Positions 1-37,727 of a DNA stretch of 37,727 bases are shown in pieces. The stretch is taken from assembly GCA_030647435.1 (NCBI GenBank), contig JAUSJX010000157.1, positions 1 through 37,727 of the forward strand, written 5' to 3'. This DNA is from Candidatus Rokuibacteriota bacterium. GTDB lineage: Bacteria > Methylomirabilota > Methylomirabilia > Rokubacteriales > CSP1-6. A program made the position numbers and the translations under genes. How positions within the stretch are numbered: position 1 is the first letter of the stretch; every line of letters begins with the position of its first letter. The notes beneath the pieces are model-generated. The model was not told the origin of the DNA, made no database searches, and worked only from the letters and a program-made list of their open reading frames with translations.

Positions 1-201
1 TCTTACGGCGCCCAGCGCCTGCGGGCGACCATTGCTCGACTACGCCGTTCCGCATGGCAGCTGCCGGGCCACAGAAGGCATAACACATGCCCAGCCTCGA
101 GAGTCAAAGAATCAGCTCCGCCCGGCTGGGATCGGCACCGACCGCACCGGCCAGGTTCAACTAGAGAGCGTGACCGCTCCCGCGCACCGGCGATGAGAAG
201 A
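1..201. other. No gene recognised at left edge
   Basis: I find no convincing coding region here. Plus-strand frame 1 stays open from the edge to about 234, but its translation is Arg/Pro-rich and has no domain character, so it looks like a chance open frame in GC-rich DNA. Confidence 0.4.
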
Positions 202-402
202 TCAGCGAATTGGCGGTTCTAGCCAGACCGCAATTCTCTGCGGCTCCTTCCCCTCGGTCTCCATCGAACCGAGGCGAATCCATCCGCGCACCCCGCAGAA
301 GAGACAGTCAGAGACCTCGCCTGTTCGGGCACTCGCCCGCTGCCACGTCTGGCCGCACGTGCCGCAGGTAACCACATACACGTTCTGTCCGCTTGACCCC
401 AT
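202..402 (-). CDS. Small zinc-ribbon-like protein
   Basis: A 66-residue protein with two CxxC knuckles: CGTCG near residues 13-17 and CLFCG near residues 33-37. The spacing suits a small zinc ribbon, and the first knuckle is followed by an aromatic residue (QTW). The ATG at 402 has a good ribosome-binding site (AGGAG, 8 bases upstream), which supports translation. A stand-alone zinc ribbon of this size could bind nucleic acid or protein or store metal; nothing shows which. It is the last gene before the edge of the window and is separated from the response regulator upstream by about 350 bases, so it probably has its own promoter. The family was not recognised by name. Confidence 0.55.
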   Translation of the reverse strand: MGSSGQNVYVVTCGTCGQTWQRASARTGEVSDCLFCGVRGWIRLGSMETEGKEPQRIAVWLEPPIR

Positions 403-753
403 ACCTCTCGCTCCTAACCCGGACAGTGACCCCGACCCACTTAGATTCCTCGAGAACTCCCAAGAAATACGCCATGTGGCGCCGGATGAATCGCCACCCC
501 TACCAAACGCACCTATTCCACCGCGACCGGCTTGTGATGCGCATACAAGTCATGGACAACGCTAACGCAAGGCTCGTGCCGCTCGTATGCCCTCGTGTAT
601 CGCCCCGTTCTTCCAGCTGATTCGAGGTGGTCGGCGCTCAGGTGATCTCTCCGCTGAACGGTCTTCCCGCTCGTGCCTGCAAGGCTTGCAGTCTTCGAAG
701 GGGCGAAGGGGACGGGGCTTACCGGAAACCTGGAGCCCGAGCCCACGGCCGGC
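403..753. other. Intergenic, no gene recognised
   Basis: This gap lies between the zinc-ribbon gene and the 3' end of the response-regulator gene. Open frames on both strands look like chance (Arg/Pro/Ser-rich, no Shine-Dalgarno signal). It should contain the promoter of the zinc-ribbon gene and the end of the two-component transcript, but I see no clear -35/-10 pair or T-tailed hairpin. Confidence 0.4.
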
Positions 754-2103
754 CTACTCAATCTGATATTTCCGGAGCTTGTAGTGAAGCGCACGAGCGC
801 TGATCCCCAAGATCTTGGCGGCGCGCTCCCGGTGAGAAGTCATGTGAAGCAAGGTCTTTCTGATAAGTTGCTCCTCCATCACACGCAGGGGAATTCCTAG
901 AGGGACAGTGATACTCCGCTCGGACCGGTTTCCGGTGAGAATCGTCGCCGGGAGGTGGACGGGCCGGATCACCCGCTCGTTCACAGTTACGACGAGCCGC
1001 TCGACAAGGTTTCGAAGCTCCCGGACGTTTCCCGGCCAGACGTACTCATGCAGGGCCTGGAGTGTTGCCGGTGCCAAGAACTTCTCATCGCGTCCGTACT
1101 TCGTGCAGAACTCGCGTAGGAAAACCGCCGCGATAAGCGAAATGTCTTCTGTCCGTTCGCGGAGGGGGGGAAGAGAGACGGGGATCACGGCAAGGCGGTA
1201 GTAGAGATCTTCGCGAAATGCGCCTGCCTTGACAGCTTCCTCGAGGTTCTTGTTGGTAGCGGCGATGAATCGGACGTCGACGATGATCGGGTGTCTTCCA
1301 CCCAGCCGTCGCACTTCTCGGTCCTGGAGCACGCGGAGGAAATCGACTTGGCTCTTCGGACTCATTTCGCCGACTTCGTCCAGGAAGAGCGTGCCGCCGG
1401 TGGCCTGTTCAATTCTCCCAGGGCGCATGGCCACCGCTCCGGTAAAGGCACCCCGTTCGTAGCCGAACAGCTCCGACTCCAGCAGACTCTCGGGTAGCGC
1501 ACCGCAGTTCACGGTCACGCAGGGCTGCTCCCGGCGCGGGCTTGCGGCGTGAATGGCGCGTGCCACGAGTTCCTTGCCGGTACCTGACTCTCCCGTGATC
1601 AGCACCGTGGCGAGAGTCGGAGCGACCTGGCGGACCCGTTCGTACACGTCCCGCATCTGAGGGCTTCTCCCGACGATGTGGTGGAAGGCCTCGCGCACAT
1701 TGATGCGCTCGCGCAATTGGCGCACCTCGGTGCGAAGCCTCCGGTGCTCGAGAGCCTTTGCCGCCACATGGGTGAGACGGTCTGGGTCCACGGGCTTCGT
1801 GAGGTAGTCGTAGGCATCGAACTTCATTGCCTCAACCGCGCTCTCGATCGTCCCGTAGGCGGTGAGAAGGATAGCCTCTGTGTCCGGATGTGATTGTTTC
1901 ACCGCACGGAGCACCTCCATGCCGCTCGCCCCAACCATCTTCAGATCGGTCACCACGAGATCAAACGAGGTCTCATGGAAAAGATTCAAGGCTTGGTCAC
2001 CGCTCTCTGCGACCGCGACTTCGTAACCGGTCTTCTCAAGAATCCGCGCGAGGGCGGTGCGCCCGTTGATATCGTCGTCGACAATCAGGATACTCTCCGC
2101 CAT
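754..2103 (-). CDS. Sigma-54-dependent response regulator, NtrC family
   Basis: A 449-residue transcription activator with the full NtrC layout. The receiver domain (about 1-120) has the acidic pair D10/D11, phosphoacceptor D53 in VVTDLKM, and K103 in LTKP. The AAA+ sigma-54 domain (about 143-370) has Walker A GESGTGK at 171-177 and an intact GAFTGA loop at 218-223, the loop that contacts sigma-54. A C-terminal Fis-type helix-turn-helix ends the protein (AAKILGISARALHYKL). I chose the ATG at 2103 because it overlaps the stop of the kinase gene (TGATG); an in-frame ATG 15 bases upstream is less likely. The coupling shows that the adjacent kinase is its partner. It should bind enhancer sites and open sigma-54 promoters when phosphorylated. 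The signal and target genes are not visible, and I found no convincing GG-N10-GC promoter nearby. Confidence 0.95.
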   Translation of the reverse strand: MAESILIVDDDINGRTALARILEKTGYEVAVAESGDQALNLFHETSFDLVVTDLKMVGASGMEVLRAVKQSHPDTEAILLTAYGTIESAVEAMKFDAYDYLTKPVDPDRLTHVAAKALEHRRLRTEVRQLRERINVREAFHHIVGRSPQMRDVYERVRQVAPTLATVLITGESGTGKELVARAIHAASPRREQPCVTVNCGALPESLLESELFGYERGAFTGAVAMRPGRIEQATGGTLFLDEVGEMSPKSQVDFLRVLQDREVRRLGGRHPIIVDVRFIAATNKNLEEAVKAGAFREDLYYRLAVIPVSLPPLRERTEDISLIAAVFLREFCTKYGRDEKFLAPATLQALHEYVWPGNVRELRNLVERLVVTVNERVIRPVHLPATILTGNRSERSITVPLGIPLRVMEEQLIRKTLLHMTSHRERAAKILGISARALHYKLRKYQIE

Positions 2104-3458
2104 CAGTGGTCCTCGCACGCGTGAGATAGAGGGCCCGTCCGGGGCAGGCGCACGACCACCATGGTGCCCTTGCCGAGCGTGCTGTCTACGTCGATCGTGC
2201 CGTGGTGGCCCTCTACAATGCGGTGGGCAATGGCCAGCCCTAACCCTACTCCCGCCGGGCGACTCGAAAAGTAAGGATCGAAAAGATGCGGGAGATGGTC
2301 CGGGGCGATACCTTCCCCCGTATCCTTGAACAAAACCTCGACGACGTTCTTGTCGACACGAGTTCGCACGGTCAGCGTGCCCCCCGGCCGCATAGCTTGA
2401 AGCGCATTAATGGCCACGTTCAAGAACACTTGACTCAGTTGTCCGTCGTCGGCCGAAATCGACTCGAGACCAGGATCAAGCTCGGTCTCGATCGCGAGGT
2501 CCCGATCACCAGCTTCGAATGCGACAAGGCTGAGGACCCGCTCGATCGTGGCGTTGAGGTCAAGCGGCTTCGTCTCCGGGACCGGAGGTTTGGAGAAGCG
2601 AAGGAAGTTTTCGACGATCCGATGGATCCGCTGGATCTCTGCGCGCAGAATGTCCAGGTATCCCGTGACCTCGGCCCCGGCACGCCGGGGGGCGGCGAGT
2701 TCTTGTCTGAGGAGATGGAGATTGAGGTTCAACGCATTGAGAGGATTCATGACCTCGTGTGCTACCCCGGCAGCGAGGGTTCCCAGCGCGGCCAGCTTGT
2801 CTGCCCGGCGCAGCTGGAGCTCGAGTCGGCTCATCTCGGTGACATCTCGTAAGAGAACTACCAGCCCCTCTGGCTGTCCGCGATCTCCCTTGAGATCGGA
2901 AGCCCAGACCCGAATGGTGACCCGCTGATCGCCACCGCGCGCCAGAGAGACATCGGCCTCTTGAGTGCGCCGATCGCCGGCGAGAGCCTGACGGACCCAC
3001 GCGACGAGCTCTGGATCAGCCTGGATCAAGTCGTCTAAGGGTCGCCCTATAGCGGCAGACCGCGGCAATCCCAAGATCCGTTCGGCGGCCCCATTGAGCG
3101 AGGTGAGCGTCGCGTGAGAATCGAGTGTGAGAACGCCGGTCGGGATACTGTTGAGGATGTTGTGCATCTGGGTCTTGGAGCGCTCGAACGTCCGGGTGAC
3201 CACCGAGTAGCCTCGAACGGTGCTAACCCCTAAAACGCCGATGGCGGCAAGCAAGACCAGGAGGCCGAGCACGATCTCCATCTCTGTCCATCTATTTCCG
3301 GGCGCAGATGTGGCGGTATCTTTAAGGAGATGCGCCGCATACTGGGCCCCGGCCAACATCCCGGCAGCCAGCACGAGCATAAGGACACCGACCACCGACA
3401 GGACTAGGCGGAGCGGCATGCGGCCGAAGGGAGCGTGCGAGGGCACTGGTCGAAACAT
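2103..3458 (-). CDS. Membrane sensor histidine kinase with PAS domain (NtrB/AtoS-like)
   Basis: A 451-residue kinase. Two transmembrane helices (about 15-38 and 60-80) bracket a very short periplasmic loop of about 20 residues, so the protein probably senses the membrane or a cytoplasmic cue rather than an external ligand. A PAS domain (about 95-205) is followed by the HisKA dimerisation helix with phosphoacceptor H234 in AAGVAHEVMNP. The HATPase domain has the N box (NVAINALQAM), G1 box (DTGEGI) and G2 box (GVGLGLAI). It phosphorylates the response regulator encoded directly downstream, whose ATG overlaps this stop by one base. The start at 3458 lacks a strong ribosome-binding site; ATG 13 codons further in is an alternative. 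About 180 bases upstream are non-coding and should hold the promoter. Confidence 0.95.
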   Translation of the reverse strand: MFRPVPSHAPFGRMPLRLVLSVVGVLMLVLAAGMLAGAQYAAHLLKDTATSAPGNRWTEMEIVLGLLVLLAAIGVLGVSTVRGYSVVTRTFERSKTQMHNILNSIPTGVLTLDSHATLTSLNGAAERILGLPRSAAIGRPLDDLIQADPELVAWVRQALAGDRRTQEADVSLARGGDQRVTIRVWASDLKGDRGQPEGLVVLLRDVTEMSRLELQLRRADKLAALGTLAAGVAHEVMNPLNALNLNLHLLRQELAAPRRAGAEVTGYLDILRAEIQRIHRIVENFLRFSKPPVPETKPLDLNATIERVLSLVAFEAGDRDLAIETELDPGLESISADDGQLSQVFLNVAINALQAMRPGGTLTVRTRVDKNVVEVLFKDTGEGIAPDHLPHLFDPYFSSRPAGVGLGLAIAHRIVEGHHGTIDVDSTLGKGTMVVVRLPRTGPLSHACEDH

Positions 3459-3641
3459 GATCAGCGGGTGTTTCTCACGTTCGAATTGAGCACGGCCCTG
3501 CGTGGTGTCATCTCAGGGCCTCTGGGAGCATCACCAGCGCGGGCACGTCGTCTCCGTGCGGGGCCGCCGAATGATACGAACTAAACATACCGGCCCGGAA
3601 CTCCAAGGCCTGGCACCTCCTGCGAGCCAGTCTACCACCGA

Positions 3642-4172
3642 TCATCCTTGCGGGTGGCGCGCACCCGTTCGCGTCCGGGAGAGCACTGGTTTCAGATACT
3701 TGAAAACCTGGCGCCGCGAGTCCGTAGAGGGAGCATCCTCGACGCCTAGCGCGTCAAGCCTGTAGCCCATCTTATCGAGGTAGCCGGTCAATATCGTTGG
3801 CTCATCGGCACCGAGTTGAATCTCGTCGGTCTCTAACGCCGCAAACTGCCGTTCGAGCCTAGCGAGCAGAGCAACCTGTATGGCGTCGGCAGCTGGGCCG
3901 CCATCTACGAAGGCGAGGACATATCGAACGATGCCCAATCGGCGCTCATGCTCCGTGGTCAGCGAGGCCAAGGCGAAGCCGATGACCTCGGCTTCCACCA
4001 GTGCAACTGGCATAAGCACGTTTGGCCTCTCTCGAAGTCGGAGAAGAGTCTCTGCTGACGGGAAATCAGGATTGAGGCTTTGGCGCCTCCCCGCGAGTGT
4101 CTTGATCTCGCAGCAGTTTGCCTCACGTATATCGATATTGTTCCTCCTCCCGACGGGCCGAGGTGGTTTCAC
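3642..4172 (-). CDS. GNAT-like acetyltransferase (divergent)
   Basis: A 176-residue protein. It opens with a strand pattern typical of the start of the GNAT fold (NNIDIREAN). It then has a central pair of strands (MPVALVEAEVIGFALASL, then IVRYVLAFVD), a long helix, and a C-terminal LTGYLDKMGYRLD segment that resembles the usual YxxxGF ending. The acetyl-CoA pyrophosphate loop is poorly conserved (DGGPAADAI), so activity is uncertain. I chose GTG at 4172: it is 13 bases past the stop of the upstream peptidase gene and has GAGG five bases before it. The open frame extends further upstream, but that part overlaps the peptidase. It is the last gene of the 3642-6156 minus-strand cluster. Its substrate is unknown. 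Confidence 0.5.
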   Translation of the reverse strand: MKPPRPVGRRNNIDIREANCCEIKTLAGRRQSLNPDFPSAETLLRLRERPNVLMPVALVEAEVIGFALASLTTEHERRLGIVRYVLAFVDGGPAADAIQVALLARLERQFAALETDEIQLGADEPTILTGYLDKMGYRLDALGVEDAPSTDSRRQVFKYLKPVLSRTRTGARHPQG

Positions 4173-4185
4173 ATTCGCCTCAGCG

Positions 4186-5430
4186 TCACGAGAGGCGAAC
4201 CAAGCGATCCAGCGCGGCGGCAACTGCCAGAAGATGCCGTGGCTGGACGATACTCGGGAGATCCGCGCTCGTGTGCCGGACGGGTGCCGGAGTGCCAGCA
4301 AGTCCAATCGCCGCGCAAGACCAGACTCCGGGAGGAACTGGGCTGTGCCCAGAATCCGACGCCTCATCGCAAACGTGGATCTGCTCGTCGACGGCGCACC
4401 GTTTTGCCATCGTCAGGAGACGAGACTGCCCCGCCACGGTCGATCGGGGAGAAGCCGAGCCCCACGCCGGCAAGAGCACAGCGAGATTTTCAAGGCCCAT
4501 CCCAGAGAGATAGATCACGCCTCGGAGGTGCTCCAAAGTGCCAAGGGCGTGAAGCACATCCCGGCAATGCCTGGAGCCGGCGGCACCCAGTTCCTCACCA
4601 TCAAGGAAGCCGAACAGAACTCGCGGCCCGGTCGAACCGCGTAACCTGTGGAGAAGCTCAAGCAAGACCGCGACCCCAGAGGCATTGCACAGCGCCCCTG
4701 GACTCCCGGGCCGAGTATCGTAGTGAGCCAGGATGAGAAGAGGACGGCCTACCGTACCGACCTCTACAAGGATGTTCGAACACAAGACCTTGACCGGCGT
4801 CCGTATCACGTTCAATCGAATGGGAGGCCGGTTCTGAGCGAGCCATTGGGCGTCGGCCCGCCGGACCGTGACACACGGAATACCAGCTTCGCCGCTCGCT
4901 ACAACCTCGGAGTAGAGATCGGGAACATCCGGATGATACAAGATGACACCGGCTGCCCTACGCTCCCACGCAAGGCGCGTGTATACGCTGGTCGAGTTGG
5001 GCGCAACGGGGCAGAGGAGGAACCCGCCCTGATGGCCAACCAGCGTCTCACTGACCGCGCCGTCACGCCACAGACTCGGGATCCCCCCGAGGGCTCCCGG
5101 AGTCGGGGCCGAGCCGAGAATTGGAAGACTTGGAATCACCCGTCCCGCATCAGTTACCAGGATGCACTGCGGATACCGTGGGATGACGATAGAGAAGGGC
5201 TGGACGTCCGGTAGACGTCCCAGACTTCTGATACTGCGCTCAATGTATCGCCGCGCCTCGGCGGCTTCCGGTGTGCCGGCGGCACGAGGTCCGATTTGTT
5301 CGGCGAGCATGCGGAGATGCGACGTGACGGATTGTCGTCTTGCATCGCCCCCCTTCGCGCACACGGCGCCAGGGTGCGCGAGCTCCGAGCCCCGCGACAG
5401 CCTCACTTGGCGTGAGCGCGGAACCGTCAT
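4186..5430 (-). CDS. M28-family aminopeptidase-like protein with altered metal ligands
   Basis: A 414-residue protein. A PA (protease-associated) region spans about 115-205, ending GIPCVTV. It is followed by an M28 zinc-peptidase core with H236 in AHYDTRPGSPGA, the E279/E280 pair in DGEELG and H386 in HTSADLPS. The family normally has Asp in the DNASG motif as bridging metal ligand; here the motif reads C248-NASG. The later NLDMxG Asp also seems lost (YLSGMG, 308-312). Two of the usual five metal ligands therefore appear substituted, so the protein may be inactive, use a different metal site, or bind rather than cut peptides. The frame is intact over its full length, which argues against simple decay. 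No signal peptide is clear. The ATG at 5430 overlaps the stop of the upstream TPR-like gene (ATGA), which indicates translational coupling. Confidence 0.75.
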   Translation of the reverse strand: MTVPRSRQVRLSRGSELAHPGAVCAKGGDARRQSVTSHLRMLAEQIGPRAAGTPEAAEARRYIERSIRSLGRLPDVQPFSIVIPRYPQCILVTDAGRVIPSLPILGSAPTPGALGGIPSLWRDGAVSETLVGHQGGFLLCPVAPNSTSVYTRLAWERRAAGVILYHPDVPDLYSEVVASGEAGIPCVTVRRADAQWLAQNRPPIRLNVIRTPVKVLCSNILVEVGTVGRPLLILAHYDTRPGSPGALCNASGVAVLLELLHRLRGSTGPRVLFGFLDGEELGAAGSRHCRDVLHALGTLEHLRGVIYLSGMGLENLAVLLPAWGSASPRSTVAGQSRLLTMAKRCAVDEQIHVCDEASDSGHSPVPPGVWSCAAIGLAGTPAPVRHTSADLPSIVQPRHLLAVAAALDRLVRLS

Positions 5431-5648
5431 CGTGGTGTTGCCTTGTCATATTGCCGAGGCAGCGCTGACAGGAGCCTGTTCGACGCTTCCCACGCCGGCA
5501 GGTAGTTTCCGTCGATTTGCAGGACGCGACGCCAAGCCCACAGCGCTTCTTCCAGCATTCCCGCTCCCTCGAGGTTGCGGGCGTGTTCTGCCAGTGTTTC
5601 GACGTCCGTCTTGGCCTCCAACTGTCGACGACCGCCGTCCTCAACCAT
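5427..5648 (-). CDS. Small TPR-like protein
   Basis: A 73-residue protein with one helix-turn-helix repeat of tetratricopeptide type (HARNLEGAGMLEEALWAWRRVLQID, then a second helix), which fits the TPR pattern of small and large residues. It is too short for a complete TPR superhelix and would need to pair with another protein, such as the neighbouring TPR-like product of 5683-6156. Its stop overlaps the start of the M28-type peptidase gene by four bases, so the two are probably made together. It may act as an adaptor for the peptidase-like protein; that is inference from position only. Confidence 0.55.
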   Translation of the reverse strand: MVEDGGRRQLEAKTDVETLAEHARNLEGAGMLEEALWAWRRVLQIDGNYLPAWEASNRLLSALPRQYDKATPR

Positions 5649-5682
5649 CTCCCCTCCTTGCTATCGTTGTGTGGATGCCGCC

Positions 5683-6156
5683 TCAGAGATCCCAGCCCTC
5701 TTCTGCCGCGAGCATACGCGCGTCTTTCGGGCGGCCGAGCCTGACGCACAGTGACAGCAGCGCGTAGCGGAGCATGGCGCGCTCCAGTTGAGCTTGGAGC
5801 GCATGTTGGAGGCTGCCGCTGCCCGCTTGTTCTCTTCGCAGGAGGCGCAGTGCGCGCTCCAGGTGCTTCCGGGCCGCGCGCGGACGCCCCTGAGCGAGGT
5901 GCGCGAGACCTATCAAGCGGTAGATGCGCCCATTCTCGGGCTGCTCCCTGAGGAGCGCTTTCAACAGCTTCACGGCTGCAGAGAGGTTCCCCGCCCTAAA
6001 ATCCCGGAACGCTGGCCAGCACTGGTCACGCCAAATATCTCGCGGATCACTGAACTGGCGCTGAACCGCGGCCATGACGCCACAATATTCTCGAGGAGTG
6101 AGCATAACCTGGAGATCTTCCAGAGGAACCCGGTGCCCGCCCACATAAAAGCCCAT
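5683..6156 (-). CDS. TPR-repeat protein
   Basis: A 157-residue, mostly helical protein. Residues about 45-115 contain two TPR-like units (AAVKLLKALLREQPENGRIYRLIGLAHLAQGRPRAAR with the classic small-residue pattern). A third, weaker unit lies near the C-terminus (YALLSLCVRLGRPKDARMLAAEEG). TPR proteins act as scaffolds for protein-protein contact. The first 40 residues (HRVPLEDLQVMLTPREYCGVMAAVQ) are not TPR and I do not recognise them. It is the first gene of the minus-strand cluster leading to the peptidase and GNAT-like genes; about 34 bases separate it from the next gene. The start ATG at 6156 lacks an obvious Shine-Dalgarno sequence. Confidence 0.6.
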   Translation of the reverse strand: MGFYVGGHRVPLEDLQVMLTPREYCGVMAAVQRQFSDPRDIWRDQCWPAFRDFRAGNLSAAVKLLKALLREQPENGRIYRLIGLAHLAQGRPRAARKHLERALRLLRREQAGSGSLQHALQAQLERAMLRYALLSLCVRLGRPKDARMLAAEEGWDL

Positions 6157-6643
6157 GGCTGACAGAGTTGGTTACCAGCATTCCGCGTACCAACGGTGGA
6201 TGAGCGCGCCGTCATGAACAATTCCATCGGCCGCTGCCCGGGGCGCCATCATGAAACTGCAAGAACTGCAGAGGCTCAATGGATGGGGAACGTCAGATAC
6301 GTTGCTGAAGAAAGGAGTTCAAGGCGGAGCGCTACTCATCCGAAATCGAGCCAACAAGAGCGAAGGGGCGAGGAGCGATCTGCCAGATCGAAGAGAAAGT
6401 GAAGCTTCGGCTCCACACTCCGAATCAGGGCGACGAGAATGCGCTGTTGGACGGGACGTCAACGAAACGAGACCTGAGGCCGCAAAACTTGCAGATGCAC
6501 CGAGCCCGGGCTGGCTCAGCGAGCGGATGAACGCTGTCGTGACGGAGGGATAGCACCCTTGGTACGCGATCTGCTTGTTCGAAGTTGTAGGCCGGTCAAC
6601 GAGTCAGTCAACGAACCCGAGCGCCAAGGGAGGGGGCGCCTCA
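6157..6643. other. Intergenic, no convincing gene
   Basis: This divergent gap lies between the TPR gene (minus) and a small plus-strand ORF. A 100-codon plus-strand frame starts at 6251, but it has no ribosome-binding site and its second half is low-complexity Arg/Ser/Glu/Pro. I do not call it. The region should hold promoters for both directions; I see no strong motif. Confidence 0.4.
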
Positions 6644-6724
6644 ATGCACGGAATGCACGGGAAGATCGCAGCGCTGGGCATTCTGGCTTGGGGGCTGGTT
6701 GCGTTGCTGACTGTCGTTCGCTAG
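6644..6724 (+). CDS. 26-residue single-helix membrane peptide
   Basis: A very short ORF beginning ATG CAC GGA ATG CAC GGG. It encodes a basic N-terminus (MHGMHGK) followed by one hydrophobic helix of about 18 residues (IAALGILAWGLVALLTVV) and a terminal Arg. An unusually strong ribosome-binding site (GGGAGGGGG) sits 7-8 bases before the ATG at 6644. The ATG three codons in is an alternative start. The charge pattern predicts an inner-membrane peptide. It lies about 140 bases before the beta-rich small protein at 6863 and the membrane protein at 7104, so the three may form one transcript. The function is unknown. Confidence 0.45.
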   Translation: MHGMHGKIAALGILAWGLVALLTVVR

Positions 6725-6766
6725 GACCGCAACACTCGCTACACGCCCGTGACCCAAGGTGCCGCG

Positions 6767-6822
6767 CTCGACGCCCATCCCTCGACGCCCATCCCTCGAC
6801 GCCCATCCCTCGACGCCCATCC
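6767..6822. repeat. Tandem repeat, 4 x 14 bp
   Basis: Four perfect head-to-tail copies of the 14-mer CTCGACGCCCATCC at 6767, 6781, 6795 and 6809, immediately upstream of the small gene at 6863. Because 14 is not a multiple of three, any frame through it would cycle, which argues that it is non-coding or a variable N-terminal extension. Confidence 0.9.
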
Positions 6823-6862
6823 AAGGACGCGCGGCGAGTCCGGCGTCGCTCAGGTAAAGGAC

Positions 6863-7096
6863 ATGAGGAGCACCATCAAGACCGTCAACGACAGACAGCT
6901 CGTGCTGGAAGCACCCGGGACGCCCCCAACGGACTACGCGTTCGACTTGAACGGCTGCACCATCCGACGCGGCCAGAGGCAAACTAGTCCGCGTGACCTG
7001 GTGGGAGGCGACACGGTCGGTGTCCTGTACGTGGAATCCGGGGGGAAACTGATCGCCAGGATGATTCTGGTCCCAGACGCTGAAACAAGGCGGTAG
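6863..7096 (+). CDS. Small beta-rich protein (DUF5666-like pattern)
   Basis: A 77-residue product from ATG 6863, preceded by a short AAAGG. The pattern is TIKTVNDRQLVLEA, then YAFDLNGCTIRRG, then SPRDLVGGDTVGVLYV, then KLIARMILV. It matches the strand-turn-strand layout of small OB/DUF5666-like domains (modify, ‘…LKPGDRVTVEY… GKLVAKSI’), usually found in secreted or periplasmic proteins. Here no signal peptide precedes it. The frame stays open upstream to an ATG at 6749, but that stretch is only the translation of the 14-bp tandem repeat, so I start at 6863. Its function is unknown; the family is a resemblance, not a firm assignment. The next small membrane-protein gene follows after 7 bases. 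Confidence 0.5.
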   Translation: MRSTIKTVNDRQLVLEAPGTPPTDYAFDLNGCTIRRGQRQTSPRDLVGGDTVGVLYVESGGKLIARMILVPDAETRR

Positions 7097-7103
7097 ATCC
7101 GAA

Positions 7104-7295
7104 ATGGATAGGCCAGCTGGACTCGCCACCCTGCCAAAGTCCCGTTGTCGCATCCGCTACCCGCACTGGGCAGCGCGCAAACTCTCGGAGAAGGTCGTGC
7201 TGATTTATGTTGTCCGGTGGGGGATGATCGGAAGTGTCGTACTAGGCGGTATTCTGGCTGGGCTAGCCGTGGTGTTCGAGCTTCGCGCCCAATGA
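7104..7295 (+). CDS. Small membrane protein, unknown
   Basis: A 63-residue product. The N-terminal 30 residues are basic and polar; the rest forms one or one and a half hydrophobic helices (VVLIYVVRWGMIGSVVLGGILAGLAVVFEL), which suggests a single-pass inner-membrane protein. The start ATG at 7104 is 7 bases after the preceding stop, with only a weak GGCGG upstream. No family was recognised. The close spacing to 6863-7096 suggests co-transcription. Confidence 0.4.
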   Translation: MDRPAGLATLPKSRCRIRYPHWAARKLSEKVVLIYVVRWGMIGSVVLGGILAGLAVVFELRAQ

Positions 7296-7394
7296 AGAGG
7301 CAGGAATCACGTAAGGCGTGGATCGAAGAACTCGGTGAGGTAGCCCGGTAGCCCGGGTTTGGCGGACACCGAAAAGGGGACAACGCTCCGCCGC

Positions 7395-7484
7395 AATCTC
7401 CTGGACATGTCGCGCAGCGGCTACTACGCCTGGCGGCACCGGCACGCGTGCCTCGAAACCCGCCGGCGGCGCCATGCTGCGTGA
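7395..7484 (+). pseudogene. IS3-family transposase (OrfB) N-terminal relic
   Basis: One frame reads NLLDMSRSGYYAWRHR and then stops after 29 codons. The SRSGYYAWR core is the hallmark of the start of IS3-family OrfB transposases, where it normally precedes the HTH_21 and DDE integrase domains. Nothing of the DDE domain follows and there is no OrfA, so this is a small fragment. The 7351-7394 flank may belong to the same relic but cannot be aligned by eye. It marks an old insertion at the junction between the left segment and the GC-rich catabolic operon. Confidence 0.6.
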
Positions 7485-7613
7485 CCACGCCGTCCCGACA
7501 CCGCTACCCTATTCACTGTCCACGAGACCTGGGCCACCTCAGGTTGACCGTGTACCCGACCCGTGCTAGAACCGGGGGCACTTCGACCGCAGCGCGAGCC
7601 GCAACGCGGCGAC

Positions 7614-7799
7614 TCTGGTACTGCATCGCGAGCCGCAGGATGTCGTGGGGCTGGGGCCCCACCGTCCGAGGCGAGTCTGATACTGCATTGCGAGCCGCAG
7701 GACGTCGTGGGGCTGGGGCCCCACCGTCCGAGGCGAGTCTGATACTGCATTGCGAGCCGCAGGACGTCGTGGGGCTGGGGCCCCACCGTCCGAGGCGAG
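7614..7799. repeat. Three 62-bp direct repeats, each with a GC hairpin
   Basis: Three contiguous 62-bp units occupy 7614-7675, 7676-7737 and 7738-7799. Units 2 and 3 are identical; unit 1 differs at about three positions. Each contains GTGGGGCTGGGGCCCCAC, a 7-bp inverted repeat with a 4-base loop, and the 10-bp palindrome TGGGGCCCCA. The array ends 4-5 bases before the AAAGGAGG ribosome-binding site of the acyl-CoA dehydrogenase gene, so it forms the leader of that operon if transcription starts upstream. It may be regulatory, a transcription terminator array, or a mobile-element remnant. Confidence 0.9.
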
Positions 7800-7821
7800 T
7801 CTTCTAAAGGAGGCCCCACCC

Positions 7822-9039
7822 ATGGATCTGAACTACACGCCCGAAGACATCGCCTTCCGCAAGCAGGTGCGGACCTGGCTCGAGCAGAACCTGCCGAAGA
7901 CGGAGATCCGCAACCTCGAGGACCGGCGCGCCTGGCACCGGAAGCTCTTCGACGCCGGCTACCTCGGCATGGGCTGGCCCAAGGAGTACGGCGGCGGCGG
8001 CGCCCGGCCGATGGAGCAGGCCGTCGTGGCCGACGAGATGGCGCGGGTCAACGCGCCATCGCCGACCAACAGCCTGGGCCTCGGCATCGCCGGGCCGACC
8101 ATCGTCGTCCACGGCACGGACGCCCAGAAACGCCGCTACCTCAAGAAGATCCTCTCGGCCGAGGAGCTCTGGTGCCAGCTCTACTCCGAGCCCAACGCGG
8201 GCTCGGACCTGGCCGCGCTCCGGACATCCGCCGTGGACCAGGGCGACCACTTCGTCGTCAACGGCCAGAAGATTTGGACGAGCGCCGGCGCCATCGCCGA
8301 CTGGGGCCTCCTCCTCGCCCGCACCGACACCAAGGTCGCCAAGCACAAGGGCATTTCCTGCTTCCTCATGAACATGCGCCAGCCGGGCGTGGACGTGCGT
8401 CCGCTCAAGCAGATCACGGGCTCGTCGGAGTTCAGCGAGGTCTTCATGACCAACGCCCGCGTCGAGAAGAGCGACCAGATCGGCAAGCTCGGCGAAGGGT
8501 GGGCGATCGCGCAGACCACGCTCGGGTACGAGCGGGGCGGGCGGGCGCTGGCCCGCGTGACGAACTACGCCTCGCAGCACTCGCGGCTGGTCGAAGCGGC
8601 GAGGCGCATGCGCCGCCACGGCAAGCCGTTGATCGAGGATCCGCTCGTCCGCCAGAAGCTCGGGCGGATCTGGGCCGAGATCGAGGTCGAGCGCTACCAG
8701 GCGCTTCGGACGCTCACGCTGCTCGAGCGCGGCGAGCATCCGGGCGCCGGTGGATCCCTGACCAAGCTGTCGTACTCCGAGCTCGAGAAGCGCTTCATGG
8801 AGCTGGCGCTCGAGATCCTCGGCCCCTACGGCCAGCTCACCGAGGGCGCGCCCAAGGAATTCCAGCTCGAGATCGACACGGCCGTCGGCGAGCGCGGCTC
8901 ATGGGCCTACGCCTACCTCTGGTCGCGCGCCGGCACTATCTACGCCGGCTCCTCGGAGATCCAGAAGAACGTCATCGGCGAGCGCATCCTCGGCCTGCCG
9001 AAAGAGACCCGCGCCGACCGGGTGGGAGGCAAAGCGTGA
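7822..9039 (+). CDS. Acyl-CoA dehydrogenase (first of pair)
   Basis: A 405-residue flavoprotein of the acyl-CoA dehydrogenase family, which makes the alpha-beta double bond of an acyl-CoA and passes electrons to ETF. Family signatures are present: an N-terminal helical domain, LYSEPNAGSDLA near 120-131, and IWTSAGAIADW near 151-161 in the FAD/beta domain. The C-terminal domain ends IYAGSSEIQKNVIGERILGLP. The MCAD-type catalytic Glu position (YEGT) is Ala here, but E237 in LGYERGG lies where IVD- and LCAD-type enzymes keep their base, so I expect it to be active. ATG 7822 has AAAGGAGG 8 bases before it; open codons upstream only translate the 62-bp repeats. Its stop overlaps the start of the second dehydrogenase (GTGA). 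The substrate is unknown; branched, cyclic or steroid-side-chain acyl-CoAs are plausible. Confidence 0.93.
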   Translation: MDLNYTPEDIAFRKQVRTWLEQNLPKTEIRNLEDRRAWHRKLFDAGYLGMGWPKEYGGGGARPMEQAVVADEMARVNAPSPTNSLGLGIAGPTIVVHGTDAQKRRYLKKILSAEELWCQLYSEPNAGSDLAALRTSAVDQGDHFVVNGQKIWTSAGAIADWGLLLARTDTKVAKHKGISCFLMNMRQPGVDVRPLKQITGSSEFSEVFMTNARVEKSDQIGKLGEGWAIAQTTLGYERGGRALARVTNYASQHSRLVEAARRMRRHGKPLIEDPLVRQKLGRIWAEIEVERYQALRTLTLLERGEHPGAGGSLTKLSYSELEKRFMELALEILGPYGQLTEGAPKEFQLEIDTAVGERGSWAYAYLWSRAGTIYAGSSEIQKNVIGERILGLPKETRADRVGGKA

Positions 9040-10163
9040 ACTTCTCGTTCAGCGACGACCAGATCCTGCTGCGAAACTCCGTCCGCGCCGCGCTCGATGA
9101 GCAGTGCAAGCCCGCGCATGTGCGGGCGATGTTCGACGACCCCAAGGGCTACAGCGACCATCTCTGGGGCGAAATGGCCAAGCTGGGCTGGCTCGGCCTG
9201 CCCTTCCCCGAGGAGCAGGGCGGCGCGGGCCTGGGCCTGGTCGAGCTCGCTCTCGTGCTCGAGGAGATGGGCCGCGCGGCCTACCCCGGCCCCTTCTTCG
9301 CCACGGTCGTGCTCGGCGGCCTCGGCCTCACGCTCGGCGGCAGCGCCGCGCAGAAGGACAAGTGGCTGTCCGCCATCGCCTCGGGGACGGTCCGCGCGAC
9401 GGCGGCGCTCCTCGAGGAGCATCTCGACTGGGACCCGGCCGCAACAGCCGCGACAGCCGCCAAGTCCGGGAGCGGGTGGGCGCTGTCGGGTCTCAAGCGC
9501 TTCGTGCCCTGGGCGCACGCGGCCGACGTCGTCCTTGTGCCCGCGCGCTCACCCGAGGGGCTGTCGCTCTTCCTCGTGGATCCCAAGTCCGCGGGCGTCA
9601 CGCTCACGCCCATGGTCGGCATCGATCTCGGCAGCCGCTGGTCGGAGATGCGGCTCGACAAGGTCGCGGTCGGCGCCGACGCCATCCTGGGCCAGCCCGG
9701 GACGGCGGGGCCCGTCGTCGAGTCACTCCTGCGCCGCGCCGCCGTGATGTCCTCGGCCGAGATGCTGGGCGCCGCACGGCGGTGCCTCGACATGAGCGTG
9801 GAGTACGCCAAGGTGCGCGAACAGTTCGGCCAGCCTATCGGCTCCTTCCAGGCCATCCGCCACCGCTGCGCCGAGATGCTGCTCGAGGTCGAGAACGCGC
9901 ACGCCGCCGTCTACTACGCCGCGTGGGCGCTGACCGCCGGCGCCGAAGACGCCGCGGTCGCCGCGTCCATCTGCAAGTCCTACGTCAACGAAGCGGCGCG
10001 CAAGGTCTGCGGCGATTCCATCCAGGTGCATGGCGGCATCGGCTTCACATGGGAGTACGACCTGCACCTCTACATGAAGCGGGCCAAGGCGCTGGAGCCG
10101 CTGTACGGCGACACGGAGTACCACCGGGAGCTGATCACGCGGCACGTGACGTCTTCGCGGTAA
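9036..10163 (+). CDS. Acyl-CoA dehydrogenase (second of pair, no evident catalytic Glu)
   Basis: A 375-residue protein starting at GTG 9036, which overlaps the previous stop by four bases and has GGGAGGC upstream. The fold is clear: the N-terminal FSDDQILLRNSVR, then PFPEEQGGAGLGL, and C-terminal VREQFGQPIGSFQAIRHRCAEM and QVHGGIGFTWEYDLHLYMKRAKAL. It lacks the catalytic Glu at both usual places: the helix-G segment reads LLRRAAVMSSAEML, and the C-terminal YEGT region is absent. Such partners occur in the alpha2beta2 acyl-CoA dehydrogenases of actinobacterial steroid breakdown (the FadE26-FadE27 type), where one subunit supplies the base. I infer a heteromer with the upstream gene product. 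Confidence 0.92.
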   Translation: MNFSFSDDQILLRNSVRAALDEQCKPAHVRAMFDDPKGYSDHLWGEMAKLGWLGLPFPEEQGGAGLGLVELALVLEEMGRAAYPGPFFATVVLGGLGLTLGGSAAQKDKWLSAIASGTVRATAALLEEHLDWDPAATAATAAKSGSGWALSGLKRFVPWAHAADVVLVPARSPEGLSLFLVDPKSAGVTLTPMVGIDLGSRWSEMRLDKVAVGADAILGQPGTAGPVVESLLRRAAVMSSAEMLGAARRCLDMSVEYAKVREQFGQPIGSFQAIRHRCAEMLLEVENAHAAVYYAAWALTAGAEDAAVAASICKSYVNEAARKVCGDSIQVHGGIGFTWEYDLHLYMKRAKALEPLYGDTEYHRELITRHVTSSR

Positions 10164-11323
10164 TGCCGGAGGCTCGCGGCCCGCTCGACGGCGTCACGGT
10201 CGTCGACCTGACGTCGTACATCGCCGGCTCCTACAGCGCCATGATGCTCGGCGACATGGGCGCCCACGTTATCAAGGTGGAGGGGCTCGAAGGCGACTCC
10301 TTCCGCGAGCTGCCGGGCTTCTACGGCTGGAACCGCGGCAAGCGCTCCCTGGCCGTCAACCTCAAGGACCCCGACGGCAGCGCCGTGATCGGCCGTCTCG
10401 CCAAAACCGCCGATGTCGTGATGGAGAACATGAGGCCGGGCGTCGTCGAGAGGCTCGGCGTGGACTATGAATCACTCCGCCCGGTCAACAGCCGCCTGAT
10501 CTACTGCTCGATCAGCGCCTTCGGGCCCGAAGGACCCGAGCGCGACCGGCCGGGCTACGATCCCGTCTTCCAGGCGATGGGCGGCGTGATGACGCTCCAG
10601 GGCTTCGGCGCCGCGCCGCAGTACGTGCGCATCCCCGTCACCGACTACTACACGGCGGCGATCGCCTGCCAGGCCGTGTTGGCGGCCCTCTTCGTCCGCG
10701 AGCGGACGGGCCAGGGGCAGCGCGTGTGGACCTCGCTGCTGCACGGAGTCCTTGCGCTTCAATCGGGCAATTTCGTCGACTGGCCGGGCCGCGAAATCGT
10801 CTACCGGGACACCCCGACGTACCGGCTCTACCGCGCGGGCGACGGTCAGTGGTTCTTCCTCGCCTGCGGCAACCAGTCCTTCTGGGTCAAGCTCTGCAAG
10901 GTGCTGGGCAAGCCCGAATGGGCGAGCGATCCGCGCTTCGCCTCCTGGTTCGGGCGCCGGGACAACTCCGACGCCCTCACGCCGCTCATGGAGGAGGCCT
11001 TCGCCTCGCGGCCGCGGGACGAGTGGGTGCGGATCCTCACGGAAGCCGACATCCCGTGCGCGCCGACCCAGGAGCTGCGGACCTTCATGACCCACCCCGC
11101 CGTCCTCCACCACAACATGCTCGTCGAGTACGACCACCCGGAGGTCGGGAAGCTCAAGATGATGGGCCTGCCGCTCCGCTTCTCCGAAACGCCCGGCGCC
11201 GATCCGGGCCCGCCGCCCATGCTCGGTCAGCACACCGCCGAGATCCTGCGCGGCGCGGGCTACGCCGAAGCGGACATCGCCGATCTCCACCGCCGCGGCG
11301 TCATCACCGGGAAGGACCTTTAA
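10163..11323 (+). CDS. Class III CoA-transferase (CaiB/BaiF family)
   Basis: A 386-residue protein with the family's N-terminal PLDGVTVVDLTSYIAGSYSAMMLGDMGAHVIKVE, the NRGKRSLAVNLK motif and SRLIYCSISAFGPEGP. D161 in IPVTDYYTA is at the position of the Asp that forms the acyl anhydride and then the CoA thioester intermediate. It moves CoA between acyl-CoA and a free acid without ATP and would activate the operon's substrate. Its ATG overlaps the previous stop (TAATG). The closeness of acyl-CoA dehydrogenases and a hydratase suggests activation, dehydrogenation and hydration by one operon. The acid and CoA donor cannot be read from the sequence. Length is normal for the family. Confidence 0.94.
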   Translation: MPEARGPLDGVTVVDLTSYIAGSYSAMMLGDMGAHVIKVEGLEGDSFRELPGFYGWNRGKRSLAVNLKDPDGSAVIGRLAKTADVVMENMRPGVVERLGVDYESLRPVNSRLIYCSISAFGPEGPERDRPGYDPVFQAMGGVMTLQGFGAAPQYVRIPVTDYYTAAIACQAVLAALFVRERTGQGQRVWTSLLHGVLALQSGNFVDWPGREIVYRDTPTYRLYRAGDGQWFFLACGNQSFWVKLCKVLGKPEWASDPRFASWFGRRDNSDALTPLMEEAFASRPRDEWVRILTEADIPCAPTQELRTFMTHPAVLHHNMLVEYDHPEVGKLKMMGLPLRFSETPGADPGPPPMLGQHTAEILRGAGYAEADIADLHRRGVITGKDL

Positions 11324-11325
11324 GC

Positions 11326-12108
11326 ATGCCTGAGCAGCCCGTTCGCTACGAAGCGAAGGACGGCGTGGCGACGATCATCCTCGACCGCCCCGACGTGCTC
11401 AACGCGATGAACAATCCCATGCGCGCCGAGCTCCTCGAGATCTTCACGCGTCTCAGGACCGACGACGGCGTGAAGGTGGTCGTGGTCACGGGCGCGGGCG
11501 AGCGCGCTTTCTGCGCGGGCGCCGACATCCGCGAGTTTCTCGAGCCGCCGACGCCGACCCACTTCCGGGAGGCCCGCAAGCGCCTCGACTTCAGGAGCGA
11601 GATGGAGCGCTGCTCCCAGCCGATCATCGCCGCCATCCGCGGCTTCGCGCTTGGGGGCGGGCTCGAGTTCGCCCTGGCCTGCGACATCCGCATCGCGGCC
11701 GAAGACGCGCAGCTGGGGCTGACCGAGATCAACCTCGCGATCATCCCGGGCGGCGGCGGCACTCAGAGGCTCCCGCGGCTCGTCGGCCGCGGCAAGGCGC
11801 TCGAGATGATCCTGACGGGGATGCGCGTACCCGCCGCCGAGGCGCTCCGCATCGGGCTGGTCGAGCGCGTGGTGCCGGTCGCCGAGCTGCTACCCGCAGC
11901 GCAGGCCCTCGCCCGCCAGATCGCCGACAAGGCGCCGATCGCGCTCCGCTACGCCAAGGAGGCGGTGGTAGGCGGACTCGGTCTTCCGCTCCAGGACGGT
12001 ATCAGGCTCGAGAACGACCTCGCGACGCTGCTGCGCACTACCGAGGACCGTGTCGAAGGCGCCAAGGCCTTCGTCGAGAAGCGCAAGCCCAAGTGGACCG
12101 GGAAGTAG
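11326..12108 (+). CDS. Enoyl-CoA hydratase/isomerase (crotonase family)
   Basis: A 260-residue crotonase. The oxyanion-hole and CoA segments are present (AFCAGADIREF at 61-71; ALGGGLEFALACD at 108-120). Both catalytic glutamates of a true hydratase are kept: E114 in GGGLE and E134 in LGLTEINLAIIPGGGGTQRL. It should add water to the double bond made by the dehydrogenase pair. The ATG at 11326 follows the CoA-transferase stop by two bases. It is the last gene of the 7822-12108 operon; no thiolase or hydroxyacyl-CoA dehydrogenase follows, so the pathway must be completed elsewhere. The C-terminal EDRVEGAKAFVEKRKPKWTG is typical of bacterial short enoyl-CoA hydratases. Confidence 0.95.
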   Translation: MPEQPVRYEAKDGVATIILDRPDVLNAMNNPMRAELLEIFTRLRTDDGVKVVVVTGAGERAFCAGADIREFLEPPTPTHFREARKRLDFRSEMERCSQPIIAAIRGFALGGGLEFALACDIRIAAEDAQLGLTEINLAIIPGGGGTQRLPRLVGRGKALEMILTGMRVPAAEALRIGLVERVVPVAELLPAAQALARQIADKAPIALRYAKEAVVGGLGLPLQDGIRLENDLATLLRTTEDRVEGAKAFVEKRKPKWTGK

Positions 12109-12119
12109 CGCGCCGTCTC

Positions 12120-12620
12120 TCACCAGCCGTAGCCGAACCACCACTTAAGGCCGGGATCCTGGTAGACCAGGCGCCCCTGGCGCCAGAGCAGTAGCTTGCC
12201 TTTCGCTCCGGAGGTGAACTGTATCGTCGCTTCGATCGCCGGCACCGGCAGCGACTCGGCCCAGGGACAGTAGGCCGTGGTGCTGCCCTTCTCCGATCGC
12301 AGCACGGAGGTCAGGAACCGCTTCACCTCCTGGACGTCCGTGAAGGAGCCATCGTAGTAGCGGACCGTCACGGCGTGAATACCCTGGGGCATGACGCTCC
12401 GCAGCGGGCCGTAGTCTTTCAGGTCAGTGACAATCCCGAACGTGATGTTGGATTGAGGGCCGCTCTTCGCGTCAGGGTCAGGTTTCGTTCCCGCGCCACG
12501 CGCCTCACGCGGAATGTCCGCCTCGGGCCGTAAATCATAGATGACGCTGATCTCATCGCCAGAGGCGGGAAGAACACTTCCGAGGAAGAGAACTACAAGG
12601 CCCAAAACCAAATACCTCAT
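12120..12620 (-). CDS. Secreted protein, unknown function
   Basis: A 166-residue protein with a clear signal peptide (MRYLVLGLVVLFLGSVLPASGDE, likely cleavage after about residue 21). The mature part has no motif that I recognise; it ends in WRQGRLVYQDPGLKWWFGYGW, rich in aromatics. It contains one Cys, so a disulfide within the chain is unlikely. It converges with the catabolic operon (11-base gap from the hydratase stop), so it belongs to a separate transcript. Its 5' side is next to a REP-like inverted repeat only 20 bases away. Confidence 0.65.
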   Translation of the reverse strand: MRYLVLGLVVLFLGSVLPASGDEISVIYDLRPEADIPREARGAGTKPDPDAKSGPQSNITFGIVTDLKDYGPLRSVMPQGIHAVTVRYYDGSFTDVQEVKRFLTSVLRSEKGSTTAYCPWAESLPVPAIEATIQFTSGAKGKLLLWRQGRLVYQDPGLKWWFGYGW

Positions 12621-12640
12621 CCAAGTAGCGGGGTCGTAGC

Positions 12641-12711
12641 GGGGTCAGGTCTTGAATTCCAGCAGACCAACGGCGCCAACGCGACCGTGTGGCATTTCAA
12701 GACCTGACCCC
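12641..12711. repeat. REP-like inverted repeat
   Basis: A 16-bp perfect inverted repeat, GGGGTCAGGTCTTGAA at 12641-12656 and its complement at 12696-12711, separated by 39 bases. A partial extra GCGGGGTC precedes the left arm (from 12628). The GGGGTCAGGTCTTG core resembles repeats that, from general knowledge, often occur beside REP-associated tyrosine transposase genes. No transposase gene is present here, so it may be a non-autonomous copy. Confidence 0.8.
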
Positions 12712-12731
12712 GATCACGTCTGGCGGCCCAC

Positions 12732-13442
12732 TTACTCCGTAGCCAGCGTCTCTCGCCGTCCGCGATGGTATTCGGACAGCTTGGCGTTGGCCGCGGCGAT
12801 GGTCTGGGCTTCCTCGGCAATTCTCGGCAGGTCCTTTCCGGGCACCGCCACGTACAGCTCGTCCTCTCCCACGTCGGTGTAGACACGGTTCCCGATACAC
12901 CCCGTGCTGGAGACGACGCCGAAAGCGAGGGCGGCGGGCAGCGCCATACATGTCGGGCGGCCGAGCAGCGGAGCCTGCGCGCCGACACCCGCGCGCATGG
13001 CGGCCTCTTGCAGGAGCATCACGCGTCCGGGCCGGCCCGAGAAGACGACCACGTCCGGATCCACCGGCGTGTCCGCGAGGGGCGCGTAGATCACGGCGCC
13101 CGGCGGCTTGGGCAGGCGCGGGATCCCGGGAATCTCCTCCATCTTGATGTAGCCGAGCCCGGTCATGAAGGTGAGCGTCTGGCCGAGCTCCTGGGCGCGG
13201 TCCTTCGGGAGGTCCAGGTTATGCGTGTAGCTGCCGATCGCGCAGTTGTAGTGGTCACCCGGGACGGTATAGAAGGTCCGCCCGCCCGCAGCGATCCGCC
13301 AGAAGCTGCACCCCGAGGGCTCCGTTCCCGCGAACTTGGGTACCCCCGCGGGCGGCGTGTCCCGGAACGTCACCGCGACCGGGCGCCGCTGGAGACCAAG
13401 GATCTCGGAGAGCCGCTGTTCCATGCCGCGATAGTCCGCCAT
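12732..13442 (-). CDS. DUF169-family protein
   Basis: A 236-residue protein matching the DUF169 / COG2043 pattern: an N-terminal LGLQRRPVAVTFRDTPP, then GCSFWRIAAGGRTFYTVPGDHYNCAIGSYTHNLDLP, and a middle PDVVVFSGRPGRVMLLQEAA. Near the C-terminus, a conserved Cys/Gly cluster follows the pattern CMALPAALAFGVVSSTGCIGNRVYT. Conserved cysteines (about 45, 66, 165, 182) could bind metal or a cofactor; the biochemical role of the family is not settled. The ATG at 13442 has GGAGAGG upstream. It is a single gene transcribed towards the REP-like repeat. No partner is evident. Confidence 0.8.
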   Translation of the reverse strand: MADYRGMEQRLSEILGLQRRPVAVTFRDTPPAGVPKFAGTEPSGCSFWRIAAGGRTFYTVPGDHYNCAIGSYTHNLDLPKDRAQELGQTLTFMTGLGYIKMEEIPGIPRLPKPPGAVIYAPLADTPVDPDVVVFSGRPGRVMLLQEAAMRAGVGAQAPLLGRPTCMALPAALAFGVVSSTGCIGNRVYTDVGEDELYVAVPGKDLPRIAEEAQTIAAANAKLSEYHRGRRETLATE

Positions 13443-13590
13443 CTCACCTCTCCCTGTTTGGGCTCGCTGCGAAGCTTGCCACCCACGATGTCGGCAGGGT
13501 AGATCAGGCTAGCGACGCGCGCAAGACGTCGCCGGGTCAATACAACCTCGGTTGACCCTCGCGCGATGCGGCGGTAGCATCCATGACCGC

Positions 13591-14565
13591 ATGCCCTTCG
13601 CGTACTTCCAGCGGCTGACGCGGCGCCAGCAGGGTATCTACCTGCGGAGCGAGAAGATCACGCAGGTCGTGCTGCCGGGGGCGGCGGCGCTCCGGCCGCT
13701 CGTGGCCGAGCTGGGCGCGGCGCTCGAAAGCGGCGACCACGCGCTGACCGAGTCGGCGTGCCAGCTGCTCGCGGGCGCGATGGCGCGGGCGCTCGGGCTG
13801 CCGCCGGTGCGCGTGACGGTGCTCGCGGCAAGACCGCACGCGCGCTGGGGTGAGCTGCACGGCCTCTACGAGACGGCGAACCGGCCGGGACAGCCGCCGA
13901 CCATCACGCTCTGGATGCGGACGGCGCGGCAGAAGCGCATCGTCGCTTTCCGGACATTCTTGAGGACGCTGCTCCACGAGATGGGGCATCATCTGGACTA
14001 CACGCTGCTGAGGCTGGGGGACTCGCTGCACACGCAGGGCTTCTACCAGCGGGAATCGCACCTCTTCCATCAACTCGTCACCGACGGAGGTCCCGGCATG
14101 GCCACTCTCGAGGAACAGCTGGCGCGCATGGAACGCACGGTCAACGACTACGCGGCCGCCATCAAGGGCGTGCCCGACGCCAAGCTGTCGAAGCGGCCGG
14201 ACGAGAAAAACTGGTCGGCGAAGGAAGTCGTCTGCCACGTGCGCGACACGGAAGAGTCCTTCATGATCCGCTTCCAGAGCGTCATGGCCATGGACGAGCC
14301 CAAGTTCCTGGGCGTCGAGCCCGACCGCTGGGCCATCGAGCGCCAGTACGCGCGAAACGACGTGCAGGAGGCGTTGGCGGCCTTCAACACGCGGCGGGAC
14401 GAGACGCTCAAGTTCCTCCGCGGGCTCAAGCCCGAGCAGTGGCAGCGCGGTGGCATCCACGCCACGCGCGGGAAGATGACCGTGAAGGACTTCGTCGAGC
14501 TCATGGCCTGGCACGACGACAACCACCTCGACCAGCTCAAGCGCGCCCTCGACGGCAAGGCCTAA
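13591..14565 (+). CDS. HExxH metallopeptidase-like domain fused to DinB-like domain
   Basis: A 324-residue product from ATG 13591; ATG 13552, 13 codons upstream, is an alternative. Residues 1-165 form a metallopeptidase-like domain with LLHEMGHHLDY (HEMGH at about 129-133), a classic zinc-binding HExxH, followed by RESHLFHQL. Residues about 170-324 form a four-helix DinB-like domain. Its metal-binding histidines are kept: one in VVCHVRDTE and an H-x3-H pair in WHDDNHLDQL. DinB-fold enzymes include thiol-dependent transferases and hydrolases. The two parts are usually separate proteins. A strong ribosome-binding site precedes an in-frame ATG exactly at the junction (14098), so the DinB part may also be made alone. 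A lost stop codon could have created the fusion. Confidence 0.7.
   Translation: MPFAYFQRLTRRQQGIYLRSEKITQVVLPGAAALRPLVAELGAALESGDHALTESACQLLAGAMARALGLPPVRVTVLAARPHARWGELHGLYETANRPGQPPTITLWMRTARQKRIVAFRTFLRTLLHEMGHHLDYTLLRLGDSLHTQGFYQRESHLFHQLVTDGGPGMATLEEQLARMERTVNDYAAAIKGVPDAKLSKRPDEKNWSAKEVVCHVRDTEESFMIRFQSVMAMDEPKFLGVEPDRWAIERQYARNDVQEALAAFNTRRDETLKFLRGLKPEQWQRGGIHATRGKMTVKDFVELMAWHDDNHLDQLKRALDGKA
14086..14100 (+). promoter_or_regulatory. Internal ribosome-binding site and ATG inside the fused gene
   Basis: GGAGG at 14086-14090, a 7-base spacer, then ATG at 14098-14100. This sits inside the open frame at the exact boundary between the metallopeptidase-like and DinB-like halves. It is what one would expect if the DinB-like gene had its own start before the two frames were joined. 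Confidence 0.6.
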
Positions 14566-14599
14566 GGACCCGTCCGGCTCACACGAAAGGAGACACGCT

Positions 14600-15733
14600 A
14601 TGATTCTGAAGCTCCGCACCCGCAAGGCAGTCGTCGCAGGCCTCGCCGCCCTGGCCCTGCTCCTCACGGCAGGCCTCTACGCCGTCGCCCAGCAGGCGAT
14701 GGACGAGAGCAAGCGCGATCGGACGGTGGCCGTCCCGGGCGGCAAGTACCACCTCCTCCCCGCCACGCTCGAGACGACGCAGTGGGGCTGGCTCGACCCG
14801 AAGGAGCCTCCCAAGCTCGTCGTGAACTCGGGAGACACCGTCGCCGTCGAGACGATGATGCACGCTCACAACAAGATTCAGCCCGGGACGACCATGGACG
14901 AGATCGTCGCGCTCCGGAAGGCGAACCCGGGCGGCGGGCCGCACTCGCTGACCGGTCCCATCTACGTCAACGGCGCCGAGCCCGGCGACGTGATGGAGAT
15001 CCGCATCCTCAAGATCACGCCCAAGGCCTTCGGGACCAACTTCAACCTGCCGGGCAAGGAGTTCCCGACGATCGGGGCGCTGGCGCCCGAGATGCCCGAC
15101 GGCTTCGTGAAATACTTCTTCCTCGACTGGGACAAGCGCCAGGCCGAGTTCAAGCCGGGCGTCACGATCGACCTCCAGCCCTTCCCGGGCACGCTCGCCG
15201 TCGGGATCGACCCCAAGGACCCGTCGCCCCGCAAGGGCGGCGCGACCGACCCGATGGCGCCGGTGTCCACGATCAGGCCGTGGAAAAACGGCTCCAACAT
15301 GGACATCAATGAGCTCCAGGAAGGCACGACGATCTTCATCCCCATCTTCCTCAAGGGCGGGCTCGTCTGGACGGGCGACTCCCACTGCCGCCAGGGCAAC
15401 GGCGAGGTCAACCTGACGGCGCTCGAGTGCTCCTACCGCGAGATCGTGATGCAACTCATCGTCCGCAAGGACATGAAGCTCGACTGGCCGCGCATGGAGA
15501 CCAAGACCCACTGGATCGCGATCGGCTTCGACGAGGACCTCAACAAGGCCATGGTCAACGCGGTCCGCGAGGCCGTGGATATCCTGGCCGCGCAGAAAAC
15601 GGTCCAGCTCAGCCGCTACGAGGCGTACTCGCTCGTGTCCATGGTCGGCGACTGCCGGGTCAGCCAGGTGGTGGACGTCCGCAAGGGCGTACATTGCATG
15701 ATCCCGAAGTCGGTCTTCACCGCCAAGAAGTAG
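14600..15733 (+). CDS. Secreted acetamidase/formamidase-family protein
   Basis: A 377-residue protein. A signal peptide (VVAGLAALALLLTAGLYAVAQQ, about 10-31) is followed by the FmdA/AmdA fold: an N-terminal HLLPATLETTQWGWLDP, VNSGDTVAVETM, then GPIYVNGAEPGDVMEIRIL, central LKGGLVWTGDSHCRQGNGEVNLTALEC, and a C-terminal Cys-containing SMVGDCRVSQVVDVRKGVHCMIP. The cytoplasmic family members hydrolyse formamide or acetamide to release ammonia. This version is exported, which is less usual, and its substrate may differ. The ATG at 14600 has AAAGGAG 9 bases upstream. The zinc-type substrate-binding protein gene starts 5 bases after the stop, so the two are likely co-transcribed. Confidence 0.88.
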   Translation: MILKLRTRKAVVAGLAALALLLTAGLYAVAQQAMDESKRDRTVAVPGGKYHLLPATLETTQWGWLDPKEPPKLVVNSGDTVAVETMMHAHNKIQPGTTMDEIVALRKANPGGGPHSLTGPIYVNGAEPGDVMEIRILKITPKAFGTNFNLPGKEFPTIGALAPEMPDGFVKYFFLDWDKRQAEFKPGVTIDLQPFPGTLAVGIDPKDPSPRKGGATDPMAPVSTIRPWKNGSNMDINELQEGTTIFIPIFLKGGLVWTGDSHCRQGNGEVNLTALECSYREIVMQLIVRKDMKLDWPRMETKTHWIAIGFDEDLNKAMVNAVREAVDILAAQKTVQLSRYEAYSLVSMVGDCRVSQVVDVRKGVHCMIPKSVFTAKK

Positions 15734-15738
15734 CCCCT

Positions 15739-16653
15739 GTGCAGCGGGCGCTTCTCGGCGCCGCGCTCGTGCTCTGGGCCGCCGCTCCCGCGTGGGGCGG
15801 CGGCCCGCTTGCCGTCGTGGCGACCTCGACCGACCTCAAGGCGCTGGTCGAGGAGGTCGGCGGCGACCGCGTGCGCGTGGAAGCGCTCGCCCCGCCGCTC
15901 GTGGACCCGCACGCGGTCGAGATCAAGCCGGGGCAGATCGCCGCGCTCCGCGGCGCGGCGCTCCTCGTCCGGGTCGGGCTCGACCACGAGCCGTGGCTGG
16001 CGGGGCTTCTCCGGACCCTCGGCGACTCCCGCGCGGCGAAGGGCGGCGCGAGCGTCCTCGACTGCTCGAAGGGCATCGAGCTCCTGCAGGCCGACACCGC
16101 GCGGGTCAAGCCCGAGCGGGGCGACCATGTCCACGGCTTCGGCAACACGCACTACTGGCTCGACCCCGAGAACGCGCGGCCGATCACCGCGGGTATTCTG
16201 GAAGCGCTCGTGCGCCTCGCCCCAAGCGAGCGCGCGTACTTCGAGTCGCGCCGCGCGGCCTTCCTCAAGCGCCTCGACGCGGGGCTCAAGCGCTGGACGG
16301 AAGCGATGGGCCCGTATCGTGGCACAAAGGTCGTCGTGGTCCACGAGAGCTGGCCGTACTTCGCCAGGCGCTTCGGCCTCCTGATCGTGGCGGCCGTTGA
16401 GCCCGTGCCTGGAGTCCCGCCCTCTCCCGCCTACCTGGCCACGCTCACGAGGCAAATGAGAGACGCGAACGTGCGCGTGCTGATCGCCGAGCCCTACTCG
16501 AGCGCCGCGCTCGTCGCCCGCGTCGCGTCGCTGAGCGGCGCCCACGCCGTGACGCTCGTGGCCTCGGTCGGCGGCGCTCCCGAGGCCCGCGACTACCTCG
16601 CCCTCTTCGACCTCGACGTAGCGCGCCTCGTCGAAACGCTCCGGGCCCGCTGA
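15739..16653 (+). CDS. Zinc/manganese ABC transporter substrate-binding protein (ZnuA/cluster A-I type)
   Basis: A 304-residue periplasmic protein starting at GTG 15739, 5 bases after the previous stop, with a signal peptide (ALLGAALVLWAAAPAWG). It has the ZnuA/MntA pattern: LAVVATSTDLKALVEEVGG, H58 in DPHAVE, H138 in THYWLDPEN, H202 in VVHESWPYFARRF and E251 in IAEPYSS. These are expected metal ligands. The His-rich loop of true ZnuA proteins is reduced to H130/H132 and neighbours. It should capture Zn or Mn for the permease encoded next; the start of the permease gene overlaps this stop (TGATG). No ATPase gene is nearby. Confidence 0.9.
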   Translation: MQRALLGAALVLWAAAPAWGGGPLAVVATSTDLKALVEEVGGDRVRVEALAPPLVDPHAVEIKPGQIAALRGAALLVRVGLDHEPWLAGLLRTLGDSRAAKGGASVLDCSKGIELLQADTARVKPERGDHVHGFGNTHYWLDPENARPITAGILEALVRLAPSERAYFESRRAAFLKRLDAGLKRWTEAMGPYRGTKVVVVHESWPYFARRFGLLIVAAVEPVPGVPPSPAYLATLTRQMRDANVRVLIAEPYSSAALVARVASLSGAHAVTLVASVGGAPEARDYLALFDLDVARLVETLRAR

Positions 16654-17948
16654 TGCTCGAGTTCCTCTGGCTGCCCTTCCTCGCGTGCCTCGTGCTGACG
16701 GGCATCCACGTCTACCTCGGGCTCCACGTCCTGGCCCGCGGCGTCATCTTCGTGGACCTTGCGCTGGCACAGGTCGCGGCGCTCGGCATCACGATCGCCT
16801 TTCTCGCGGGGCATCCGATCCAGAGCGAGGCCGCCTACTGGTACGCGCTCGCCTTCACGGTGGCCGGCGCGGGGCTCTTCTCGCTGACGCGGGTCCACCG
16901 AGGGGCTATCCCCCAGGAGGCCATCATCGGGATCGTCTACGCGGTCTCGGCCGCGCTCACGGTGCTCGTCGTGGACCGCGCGCCTCAGGGCGCGGAGCAC
17001 ATCAAGCAGCTCCTCGTGGGTAGCATCCTGACCGTCTCCCCCGGTGAGGTGGGACGGCTCGCGCTTCTGTACGCCCTGCTCGGCGGGTTCCACGCGGCGA
17101 TCCGCCGGCCCCTCCTCGAGATCTCGTTCGACCCCGAGGGCGCCGCCGCGCGGGGCCGCGCCGTGCGCTGGTGGGACTTCGCCTTCTACCTGACCTTCGG
17201 CGTCGTGGTGACGAGCTCGGTGCGCGTGGCGGGCGTCCTGCTCGTATTCTCCTACCTGATCGTTCCCGCGGCCGTGGGCGCGCTGCTGTCAGGCTCGGTC
17301 ACGGGCCGCCTTGCCATCGGGTGGACCGTCGGCGCGATCGTGAGCACGCTCGGGCTCTGGGCGTCCTTCGCCTGGGACCTGCCGACGGGCGCCGCCGTGG
17401 TCGCGACCTTCGGCGCTTTCATGGCCGCCGTCGCGTGCGTGCTCGGCTTCCGGGCGCTCGCGCGGGCCGTGAAAGAGCGCGGCTGGGAAGCCCTGCGCGG
17501 CGTCGCCATCGTCGCGAGCGCGGCCGTCGGGCTCGCGGGGATCCTGCTCGCGGCCTTTCCCCGCATGGACCACCACTGGCTCGCTTGGATCGAGGAGGCG
17601 GTTCCAGGTGTCGAGCTCGTCTTTCTCACGCCGGGGGAGCGCCAGGCCTGGCGCGACAGCCGCGAGGCGCTCGAGCGCGGAATGGCCGAGCTCCGGCGGC
17701 TCAAGACTCTCGAGGTCGACGTCCAGTGGGGGCGGGCGAAGCTCACCCCGGAGCAGCAGGAGCGGCTGCGCCAGTTCCTCGCCTCCCGCGGCGAGATCAC
17801 GGCCGGCGACCGCTTCGTGCTGAAGACGCTCCGGAGTCGCGCGCGCGAGCGCCAGCGCGTCTGGCTCGGGCTGCCGCTCCTGATCCTCGGGGCGATCGCG
17901 GCGGGCCTGCTCGCATCGCGCGCGAGCCGGCGGGCGCCGGCACGGTAG
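16653..17948 (+). CDS. ABC-3 family metal permease with C-terminal extension
   Basis: A 431-residue membrane protein. The first 280 residues form the ZnuB/MntB-type permease, with about eight hydrophobic helices, GVIFVDLALAQVAALG early and VVVTSSVRVAGVLLVFSYLIVPAAVG in the middle. The usual family length is about 260-290. Beyond it are another hydrophobic segment (VAIVASAAVGLAGILLAAF), a helical soluble stretch of about 100 residues (starting near MDHHWLAWIEEAVPG, rich in Arg/Glu) and a last helix (VWLGLPLLILGAIAAGLLA). The extension is between two membrane spans and could cap the channel or bind metal. ATG overlaps the previous stop. No ATP-binding subunit gene is present on either side, so the ATPase must be encoded elsewhere or be missing. 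Confidence 0.9.
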   Translation: MLEFLWLPFLACLVLTGIHVYLGLHVLARGVIFVDLALAQVAALGITIAFLAGHPIQSEAAYWYALAFTVAGAGLFSLTRVHRGAIPQEAIIGIVYAVSAALTVLVVDRAPQGAEHIKQLLVGSILTVSPGEVGRLALLYALLGGFHAAIRRPLLEISFDPEGAAARGRAVRWWDFAFYLTFGVVVTSSVRVAGVLLVFSYLIVPAAVGALLSGSVTGRLAIGWTVGAIVSTLGLWASFAWDLPTGAAVVATFGAFMAAVACVLGFRALARAVKERGWEALRGVAIVASAAVGLAGILLAAFPRMDHHWLAWIEEAVPGVELVFLTPGERQAWRDSREALERGMAELRRLKTLEVDVQWGRAKLTPEQQERLRQFLASRGEITAGDRFVLKTLRSRARERQRVWLGLPLLILGAIAAGLLASRASRRAPAR

Positions 17949-18290
17949 GCTCCACGCGGGCGTCGCATGCGGTGACGGCCTGACCGCGAGCTAGGAGCCT
18001 GTCGGGGCCGCCACGAGGCCGAGGAGGCGCCCCCCCCAGCACATGGCGCAACACACGGCCGCCCGGGCGCGGCGAACCTCCTGCGCTGGCAAGAGCTTGC
18101 ACGCCGAGGCCAACTGACTGCGGATCGGATGCTCGGCCGACCAGGGGGCACGGCCCCCTCGGGGAAGCTGGGGTGAAACTGCACTACTTTCGCACTAAAA
18201 TAGTGTCGGCAACACGCCGAGGAACACCGTCGGCCCCCGGCCCGGTCTGATAGTGGCCTTTCTGTCGCCTACGCTCCAAAGTCACTCGCG
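17949..18290. other. Convergent intergenic region with a short GC hairpin
   Basis: About 340 bases between two genes that end towards each other. A 7-bp perfect stem, AGGGGGC-ACG-GCCCCCT, lies at 18143-18159; no T-run follows it. A weaker dyad (CACTA...TAGTG) is near 18182-18205. No gene is convincing. The hairpin may be a terminator for the permease transcript. Confidence 0.5.
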
Positions 18291-19658
18291 TTATCCGGGA
18301 GGCGTCGCTGGCGCTCGAACGCTAAACAGCCTCACGAGGAACGCGTCAATTACAGCGTTCAGCATCATCAAGTCGTCGTCGATGCTCATGACCGCGAATC
18401 GGATGTACGCCTCGGACTCCTTCTTGACTACGACCGCATTTGTGGCGAGCGTCCGCAGCTTCCAGAGACGCCAGTGCGATATCTTCAGCGGTCCCAGGAT
18501 TCTGATCATCGGCTCGGGAAACAATGCGTAGAACTTCGGGTCCTCCTCTCTCAGGATTGCGGCGATCTCTGCGTCCGTCTTTTGTGACTCCTCCGTCTCA
18601 CTAACGATGTAGTTTGGCAGCAGCATGGCTCGGTGTGCGGCGGCATGCCTCGCGTCGGCCATCGCCGTGATCCACTCGCGTATCGGCCCCTCGCGAATAT
18701 AAGCACGAAGCGCTGGGTCGCTTTCTCCGAGGGCTTTCCAGAGCGTAGCGCTCTCGATGCCGCAGTCTCTCTCTCGGAGGGCCAATTTCTTTGATTGATT
18801 CGCGATAAGCGCGAGATGCTCGAGCATGCCCCAGAGATAGAGGTAGAAATTCGTCATGTGGTAGCCGAGGAGCGTCCCGAACGCTCCCCAGAGGCCCCGC
18901 CGGTGGAAATAATCGAGCTGTAGCTCGTAGAACCGAACCATGTCGCGCGCGTACGCGAGAAGCGCATACCGATTGATCAGTGCGCTATGGACGTTGTCCC
19001 GGAGATCGGCTTCTAGATCTTGCCGCTTCGCCCAGTACCAGCTCGCCAGTCTCTTCTGCTTCCAGTGATTTATTTGGTAGTACACGTCGACGGTGAGCCG
19101 CCGCTCGGAGTCAACGGCCGACCAGAAAATCGAATGCCCGTGCGCACAGACTTCGATGACGTCGGTGAACTCGACGACGGGCACGATGCGAATGCGGTGG
19201 TGCTGAAGAAGGTCATAGCGTTGCCCGACAAGGACATCGTCGCCTGTCACGAGGCCGTCCGCTTGTGCGTCATCCGCCAGCGCGAGCAAAGATCGACGGC
19301 GCTGTTGCTCCGCAGAGTCGCCGCCAAGGGCCGCGCGCGCGGTCTCGGCCATATGGCTGTTCGCGACGAATCGCCCTGTCTCCCCACCATCCCGCACCTC
19401 TTCCAAATGTCCCCCTAGCAAAATCGTGAGGGGGTCCGAGACGTCGGCCGGCGCGACGCGGTCGATGGACCTAGGCCAGAGGAGTTTCACGTCGACAGGC
19501 CATTCGAGTGCACCAAGGTCTCGAATCAAGCGGAGAGCGCCGATGTTTTCCGACCCACCCAGCGCCGGCAGTGCGGTCGGGTCAACGAGGAATGAAAATA
19601 CCCTCGTTGGAAAGGTTGCGAACGTGTTGCCGGGCGTCCCACGACGGAACTTCGCCAC
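18291..19658 (-). CDS. Putative dual-nuclease protein: PIN-like domain plus HEPN-like domain
   Basis: A 455-residue protein starting at GTG 19658 with GGAAGGGGG just upstream. Residues about 15-170 fit a PIN-like fold: the opening strand FSFLVDPTAL with D26, then a helix-rich part. Then comes LLALADDAQADGLVTGDDVLV with D129/D130 and D140/D141 at the usual ‘asp–atA…LvT.D’ position, and a final strand RIVPVVEFTDVIE. The rest (about 190-455) is helical and contains R337-HAAA-H342 in ITAMADARHAAAHRAML. This is the R-x4-6-H motif of HEPN RNases, with the usual polar residue after Arg. HEPN and PIN RNases are toxins, defence effectors or RNA processors. The DNA looks less GC-rich than its neighbours. 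It has no antitoxin-like partner. Domain calls are by eye; an undescribed single domain is also possible. Confidence 0.6.
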   Translation of the reverse strand: MAKFRRGTPGNTFATFPTRVFSFLVDPTALPALGGSENIGALRLIRDLGALEWPVDVKLLWPRSIDRVAPADVSDPLTILLGGHLEEVRDGGETGRFVANSHMAETARAALGGDSAEQQRRRSLLALADDAQADGLVTGDDVLVGQRYDLLQHHRIRIVPVVEFTDVIEVCAHGHSIFWSAVDSERRLTVDVYYQINHWKQKRLASWYWAKRQDLEADLRDNVHSALINRYALLAYARDMVRFYELQLDYFHRRGLWGAFGTLLGYHMTNFYLYLWGMLEHLALIANQSKKLALRERDCGIESATLWKALGESDPALRAYIREGPIREWITAMADARHAAAHRAMLLPNYIVSETEESQKTDAEIAAILREEDPKFYALFPEPMIRILGPLKISHWRLWKLRTLATNAVVVKKESEAYIRFAVMSIDDDLMMLNAVIDAFLVRLFSVRAPATPPG

Positions 19659-19977
19659 AGAAGGGCCCCCTTCCGCCTAGGGTCTAGGGTTGGAACTATA
19701 CAGTGATGCGTCCATCCCGGCTTCTTCGCCACCTGCGTCTACTTGCGCCCCGGCGGCGGCACAGTGGGCGGAAGGTTGCTTGGAGATGAAGTGTGCCAAC
19801 ATCAACGAGGCTCCCTTCCCGCGCATAGCGCGACTTCTGCTTGCGCAAGATGCAAGTGAGAGGACGCAGCAGATCGGCCCCAGAGCGTGGATGATATAAA
19901 GCCCGATCCCACTCATGGCGCCGCGCGGCCCAGAGTCTTCCCTCCCGGCCGCGACGCTTCCCGTCCCACAGCCGCCC
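19659..19977. other. Intergenic upstream of the PIN/HEPN-like gene
   Basis: About 320 bases between the rhomboid stop and the PIN/HEPN-like start, both on the minus strand. A TATAGT at 19695-19700 (minus strand) could be a -10 box for the downstream gene; no clear -35 is seen. A minus-strand frame starting at 19916 would encode an 80-residue peptide with one hydrophobic stretch, but it has no ribosome-binding site and I do not call it. Confidence 0.35.
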
Positions 19978-20589
19978 TCAAAACCAGTGCGCGAGCCAGC
20001 GGTGCAGCGGCTGGAGCCCGCGGGGCGCAAGGAGGATGGCCACGGCGAAGCCGATGATCGCGCCTCCCAGGTGGCCTTCGTGACTGACGCCCCCCCGCTT
20101 ATTTTTCGTGATGAGGAAGATTGAGATAATCCCATAGCCCAGCATGAACACGGGGCCGGGAATCGGGATCGGCACGAAGACGAACGCAATCGAGGTGGTC
20201 GGATCGAGCACGACCGCCGCCATCATGATGCCAAACACGCTCCCGCTAGCCCCAAGACAGCGATACGTGGGATCGTCCTTGCGGAGGGCAAAGACCACGA
20301 GATCGGACCCGAGCCCGGCGGCCGCGTAGATCGCCAGGTATCGCGCGGACCCCACACCATTGAGGACCGTGGCCGAGAACGAGTAAAGCGCGAACATGTT
20401 GAACCCGAGGTGCAAGTAGCTCAGGTGCGCGAAGTGCGCGAGGAGCATGCCGAGGCCGTTCTCGCCACGGGCAACCTGATACGGCACGAACACGAACGCC
20501 TGGGCTTTCTGATCGCCGGCGCTCAAGGCCCGAAACCCGAAGAGGCTTACCACCACGTTCACGACGATGATCAGGAGCACGACGGTCAT
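19978..20589 (-). CDS. Rhomboid intramembrane serine protease
   Basis: A 203-residue, six-helix membrane protease. The catalytic set is complete: nucleophile S115 in GASGSVFG (GxSG), H173 in HEGHLGGAIIG, and the HLGFNMFAL element with N64 that helps form the oxyanion hole. Rhomboids cut transmembrane helices of partner proteins. The start ATG at 20589 overlaps the upstream stop (ATGA), which excludes the longer open frame. It is the last gene of a three-gene operon; the two upstream genes encode membrane proteins that are candidate substrates or partners. The length is minimal for a bacterial rhomboid with no added cytosolic domain. Confidence 0.93.
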   Translation of the reverse strand: MTVVLLIIVVNVVVSLFGFRALSAGDQKAQAFVFVPYQVARGENGLGMLLAHFAHLSYLHLGFNMFALYSFSATVLNGVGSARYLAIYAAAGLGSDLVVFALRKDDPTYRCLGASGSVFGIMMAAVVLDPTTSIAFVFVPIPIPGPVFMLGYGIISIFLITKNKRGGVSHEGHLGGAIIGFAVAILLAPRGLQPLHRWLAHWF

Positions 20590-21326
20590 GGCTTGCGCCT
20601 GAGAGTGCCCAGATAGCTCCGGAGCTGCTCCTCCTCGATCGAGTCGGGGCTCGCCGCCTCGATGAGCTCCTCGGCCCGGTTCGCGATCCGCGTAAGAATG
20701 TCCTCCTTGGCGTCCGCGGAGGCCGTGGCGCTGAGAATCTGCGCTCCGTCGGCCTGGAGTAGGTGTGAGCTCGTGATCTTGCGAACCAGATTCGGAAGGA
20801 AGGCTGGACATATCAGGATCTCGACGCTCACCCACGCGGAGTGAGCGATCGTCAGCGCGAACCGCTGGCGTTGCCACCAGAGGCACCCGATGGCGGTGAA
20901 GGCGGTGGGGTACAGGACGGCCGCCGTATAGACGACGGCGGCATTGGAACCCACGAGCAGAGTCAGCGCGGGCCCGACGACGAAGAGCAGCGCGAAACCA
21001 GCCGAGGCGAGGACGCGCGGGACCAGGAGCGACGCCCTGAGCCGCTCCACCGCCTGGATCGTGGACTCGAGCGCGGCGTCGGGCGCCCACGGTTGACCCC
21101 AGGTGGCCACCAGGACGCCCCGATCGGGGCGGACGAGAGGGCCAAACTCCAGGACCCGTCCTGCGAGTGTGAATGGATTCGCGCTGAAGATCGCCGCGAG
21201 CCGACCTCGGCCCGCCTCCACGAGGAGCAGCTCCCGGGGCGACAGAAGCTTCGCCGCGTCAAACACGTACAGCAGCGCGGCGACACACCAGATCGCGTAG
21301 TCGGCGCCCCTCGTCTGATCGAGCAC
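20586..21326 (-). CDS. Integral membrane protein, unknown
   Basis: A 246-residue protein starting at GTG 21326, 6 bases after the upstream stop. Hydrophobic helices lie at about 9-28 (YAIWCVAALLYVFDAAKLL), 105-127 (VLASAGFALLFVVGPALTLLVG), 130-150 and perhaps 160-178. The last 60 residues are helical and charged (RIANRAEELIEAASPDSIEEEQLRSYLGTLRRK), so the C-terminus is probably cytoplasmic. No enzymatic motif was recognised. Tight coupling to the rhomboid gene (four-base overlap) and to the DUF2167 gene implies a shared membrane function. Confidence 0.75.
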   Translation of the reverse strand: MLDQTRGADYAIWCVAALLYVFDAAKLLSPRELLLVEAGRGRLAAIFSANPFTLAGRVLEFGPLVRPDRGVLVATWGQPWAPDAALESTIQAVERLRASLLVPRVLASAGFALLFVVGPALTLLVGSNAAVVYTAAVLYPTAFTAIGCLWWQRQRFALTIAHSAWVSVEILICPAFLPNLVRKITSSHLLQADGAQILSATASADAKEDILTRIANRAEELIEAASPDSIEEEQLRSYLGTLRRKP

Positions 21327-21332
21327 CGCGAT

Positions 21333-22190
21333 CTAGCTCCGCCGGAACAACCTCCGGAAGAAGGCCGTCGCCGCGCCCCCGAAGGCGATCACACCGATGA
21401 CGAGAAGCTTCCAGAACGCCTTGATGAACCCGGTCTTCGTGGCCACGACCGCCGCGCCGCCCAGCACCAGCGCGGCCAGCCCGTACTCAGCGACGCGATC
21501 CCCCGCCTTGAACTCGGCGTAGCGGTCGCCGGAGACGAAGTCGAACCCACCGAGGGAGGTCTTGAAAACGGCGATGTCCCGGTCGAGATCCTGCGGCTCG
21601 GAGACGAGCGTTGCATTCATGACCCCTCGTCGGCCGAGGATCCGGATCGTGTAGTTCACAACGGATCCGCGCTCCCCGCGAAGCCGCACCCCCCACTCCA
21701 GGCGCCGGGACGCCGCGTCATAGTGAGGCGGAACGTGCCAGCCTTCCGTATGGAGCGCGGGGAGGCCCAGGCGCTTGCGCTCTTCGTTGCTGGGCCCATC
21801 ACTGTCCTGGAGTGATTTAAGCAGCGCGTTCGCATCCAGCTTCTCGTCATCCTTGACGTAGCCACTGTCGGCAAAGGAGAAGACGGCGAACCAGCCGGAG
21901 CGTTCGGACACCAGCGTGTAGTGGTTGTCGCGCCCAGGGTTCCGGTTGAGCTCGAGGAAGCGGCGGGTGTTCGGTCCATCGAGAAAGGCTTGACCGTCAG
22001 GAACCTTGATGGTCGCGGTGCTGCCAATCCGTCCCTCCGTCGGACCGCGCTGCCAGGCCAGCTCCCGGTACTCCCGCTCGACGTCCTCCTGGCTTCGGGG
22101 TTGCTGCGGTGAGGCCGGCAGCGCCATAAGGAGGACGCTGCCGAAGGCGGCGCACGCGAGAACACGAAGAGCCAGATCGTGACGGATCAT
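21333..22190 (-). CDS. DUF2167 family membrane-anchored protein
   Basis: A 285-residue protein with a signal peptide or anchor (about 7-28). The domain that follows has the DUF2167 hallmark GWFAVFSFADSGYVKDDEKLDANALLKSLQ and a beta-rich region VNYTIRILGRRGVMNATL. Two hydrophobic segments near the C-terminus (about 233-272) are followed by a basic tail (FFRRLFRRS). The ATG at 22190 has GGGAGG 5 bases upstream. DUF2167 proteins are exported and membrane-anchored with no established function. It heads the operon with the membrane protein and the rhomboid protease. Its terminal helices make it the most obvious rhomboid substrate, but that is inference. Confidence 0.85.
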   Translation of the reverse strand: MIRHDLALRVLACAAFGSVLLMALPASPQQPRSQEDVEREYRELAWQRGPTEGRIGSTATIKVPDGQAFLDGPNTRRFLELNRNPGRDNHYTLVSERSGWFAVFSFADSGYVKDDEKLDANALLKSLQDSDGPSNEERKRLGLPALHTEGWHVPPHYDAASRRLEWGVRLRGERGSVVNYTIRILGRRGVMNATLVSEPQDLDRDIAVFKTSLGGFDFVSGDRYAEFKAGDRVAEYGLAALVLGGAAVVATKTGFIKAFWKLLVIGVIAFGGAATAFFRRLFRRS

Positions 22191-22393
22191 GTGGCCTCCC
22201 TTCCGAGTCCTTTTCCGGGTAGAGCCAACGGGATCATAGCGCGGATGTCCCGTGGCATCGCGCGACGATCCTGTCAGACCGCGCGGGACAAGTCAAACCG
22301 GCAGGGAGTACCGCGATCACGCCGGCGCCGGGCTCCTTGCCGGGGCCGTCGATCAGGAGCGCGTTAGTCAGAACGGTGATGGCCATGGTGCCG

Positions 22394-23278
22394 TTATCGG
22401 GCGCTGGTGGCCTTCAGATTGACGTTAAGAAAGCGGACGAGGTCGGGAGTAAACACACTGAAGCCCTTGGGCCGGGTGAAGAGGAAGTGCCCGTTGTCTT
22501 CGAAGGCCGAGTAGAGGATGAACTGGACCGGATGCCCCTCCTTCTTGAGATCTTTCTCCAACTCGCGCCCCACATCGGGCTCGAGATTGAAGTCGTTCTT
22601 GGACCATAGAATCAGGACCGGCGCCGCGATCTTCTTGGCCGACTCGCGCCAGGCTCGGTCAAGGAGTGGCCACGACGTCTCACTGTTCCCTTCCCTCCAC
22701 CTAAAGCCCCCTGCCAGGCTAACCACGGCACGGAATCGAGGCTCGCGGGCGGCAGCGAGAATTGTGACGAGGCCGCCCACGGAATGGCCGCCGACGCCGA
22801 TCCTGTCCGGGTCGACGGAGGGTAATGTTCGCACATACTCGAATGCCGCGAGGAGGTCGTCGGCCTCGGCCTGGGCAGCCCGGAATACGTCTTCGGCCCC
22901 GGGGAGGAAGCCGCTCGTCCGTTGGAGCGAGTAGGTTTGTGTCGTGCCCTCGGATCCTCGGTATCCTCGACGCGCGACCCACAGCACCACGTAGCCCTCG
23001 CGGGCCAGCGCTTCGAGGTGGGAGCCGGGCGGCAACTGAGTCCATGGAGGCCCGCTGGCCACTTCCGCCGTCATCGAGCCGTGGGTATGGATGTAGGCGG
23101 GGAAGCGGCCTTCTCCCGGCGGGCGCGCCAGTACCCCCCGGATCTTAAGGCCCCCGCTCTGGAAGGTCACGGGTTCCTCCGAGAACTGCCCGCCCAGCTG
23201 CTGACCCGCGACCGTCAGCGTAGTGAGGCACACAAGACAGGCCGCCACGACCGGCGCCACTGCTCTCATCACTCGCAC
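22394..23278 (-). CDS. Secreted alpha/beta hydrolase (dienelactone hydrolase / S9-like)
   Basis: A 294-residue protein. A signal peptide (VRVMRAVAPVVAACLVCLTTLTVAG) precedes an alpha/beta hydrolase domain. This has the nucleophile elbow GGHSVGGLV, a strand ending PVLILWSKNDFN that supplies the Asp, and a late FEDNGHFLF with the catalytic His. HTHGSMTAEV holds the oxyanion loop. Substrate specificity cannot be read; ester, lactone or short peptide are possible. I chose GTG 23278 because a perfect AAGGAGG lies 5 bases before it. ATG 9 bases inside and an upstream open stretch are alternatives. It is a single gene, with about 200 non-coding bases to the DUF2167 operon downstream. Confidence 0.85.
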   Translation of the reverse strand: MRVMRAVAPVVAACLVCLTTLTVAGQQLGGQFSEEPVTFQSGGLKIRGVLARPPGEGRFPAYIHTHGSMTAEVASGPPWTQLPPGSHLEALAREGYVVLWVARRGYRGSEGTTQTYSLQRTSGFLPGAEDVFRAAQAEADDLLAAFEYVRTLPSVDPDRIGVGGHSVGGLVTILAAAREPRFRAVVSLAGGFRWREGNSETSWPLLDRAWRESAKKIAAPVLILWSKNDFNLEPDVGRELEKDLKKEGHPVQFILYSAFEDNGHFLFTRPKGFSVFTPDLVRFLNVNLKATSAR

Positions 23279-23703
23279 AAGCGCCTCCTTGACCGGAGCT
23301 GCACCTTCGCCTCGTGCATCCAGCCGGGATTTCCCAGATAAACCCATCGTCTCATCTCTCTCGTGTTGCTGATCGACCCGCACCGCTCTCTTCCTCGCCG
23401 GGCATCCGCCGCTCCATCGCCGCGCACCCCGCGTCACCCGGCACCTCGGCGCAAGGGATCAGCGCCGGCCACGACCACCCAGTCACCTCGCGCATCCGCG
23501 CCTTCGCGACGTTCACGCGCCGGACGTCGATCCCCTGGCCAAGCGTTGATGGCGATCACACCTTCTCACGAAGCCGCCACGTTCATCTTGGGCTTTGTGC
23601 TGATCATGTGCTAGGTGAGCCGGAGGTCGTCGCGACTGATGGGCTCGCGTGAGAAGGCTGTCTCTCGTTGAGACGGACCAAGCGCGCGGGAAAGAAGAAG
23701 CGC
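23279..23703. other. Intergenic, no gene recognised
   Basis: Between the hydrolase start and the tRNA-like element. Plus-strand open frames are low-complexity (Arg/Ser/Pro) without ribosome-binding sites. A 21-codon frame near 23549 ending FILGFVLIMC is hydrophobic but has no start signal. I see nothing else. Confidence 0.4.
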
Positions 23704-23779
23704 GCCACAAGTGCTTGACCTGCGGCGCCCCCGGGGCCCCGATTACGAATCAGTTGCTCTGCCACTGAGCTACCCCGGC
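23704..23779 (-). tRNA. tRNA-Thr(CGT)-like element, 3' half degenerate
   Basis: Read on the minus strand from 23779, the 5' half of a tRNA is clear: acceptor strand GCCGGGG, TA, D-arm GCTC-AGTGGCA-GAGC, and an anticodon arm with loop TTCGTAA, giving anticodon CGT (23745-23747). The 3' half does not fit. The anticodon stem closes with only four of five pairs, the expected GGTTCRA of the T-arm is GGTCAAG (one T short), and the 3' acceptor strand CCCCGGC is absent. In its place is a 9-bp hairpin (GCGCCGCAG / CTTGTGGCGC) followed by TTCTTCTTT, which looks like a terminator. It is probably a pseudo-tRNA or a site disrupted by recombination. Confidence 0.45.
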
Positions 23780-23826
23780 GAGTCCTGGCAACGTCCTCGA
23801 GCGGCACAGGCGAGTATAGCAAAACC

Positions 23827-24066
23827 CTACTCACGCACCAGTGCCTCGATCTGGTCGCGGTGCCCGCGGAAGCCGAGGAAGACGCGCTCGTCGATCACGA
23901 TCGTGGGGACTGCGCGCCGACCCGCCAGGCCGAATACCTCGGCGCTGGCATCGGGGTCGCGCCCGACATCGCGCACGTCCACGGCCGCGCCACGCGACTG
24001 GAAGAACGCCAGCGCGGCTTCGCCGTCGGCATTGCCCTCCGTGGTGACCAGCAGCACCTTCTTCAC
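23827..24066 (-). CDS. Glutaredoxin-fold protein lacking the active-site cysteines
   Basis: A 79-residue protein starting at GTG 24066. The pattern is that of a small glutaredoxin: VKKVLLVTTEGNADGEAALAFFQSRGAAVDVRDVGRDP, then the cis-Pro segment RRAVPTIVIDERVFLGFRGHRDQIEALV. The place of the CPxC motif reads TTEGNADG, and the protein has no cysteine at all. It cannot do dithiol redox chemistry and may bind glutathione or a partner protein. The open frame extends 51 codons upstream, but that part is not glutaredoxin-like and lies in the divergent promoter region of the sulfite dehydrogenase gene, so I exclude it. The ribosome-binding site is weak (GGGGCG). Confidence 0.65.
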   Translation of the reverse strand: MKKVLLVTTEGNADGEAALAFFQSRGAAVDVRDVGRDPDASAEVFGLAGRRAVPTIVIDERVFLGFRGHRDQIEALVRE

Positions 24067-24236
24067 GGCGCCCCAAAAATACAACCGCGCGCCCGCGTGC
24101 GGGTGGGCCGCGCTGTGACGGCCGGCTCCTTGTCCTCGTGTGAGCGCCCTTGTACAATCGCCGCAACCGCTGCCGCCCATGCGCACGGGGATGACGCAGC
24201 ACGGACAAACCGCCCGCACACACCGGGGAGGGCATC

Positions 24237-25376
24237 ATGGACCAGAGGCTCACACGTCGCGCGTTCGTGATCCACGTAGGCGCTGCAGCCGCGCTTTTGG
24301 GGCGCGTCGTCCCGGCCGCCGCTCAGACCTCGCCGGCGCCGGTGGCCGGCAAGGACAAGCTGATCGTGCGGAGCCCCCGTCCGATGAACCTCGAGACGCC
24401 GCTCAAGGACTTGGGCGCCGACATCACCCCGACCGATCTCTTCTTCGTCCGGAACAACTACGACGGGCCGGAGATCGACGCCAGCCAGTACGTGCTCAAG
24501 GTGGATGGAGAAGTGGACAACCCGCTGACCCTCCGCCTGGACGACCTCAAGCGGATGGAGCAGATCACCCAAACCATCACGCTCGAATGCGCGGGCAATG
24601 GGCGCAGCTTCTACTCTCCCAAGGCCCCCGGCCTTCAGTGGGAGAACGGCGCGGTGGGCACCGCCGTCTGGAAGGGGGTGCGGTTGTCCGACGTCCTGCG
24701 CCTGGCGCGCCCCCGTCCCGGCGCCTCCCACGTCGTGCCGGACGGCAATGACGCGCCCCCGACGCCTCAGGCGCCGGACTTCATCCGCAGCCACCCCATC
24801 TGGAAAGCGATGGAACCGCACACGATGATCGCCCTCGAGATGAACGGCCGGCCGCTGCCCCACCTCCACGGTGGGCCCGCGCGGTTGATCGTTCCCGGCT
24901 GGATCGGCTCGGCGTCGCTCAAGTGGTTGGTGCGGCTCACGCTGGCGGACAAGGAGTGGGACGGCGCATTCATGCAGCGGAGCTACCGCTCCCCACGGGT
25001 CGAGGATCCCAAGCAGACCTATTCGCTTCAGTCTCTCGAATGCAAGTCCCTGATCATGAGCCCGCTCGACGGCGCGAAGATGGCGGCCGGCGCGCAGATG
25101 ATCCAGGGGTACGCGTGGGCGGGAGAAGGCTCCGTCACCGGCGTGGATGTCTCCCTCGACGGCGGCAAGACGTGGGCGCCGGCCGCGCTGAGCGGCGCGG
25201 CGCACCGGTACGCCTGGCGCCGGTGGGAGTTGCCATGGACGGCGGCCGCCGGCGCGCACACCATCATGGCGCGGGCCACCGACTCGCTCGGCCGCGTGCA
25301 GCCCGGCGGCAAGGCGCGCGATCCGCAGGGCTACCGCTGGAACGTGATCCACGCCGTCCGGGTCGATGTGGCGTAG
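24237..25376 (+). CDS. Molybdopterin sulfite-dehydrogenase-like enzyme (SorA-like), Tat-exported
   Basis: A 379-residue oxidoreductase. The Tat signal has R7-R8 in TRRAFVIHVGAAAALLG and a likely cut after AAA. The Moco domain of the sulfite oxidase family has C118 in ITLECAGNGRSFY, which binds molybdenum, and PLPHLHGGPARLIVPGWIGSASLKWL. It is followed by the dimerisation (Ig-like) domain with GYAWAGEGSVTGVDVSLDGGKTW. It should oxidise sulfite to sulfate, or a related substrate, in the periplasm and pass electrons to a c-type cytochrome. The next gene starts inside its last codons and encodes one, as in SorAB enzymes. Family members with other substrates exist, so sulfite is likely but not proven. 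Confidence 0.88.
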   Translation: MDQRLTRRAFVIHVGAAAALLGRVVPAAAQTSPAPVAGKDKLIVRSPRPMNLETPLKDLGADITPTDLFFVRNNYDGPEIDASQYVLKVDGEVDNPLTLRLDDLKRMEQITQTITLECAGNGRSFYSPKAPGLQWENGAVGTAVWKGVRLSDVLRLARPRPGASHVVPDGNDAPPTPQAPDFIRSHPIWKAMEPHTMIALEMNGRPLPHLHGGPARLIVPGWIGSASLKWLVRLTLADKEWDGAFMQRSYRSPRVEDPKQTYSLQSLECKSLIMSPLDGAKMAAGAQMIQGYAWAGEGSVTGVDVSLDGGKTWAPAALSGAAHRYAWRRWELPWTAAAGAHTIMARATDSLGRVQPGGKARDPQGYRWNVIHAVRVDVA

Positions 25377-25698
25377 CCGTTTCTCACGAGCCCTGGCAGC
25401 GCTGATCCTCGGAGTCACCCTGGGCTGGGGTTGGAGCTGGAGCGAGCGAACGGGCGGGAGCGCGGGTCCGCCCAGCCTCTCGGCGCAGGCCGCCAATCCC
25501 TTGCCTCGAGACCGCGACCAGCAGATGGTGAGCGGACGCTGCATCATCTGCCACAGCCTCGAGATGATCGCCCAGCAGCGCCAGACGCGCGCCGAATGGG
25601 CAGTCATCGTGGATCGGATGATCAGCTACGGCATGCCGGTCGGGCCGGGTGACAGGGAGCGGATCCTCGCCTACCTCACGAAGCAACTCGGCCAATGA
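25366..25698 (+). CDS. Small c-type cytochrome (SorB-like partner)
   Basis: A 110-residue exported cytochrome. A hydrophobic N-terminus (ALAALILGVTLGWGW) is followed by a heme site C59-I-I-C62-H63 in SGRCIICHSLEMI. A later Met (M85 or M90 in MISYGMPV) could be the sixth ligand. Its ATG at 25366 lies 11 bases before the end of the molybdopterin enzyme gene, so translation is coupled. It should accept electrons from that enzyme and pass them to the respiratory chain. The size and order match SorA-SorB sulfite:cytochrome c oxidoreductases. Confidence 0.85.
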   Translation: MWRSRFSRALAALILGVTLGWGWSWSERTGGSAGPPSLSAQAANPLPRDRDQQMVSGRCIICHSLEMIAQQRQTRAEWAVIVDRMISYGMPVGPGDRERILAYLTKQLGQ

Positions 25699-25729
25699 CG
25701 GCGGCGCGCCGCCTGATTGGTCTCGTCCG

Positions 25730-26785
25730 CTAGACGGCAGCCACCGAAGGCGGCGCGTCCACCACGGTCTGATAGTTCGGGTCACGCCTGAGCCGCCAGA
25801 TGAAAGCGTCCACGACGAAGTGGTGGATGTTGATGGTGGCGGTGACGAGCAGACCGCTCTGCACGATGCCGAAGCCCATGAGCCAGTACGTCTGCGGCCA
25901 GCGGTAGAAGAGCACCCAGCCGAGGATGAGGCACGTGACGTAGAAGGTCGCGGTGTGGAAGAACCACCCGTGGGCGTTCGACGCTCGCCGCTCCTGGTCC
26001 CTGATATGGAACACGCTCACGATGGCCAGGTACTGCAGCCCGTGGAACACCGTCGCCCAGACAAAGGCGTTGAAGTAGTTGAAGAGCGTCCACCAGATGG
26101 CGTTGGACACGATCACCGCCAGGCTGATCATCGGCAGAGCGAGCGAACGCCGTGAGCGGAGCCAGAGGAAGAGTGCGGCGGGAGCCGCGAGCGAGAGCAC
26201 GGTCAGCGTCTGCGCCACCGCCGTCCGCATCGGAAAGCCCGTGTAAAAACCGCGTGGCAGCACGAGGGCCATTCCGCCGTCGGGGTGGATGAGCGTCCAG
26301 AAGAACGGGACGAGGCAGGCCCAGAGGATCCACCGCTTGTCCGCGACTTCGAGGGCGCAGCCCGAGCGGTAGGCGTACATCACGCTCAGGCCGTAGGCCT
26401 GCCGCGAGTAGTGATAAGGCGACCACACGAGGTAAAGCGCGAAGAGGTAGCGCCCAAAGGGCTCGCCCACGACAAGCGCCGCCGTCACGACTGCGACGGC
26501 GATCACCGGGAAGGCCAGCGTCAGGAACGGCTAGGTCTTGACGGCGTCCGGCTTGGTGTACAGCCGCACCGTGGACGCCGCGAAGTGGGCCCAGTTCGAT
26601 ACTAGGATGGCCCACCAGAGGAAGGGATCGTTATCCGGGAAGTTGAACCCGCCCCAGTAGAGAATGCCGCCCGCGACCCAGCTCAGGAGCCCGCCGATCA
26701 GGAGGTAGTCGAAGGCGGGGCCCACGAGCATCTTGCCGAGCCGGACCGGGCTCGACGGGGTCATGGAAGCGGCGACGCCGTCCAT
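25730..26785 (-). pseudogene. Polytopic membrane protein gene interrupted by in-frame TAG
   Basis: From ATG 26785 the frame encodes about 84 residues with two membrane helices (FDYLLIGGLLSWVAGGILYWGG and PFLWWAILVSNWAHFAASTV), then meets TAG at 26533-26531. After it the same frame continues for 265 residues with about seven helices, many aromatics, and repeated His-containing motifs (SPYHYSRQAYGL, VSVFHIRDQE, HGWFFHTATFY, INIHHFVVDAF). Both halves are compositionally alike and in the same frame, so I read them as one gene with a nonsense codon rather than two genes. A GTG at 26506 could start a separate second part. His-rich heme- or metal-binding membrane enzymes look like this, but I do not recognise the family. 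Confidence 0.6.
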
Positions 26786-26807
26786 GCTCCCACCGTAGCA
26801 CAGCGGG

Positions 26808-27770
26808 TCAGAAAGCCGCGCCAGCCTCGAGCGTAGGCAGGTAGTGGGGTGCGTCCGGGAAACCGATTGGGCGAATGGCCAGCAGCGTGACGCCGGCCGC
26901 ACGATAGGCCGCCATGAAGGCCCGGAGCGTCTCGGCGTCGCCGACGGCGCCCAAACCCCGCGCGAGGCGATCGTCCACGGCCGCGGGACCCGGTGCGGCG
27001 CTCCAGGCGGCGATCTCGGCGCCGAAGCCGGACTTCTCCAGCATGGCGCGGTAAAAAGGCAGGGCCAGGTAGCGCGCGAGCTCGCCCTTGAAGGCCGCCG
27101 CAGCCGCGACGCGGTCCGCGGTCACCGCCGCCGGTACCGAGGCCACGATCTCGAAGCCGTCGAGCGCCTTGCCGGCCCGCTCGCGCCCGCGCCGGATGGC
27201 GGGCACCGCGTGCTCGCGGATGTAGGCAGGGGCGCAGAGCCAGAGCACCGCGCCGTCGGCGATCTCGCCGGCGAGCTCGAGCATCGCAGGCCCCAGCCCC
27301 GCCAGGTAGATCGGCGGCGGCGCCGGCAGCCGCGGCACCCCGCTCTGCCACGCCACGCGATAGCGCGGCCCGGCATGCTCGACGTGGCCAGTAAGCGCCT
27401 GGCGCAGAACCGCGACATATTCGCGGACAACCTCGAGCGGCCGGCCCATGTCGAGGCCGAGAGCGCCTTCCATCATCGAGCGGTGGCTCACGCCGATGCC
27501 GAGGCGGAGCCTGCCGCCCGAGACCTCCTGAAGCGTCAGGGCCTCCTGGGCCAGCACCACCGGGTGGCGCGGATAGATCGGGATGACGCCCGTGCCCAAA
27601 GCGACGCGGGGCGCGGCGTGCGCGTACGCCGCCAAAACATGGAGCCCGTCGCGCCCGAGGCCGTGGGTGACCCACACGCTCTCGTAGCCCGCCCCGTCGG
27701 CCCGCCGGGCGAGGTCCACGGCCGCGGCGAGATCGGCGCCGGGGGACAGGAAGATCGCGGTGCGCGGCAT
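26808..27770 (-). CDS. Luciferase-like monooxygenase / F420-type oxidoreductase
   Basis: A 320-residue TIM-barrel protein of the bacterial-luciferase-like (LLM) class. It has an N-terminal ADLARRADGAGYESVWVTH pattern, GTGVIPIYPRHPVVLAQEALTLQEVSGGRLRLGIG near 75-110, and PPIYLAGLGPAMLELAGEIADGAVLWLC near 185-212. Family enzymes use FMN or F420; the cofactor cannot be fixed by eye. ATG 27770 is 5 bases past the HAD gene stop, which sets the start; upstream open codons overlap that gene. It sits between the HAD gene (upstream) and the interrupted membrane protein gene (22 bases downstream), so they probably share a transcript. Confidence 0.9.
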   Translation of the reverse strand: MPRTAIFLSPGADLAAAVDLARRADGAGYESVWVTHGLGRDGLHVLAAYAHAAPRVALGTGVIPIYPRHPVVLAQEALTLQEVSGGRLRLGIGVSHRSMMEGALGLDMGRPLEVVREYVAVLRQALTGHVEHAGPRYRVAWQSGVPRLPAPPPIYLAGLGPAMLELAGEIADGAVLWLCAPAYIREHAVPAIRRGRERAGKALDGFEIVASVPAAVTADRVAAAAAFKGELARYLALPFYRAMLEKSGFGAEIAAWSAAPGPAAVDDRLARGLGAVGDAETLRAFMAAYRAAGVTLLAIRPIGFPDAPHYLPTLEAGAAF

Positions 27771-27775
27771 GGCGC

Positions 27776-28390
27776 TCAGCGCCGCGGCGCCACGCCGAGG
27801 GTGGCCAGCTGGGCGCGGAGGTCGTCGCCCTTGTCCACGCGGAACAGCACGGCCCGCATTCCCACCTGGCGCGCGGCTTCGACGTTGGTGTCGAGGTCGT
27901 CGACGAAGACGCACTCGCGCGGCTCGAGGCCGAGCCTCTCTGCCGCCAATACGTAGATCGCGGGCTCAGGCTTGGCCATGCCCACCTCGGCCGAGCAGAC
28001 GATGTCGTCGAAGAGCTGGTGGATGCCGATATCCCCTTCGAGGCGCTCCCGCAGCGAGATGTCGGCGTTGCTCAGGATGGCGAGCTTGTGGGAGGCGCGG
28101 AGCTCGCGGACAAGGCGGAGGTTGGGCTCGATGGCGCGCTGGGAGGCCCGCCACTCCTCGTGCAGCGGCGGCAGCGGCCGACCCGCGCGCTCCTCGAGCA
28201 TCCGATGCGCGGCCTCGAGCCATGCCTGCCGGTCGCCGCCGCCGCGCTCGACGGCCTCCCACGTCCCCGTGCGGTAGAGCGTCTCGAAGACGGACGAGCG
28301 GGGCAGCCCGTGCGCGTGGTCGAGCTCGCGAGCCACGTCCCAGCGCATGTCCCAGAGGACACCGCCGAAGTCGAAGATGATGCCGCGCAG
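27776..28390 (-). CDS. HAD-superfamily hydrolase, likely CTG start
   Basis: HAD fold with motif II LAILSNADIS, motif III Lys in MAKPEPAIY and motif IV VFVDDLDTNVEAA. The first ATG (28348) would miss motif I. In the same frame just upstream is GIIFDFGGVLWDM, a perfect motif I of the FDFGGV type. No ATG, GTG or TTG precedes it in frame; the only near-cognate start is CTG at 28390, 2 bases beyond the lipoprotein stop and 9-10 bases after AAAGG. From there the product is 204 residues, normal for this class (dehalogenase-like or phosphatase). It is the second gene of the lipoprotein-HAD-LLM run. Substrate is unknown. Confidence 0.8.
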   Translation of the reverse strand: MRGIIFDFGGVLWDMRWDVARELDHAHGLPRSSVFETLYRTGTWEAVERGGGDRQAWLEAAHRMLEERAGRPLPPLHEEWRASQRAIEPNLRLVRELRASHKLAILSNADISLRERLEGDIGIHQLFDDIVCSAEVGMAKPEPAIYVLAAERLGLEPRECVFVDDLDTNVEAARQVGMRAVLFRVDKGDDLRAQLATLGVAPRR

Positions 28391-28391
28391 A

Positions 28392-28670
28392 CTAGTACTT
28401 GCCTTTCGGAGACGGGGTCTTGGTGGGATCCGGGGGCTTGATCGGCGCCCCGATGTCGCCGCCCAGGGAAGCCCAGCCGCGCTGCTTCAGGCACTCTTCG
28501 TCGAGCTTCTTCTTCTTGTCGGTGCAGACCAGGCGGTCGCGCTCGAAGTCCGCCGCCGTGTAGTCCACGTTGGGTTTGTACCACTGCTTGTCGGACTCCG
28601 CCGACGAACAGGCCGCCAGCGCGAGCGCCACGACGGAGAGGAGGAGAATCAGGCGCCTCATGCCCGGCAT
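28392..28670 (-). CDS. Small lipoprotein
   Basis: A 92-residue protein with a lipoprotein signal: a basic start (MRRL), a hydrophobic stretch (ILLLSVVALALA) and lipobox LAAC, so Cys is about residue 21. The mature part is charged and has two more Cys (LVC and EEC), with a Pro/Lys-rich tail (PIKPPDPTKTPSPKGKY). No family was recognised. The ATG at 28670 or the ATG three codons in may be used. It is divergent from the MetE-like gene with only 17 bases between starts, so promoters overlap or lie within the opposing gene. Confidence 0.65.
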   Translation of the reverse strand: MPGMRRLILLLSVVALALAACSSAESDKQWYKPNVDYTAADFERDRLVCTDKKKKLDEECLKQRGWASLGGDIGAPIKPPDPTKTPSPKGKY

Positions 28671-28682
28671 GATACCATGCCG
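28665..28682. promoter_or_regulatory. Dyad between divergent starts
   Basis: CGGCAT at 28665-28670 and ATGCCG at 28677-28682 form a 6-bp perfect dyad with a 6-base spacer, centred between the divergent lipoprotein and MetE-like starts. It could be an operator, but both arms contain the start triplet of one gene or its mirror, so it may be chance. Confidence 0.3.
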
Positions 28683-28687
28683 CCGGA

Positions 28688-29707
28688 ATGCTCGACACGA
28701 CCATAGCCGGCAGTTTGCCGAAGCCCGCGTGGCTCGCCGCGCCGAAGACGCTCTGGGCGCCGTGGCGCCTCGAGGGCGCGGCGCTCGACGAAGGCAAGCG
28801 CGACGCCGTCCGCCTCGCCCTCCGCGACCAGGAGGAGGCCGGCATCGACATCGTCACCGACGGTGAGCAGACGCGGCGCCACTTCGTCTGGGGCTTCGTC
28901 GAGCAGCTGGACGGCGTGGACTTCTCGAAAATGGTCACGATCGGCATCCGCGCCGACCGCTACAAAGCAAATGTCCCGACGGTGACAGCGCCGCTCCGCC
29001 GGCGCGGCCCGATCCATACCGAAGAGATCCGCTTCCTCCGCGGGGAGACGCGGCGCCCGGTCAAGTTCACGATCCCGGGGCCCATGACCATCGCCGACAC
29101 CATCCACGACGCCCACTACGGCAGCCGCGCCAAGCTCGGCATGGCGCTGGCCGCCCTGATCAACGAGGAGGCGCGGGAGCTCGCCGCGCTCGGCCTGGAC
29201 GTGATCCAGCTCGACGAGCCGGCCTTCAACGTCTACATGGACGAGGTGCGCGACTGGGGCGTCGCCGCCCTCGACCGCGCCGTCGAGGGCCTCGCGTGCA
29301 AGACGGCGGTGCACATCTGCTACGGCTACGGCATCAAGGCCAACACCGACTGGAAGAAGACGCTCGGCGGCGAGTGGCGACAGTACGAGCTGACCTTCCC
29401 CCTGCTGGCCCGAAGCCGCATCGGCGCAGTCTCGCTGGAATGCGCGAACTCGCGCGTGCCGATGTCGCTAATCGGCCTGCTCGGCGGCAAGGACGTGCTG
29501 GTGGGCGCCATCGACGTGGCGAGCGACAGGGTGGAGACACCGGCGGAGGTCGCCGCCGTGATCCGCGAAGCCATGAAGCACGTGAAGCCCTCGCAGATCT
29601 TCCCCTGCACCAACTGCGGCATGGTGCCGCTCGACCGCGAGCTCGCGCGCGCCAAGCTCCGCGCGCTCGGCGCCGGCGCGGCCCTCGTCCGCCGCGAGCT
29701 CGTCTAG
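28688..29707 (+). CDS. MetE-like cobalamin-independent methionine synthase, short form
   Basis: A 339-residue protein corresponding to the C-terminal catalytic half of MetE (full MetE is about 750). Zinc ligands of the family are kept: H209 and C211 in VHICYGYG, E251 in SLECAN and C310 in PCTNCGMV. DEP at 176-178 is the conserved homocysteine-site Asp region. Short MetE-core proteins transfer methyl groups to homocysteine or other thiols from donors that vary; the N-terminal half that helps bind the polyglutamyl folate is absent. A cobalamin-linked or other donor is therefore likely. The DedA gene starts 11 bases after its stop. The start ATG at 28688 has a weak ribosome-binding site. Confidence 0.88.
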   Translation: MLDTTIAGSLPKPAWLAAPKTLWAPWRLEGAALDEGKRDAVRLALRDQEEAGIDIVTDGEQTRRHFVWGFVEQLDGVDFSKMVTIGIRADRYKANVPTVTAPLRRRGPIHTEEIRFLRGETRRPVKFTIPGPMTIADTIHDAHYGSRAKLGMALAALINEEARELAALGLDVIQLDEPAFNVYMDEVRDWGVAALDRAVEGLACKTAVHICYGYGIKANTDWKKTLGGEWRQYELTFPLLARSRIGAVSLECANSRVPMSLIGLLGGKDVLVGAIDVASDRVETPAEVAAVIREAMKHVKPSQIFPCTNCGMVPLDRELARAKLRALGAGAALVRRELV

Positions 29708-29718
29708 CCCTGCCGCGC

Positions 29719-30351
29719 ATGGACTTCCTCTACGGCATCCTCACCGGCTCGTACTCTCTCGACGCGCTCATCCAGTGGGGCGGCTATGTCTTCCTGGTCG
29801 CCATCGTCTTCGCCGAGACGGGCCTCCTGATCGGCTGCTTCCTGCCCGGCGACTCGCTGCTGATTACCGCCGGGCTGCTTGCGGCGGCCGGCCACCTCAA
29901 TATCTGGTGGATCAACGTGCTGCTGATGGCCGCGGCCATCATCGGCGACAGCGTCGGCTACGCGATCGGCGCGCGCCTGGGCCCACGCATCTTCACGCGG
30001 GAGAAATCCCTGCTCTTCAACCCCAAGCACGTGATGCGGACGCGGCATTTCTATGAGAAGTACGGACCCAAGACCATCGTCATTGCGCGCTTCGTGCCCA
30101 TCATCCGCACCTTTGCGCCCGTCCTGGCCGGCGTGGGCGCGATGCAGTATCGCCGCTTCCTGACCTACAACGTGGTGGGCGGGATCGGCTGGGTCGCCTC
30201 GATGAGCTTCGCAGGCTACGGCCTCGGCCGGGTCGTGCCAAACATCTCCAAGTACATGCACGCGGTGGTGATCACCATCATCGTGCTGTCCTGCATCCCC
30301 ATCGCGGTGGAGATCTACCGCGAGCGCCGCAAGGCCTCTAGGCGATTTTGA
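29719..30351 (+). CDS. DedA-family membrane protein
   Basis: A 210-residue inner-membrane protein. The DedA pattern is complete: YVFLVAIVFAETGLLIGCFLPGDSLL (E-x-P-G-D/E), then AAIIGDSVGYAIGARLG, and the ARFVPIIRTFAPVLAGVGAMQYRRF segment with conserved Arg residues. C-terminal hydrophobic helices end with a basic tail. DedA proteins are implicated in lipid-carrier (undecaprenyl phosphate) or phosphatidylethanolamine flipping and in proton-motive-force homeostasis. The ATG at 29719 is chosen because a DedA N-terminus starts there; an open frame reaching further upstream overlaps the MetE-like gene. Its 3' end overlaps the end of the convergent lactonase-like gene by 14 bases. Confidence 0.92.
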   Translation: MDFLYGILTGSYSLDALIQWGGYVFLVAIVFAETGLLIGCFLPGDSLLITAGLLAAAGHLNIWWINVLLMAAAIIGDSVGYAIGARLGPRIFTREKSLLFNPKHVMRTRHFYEKYGPKTIVIARFVPIIRTFAPVLAGVGAMQYRRFLTYNVVGGIGWVASMSFAGYGLGRVVPNISKYMHAVVITIIVLSCIPIAVEIYRERRKASRRF

Positions 30352-31101
30352 TGATGCCCGGCTCGACCTGGTCGAAGCGGGTGGCGACCTCGGGGTCGTG
30401 GCCGACGACCACGCGCTCCTTCGAGCCGGCCAGCGCGTCGATGGTCTCGAAGCCCGCCAGCATCTGGGGCAGGTTGGTGATGATCTGGACGGGGTCGCGC
30501 CGCTCGATATTGCGGTAGAAGTGCGAGGCGTCCGACGTCAGCACCACCGTGCCCTTGGCCGTGGGCACCGAGACCACCTGCAGCCCCGCGGTGTGCCCGC
30601 CTACCCAGTGCACCTTGATCCCCGGCAGCACCTCGGCCTCGCCGGTGACGAGCTTGACGCGCCCGCTGTAGTTGAACCGAACGAGCTGCGCGAGCGACTC
30701 CGGCAGCGCAAACGAGCGATAGTTCTCGTGCTGCCCGGCGATGCCTGTCCAGAACTCGAGCTCCTCGCGCTGCACCCAGAAGGTGCTGGCCGGAAAGTAC
30801 GGATAGCCGCCCCAGTGGTCCCAGTGCAGGTGCGAGACCAGCGTCACCGGCACCTCGGCCGCCTTGACGCCGACCCGCGCGAGCATGTCCGCTGGGCTCA
30901 CGAAAGCGCGCAGCTCCTTGAGCCTGGCGTCGGGCTCCGTGCAGCCGTGTCGACGACGATGGGGTACGGGCCGCCCAGGATGACCCAGACGAAGAAGTGA
31001 AGCGTCAGCGGCTTCTGCGAGGCCTCGCGGAAGAAAAACTGGCCTTCCTTGGTCTCCCGCTCGCCGTATTTCAGCGCATAGATCTGATAGGTCGCGGCCA
31101 T
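30338..31101 (-). pseudogene. Metallo-beta-lactamase-fold (lactonase-like) gene with one-base frameshift
   Basis: From ATG 31101 (GGGGGAG 4 bases upstream) the frame reads MAATYQIYALKYGERE... to GPYPIVVDTA, then leaves the family pattern. Adding one G near 30944-30947 (ACGGC to ACGGGC) restores VVDTGCTEPDARLKEL and joins the next frame. This contains the zinc motif SHLHWDHWGG, a later HTAGLQVVS and DASHFYRNIE, and ends VVVGHDPEV. The joined product of about 254 residues matches the N-acyl-homoserine-lactonase-like branch of the MBL fold. A real deletion would make this a pseudogene; an assembly or sequencing error is equally possible. It converges with the DedA gene. Confidence 0.75.
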
Positions 31102-31136
31102 GAAGCTCCCCCTCATTCCCTCAGCCCTCGCCTCGT

Positions 31137-31192
31137 CGCTCGAAGCGAGCGTCTCGGCTCGAAGGGCAACCCTCTCCCCGCAGGGGAGAGGG
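31137..31192. terminator. Pair of hairpins in intergenic spacer
   Basis: CGCTCG-AAG-CGAGCG at 31137-31151 and a perfect 10-bp stem CCCTCTCCCC-GCA-GGGGAGAGGG at 31170-31192. They sit between the gamma-glutamyltransferase stop and the lactonase-like start, both on the minus strand. The second stem is very stable and could end the upstream transcript, though no T-run follows it. Similar GGGGAGAGGG hairpins are common dispersed repeats in GC-rich genomes. Confidence 0.55.
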
Positions 31193-31201
31193 ATTCGATG
31201 T

Positions 31202-32818
31202 TTAGTAGCCGACGGCGGCGCCGTCGCTGCGGGGGTCGGAGCCGCCGAGCTTCGCACCGGTCACCGGATCGATGGTGATGCCGTGAGCGTGGCCCGCCAG
31301 CTCCTCCCACGACGGCCAGCGGTTGATTCGGTGGCCGCGGCGCTCGAGCTCGGCCATCGTGGCAGCCGGGAAGCGGCCCTCCATGTTCAAGAGATCTCGC
31401 GGGTCGCCGAGGACGAAGCGCCCGGCCAGCCAGCGCGGAGATTGCACCGCCTGCTGGATGTCGAGGCCGAAGTCGATCATGGCCGTGTAGGCCTGCAGGT
31501 GGATCTGGGGCTGGCCGTCGGCGCCCATGCAGCCGAAGACCTGCCAGAGCGCATCGCCCTTGAAGGCGAGCGAGGCGATCAGCGTGTGGAGCGGGATCTT
31601 GCCCGGCTCGAGCCGGTTCGGATGCGCGGGGTCGAGCGAGAAGTACGCGCTCCGGTTCTGGAGCACCACGCCCGTCCGCCCCGCCACCATCCCTGAGCCG
31701 TACACGCCGTAGACGCTTTGGATGAACGAGGCGGCATTGCCCTGGGCGTCCACGGCGCAGACGTAGACGGTGTCGCCGGCGAGGCTGCCGGAGGACGGCA
31801 CGCGGTCCCACGGGAGTGCCCGCGCCGGATCCATGAGCGTGCGGCGCTCATCGGCGTACGCCTTCGACACGAGCCGCGCCACGGGCACTTTGACGAACTC
31901 CGGGTCGGCGATCAGCCGGTCGCGGTCGTGGAAGGCGATCTGCTTGGCCTGGACGAGAAGATGGACGACGTCGGGGCCGAGGGGGTCGAGCCGCGAGAGA
32001 TCGTAGGGCTCGAGGAGGTTCAGCATCTGGAGCACCGAGAGCCCCTGGGTCGGCGGCGCCGTCTCGTAGACGGTGACGCCGCGATAGGTCGTCGAGGCGG
32101 GCTCGCCCCAGCGCGCGCGCTGCTCGGCCAGATCGCGCTCGGTGAAGAGGCCGCCGTGCTCGCGGGAGAAGCGCGCCATCTCCCGCGCGGTCTCGCCCTC
32201 GTAGAAGCCCGCGCGGCCGAGCGCTCCGATCCGCTCGAGCGTCAGCGCGAGATCGGGGTTGCGCAGGCGCTGCCCCGCCCGAGGCGGCGTGCCTTCCGGC
32301 AGGAAGATCGCCGCGGCTTCCGCGCTCCCGGCAAGGACGCCGGCCGTCGCCGCGGTCCATGCGGCCAGCCGCTCGGTGACGGCGAAGCCGTCGAGCGCGT
32401 AGCCGATGGCCGGGGCGAGATCGCGCGCAAGCGGGAGCCGGCCGAGCGCGGCGTGCGCCTCGCACCAGCCGGCCACGGCTCCGGGCGTTGTGAGCGTGGC
32501 GGGGACGACGCCGCGAAACGGGATCTCAGCGAGCCCGCGCCGGCTGAACCAACTGAGCGTGCCGGAGGCGGCCGCGCGACCGCCCGCGTTCAGGAAGCGG
32601 ACGACCGCACGCTCGGCGTCCCAGATGAGCCAGAACTGATCGCCGCCGACGCTCGTCATGTGGGGATAGATGACGGACAGCACCGCGCTCGCGGCGATGG
32701 CGGCGTCCACGGCGGAGCCGCCGACCTTCAGGATCTCGACCCCGGCCTCCGAGGCCAGCGCGTGCGGGGACGACACCATGCCGTTCCGCGCCATCGTCAC
32801 CGGCCGGCCCGTCTCCAC
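31202..32818 (-). CDS. Gamma-glutamyltransferase family protein
   Basis: A 538-residue Ntn-hydrolase of the Ggt family. N-terminal part: MVSSPHALASEAGVEILKVGGSAVDAAIAASAVLSVIYPHMTSVGGD. Near 370-380 is AGDTVYVCAVDAQGNAASFIQS, where the Thr of GDT is at the self-cleavage and nucleophile position (YwrD-like sequences also have GDT instead of HTT). C-terminal part: FGCMGADGQPQIHLQ and EELAGHAHGITIDPVTGAKLGGSDPRSDG. It cleaves or transfers the gamma-glutamyl group of glutathione-like compounds, or acts as an acylase. I chose GTG 32818 because AAGGAGG lies 5 bases upstream. No signal peptide is visible, so it is probably cytoplasmic. It is divergent from the alpha/beta hydrolase gene. Confidence 0.92.
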   Translation of the reverse strand: METGRPVTMARNGMVSSPHALASEAGVEILKVGGSAVDAAIAASAVLSVIYPHMTSVGGDQFWLIWDAERAVVRFLNAGGRAAASGTLSWFSRRGLAEIPFRGVVPATLTTPGAVAGWCEAHAALGRLPLARDLAPAIGYALDGFAVTERLAAWTAATAGVLAGSAEAAAIFLPEGTPPRAGQRLRNPDLALTLERIGALGRAGFYEGETAREMARFSREHGGLFTERDLAEQRARWGEPASTTYRGVTVYETAPPTQGLSVLQMLNLLEPYDLSRLDPLGPDVVHLLVQAKQIAFHDRDRLIADPEFVKVPVARLVSKAYADERRTLMDPARALPWDRVPSSGSLAGDTVYVCAVDAQGNAASFIQSVYGVYGSGMVAGRTGVVLQNRSAYFSLDPAHPNRLEPGKIPLHTLIASLAFKGDALWQVFGCMGADGQPQIHLQAYTAMIDFGLDIQQAVQSPRWLAGRFVLGDPRDLLNMEGRFPAATMAELERRGHRINRWPSWEELAGHAHGITIDPVTGAKLGGSDPRSDGAAVGY

Positions 32819-32903
32819 GTCCGCCTCCTTGCGTGCACCGCCTCGCGCATGGTAGAAGCCGGGCAAGGATAGCACGGCCACCTTCCAACGAAGAGAGGAC
32901 GGC

Positions 32904-33761
32904 ATGCCCACAGCGCGCGTCAACGGCGTCACGCTCTACTACGAAGAGACCGGCAGCGGCTTCCCGCTCATCTGGTGCCACGAGTTCGGCGGCGACTATC
33001 GCTCGTGGGAGCCGCAGGTGCGCTACTTCTCGCGCCGCTACCGCGTCATCACCTGGAACTACCGCGGCTACCCGCCCTCCGAGGTGCCGCAAGACCCCGC
33101 CGCCTACCGCAACGAGATTCTCGTCGAGGACCTGGCCGGGCTCATTCGCCATCTCGGCATCGAGCGGGCCCATATCGGCGGCTTGAGCATGGGCGGCAAC
33201 ATCACGCTCAACTTCGGCATCGCGCACCCGGAGATGGCCGAGAGCCTCAGCATCTGCGGCTGCGGCAGCGGGACGTTGGGGCGCGAGACCTTCCTGGCCG
33301 ACGGCGAAAAGCGGGCGCAGCAATTCCTCACTGAGGGCATCGAGGCCAAGGTGCGGAGCTTCGCCGGGCTCGCCTCACGGCGCGGCTTCGCCGAGAAGGA
33401 CCCGCGCGGCTGGGCCGAGTTTCTGCGGCAGGTGCGCGACCACTCGACCGTGGGCTCGGCGCACATGCTGCGCGGCGTCCAGATGAAGCGGAAGACGGTC
33501 TTCGAGCTCGAGCCCGAGCTCAAACGGCTGGACGTGCCCTCGCTCATCGTGGTGGGCGACCAGGACGAGCCCTGCCTCGAGCCCGGGCTCTTCATGAAGC
33601 GCCACATCCCTCACGCGGGGTTCGTCATCCTGCCGATGACCGGGCACACTGCGAACATCGAGGAACCCGGGCTCTTCAATCTTCACATCGCCGAGTTCCT
33701 CGCGGCCGTCGAGAACGGCCGCTGGGGCACGTGGAAGGCGGAGAAGCCCGGCCGGCGCTAG
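32904..33761 (+). CDS. Alpha/beta hydrolase
   Basis: A 285-residue cytoplasmic hydrolase. The opening is MPTARVNGVTLYYEETGSGFPLIWCHEF (HE in the oxyanion loop region). The nucleophile elbow GGLSMGGN is near 92-99, the acid is in VVGDQDEPC and the base in MTGHTANIEEP. This is the pattern of esterases, haloperoxidase-like or lactone hydrolases; the substrate is unknown. Start ATG 32904 has GAGAGGA 6-7 bases before it. The promoter lies in the 85-base divergent gap shared with the gamma-glutamyltransferase gene. It converges with a small broken gene; the two stops overlap. Confidence 0.9.
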   Translation: MPTARVNGVTLYYEETGSGFPLIWCHEFGGDYRSWEPQVRYFSRRYRVITWNYRGYPPSEVPQDPAAYRNEILVEDLAGLIRHLGIERAHIGGLSMGGNITLNFGIAHPEMAESLSICGCGSGTLGRETFLADGEKRAQQFLTEGIEAKVRSFAGLASRRGFAEKDPRGWAEFLRQVRDHSTVGSAHMLRGVQMKRKTVFELEPELKRLDVPSLIVVGDQDEPCLEPGLFMKRHIPHAGFVILPMTGHTANIEEPGLFNLHIAEFLAAVENGRWGTWKAEKPGRR

Positions 33762-33909
33762 AGGGTGAAGCGCTGGAAGAAGCGCCACATCTTGAGGTTG
33801 GCGTCCACGAGCGCCGTCGAGGGCCCGAGGAGACGCGGTAGATAGTCCTGGAGCCCGCCGGGCCTGCGAAGAGCGCGACAATCGCGAGCGCAATGGCCGC
33901 GGCCCTCAC
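33758..33909 (-). pseudogene. Fragment of a larger hydrolase gene (C-terminal end), frameshifted
   Basis: GTG 33909 overlaps the stop of the GNAT gene and starts VRAAAIALAIVALFAGPAG, a signal-like stretch. After a frame change near 33860 the sequence reads GLQDYLPRLLGPSTALVDANLKMWRFFQRFTL and stops at 33758. That ending resembles the C-terminus of PHB-depolymerase / dienelactone-type hydrolases. The body of such a protein is missing. It may be a decayed remnant or two unrelated short frames; I give it low weight. Confidence 0.3.
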
Positions 33910-34376
33910 AGCACGCGCTCCATCCAGATGTCGGCGCGGTGGTTGTCGTTGTAGCGCGGGATCTCGCTGAAGCCGTAGGCGCGGTAGAGGTGGACGGCTG
34001 CCTCGAGCTTGGCCTGGGTGTCCAGGCGCAGCGCGCGGCAGCCGAGCCGGCGCGCCTCGTCGAGGCAGGCGTCCATGAGCCGGCGGCCGAGCCCCCTGCC
34101 CTGGCAGGACAACCGGAGCCACATGCGCTTGAGCTCGCCCACGCCGGGCTCCAGGAGCCTCACCGCCGCCGTCCCCACGACCTCGCCCGTCGCGTCGGCG
34201 ACCAGCAGCAGCACGCCCGTCCTGCCGTCGTACTCCTCCTGCCAGTGGGCGATGTCGTGGTCGAGGCCTTCGGCGTCGAGCGCGTCGCCGATGTAGCTGA
34301 GATAGTCCGCGAGCTCGCGCGCGACCGCGGCGTGGTCCTCCGGCAGCGCGCGCCGGATGGTGAAGCCGGCGGTCAT
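33906..34376 (-). CDS. GNAT-family N-acetyltransferase
   Basis: A 156-residue GNAT protein: opening FTIRRALPEDHAAVARELADYL, a mid-strand VLLLVADATGEVVGTAAVRLLEPGVGELKRMWL, and the acetyl-CoA loop QGRGLGRRLMDACLDEARRLG (Q/R-x-x-G-x-G/A), with C-terminal AVHLYRAYGFSEIPRY typical of the fold. The gene starts at ATG 34376, overlapping the stop of the adenosyltransferase gene (ATGA), so the two are co-translated. The acceptor substrate is unknown; the link to cobalamin metabolism may be only positional. Confidence 0.93.
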   Translation of the reverse strand: MTAGFTIRRALPEDHAAVARELADYLSYIGDALDAEGLDHDIAHWQEEYDGRTGVLLLVADATGEVVGTAAVRLLEPGVGELKRMWLRLSCQGRGLGRRLMDACLDEARRLGCRALRLDTQAKLEAAVHLYRAYGFSEIPRYNDNHRADIWMERVL

Positions 34377-34984
34377 GTCCTCTTGCGCGCGTGGGAAGCG
34401 AGCCCCCGCTCCCAGAGATATTCCGTCTCGCCGCCCTTCTTGCCGACCCAGCGTGAGAGCACGAAGAGGAGGTCGCTCAGCCGGTTGACGTAGGCGAGCG
34501 GCCAGGGGCTGAGCGGCTCGATGCGCGAGAGCACCAGGATCCGGCGCTCGGCGCGGCGGCAGACGGTGCGCGCCTGGTGGAGGAAGCCGCCGACCCGCCC
34601 GCCGCCTGGGAGCACGAAGGACTTGAGCGGGGCCAGGTCCTTCTGGCACTGGTCCATCAGCGCCTCGAGCGCCTTGACCTGCGCCCCGCCGACGCGGTGC
34701 ATGCCCTCGTAGGCCGCGTCGTCGGGCGTCGCCAGCTCGCTGCCCAGATCGAACAGCTCGTTCTGGATCCGGCGGAAGACGCCGTCGAGCCAGCGCGGCG
34801 CCTTGCCCTTCTTGAGGCGCTCCGCGTTGAAGACGCGCGCGAGGCCGATGATCGAGTTGAGCTCGTCGATCGTGCCGTAGGCCTCGATGCGGGGGGCGTC
34901 CTTCGGAACGCGCCGCCCGCCGACGAGCGCGGTGTCGCCCTTGTCGCCGGTGCGGGTGTAGACGCGCGTGATGCGAATCGCCAT
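34373..34984 (-). CDS. Cob(I)alamin adenosyltransferase, PduO type
   Basis: A 203-residue protein that transfers the adenosyl group of ATP to cob(I)alamin to form adenosylcobalamin. Hallmarks: VYTRTGDKGDTALVGGRRVPKDAPRIEAYGTIDELNSIIGLAR at the N-terminus (ATP-binding loop and helix), LPGGGRVGGFLHQARTVCRRAERR and YVNRLSDLLFVLSRW at the C-terminus. The ATG at 34984 has GGAGGG upstream; an ATG 10 codons earlier is less likely. It indicates that the organism uses adenosylcobalamin, for example in methylmalonyl-CoA mutase, which fits the acyl-CoA catabolism. It is divergent from the CoA-binding protein gene. Confidence 0.95.
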   Translation of the reverse strand: MAIRITRVYTRTGDKGDTALVGGRRVPKDAPRIEAYGTIDELNSIIGLARVFNAERLKKGKAPRWLDGVFRRIQNELFDLGSELATPDDAAYEGMHRVGGAQVKALEALMDQCQKDLAPLKSFVLPGGGRVGGFLHQARTVCRRAERRILVLSRIEPLSPWPLAYVNRLSDLLFVLSRWVGKKGGETEYLWERGLASHARKRT

Positions 34985-35031
34985 GCGGGAACCCTCCAGC
35001 GACGAGGCTAGCACATTGGTACACTTGTAAC

Positions 35032-35475
35032 ATGGCCGACTGGAGGGAGAACCTGGTGGAGTCGAGCGAGGGTGTGGCCGCCATCCTCGCCGAGACGAAG
35101 CGCATCGCGGTGCTCGGCATCAAGACGGAAGCTCAGCGCGGCCAGGCGGCCTTCTACGTCCCCGAGTACATGGCGGAGGCCGGCTACGAGATCGTGCCCG
35201 TCCCCGTCTACTACCCGGACGTCAGCGAGATCCTCGGGGAGCCCGTGTACCGAACCCTCGCGGAAATCCCCGAGCCCGTGGACATGGTCAACGTTTTCCG
35301 CCGCGCGCAGGACATCCCGCCGCACCTGCCCGACATCCTCGCGGCAAAGCCGCGCGTCGTCTGGATGCAGCTCGGCATCCGGAACGACGAGGTCGCAGAA
35401 GCCCTCGCGCGCGCAGGCATCAAGGTAGTCCAGGACCGCTGCCTGATGGTCGACCACCGCCGGCTCCGCCGGTAA
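35032..35475 (+). CDS. CoA-binding protein (Rossmann fold, COG1832)
   Basis: A 147-residue protein of the YccU/CoA-binding family: AETKRIAVLGIKTEAQRGQAAFYVPEYMAEAGYEIVPVPVYYPDV, then GEPVYRTLAEIPEPVDMVNVFRRAQDIPPHLPDILA, and WMQLGIRNDEVAEALARAGIKVVQDRCLMVDH. This is the CoA-binding domain of succinyl-CoA synthetase alpha as a stand-alone protein; it likely senses or carries CoA. It begins at ATG 35032 and shares a 47-base divergent promoter region with the adenosyltransferase gene. TTGGTACACTTGTAAC just before the ATG may hold a promoter, but no reliable boxes can be assigned. Confidence 0.9.
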   Translation: MADWRENLVESSEGVAAILAETKRIAVLGIKTEAQRGQAAFYVPEYMAEAGYEIVPVPVYYPDVSEILGEPVYRTLAEIPEPVDMVNVFRRAQDIPPHLPDILAAKPRVVWMQLGIRNDEVAEALARAGIKVVQDRCLMVDHRRLRR

Positions 35476-35487
35476 ACAGGTCGCCGC

Positions 35488-36375
35488 CTAGAGGTGGGGC
35501 AGGACCTTCTGAGAGAAAAGCTGTGTTCCTTCCGGGCGGGGCGCGTCGGCGAAGTTGACCGTGAGCCGATCGGCCCCGCGCCCGATCAAACCCAGCAGGG
35601 TCTCGGTCACCTGGGCCGGCGTGCCGGCCAGGCGGATGTCCTGCATGGGCCGGATGTGAGGCTGCGCCTTCAGCCGCTCGACCTCGCCCTCGGTCTCGGC
35701 GATCAGGATGCCGACGCGGATGACCTGCGTGATCTCGTCATAGTCGCGGCCGACATCCCGGCAGTGGCTCTTGAGCACCTCCTGCTTGTGGGCATACGTA
35801 AGGTCGTCGCGGAAGCTGTAGTTCCACCAGTCGGCGTGCTTCGCCACGGCGCGCAGCAGGTATTTCTCGCCGTGGCCGCCCACGACGATGGGCGGAATGG
35901 GGTCGGGCTTCGGCTCGCAGTAGGCGCCGTTGATCTGATAGTGCTCGCCCTGATACGTCGCCGGCGACGTGGTCCACATGAGCCGGATCAGCTCAATGGC
36001 CTCGCTCAGCTGGGCGATGCGAACGCGCGTCGGCGGGAAGGGCCAGCCGTAGGCGCGATACTCCTCCTCGTTCCAGCCGGCGCCGATGCCCAGCATCACT
36101 CGCCCGCCGGACAGCGCCTGCGCGGTCGCGACCATCTTGGCCAGATGGGCCGGATTGCGAAAGCTATTGCAGAGCACTTCGTGGGTGCAGAACTTGTCGG
36201 GATAGCGCGCGAGCGCAAACGCGAGCAGCGTCCAGCCTTCGGCGACCTTGTTCGCGCCGTACTGGACATGGTCGGGGAACCAGAGCGACTCGAAGGGGCC
36301 GGCGCTTTGGTCCAGGTACGGGAAGAGGCTCTCTACCAGCCTCGACCAGACATTGAGACCCACGGGTATTGGCAT
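35488..36375 (-). CDS. LLM-class F420-dependent oxidoreductase
   Basis: A 295-residue luciferase-like oxidoreductase. It has SLWFPDHVQYGANKVAEGWTLLAFALARYPDKFCTHEVLCNSFRNPAHLAKMVATAQALSGGRVMLGIGAGW (here spanning about 30-105; only the pattern is given), PPIVVGGHGEKYLLRAVAKHADWWN near 160-185, and a C-terminal IRLAGTPAQVTETLLGLIGRGADRLTVNFAD. The lineage is that of F420-dependent enzymes that reduce or hydroxylate a variety of compounds; F420 use is inferred from family. The ATG is 14 bases after the dehydrogenase stop (36390), so they form a pair. It converges with the CoA-binding gene, 12 bases from its end. Confidence 0.9.
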   Translation of the reverse strand: MPIPVGLNVWSRLVESLFPYLDQSAGPFESLWFPDHVQYGANKVAEGWTLLAFALARYPDKFCTHEVLCNSFRNPAHLAKMVATAQALSGGRVMLGIGAGWNEEEYRAYGWPFPPTRVRIAQLSEAIELIRLMWTTSPATYQGEHYQINGAYCEPKPDPIPPIVVGGHGEKYLLRAVAKHADWWNYSFRDDLTYAHKQEVLKSHCRDVGRDYDEITQVIRVGILIAETEGEVERLKAQPHIRPMQDIRLAGTPAQVTETLLGLIGRGADRLTVNFADAPRPEGTQLFSQKVLPHL

Positions 36376-36389
36376 CGACGGCTCGGCTC

Positions 36390-37358
36390 CTAGAACCAGC
36401 TGGACTTGTCCACCACGTTTCGCAACGGCTGTCCGGCCAGGAAGCGGCGGCTATTGTCGAGCAGGATGTCATAGCGGCGCTCGTCCAGGTAGGGACCAAA
36501 GCCGGCGGTGTGCGGCGTGATGAGCACGCCGGGCATGGTCCACAACGGGTGATCGGCCGGCAGCGGCTCCTGCTCGAAGACGTCGAGCCCGGCCCCGGCG
36601 ATCTCGCCGGCCTTGAGCGCGGCGGCGAGGTCGTCGAGACGCGTGGTCATGCCGCGGCCGATATTAATGAAGAAGGCGCTGCGCTTCATGAGCCGGAACC
36701 GCGCGCGATTCATGAAGCCTTCGGTGGCCGGCGTATGCGGCACGGTGAGGATGACGAAATCGGCCCGCGGCAGGAGTGAGTCGAGCGCCGCCTGGCCGTA
36801 CAGCTCCGCCATGCCGGGCGGCGCTTCCCGGCGGCGCGCGTCCACCCCGATCACCCGCATCCCGAAGGCGGCGGCGAGCCGCGCGGCCTCCGCGCCTATG
36901 CCGCCCACGCCGACGATGAGCGCCGTCGCCTCCGGCAGGTGGACGACCCCGGTGTCGTGCGGCGCCGGGCGCCACTCGCGTTTGAGCTGCTGCGGCAGGT
37001 ACTGCTGCAGCCCGCGCGCGAAGGCCAGAATGAAGGCCATGATGTGCGCGCCGATATGGTCGTTATAGATCTCGCGGAAATTGGTCACGACCGCCGGGTG
37101 CGCGATCAGCTCCGGGTAGTACCAGCCGGCGGGCGGCGCCGCCTGGGGCGCCTGGATCCAACGGAGCCGCGAAGCCTCTCGCAAGAGCGCGGGCGGCATG
37201 GTCCCGAAGGCGGCCTCAGCCCGGCCGACGGCTCCCGCGGCCTCGGCCCCATCCTCGGCGACGACGACGGACAGCTCCGGCAGTGCGGCGGCGAGGCGTT
37301 TGGCCCATTCGCGCGTGGTCGAAGTCTGCGGCGGCAGCATGAGGAGAGTTGCGCCCAT
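36390..37358 (-). CDS. D-2-hydroxyacid dehydrogenase (NAD-dependent)
   Basis: A 322-residue enzyme. The NAD-binding Rossmann loop GVGGIGAEAARLAAAFGMRVIGVDARRR ends in an Asp that favours NAD. The catalytic Arg is in FFINIGRGMTTRLDDL, the Glu in GLDVFEQEPLPADHPLW and the His in LITPHTAGFGP. It should interconvert a 2-hydroxyacid and a 2-oxoacid; GFGP after the His and a long C-terminal loop suggest a glyoxylate/hydroxypyruvate-like or substrate-novel subgroup. It starts at ATG 37358 and is the first gene of a two-gene unit with the LLM oxidoreductase. Confidence 0.93.
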   Translation of the reverse strand: MGATLLMLPPQTSTTREWAKRLAAALPELSVVVAEDGAEAAGAVGRAEAAFGTMPPALLREASRLRWIQAPQAAPPAGWYYPELIAHPAVVTNFREIYNDHIGAHIMAFILAFARGLQQYLPQQLKREWRPAPHDTGVVHLPEATALIVGVGGIGAEAARLAAAFGMRVIGVDARRREAPPGMAELYGQAALDSLLPRADFVILTVPHTPATEGFMNRARFRLMKRSAFFINIGRGMTTRLDDLAAALKAGEIAGAGLDVFEQEPLPADHPLWTMPGVLITPHTAGFGPYLDERRYDILLDNSRRFLAGQPLRNVVDKSSWF

Positions 37359-37444
37359 CGGGCCTCGACACTACGCGCTTTGGACCGCGCCGGTCAACCC
37401 GCCCTGGGCCAAGTTGCGAGCCAGACGAGGCCCGAGGGAGGAGT

Positions 37445-37480
37445 CAGCCCGAGGCGTATGTGGCTATACGTTGAGGGCTG
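37445..37480. terminator. Nested hairpin downstream of the anti-sigma gene
   Basis: Outer arms CAGCCC (37445-37450) and GGGCTG (37475-37480) enclose inner arms CGTAT (37455-37459) and ATACG (37466-37470). It lies 49 bases past the anti-sigma stop on the minus strand and before the D-2-hydroxyacid dehydrogenase gene. No T-run follows, so terminator function is only possible. Confidence 0.35.
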
Positions 37481-37528
37481 GCGACGACCGAGAACGAAGT
37501 CTGGCGAAGTAAATCGGCCCGGCGGGGG

Positions 37529-37727
37529 CTAGTGCTGGGCGGAGCGCTTCAGGAACGCCCGCAGCTTTTCCTTCAGCTCCGGGGGCAGCGTCGTCTCGCG
37601 GAGTCGCTTGGCGGCGTCCACGGTGCCCTTGTAGGTCCTGACGAAGGCGACGCAGGGGCCGCACCCCTCGAGGTGCCACTCGAGGAGCTCGGCCTGGTGC
37701 CGGGGCAGGGAGCCGTCGACGTAGTCG
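37529..37727 (-). CDS. Zinc-finger anti-sigma factor-like protein, 5' end cut by window edge
   Basis: The last 65 residues of a protein with DYVDGSLPRHQAELLEWHLEGCGPCVAFVRTYKG. HLEGCGPC is the H-x3-C-x2-C half of the zf-HC2 (putative anti-sigma zinc-finger) domain, which normally begins with an upstream Cys or His just outside the window. The C-terminal tail (LRETTLPPELKEKLRAFLKRSAQH) is a helix with basic residues. Small proteins of this kind usually sit next to an ECF sigma factor gene and bind it. If that holds here, the sigma gene is just beyond the right edge. The frame is open to 37727. Confidence 0.75.
   Translation of the reverse strand, partial: DYVDGSLPRHQAELLEWHLEGCGPCVAFVRTYKGTVDAAKRLRETTLPPELKEKLRAFLKRSAQH

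Follow-up and report, generated by a model that had tools for sequence, protein, structure and literature searches.

A putative single-chain PIN-HEPN fusion protein encoded on a segment absent from sister genomes of a Candidatus Rokubacteria bacterium

A PIN domain and HEPN domains are combined in the eukaryotic endoribonuclease Swt1, in which the HEPN dyad, of the Abi2/Swt1 family, has lost its motif and the PIN domain acts as the nuclease; a bacterial defence protein has been proposed as the ancestor of Swt1 (PMC3710099). Most HEPN RNases are dimers that need no metal (PMC3710099; PMC13092281), and their published signature is an Rx4-6H motif, the arginine of which is followed by N, D or H, plus an acid in helix 2 (PMC3710099). 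Defence by a single protein that has no antitoxin has been described for a PIN protein (DS-3) and a HEPN protein (DS-11), both presumably autoinhibited: internal control has been suggested for DS-3, and a CBS domain is thought to restrain the HEPN domain of DS-11 (PMC13092281). Bacterial PIN-HEPN fusions are not described in the limited literature that we searched.

Here, we describe a gene from a soil/groundwater bacterium of the Candidatus Rokubacteria lineage, the product of which is reminiscent of Swt1 in carrying an N-terminal PIN-like domain followed by a C-terminal HEPN-like domain in one chain. Unlike Swt1, it is bacterial, its PIN-like domain lacks one acid, and a single HEPN domain was recognised, which lies nearer to Cthe_2314 and has an intact motif; the degenerate HEPN dyad of Swt1 was not found in it. 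The C-terminal half shares with the HEPN_Cthe2314 family (PF18730) an acidic residue and an Asn in helix 2, the pattern R-[N/H]-xxx-H and a helical C-terminal domain; however, it falls below the curated cut-off and is fused to a PIN-like domain, whereas the PF18730 members encountered here stand alone or beside nuclease genes. Similarly, the N-terminal half resembles PIN_3/VapC-type toxins (PF13470) in its first-strand Asp, VTGD motif and terminal strand-helix, but has Arg in place of the third acid, no antitoxin and a HEPN-like domain at its C-terminal side. DS-3 and DS-11 each correspond to only one of the two domains and are set beside the protein by description, not by sequence. The features are as follows, with coordinates in the window, i.e. 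the whole 37,727-nucleotide stretch of DNA that was analysed.

17949-24225, no strand: ~6.3-kb segment, absent between znuB and the molybdopterin oxidoreductase gene in sister genomes G001, G002 and G004
18291-19658, minus strand: PIN-HEPN fusion gene, GTG start at 19658, stop at 18291, 455 aa; homologue in G038 (JACQRS010000243.1)
19666-19674, minus strand: Shine-Dalgarno sequence GGAAGGGGG, a good match, 7 nt 5' of the GTG
19131-19604, minus strand: PIN-like domain, residues 19-176 (hhalign and hmmsearch against PIN_3, VIA-align); D26, D66 and D140 kept, third acid replaced by R121
19026-19130, minus strand: conserved linker, residues 177-211, with strongly conserved D191-x-YYQ and predicted strands
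18318-19025, minus strand: HEPN-like helical domain, residues 212-447 (profile matches; VIA-align to HepT 7bxo_F and HEPN 4nqf), with E280 and N287 in helix 2
18633-18650, minus strand: predicted HEPN catalytic motif R337-H-A-A-A-H342, RHAAAHR in the homologue, aligned to the RxxxxH of 13 HEPN proteins

The 455-residue ORF of a preliminary description of this DNA was recovered at the same coordinates, on the minus strand, and D26, D129/D130, D140/D141, R337 and H342 all occupy the positions given there. The same description had noted a GC content below that of the neighbours and no visible antitoxin, and both observations hold. The gene has a GC content of 59.9 % (window, 67 %) and a GC3 of 0.726, whereas most core neighbours reach 0.88-0.95; the ORFs beside it on the same strand are either short (30-70 aa) or out of frame. 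A VapBC-type toxin, or a type II toxin-antitoxin system more generally (VapBC, HEPN-MNT), was rejected because there is no adjacent antitoxin gene. Curated matches to the protein were found in none of Pfam, NCBIfam, PHROGs and PADLOC, and a PDB sequence search returned nothing relevant.

In G001, G002 and G004, the gene directly after znuB encodes a molybdopterin oxidoreductase; in the window, this gene starts at 24237. Because these three sister genomes join znuB to the next gene, positions 17949-24225 are extra here. In G003, which lacks the molybdopterin oxidoreductase gene, an F420-type oxidoreductase is encoded by the gene recognised next. Besides the PIN-HEPN protein, the segment encodes a rhomboid protein, whose gene flanks the PIN-HEPN gene on the side opposite to znuB, as well as a membrane protein, a DUF2167 protein and an alpha/beta hydrolase. 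The genes for the membrane protein and the DUF2167 protein are also found as a pair at other places in sister genomes (71 % DNA identity). The right edge (23741-24000) contains a glutaredoxin-like gene copy (92 %) together with the 5' half of tRNA-Thr(CGT), comprising its first ~39 bases and broken just past the anticodon; tRNA-Thr is intact at G000:C145 (L037, 2474-2548). The position just after the anticodon of a tRNA gene is a common place for element integration, and the right edge resembles a scar left where an element integrated or translocated at the anticodon loop of the tRNA. The idea that the gene was transferred is therefore supported, for the segment, by the sister genomes without it and by the low GC3. 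No gene within 17949-24225 could be recognised as coding for an integrase, an antitoxin or a known defence function, PADLOC returned neither a match nor a system model for the protein and the segment, and an Rfam search of 17900-24300 returned no match.

Other irregularities were seen in the same neighbourhood. Positions 22234-22301 are a ~68-bp dispersed short repeat with many 81-94 % copies in this genome and the sister genomes, while a 54-bp stretch just 3' of the PIN-HEPN gene (18227-18281), possibly an element end, is 91 % identical to G001:C77:3365-3417. A second variable spot lies at 25730-26700, where a membrane-protein gene is found at the same place in G002 and G004 and is missing in G001.

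A single relative of the protein was found, in another Candidatus Rokubacteria genome of the same family (G038), where the gene is truncated by the contig end (28 % identity over 238 residues, E value 5e-30 in a pairwise comparison). D26, E105, D140, F164-TDVIE, D191-x-YYQ and all seven residues of RHAAAHR are conserved between the two proteins, whereas the homologue has N, Q and P in place of D129, D130 and D141, respectively. Of the residues singled out in the preliminary description, D26, D140, R337 and H342 are thus kept in this one homologue and D129, D130 and D141 vary; D129/D130, which it had put forward as PIN acids, were rejected as catalytic residues on account of this lack of conservation.

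The family is therefore known from two members, one of them truncated. The search of genome contigs recovered the G038 homologue alone, profile searches covering ~390 relatives, 95 genomes from this phylum and 398 from a different one revealed no further member, and the plasmids, phages and viral contigs searched held no relative; two further phylum searches covered three genomes each. With 1/5 genomes of the genus and 2/95 of the phylum positive, the family is very rare, and its distribution is patchy and accessory. Matches at 0.008 in G063 and G064 were rejected as family members, as they are ordinary PIN_3 toxins. These same matches had been the first independent hint of a PIN domain in the protein.

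An Rx4H motif alone was rejected as evidence for a HEPN domain, as 72 % of shuffles of the protein carry one and 14 % carry R[NDH]xxxH; the motif is credible here because it is conserved, as RHAAAHR, in a homologue of only 28 % identity. H338 directly follows the arginine in both proteins, and the helix-2 acid is E280, an Asp in the homologue, aligned with the Asp of HEPN proteins; the Ex3[KR] form at helix 2 is absent. We collected 13 proteins from other genomes with the HEPN_Cthe2314 model and aligned them as a profile, to which the C-terminal half matched in hhalign with a probability of 89.6 % and a score of 47.5; none of 300 column shuffles scored above 22.7. In this match, RHAAAHR falls on RxxxxH, and E280 and N287 coincide with the Asp and Asn of helix 2. 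In hmmsearch with this profile, the protein and its homologue (16.1 and 17.2 bits, respectively) took ranks 1-2 of 2002 (best shuffle, 3.9). The N-terminal half, as a control, did not match the HEPN profile (cross-controls in both directions, 0.1-0.2 %). The homologue's sole Pfam match is HEPN_Cthe2314, below the cut-off (E value 0.053, 13.9 bits vs 27.1), and the protein itself did not match the curated model PF18730.

HEPN proteins of this type were also encountered beside nuclease genes in other genomes. In G073 (L028, 1090-2576), next to a transposase-like ORF, a PF18730 HEPN gene is followed after 9 nt by a PIN-like gene of its own; the PIN-like protein keeps IDTN, an E and VTMD motifs, and the pair may represent an unfused HEPN-PIN operon. 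Another PF18730 HEPN gene was found 3' of an HNH nuclease gene. Taken together, these cases indicate that partnership of PF18730-type HEPN proteins with PIN proteins and nucleases is not confined to the locus described here. LA2681-type HEPN proteins with long N-terminal parts are encoded at L032 (439-2004, with TPR) and L034 (1039-2622), and their helix-2 region resembles that of our protein.

The PIN match of the N-terminal half is local. Compared with ten PIN_3 proteins by hhalign, it extends over 41 columns around VTGD, from LLALADDAQADGLVTGDD to EFTDV (score 30.8, probability 46 %; shuffles ≤20.9, n=300; C-terminal half as control, 0.2 %), and against the PIN_3 profile the protein alone scored 17.8 bits (best shuffle, 8.8) and the homologue 1.5 bits. 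The alignment places D26 on the first-strand Asp and D140 on the VTGD Asp, and, judged by eye, D66 may be the second acid, as P62-x3-D66 resembles P-x3-E. The third acid is Asp in all ten PIN_3 proteins, R121 in our protein and Arg in the homologue, leaving three of the four PIN acids. As both family members have Arg at this position, a fully active PIN site is unlikely.

An AlphaFold model from the two-sequence alignment was discarded (pLDDT 36). A second, from a mixed alignment of the protein with PIN and HEPN proteins (pLDDT 62; ~76-89 in the PIN core around residues 115-160 and 70-90 over much of 200-340), displays PIN- and HEPN-like halves, a result that is partly circular. When solved chains were re-aligned to this model with VIA-align, the leading rows for residues 19-176 were PIN chains (Z ≤8.1, rmsd 3.7, 121 aligned), namely VapC-like proteins of P. 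furiosus and P. horikoshii, PRORP/HARP RNase P and Nmd4, bearing in mind the pLDDT of 62 and the PIN sequences in the alignment. Residues 219-441 returned HepT 7bxo_F at the top (Z 8.6, rmsd 3.5, 129/131), although HEPN sequences were in the alignment and helical bundles reach such Z scores by chance; HEPN 4nqf and Csm6 were also present, mixed with unrelated helical proteins. Foldseek of the model against the PDB and viral models returned nothing at E 0.001. The model is in line with the profiles, yet gives no independent evidence, given the PIN and HEPN sequences in its alignment. Profile comparisons with shuffle controls, and this partly circular model, nevertheless support the PIN-like and HEPN-like halves recognised in the preliminary description.

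We favour the reading, at a probability of roughly 0.55, that the gene product, encoded on a chromosomal segment absent from sister species, is a fusion of PIN and HEPN in one chain, in which the HEPN domain is the effector and the PIN domain an RNA-binding or regulatory module, the whole being internally restrained. Of the two options raised in the preliminary description, a dual RNase or an RNase with its own regulator, the latter is thus preferred, with HEPN as the RNase. In a dual RNase, the PIN metal site would be completed by another acid (E105, E117 or D141) and the HEPN site formed by Rx4H, the two cutting different RNAs or acting in sequence. D26, E105 and D140 are invariant in the two proteins and the PIN core is modelled with pLDDT 76-89 around residues 115-160; however, with the canonical third acid an Arg in both members, E117 and D141 not conserved, and the conserved E105 in a poorly modelled stretch, we consider a dual RNase doubtful. 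Less likely still, the HEPN half alone is real and the N-terminal half is some other alpha/beta domain with a VTGDD that is PIN-like by chance. The short span of the PIN match and the barely scoring N-terminal half of the homologue would fit this, but the PIN score lies above those of 300 shuffles, the start at strand-D26, followed by VTGD and then a strand and helix, is the order of a PIN domain, and the structural matches of this half are PIN proteins. Finally, a Swt1-like surveillance or processing enzyme, in which PIN and HEPN would bind and cut particular host transcripts, rather than phage RNA, in a housekeeping role, shares the N-to-C domain order of Swt1 (PMC3710099) and would suit a locus that lacks defence neighbours, but is the least probable reading given the patchy distribution, the location within an insertion and the fact that in Swt1 it is HEPN rather than PIN that is predicted inactive.

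Under the preferred reading of a HEPN RNase restrained within its own chain, we infer activity, dimerisation, autoinhibition, a trigger and a role in defence as follows. The HEPN domain, near to the Cthe_2314 HEPN, would be a dimeric, metal-independent endoRNase using R337-HAAA-H342, beside which E280 of helix 2 would sit. The PIN fold, with acids 1, 2 and 4 (D26, D66 and D140) and Arg at the third, would serve as an RNA-binding or regulatory module and not as a full second nuclease. As there is no antitoxin gene, control of the HEPN domain must be internal: the site would be held off within the chain or dimer until a trigger, e.g. phage infection or stress, and its release would lead to RNA cleavage and growth arrest. 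No defence genes lie near the PIN-HEPN gene, and its context lends no support to this biological role. A bolder version, which we regard as unlikely, is a one-gene immune effector in which the PIN domain, short of one catalytic acid, would be both RNA sensor and lock of the HEPN RNase, a mirror image of Swt1, with PIN-HEPN operons of related bacteria as the unfused precursors.

If this bacterial fusion does combine an intact HEPN domain with a damaged PIN domain, it would show a nuclease fold turning into a regulator, and the protein would be a candidate for single-gene RNase defence without an antitoxin.
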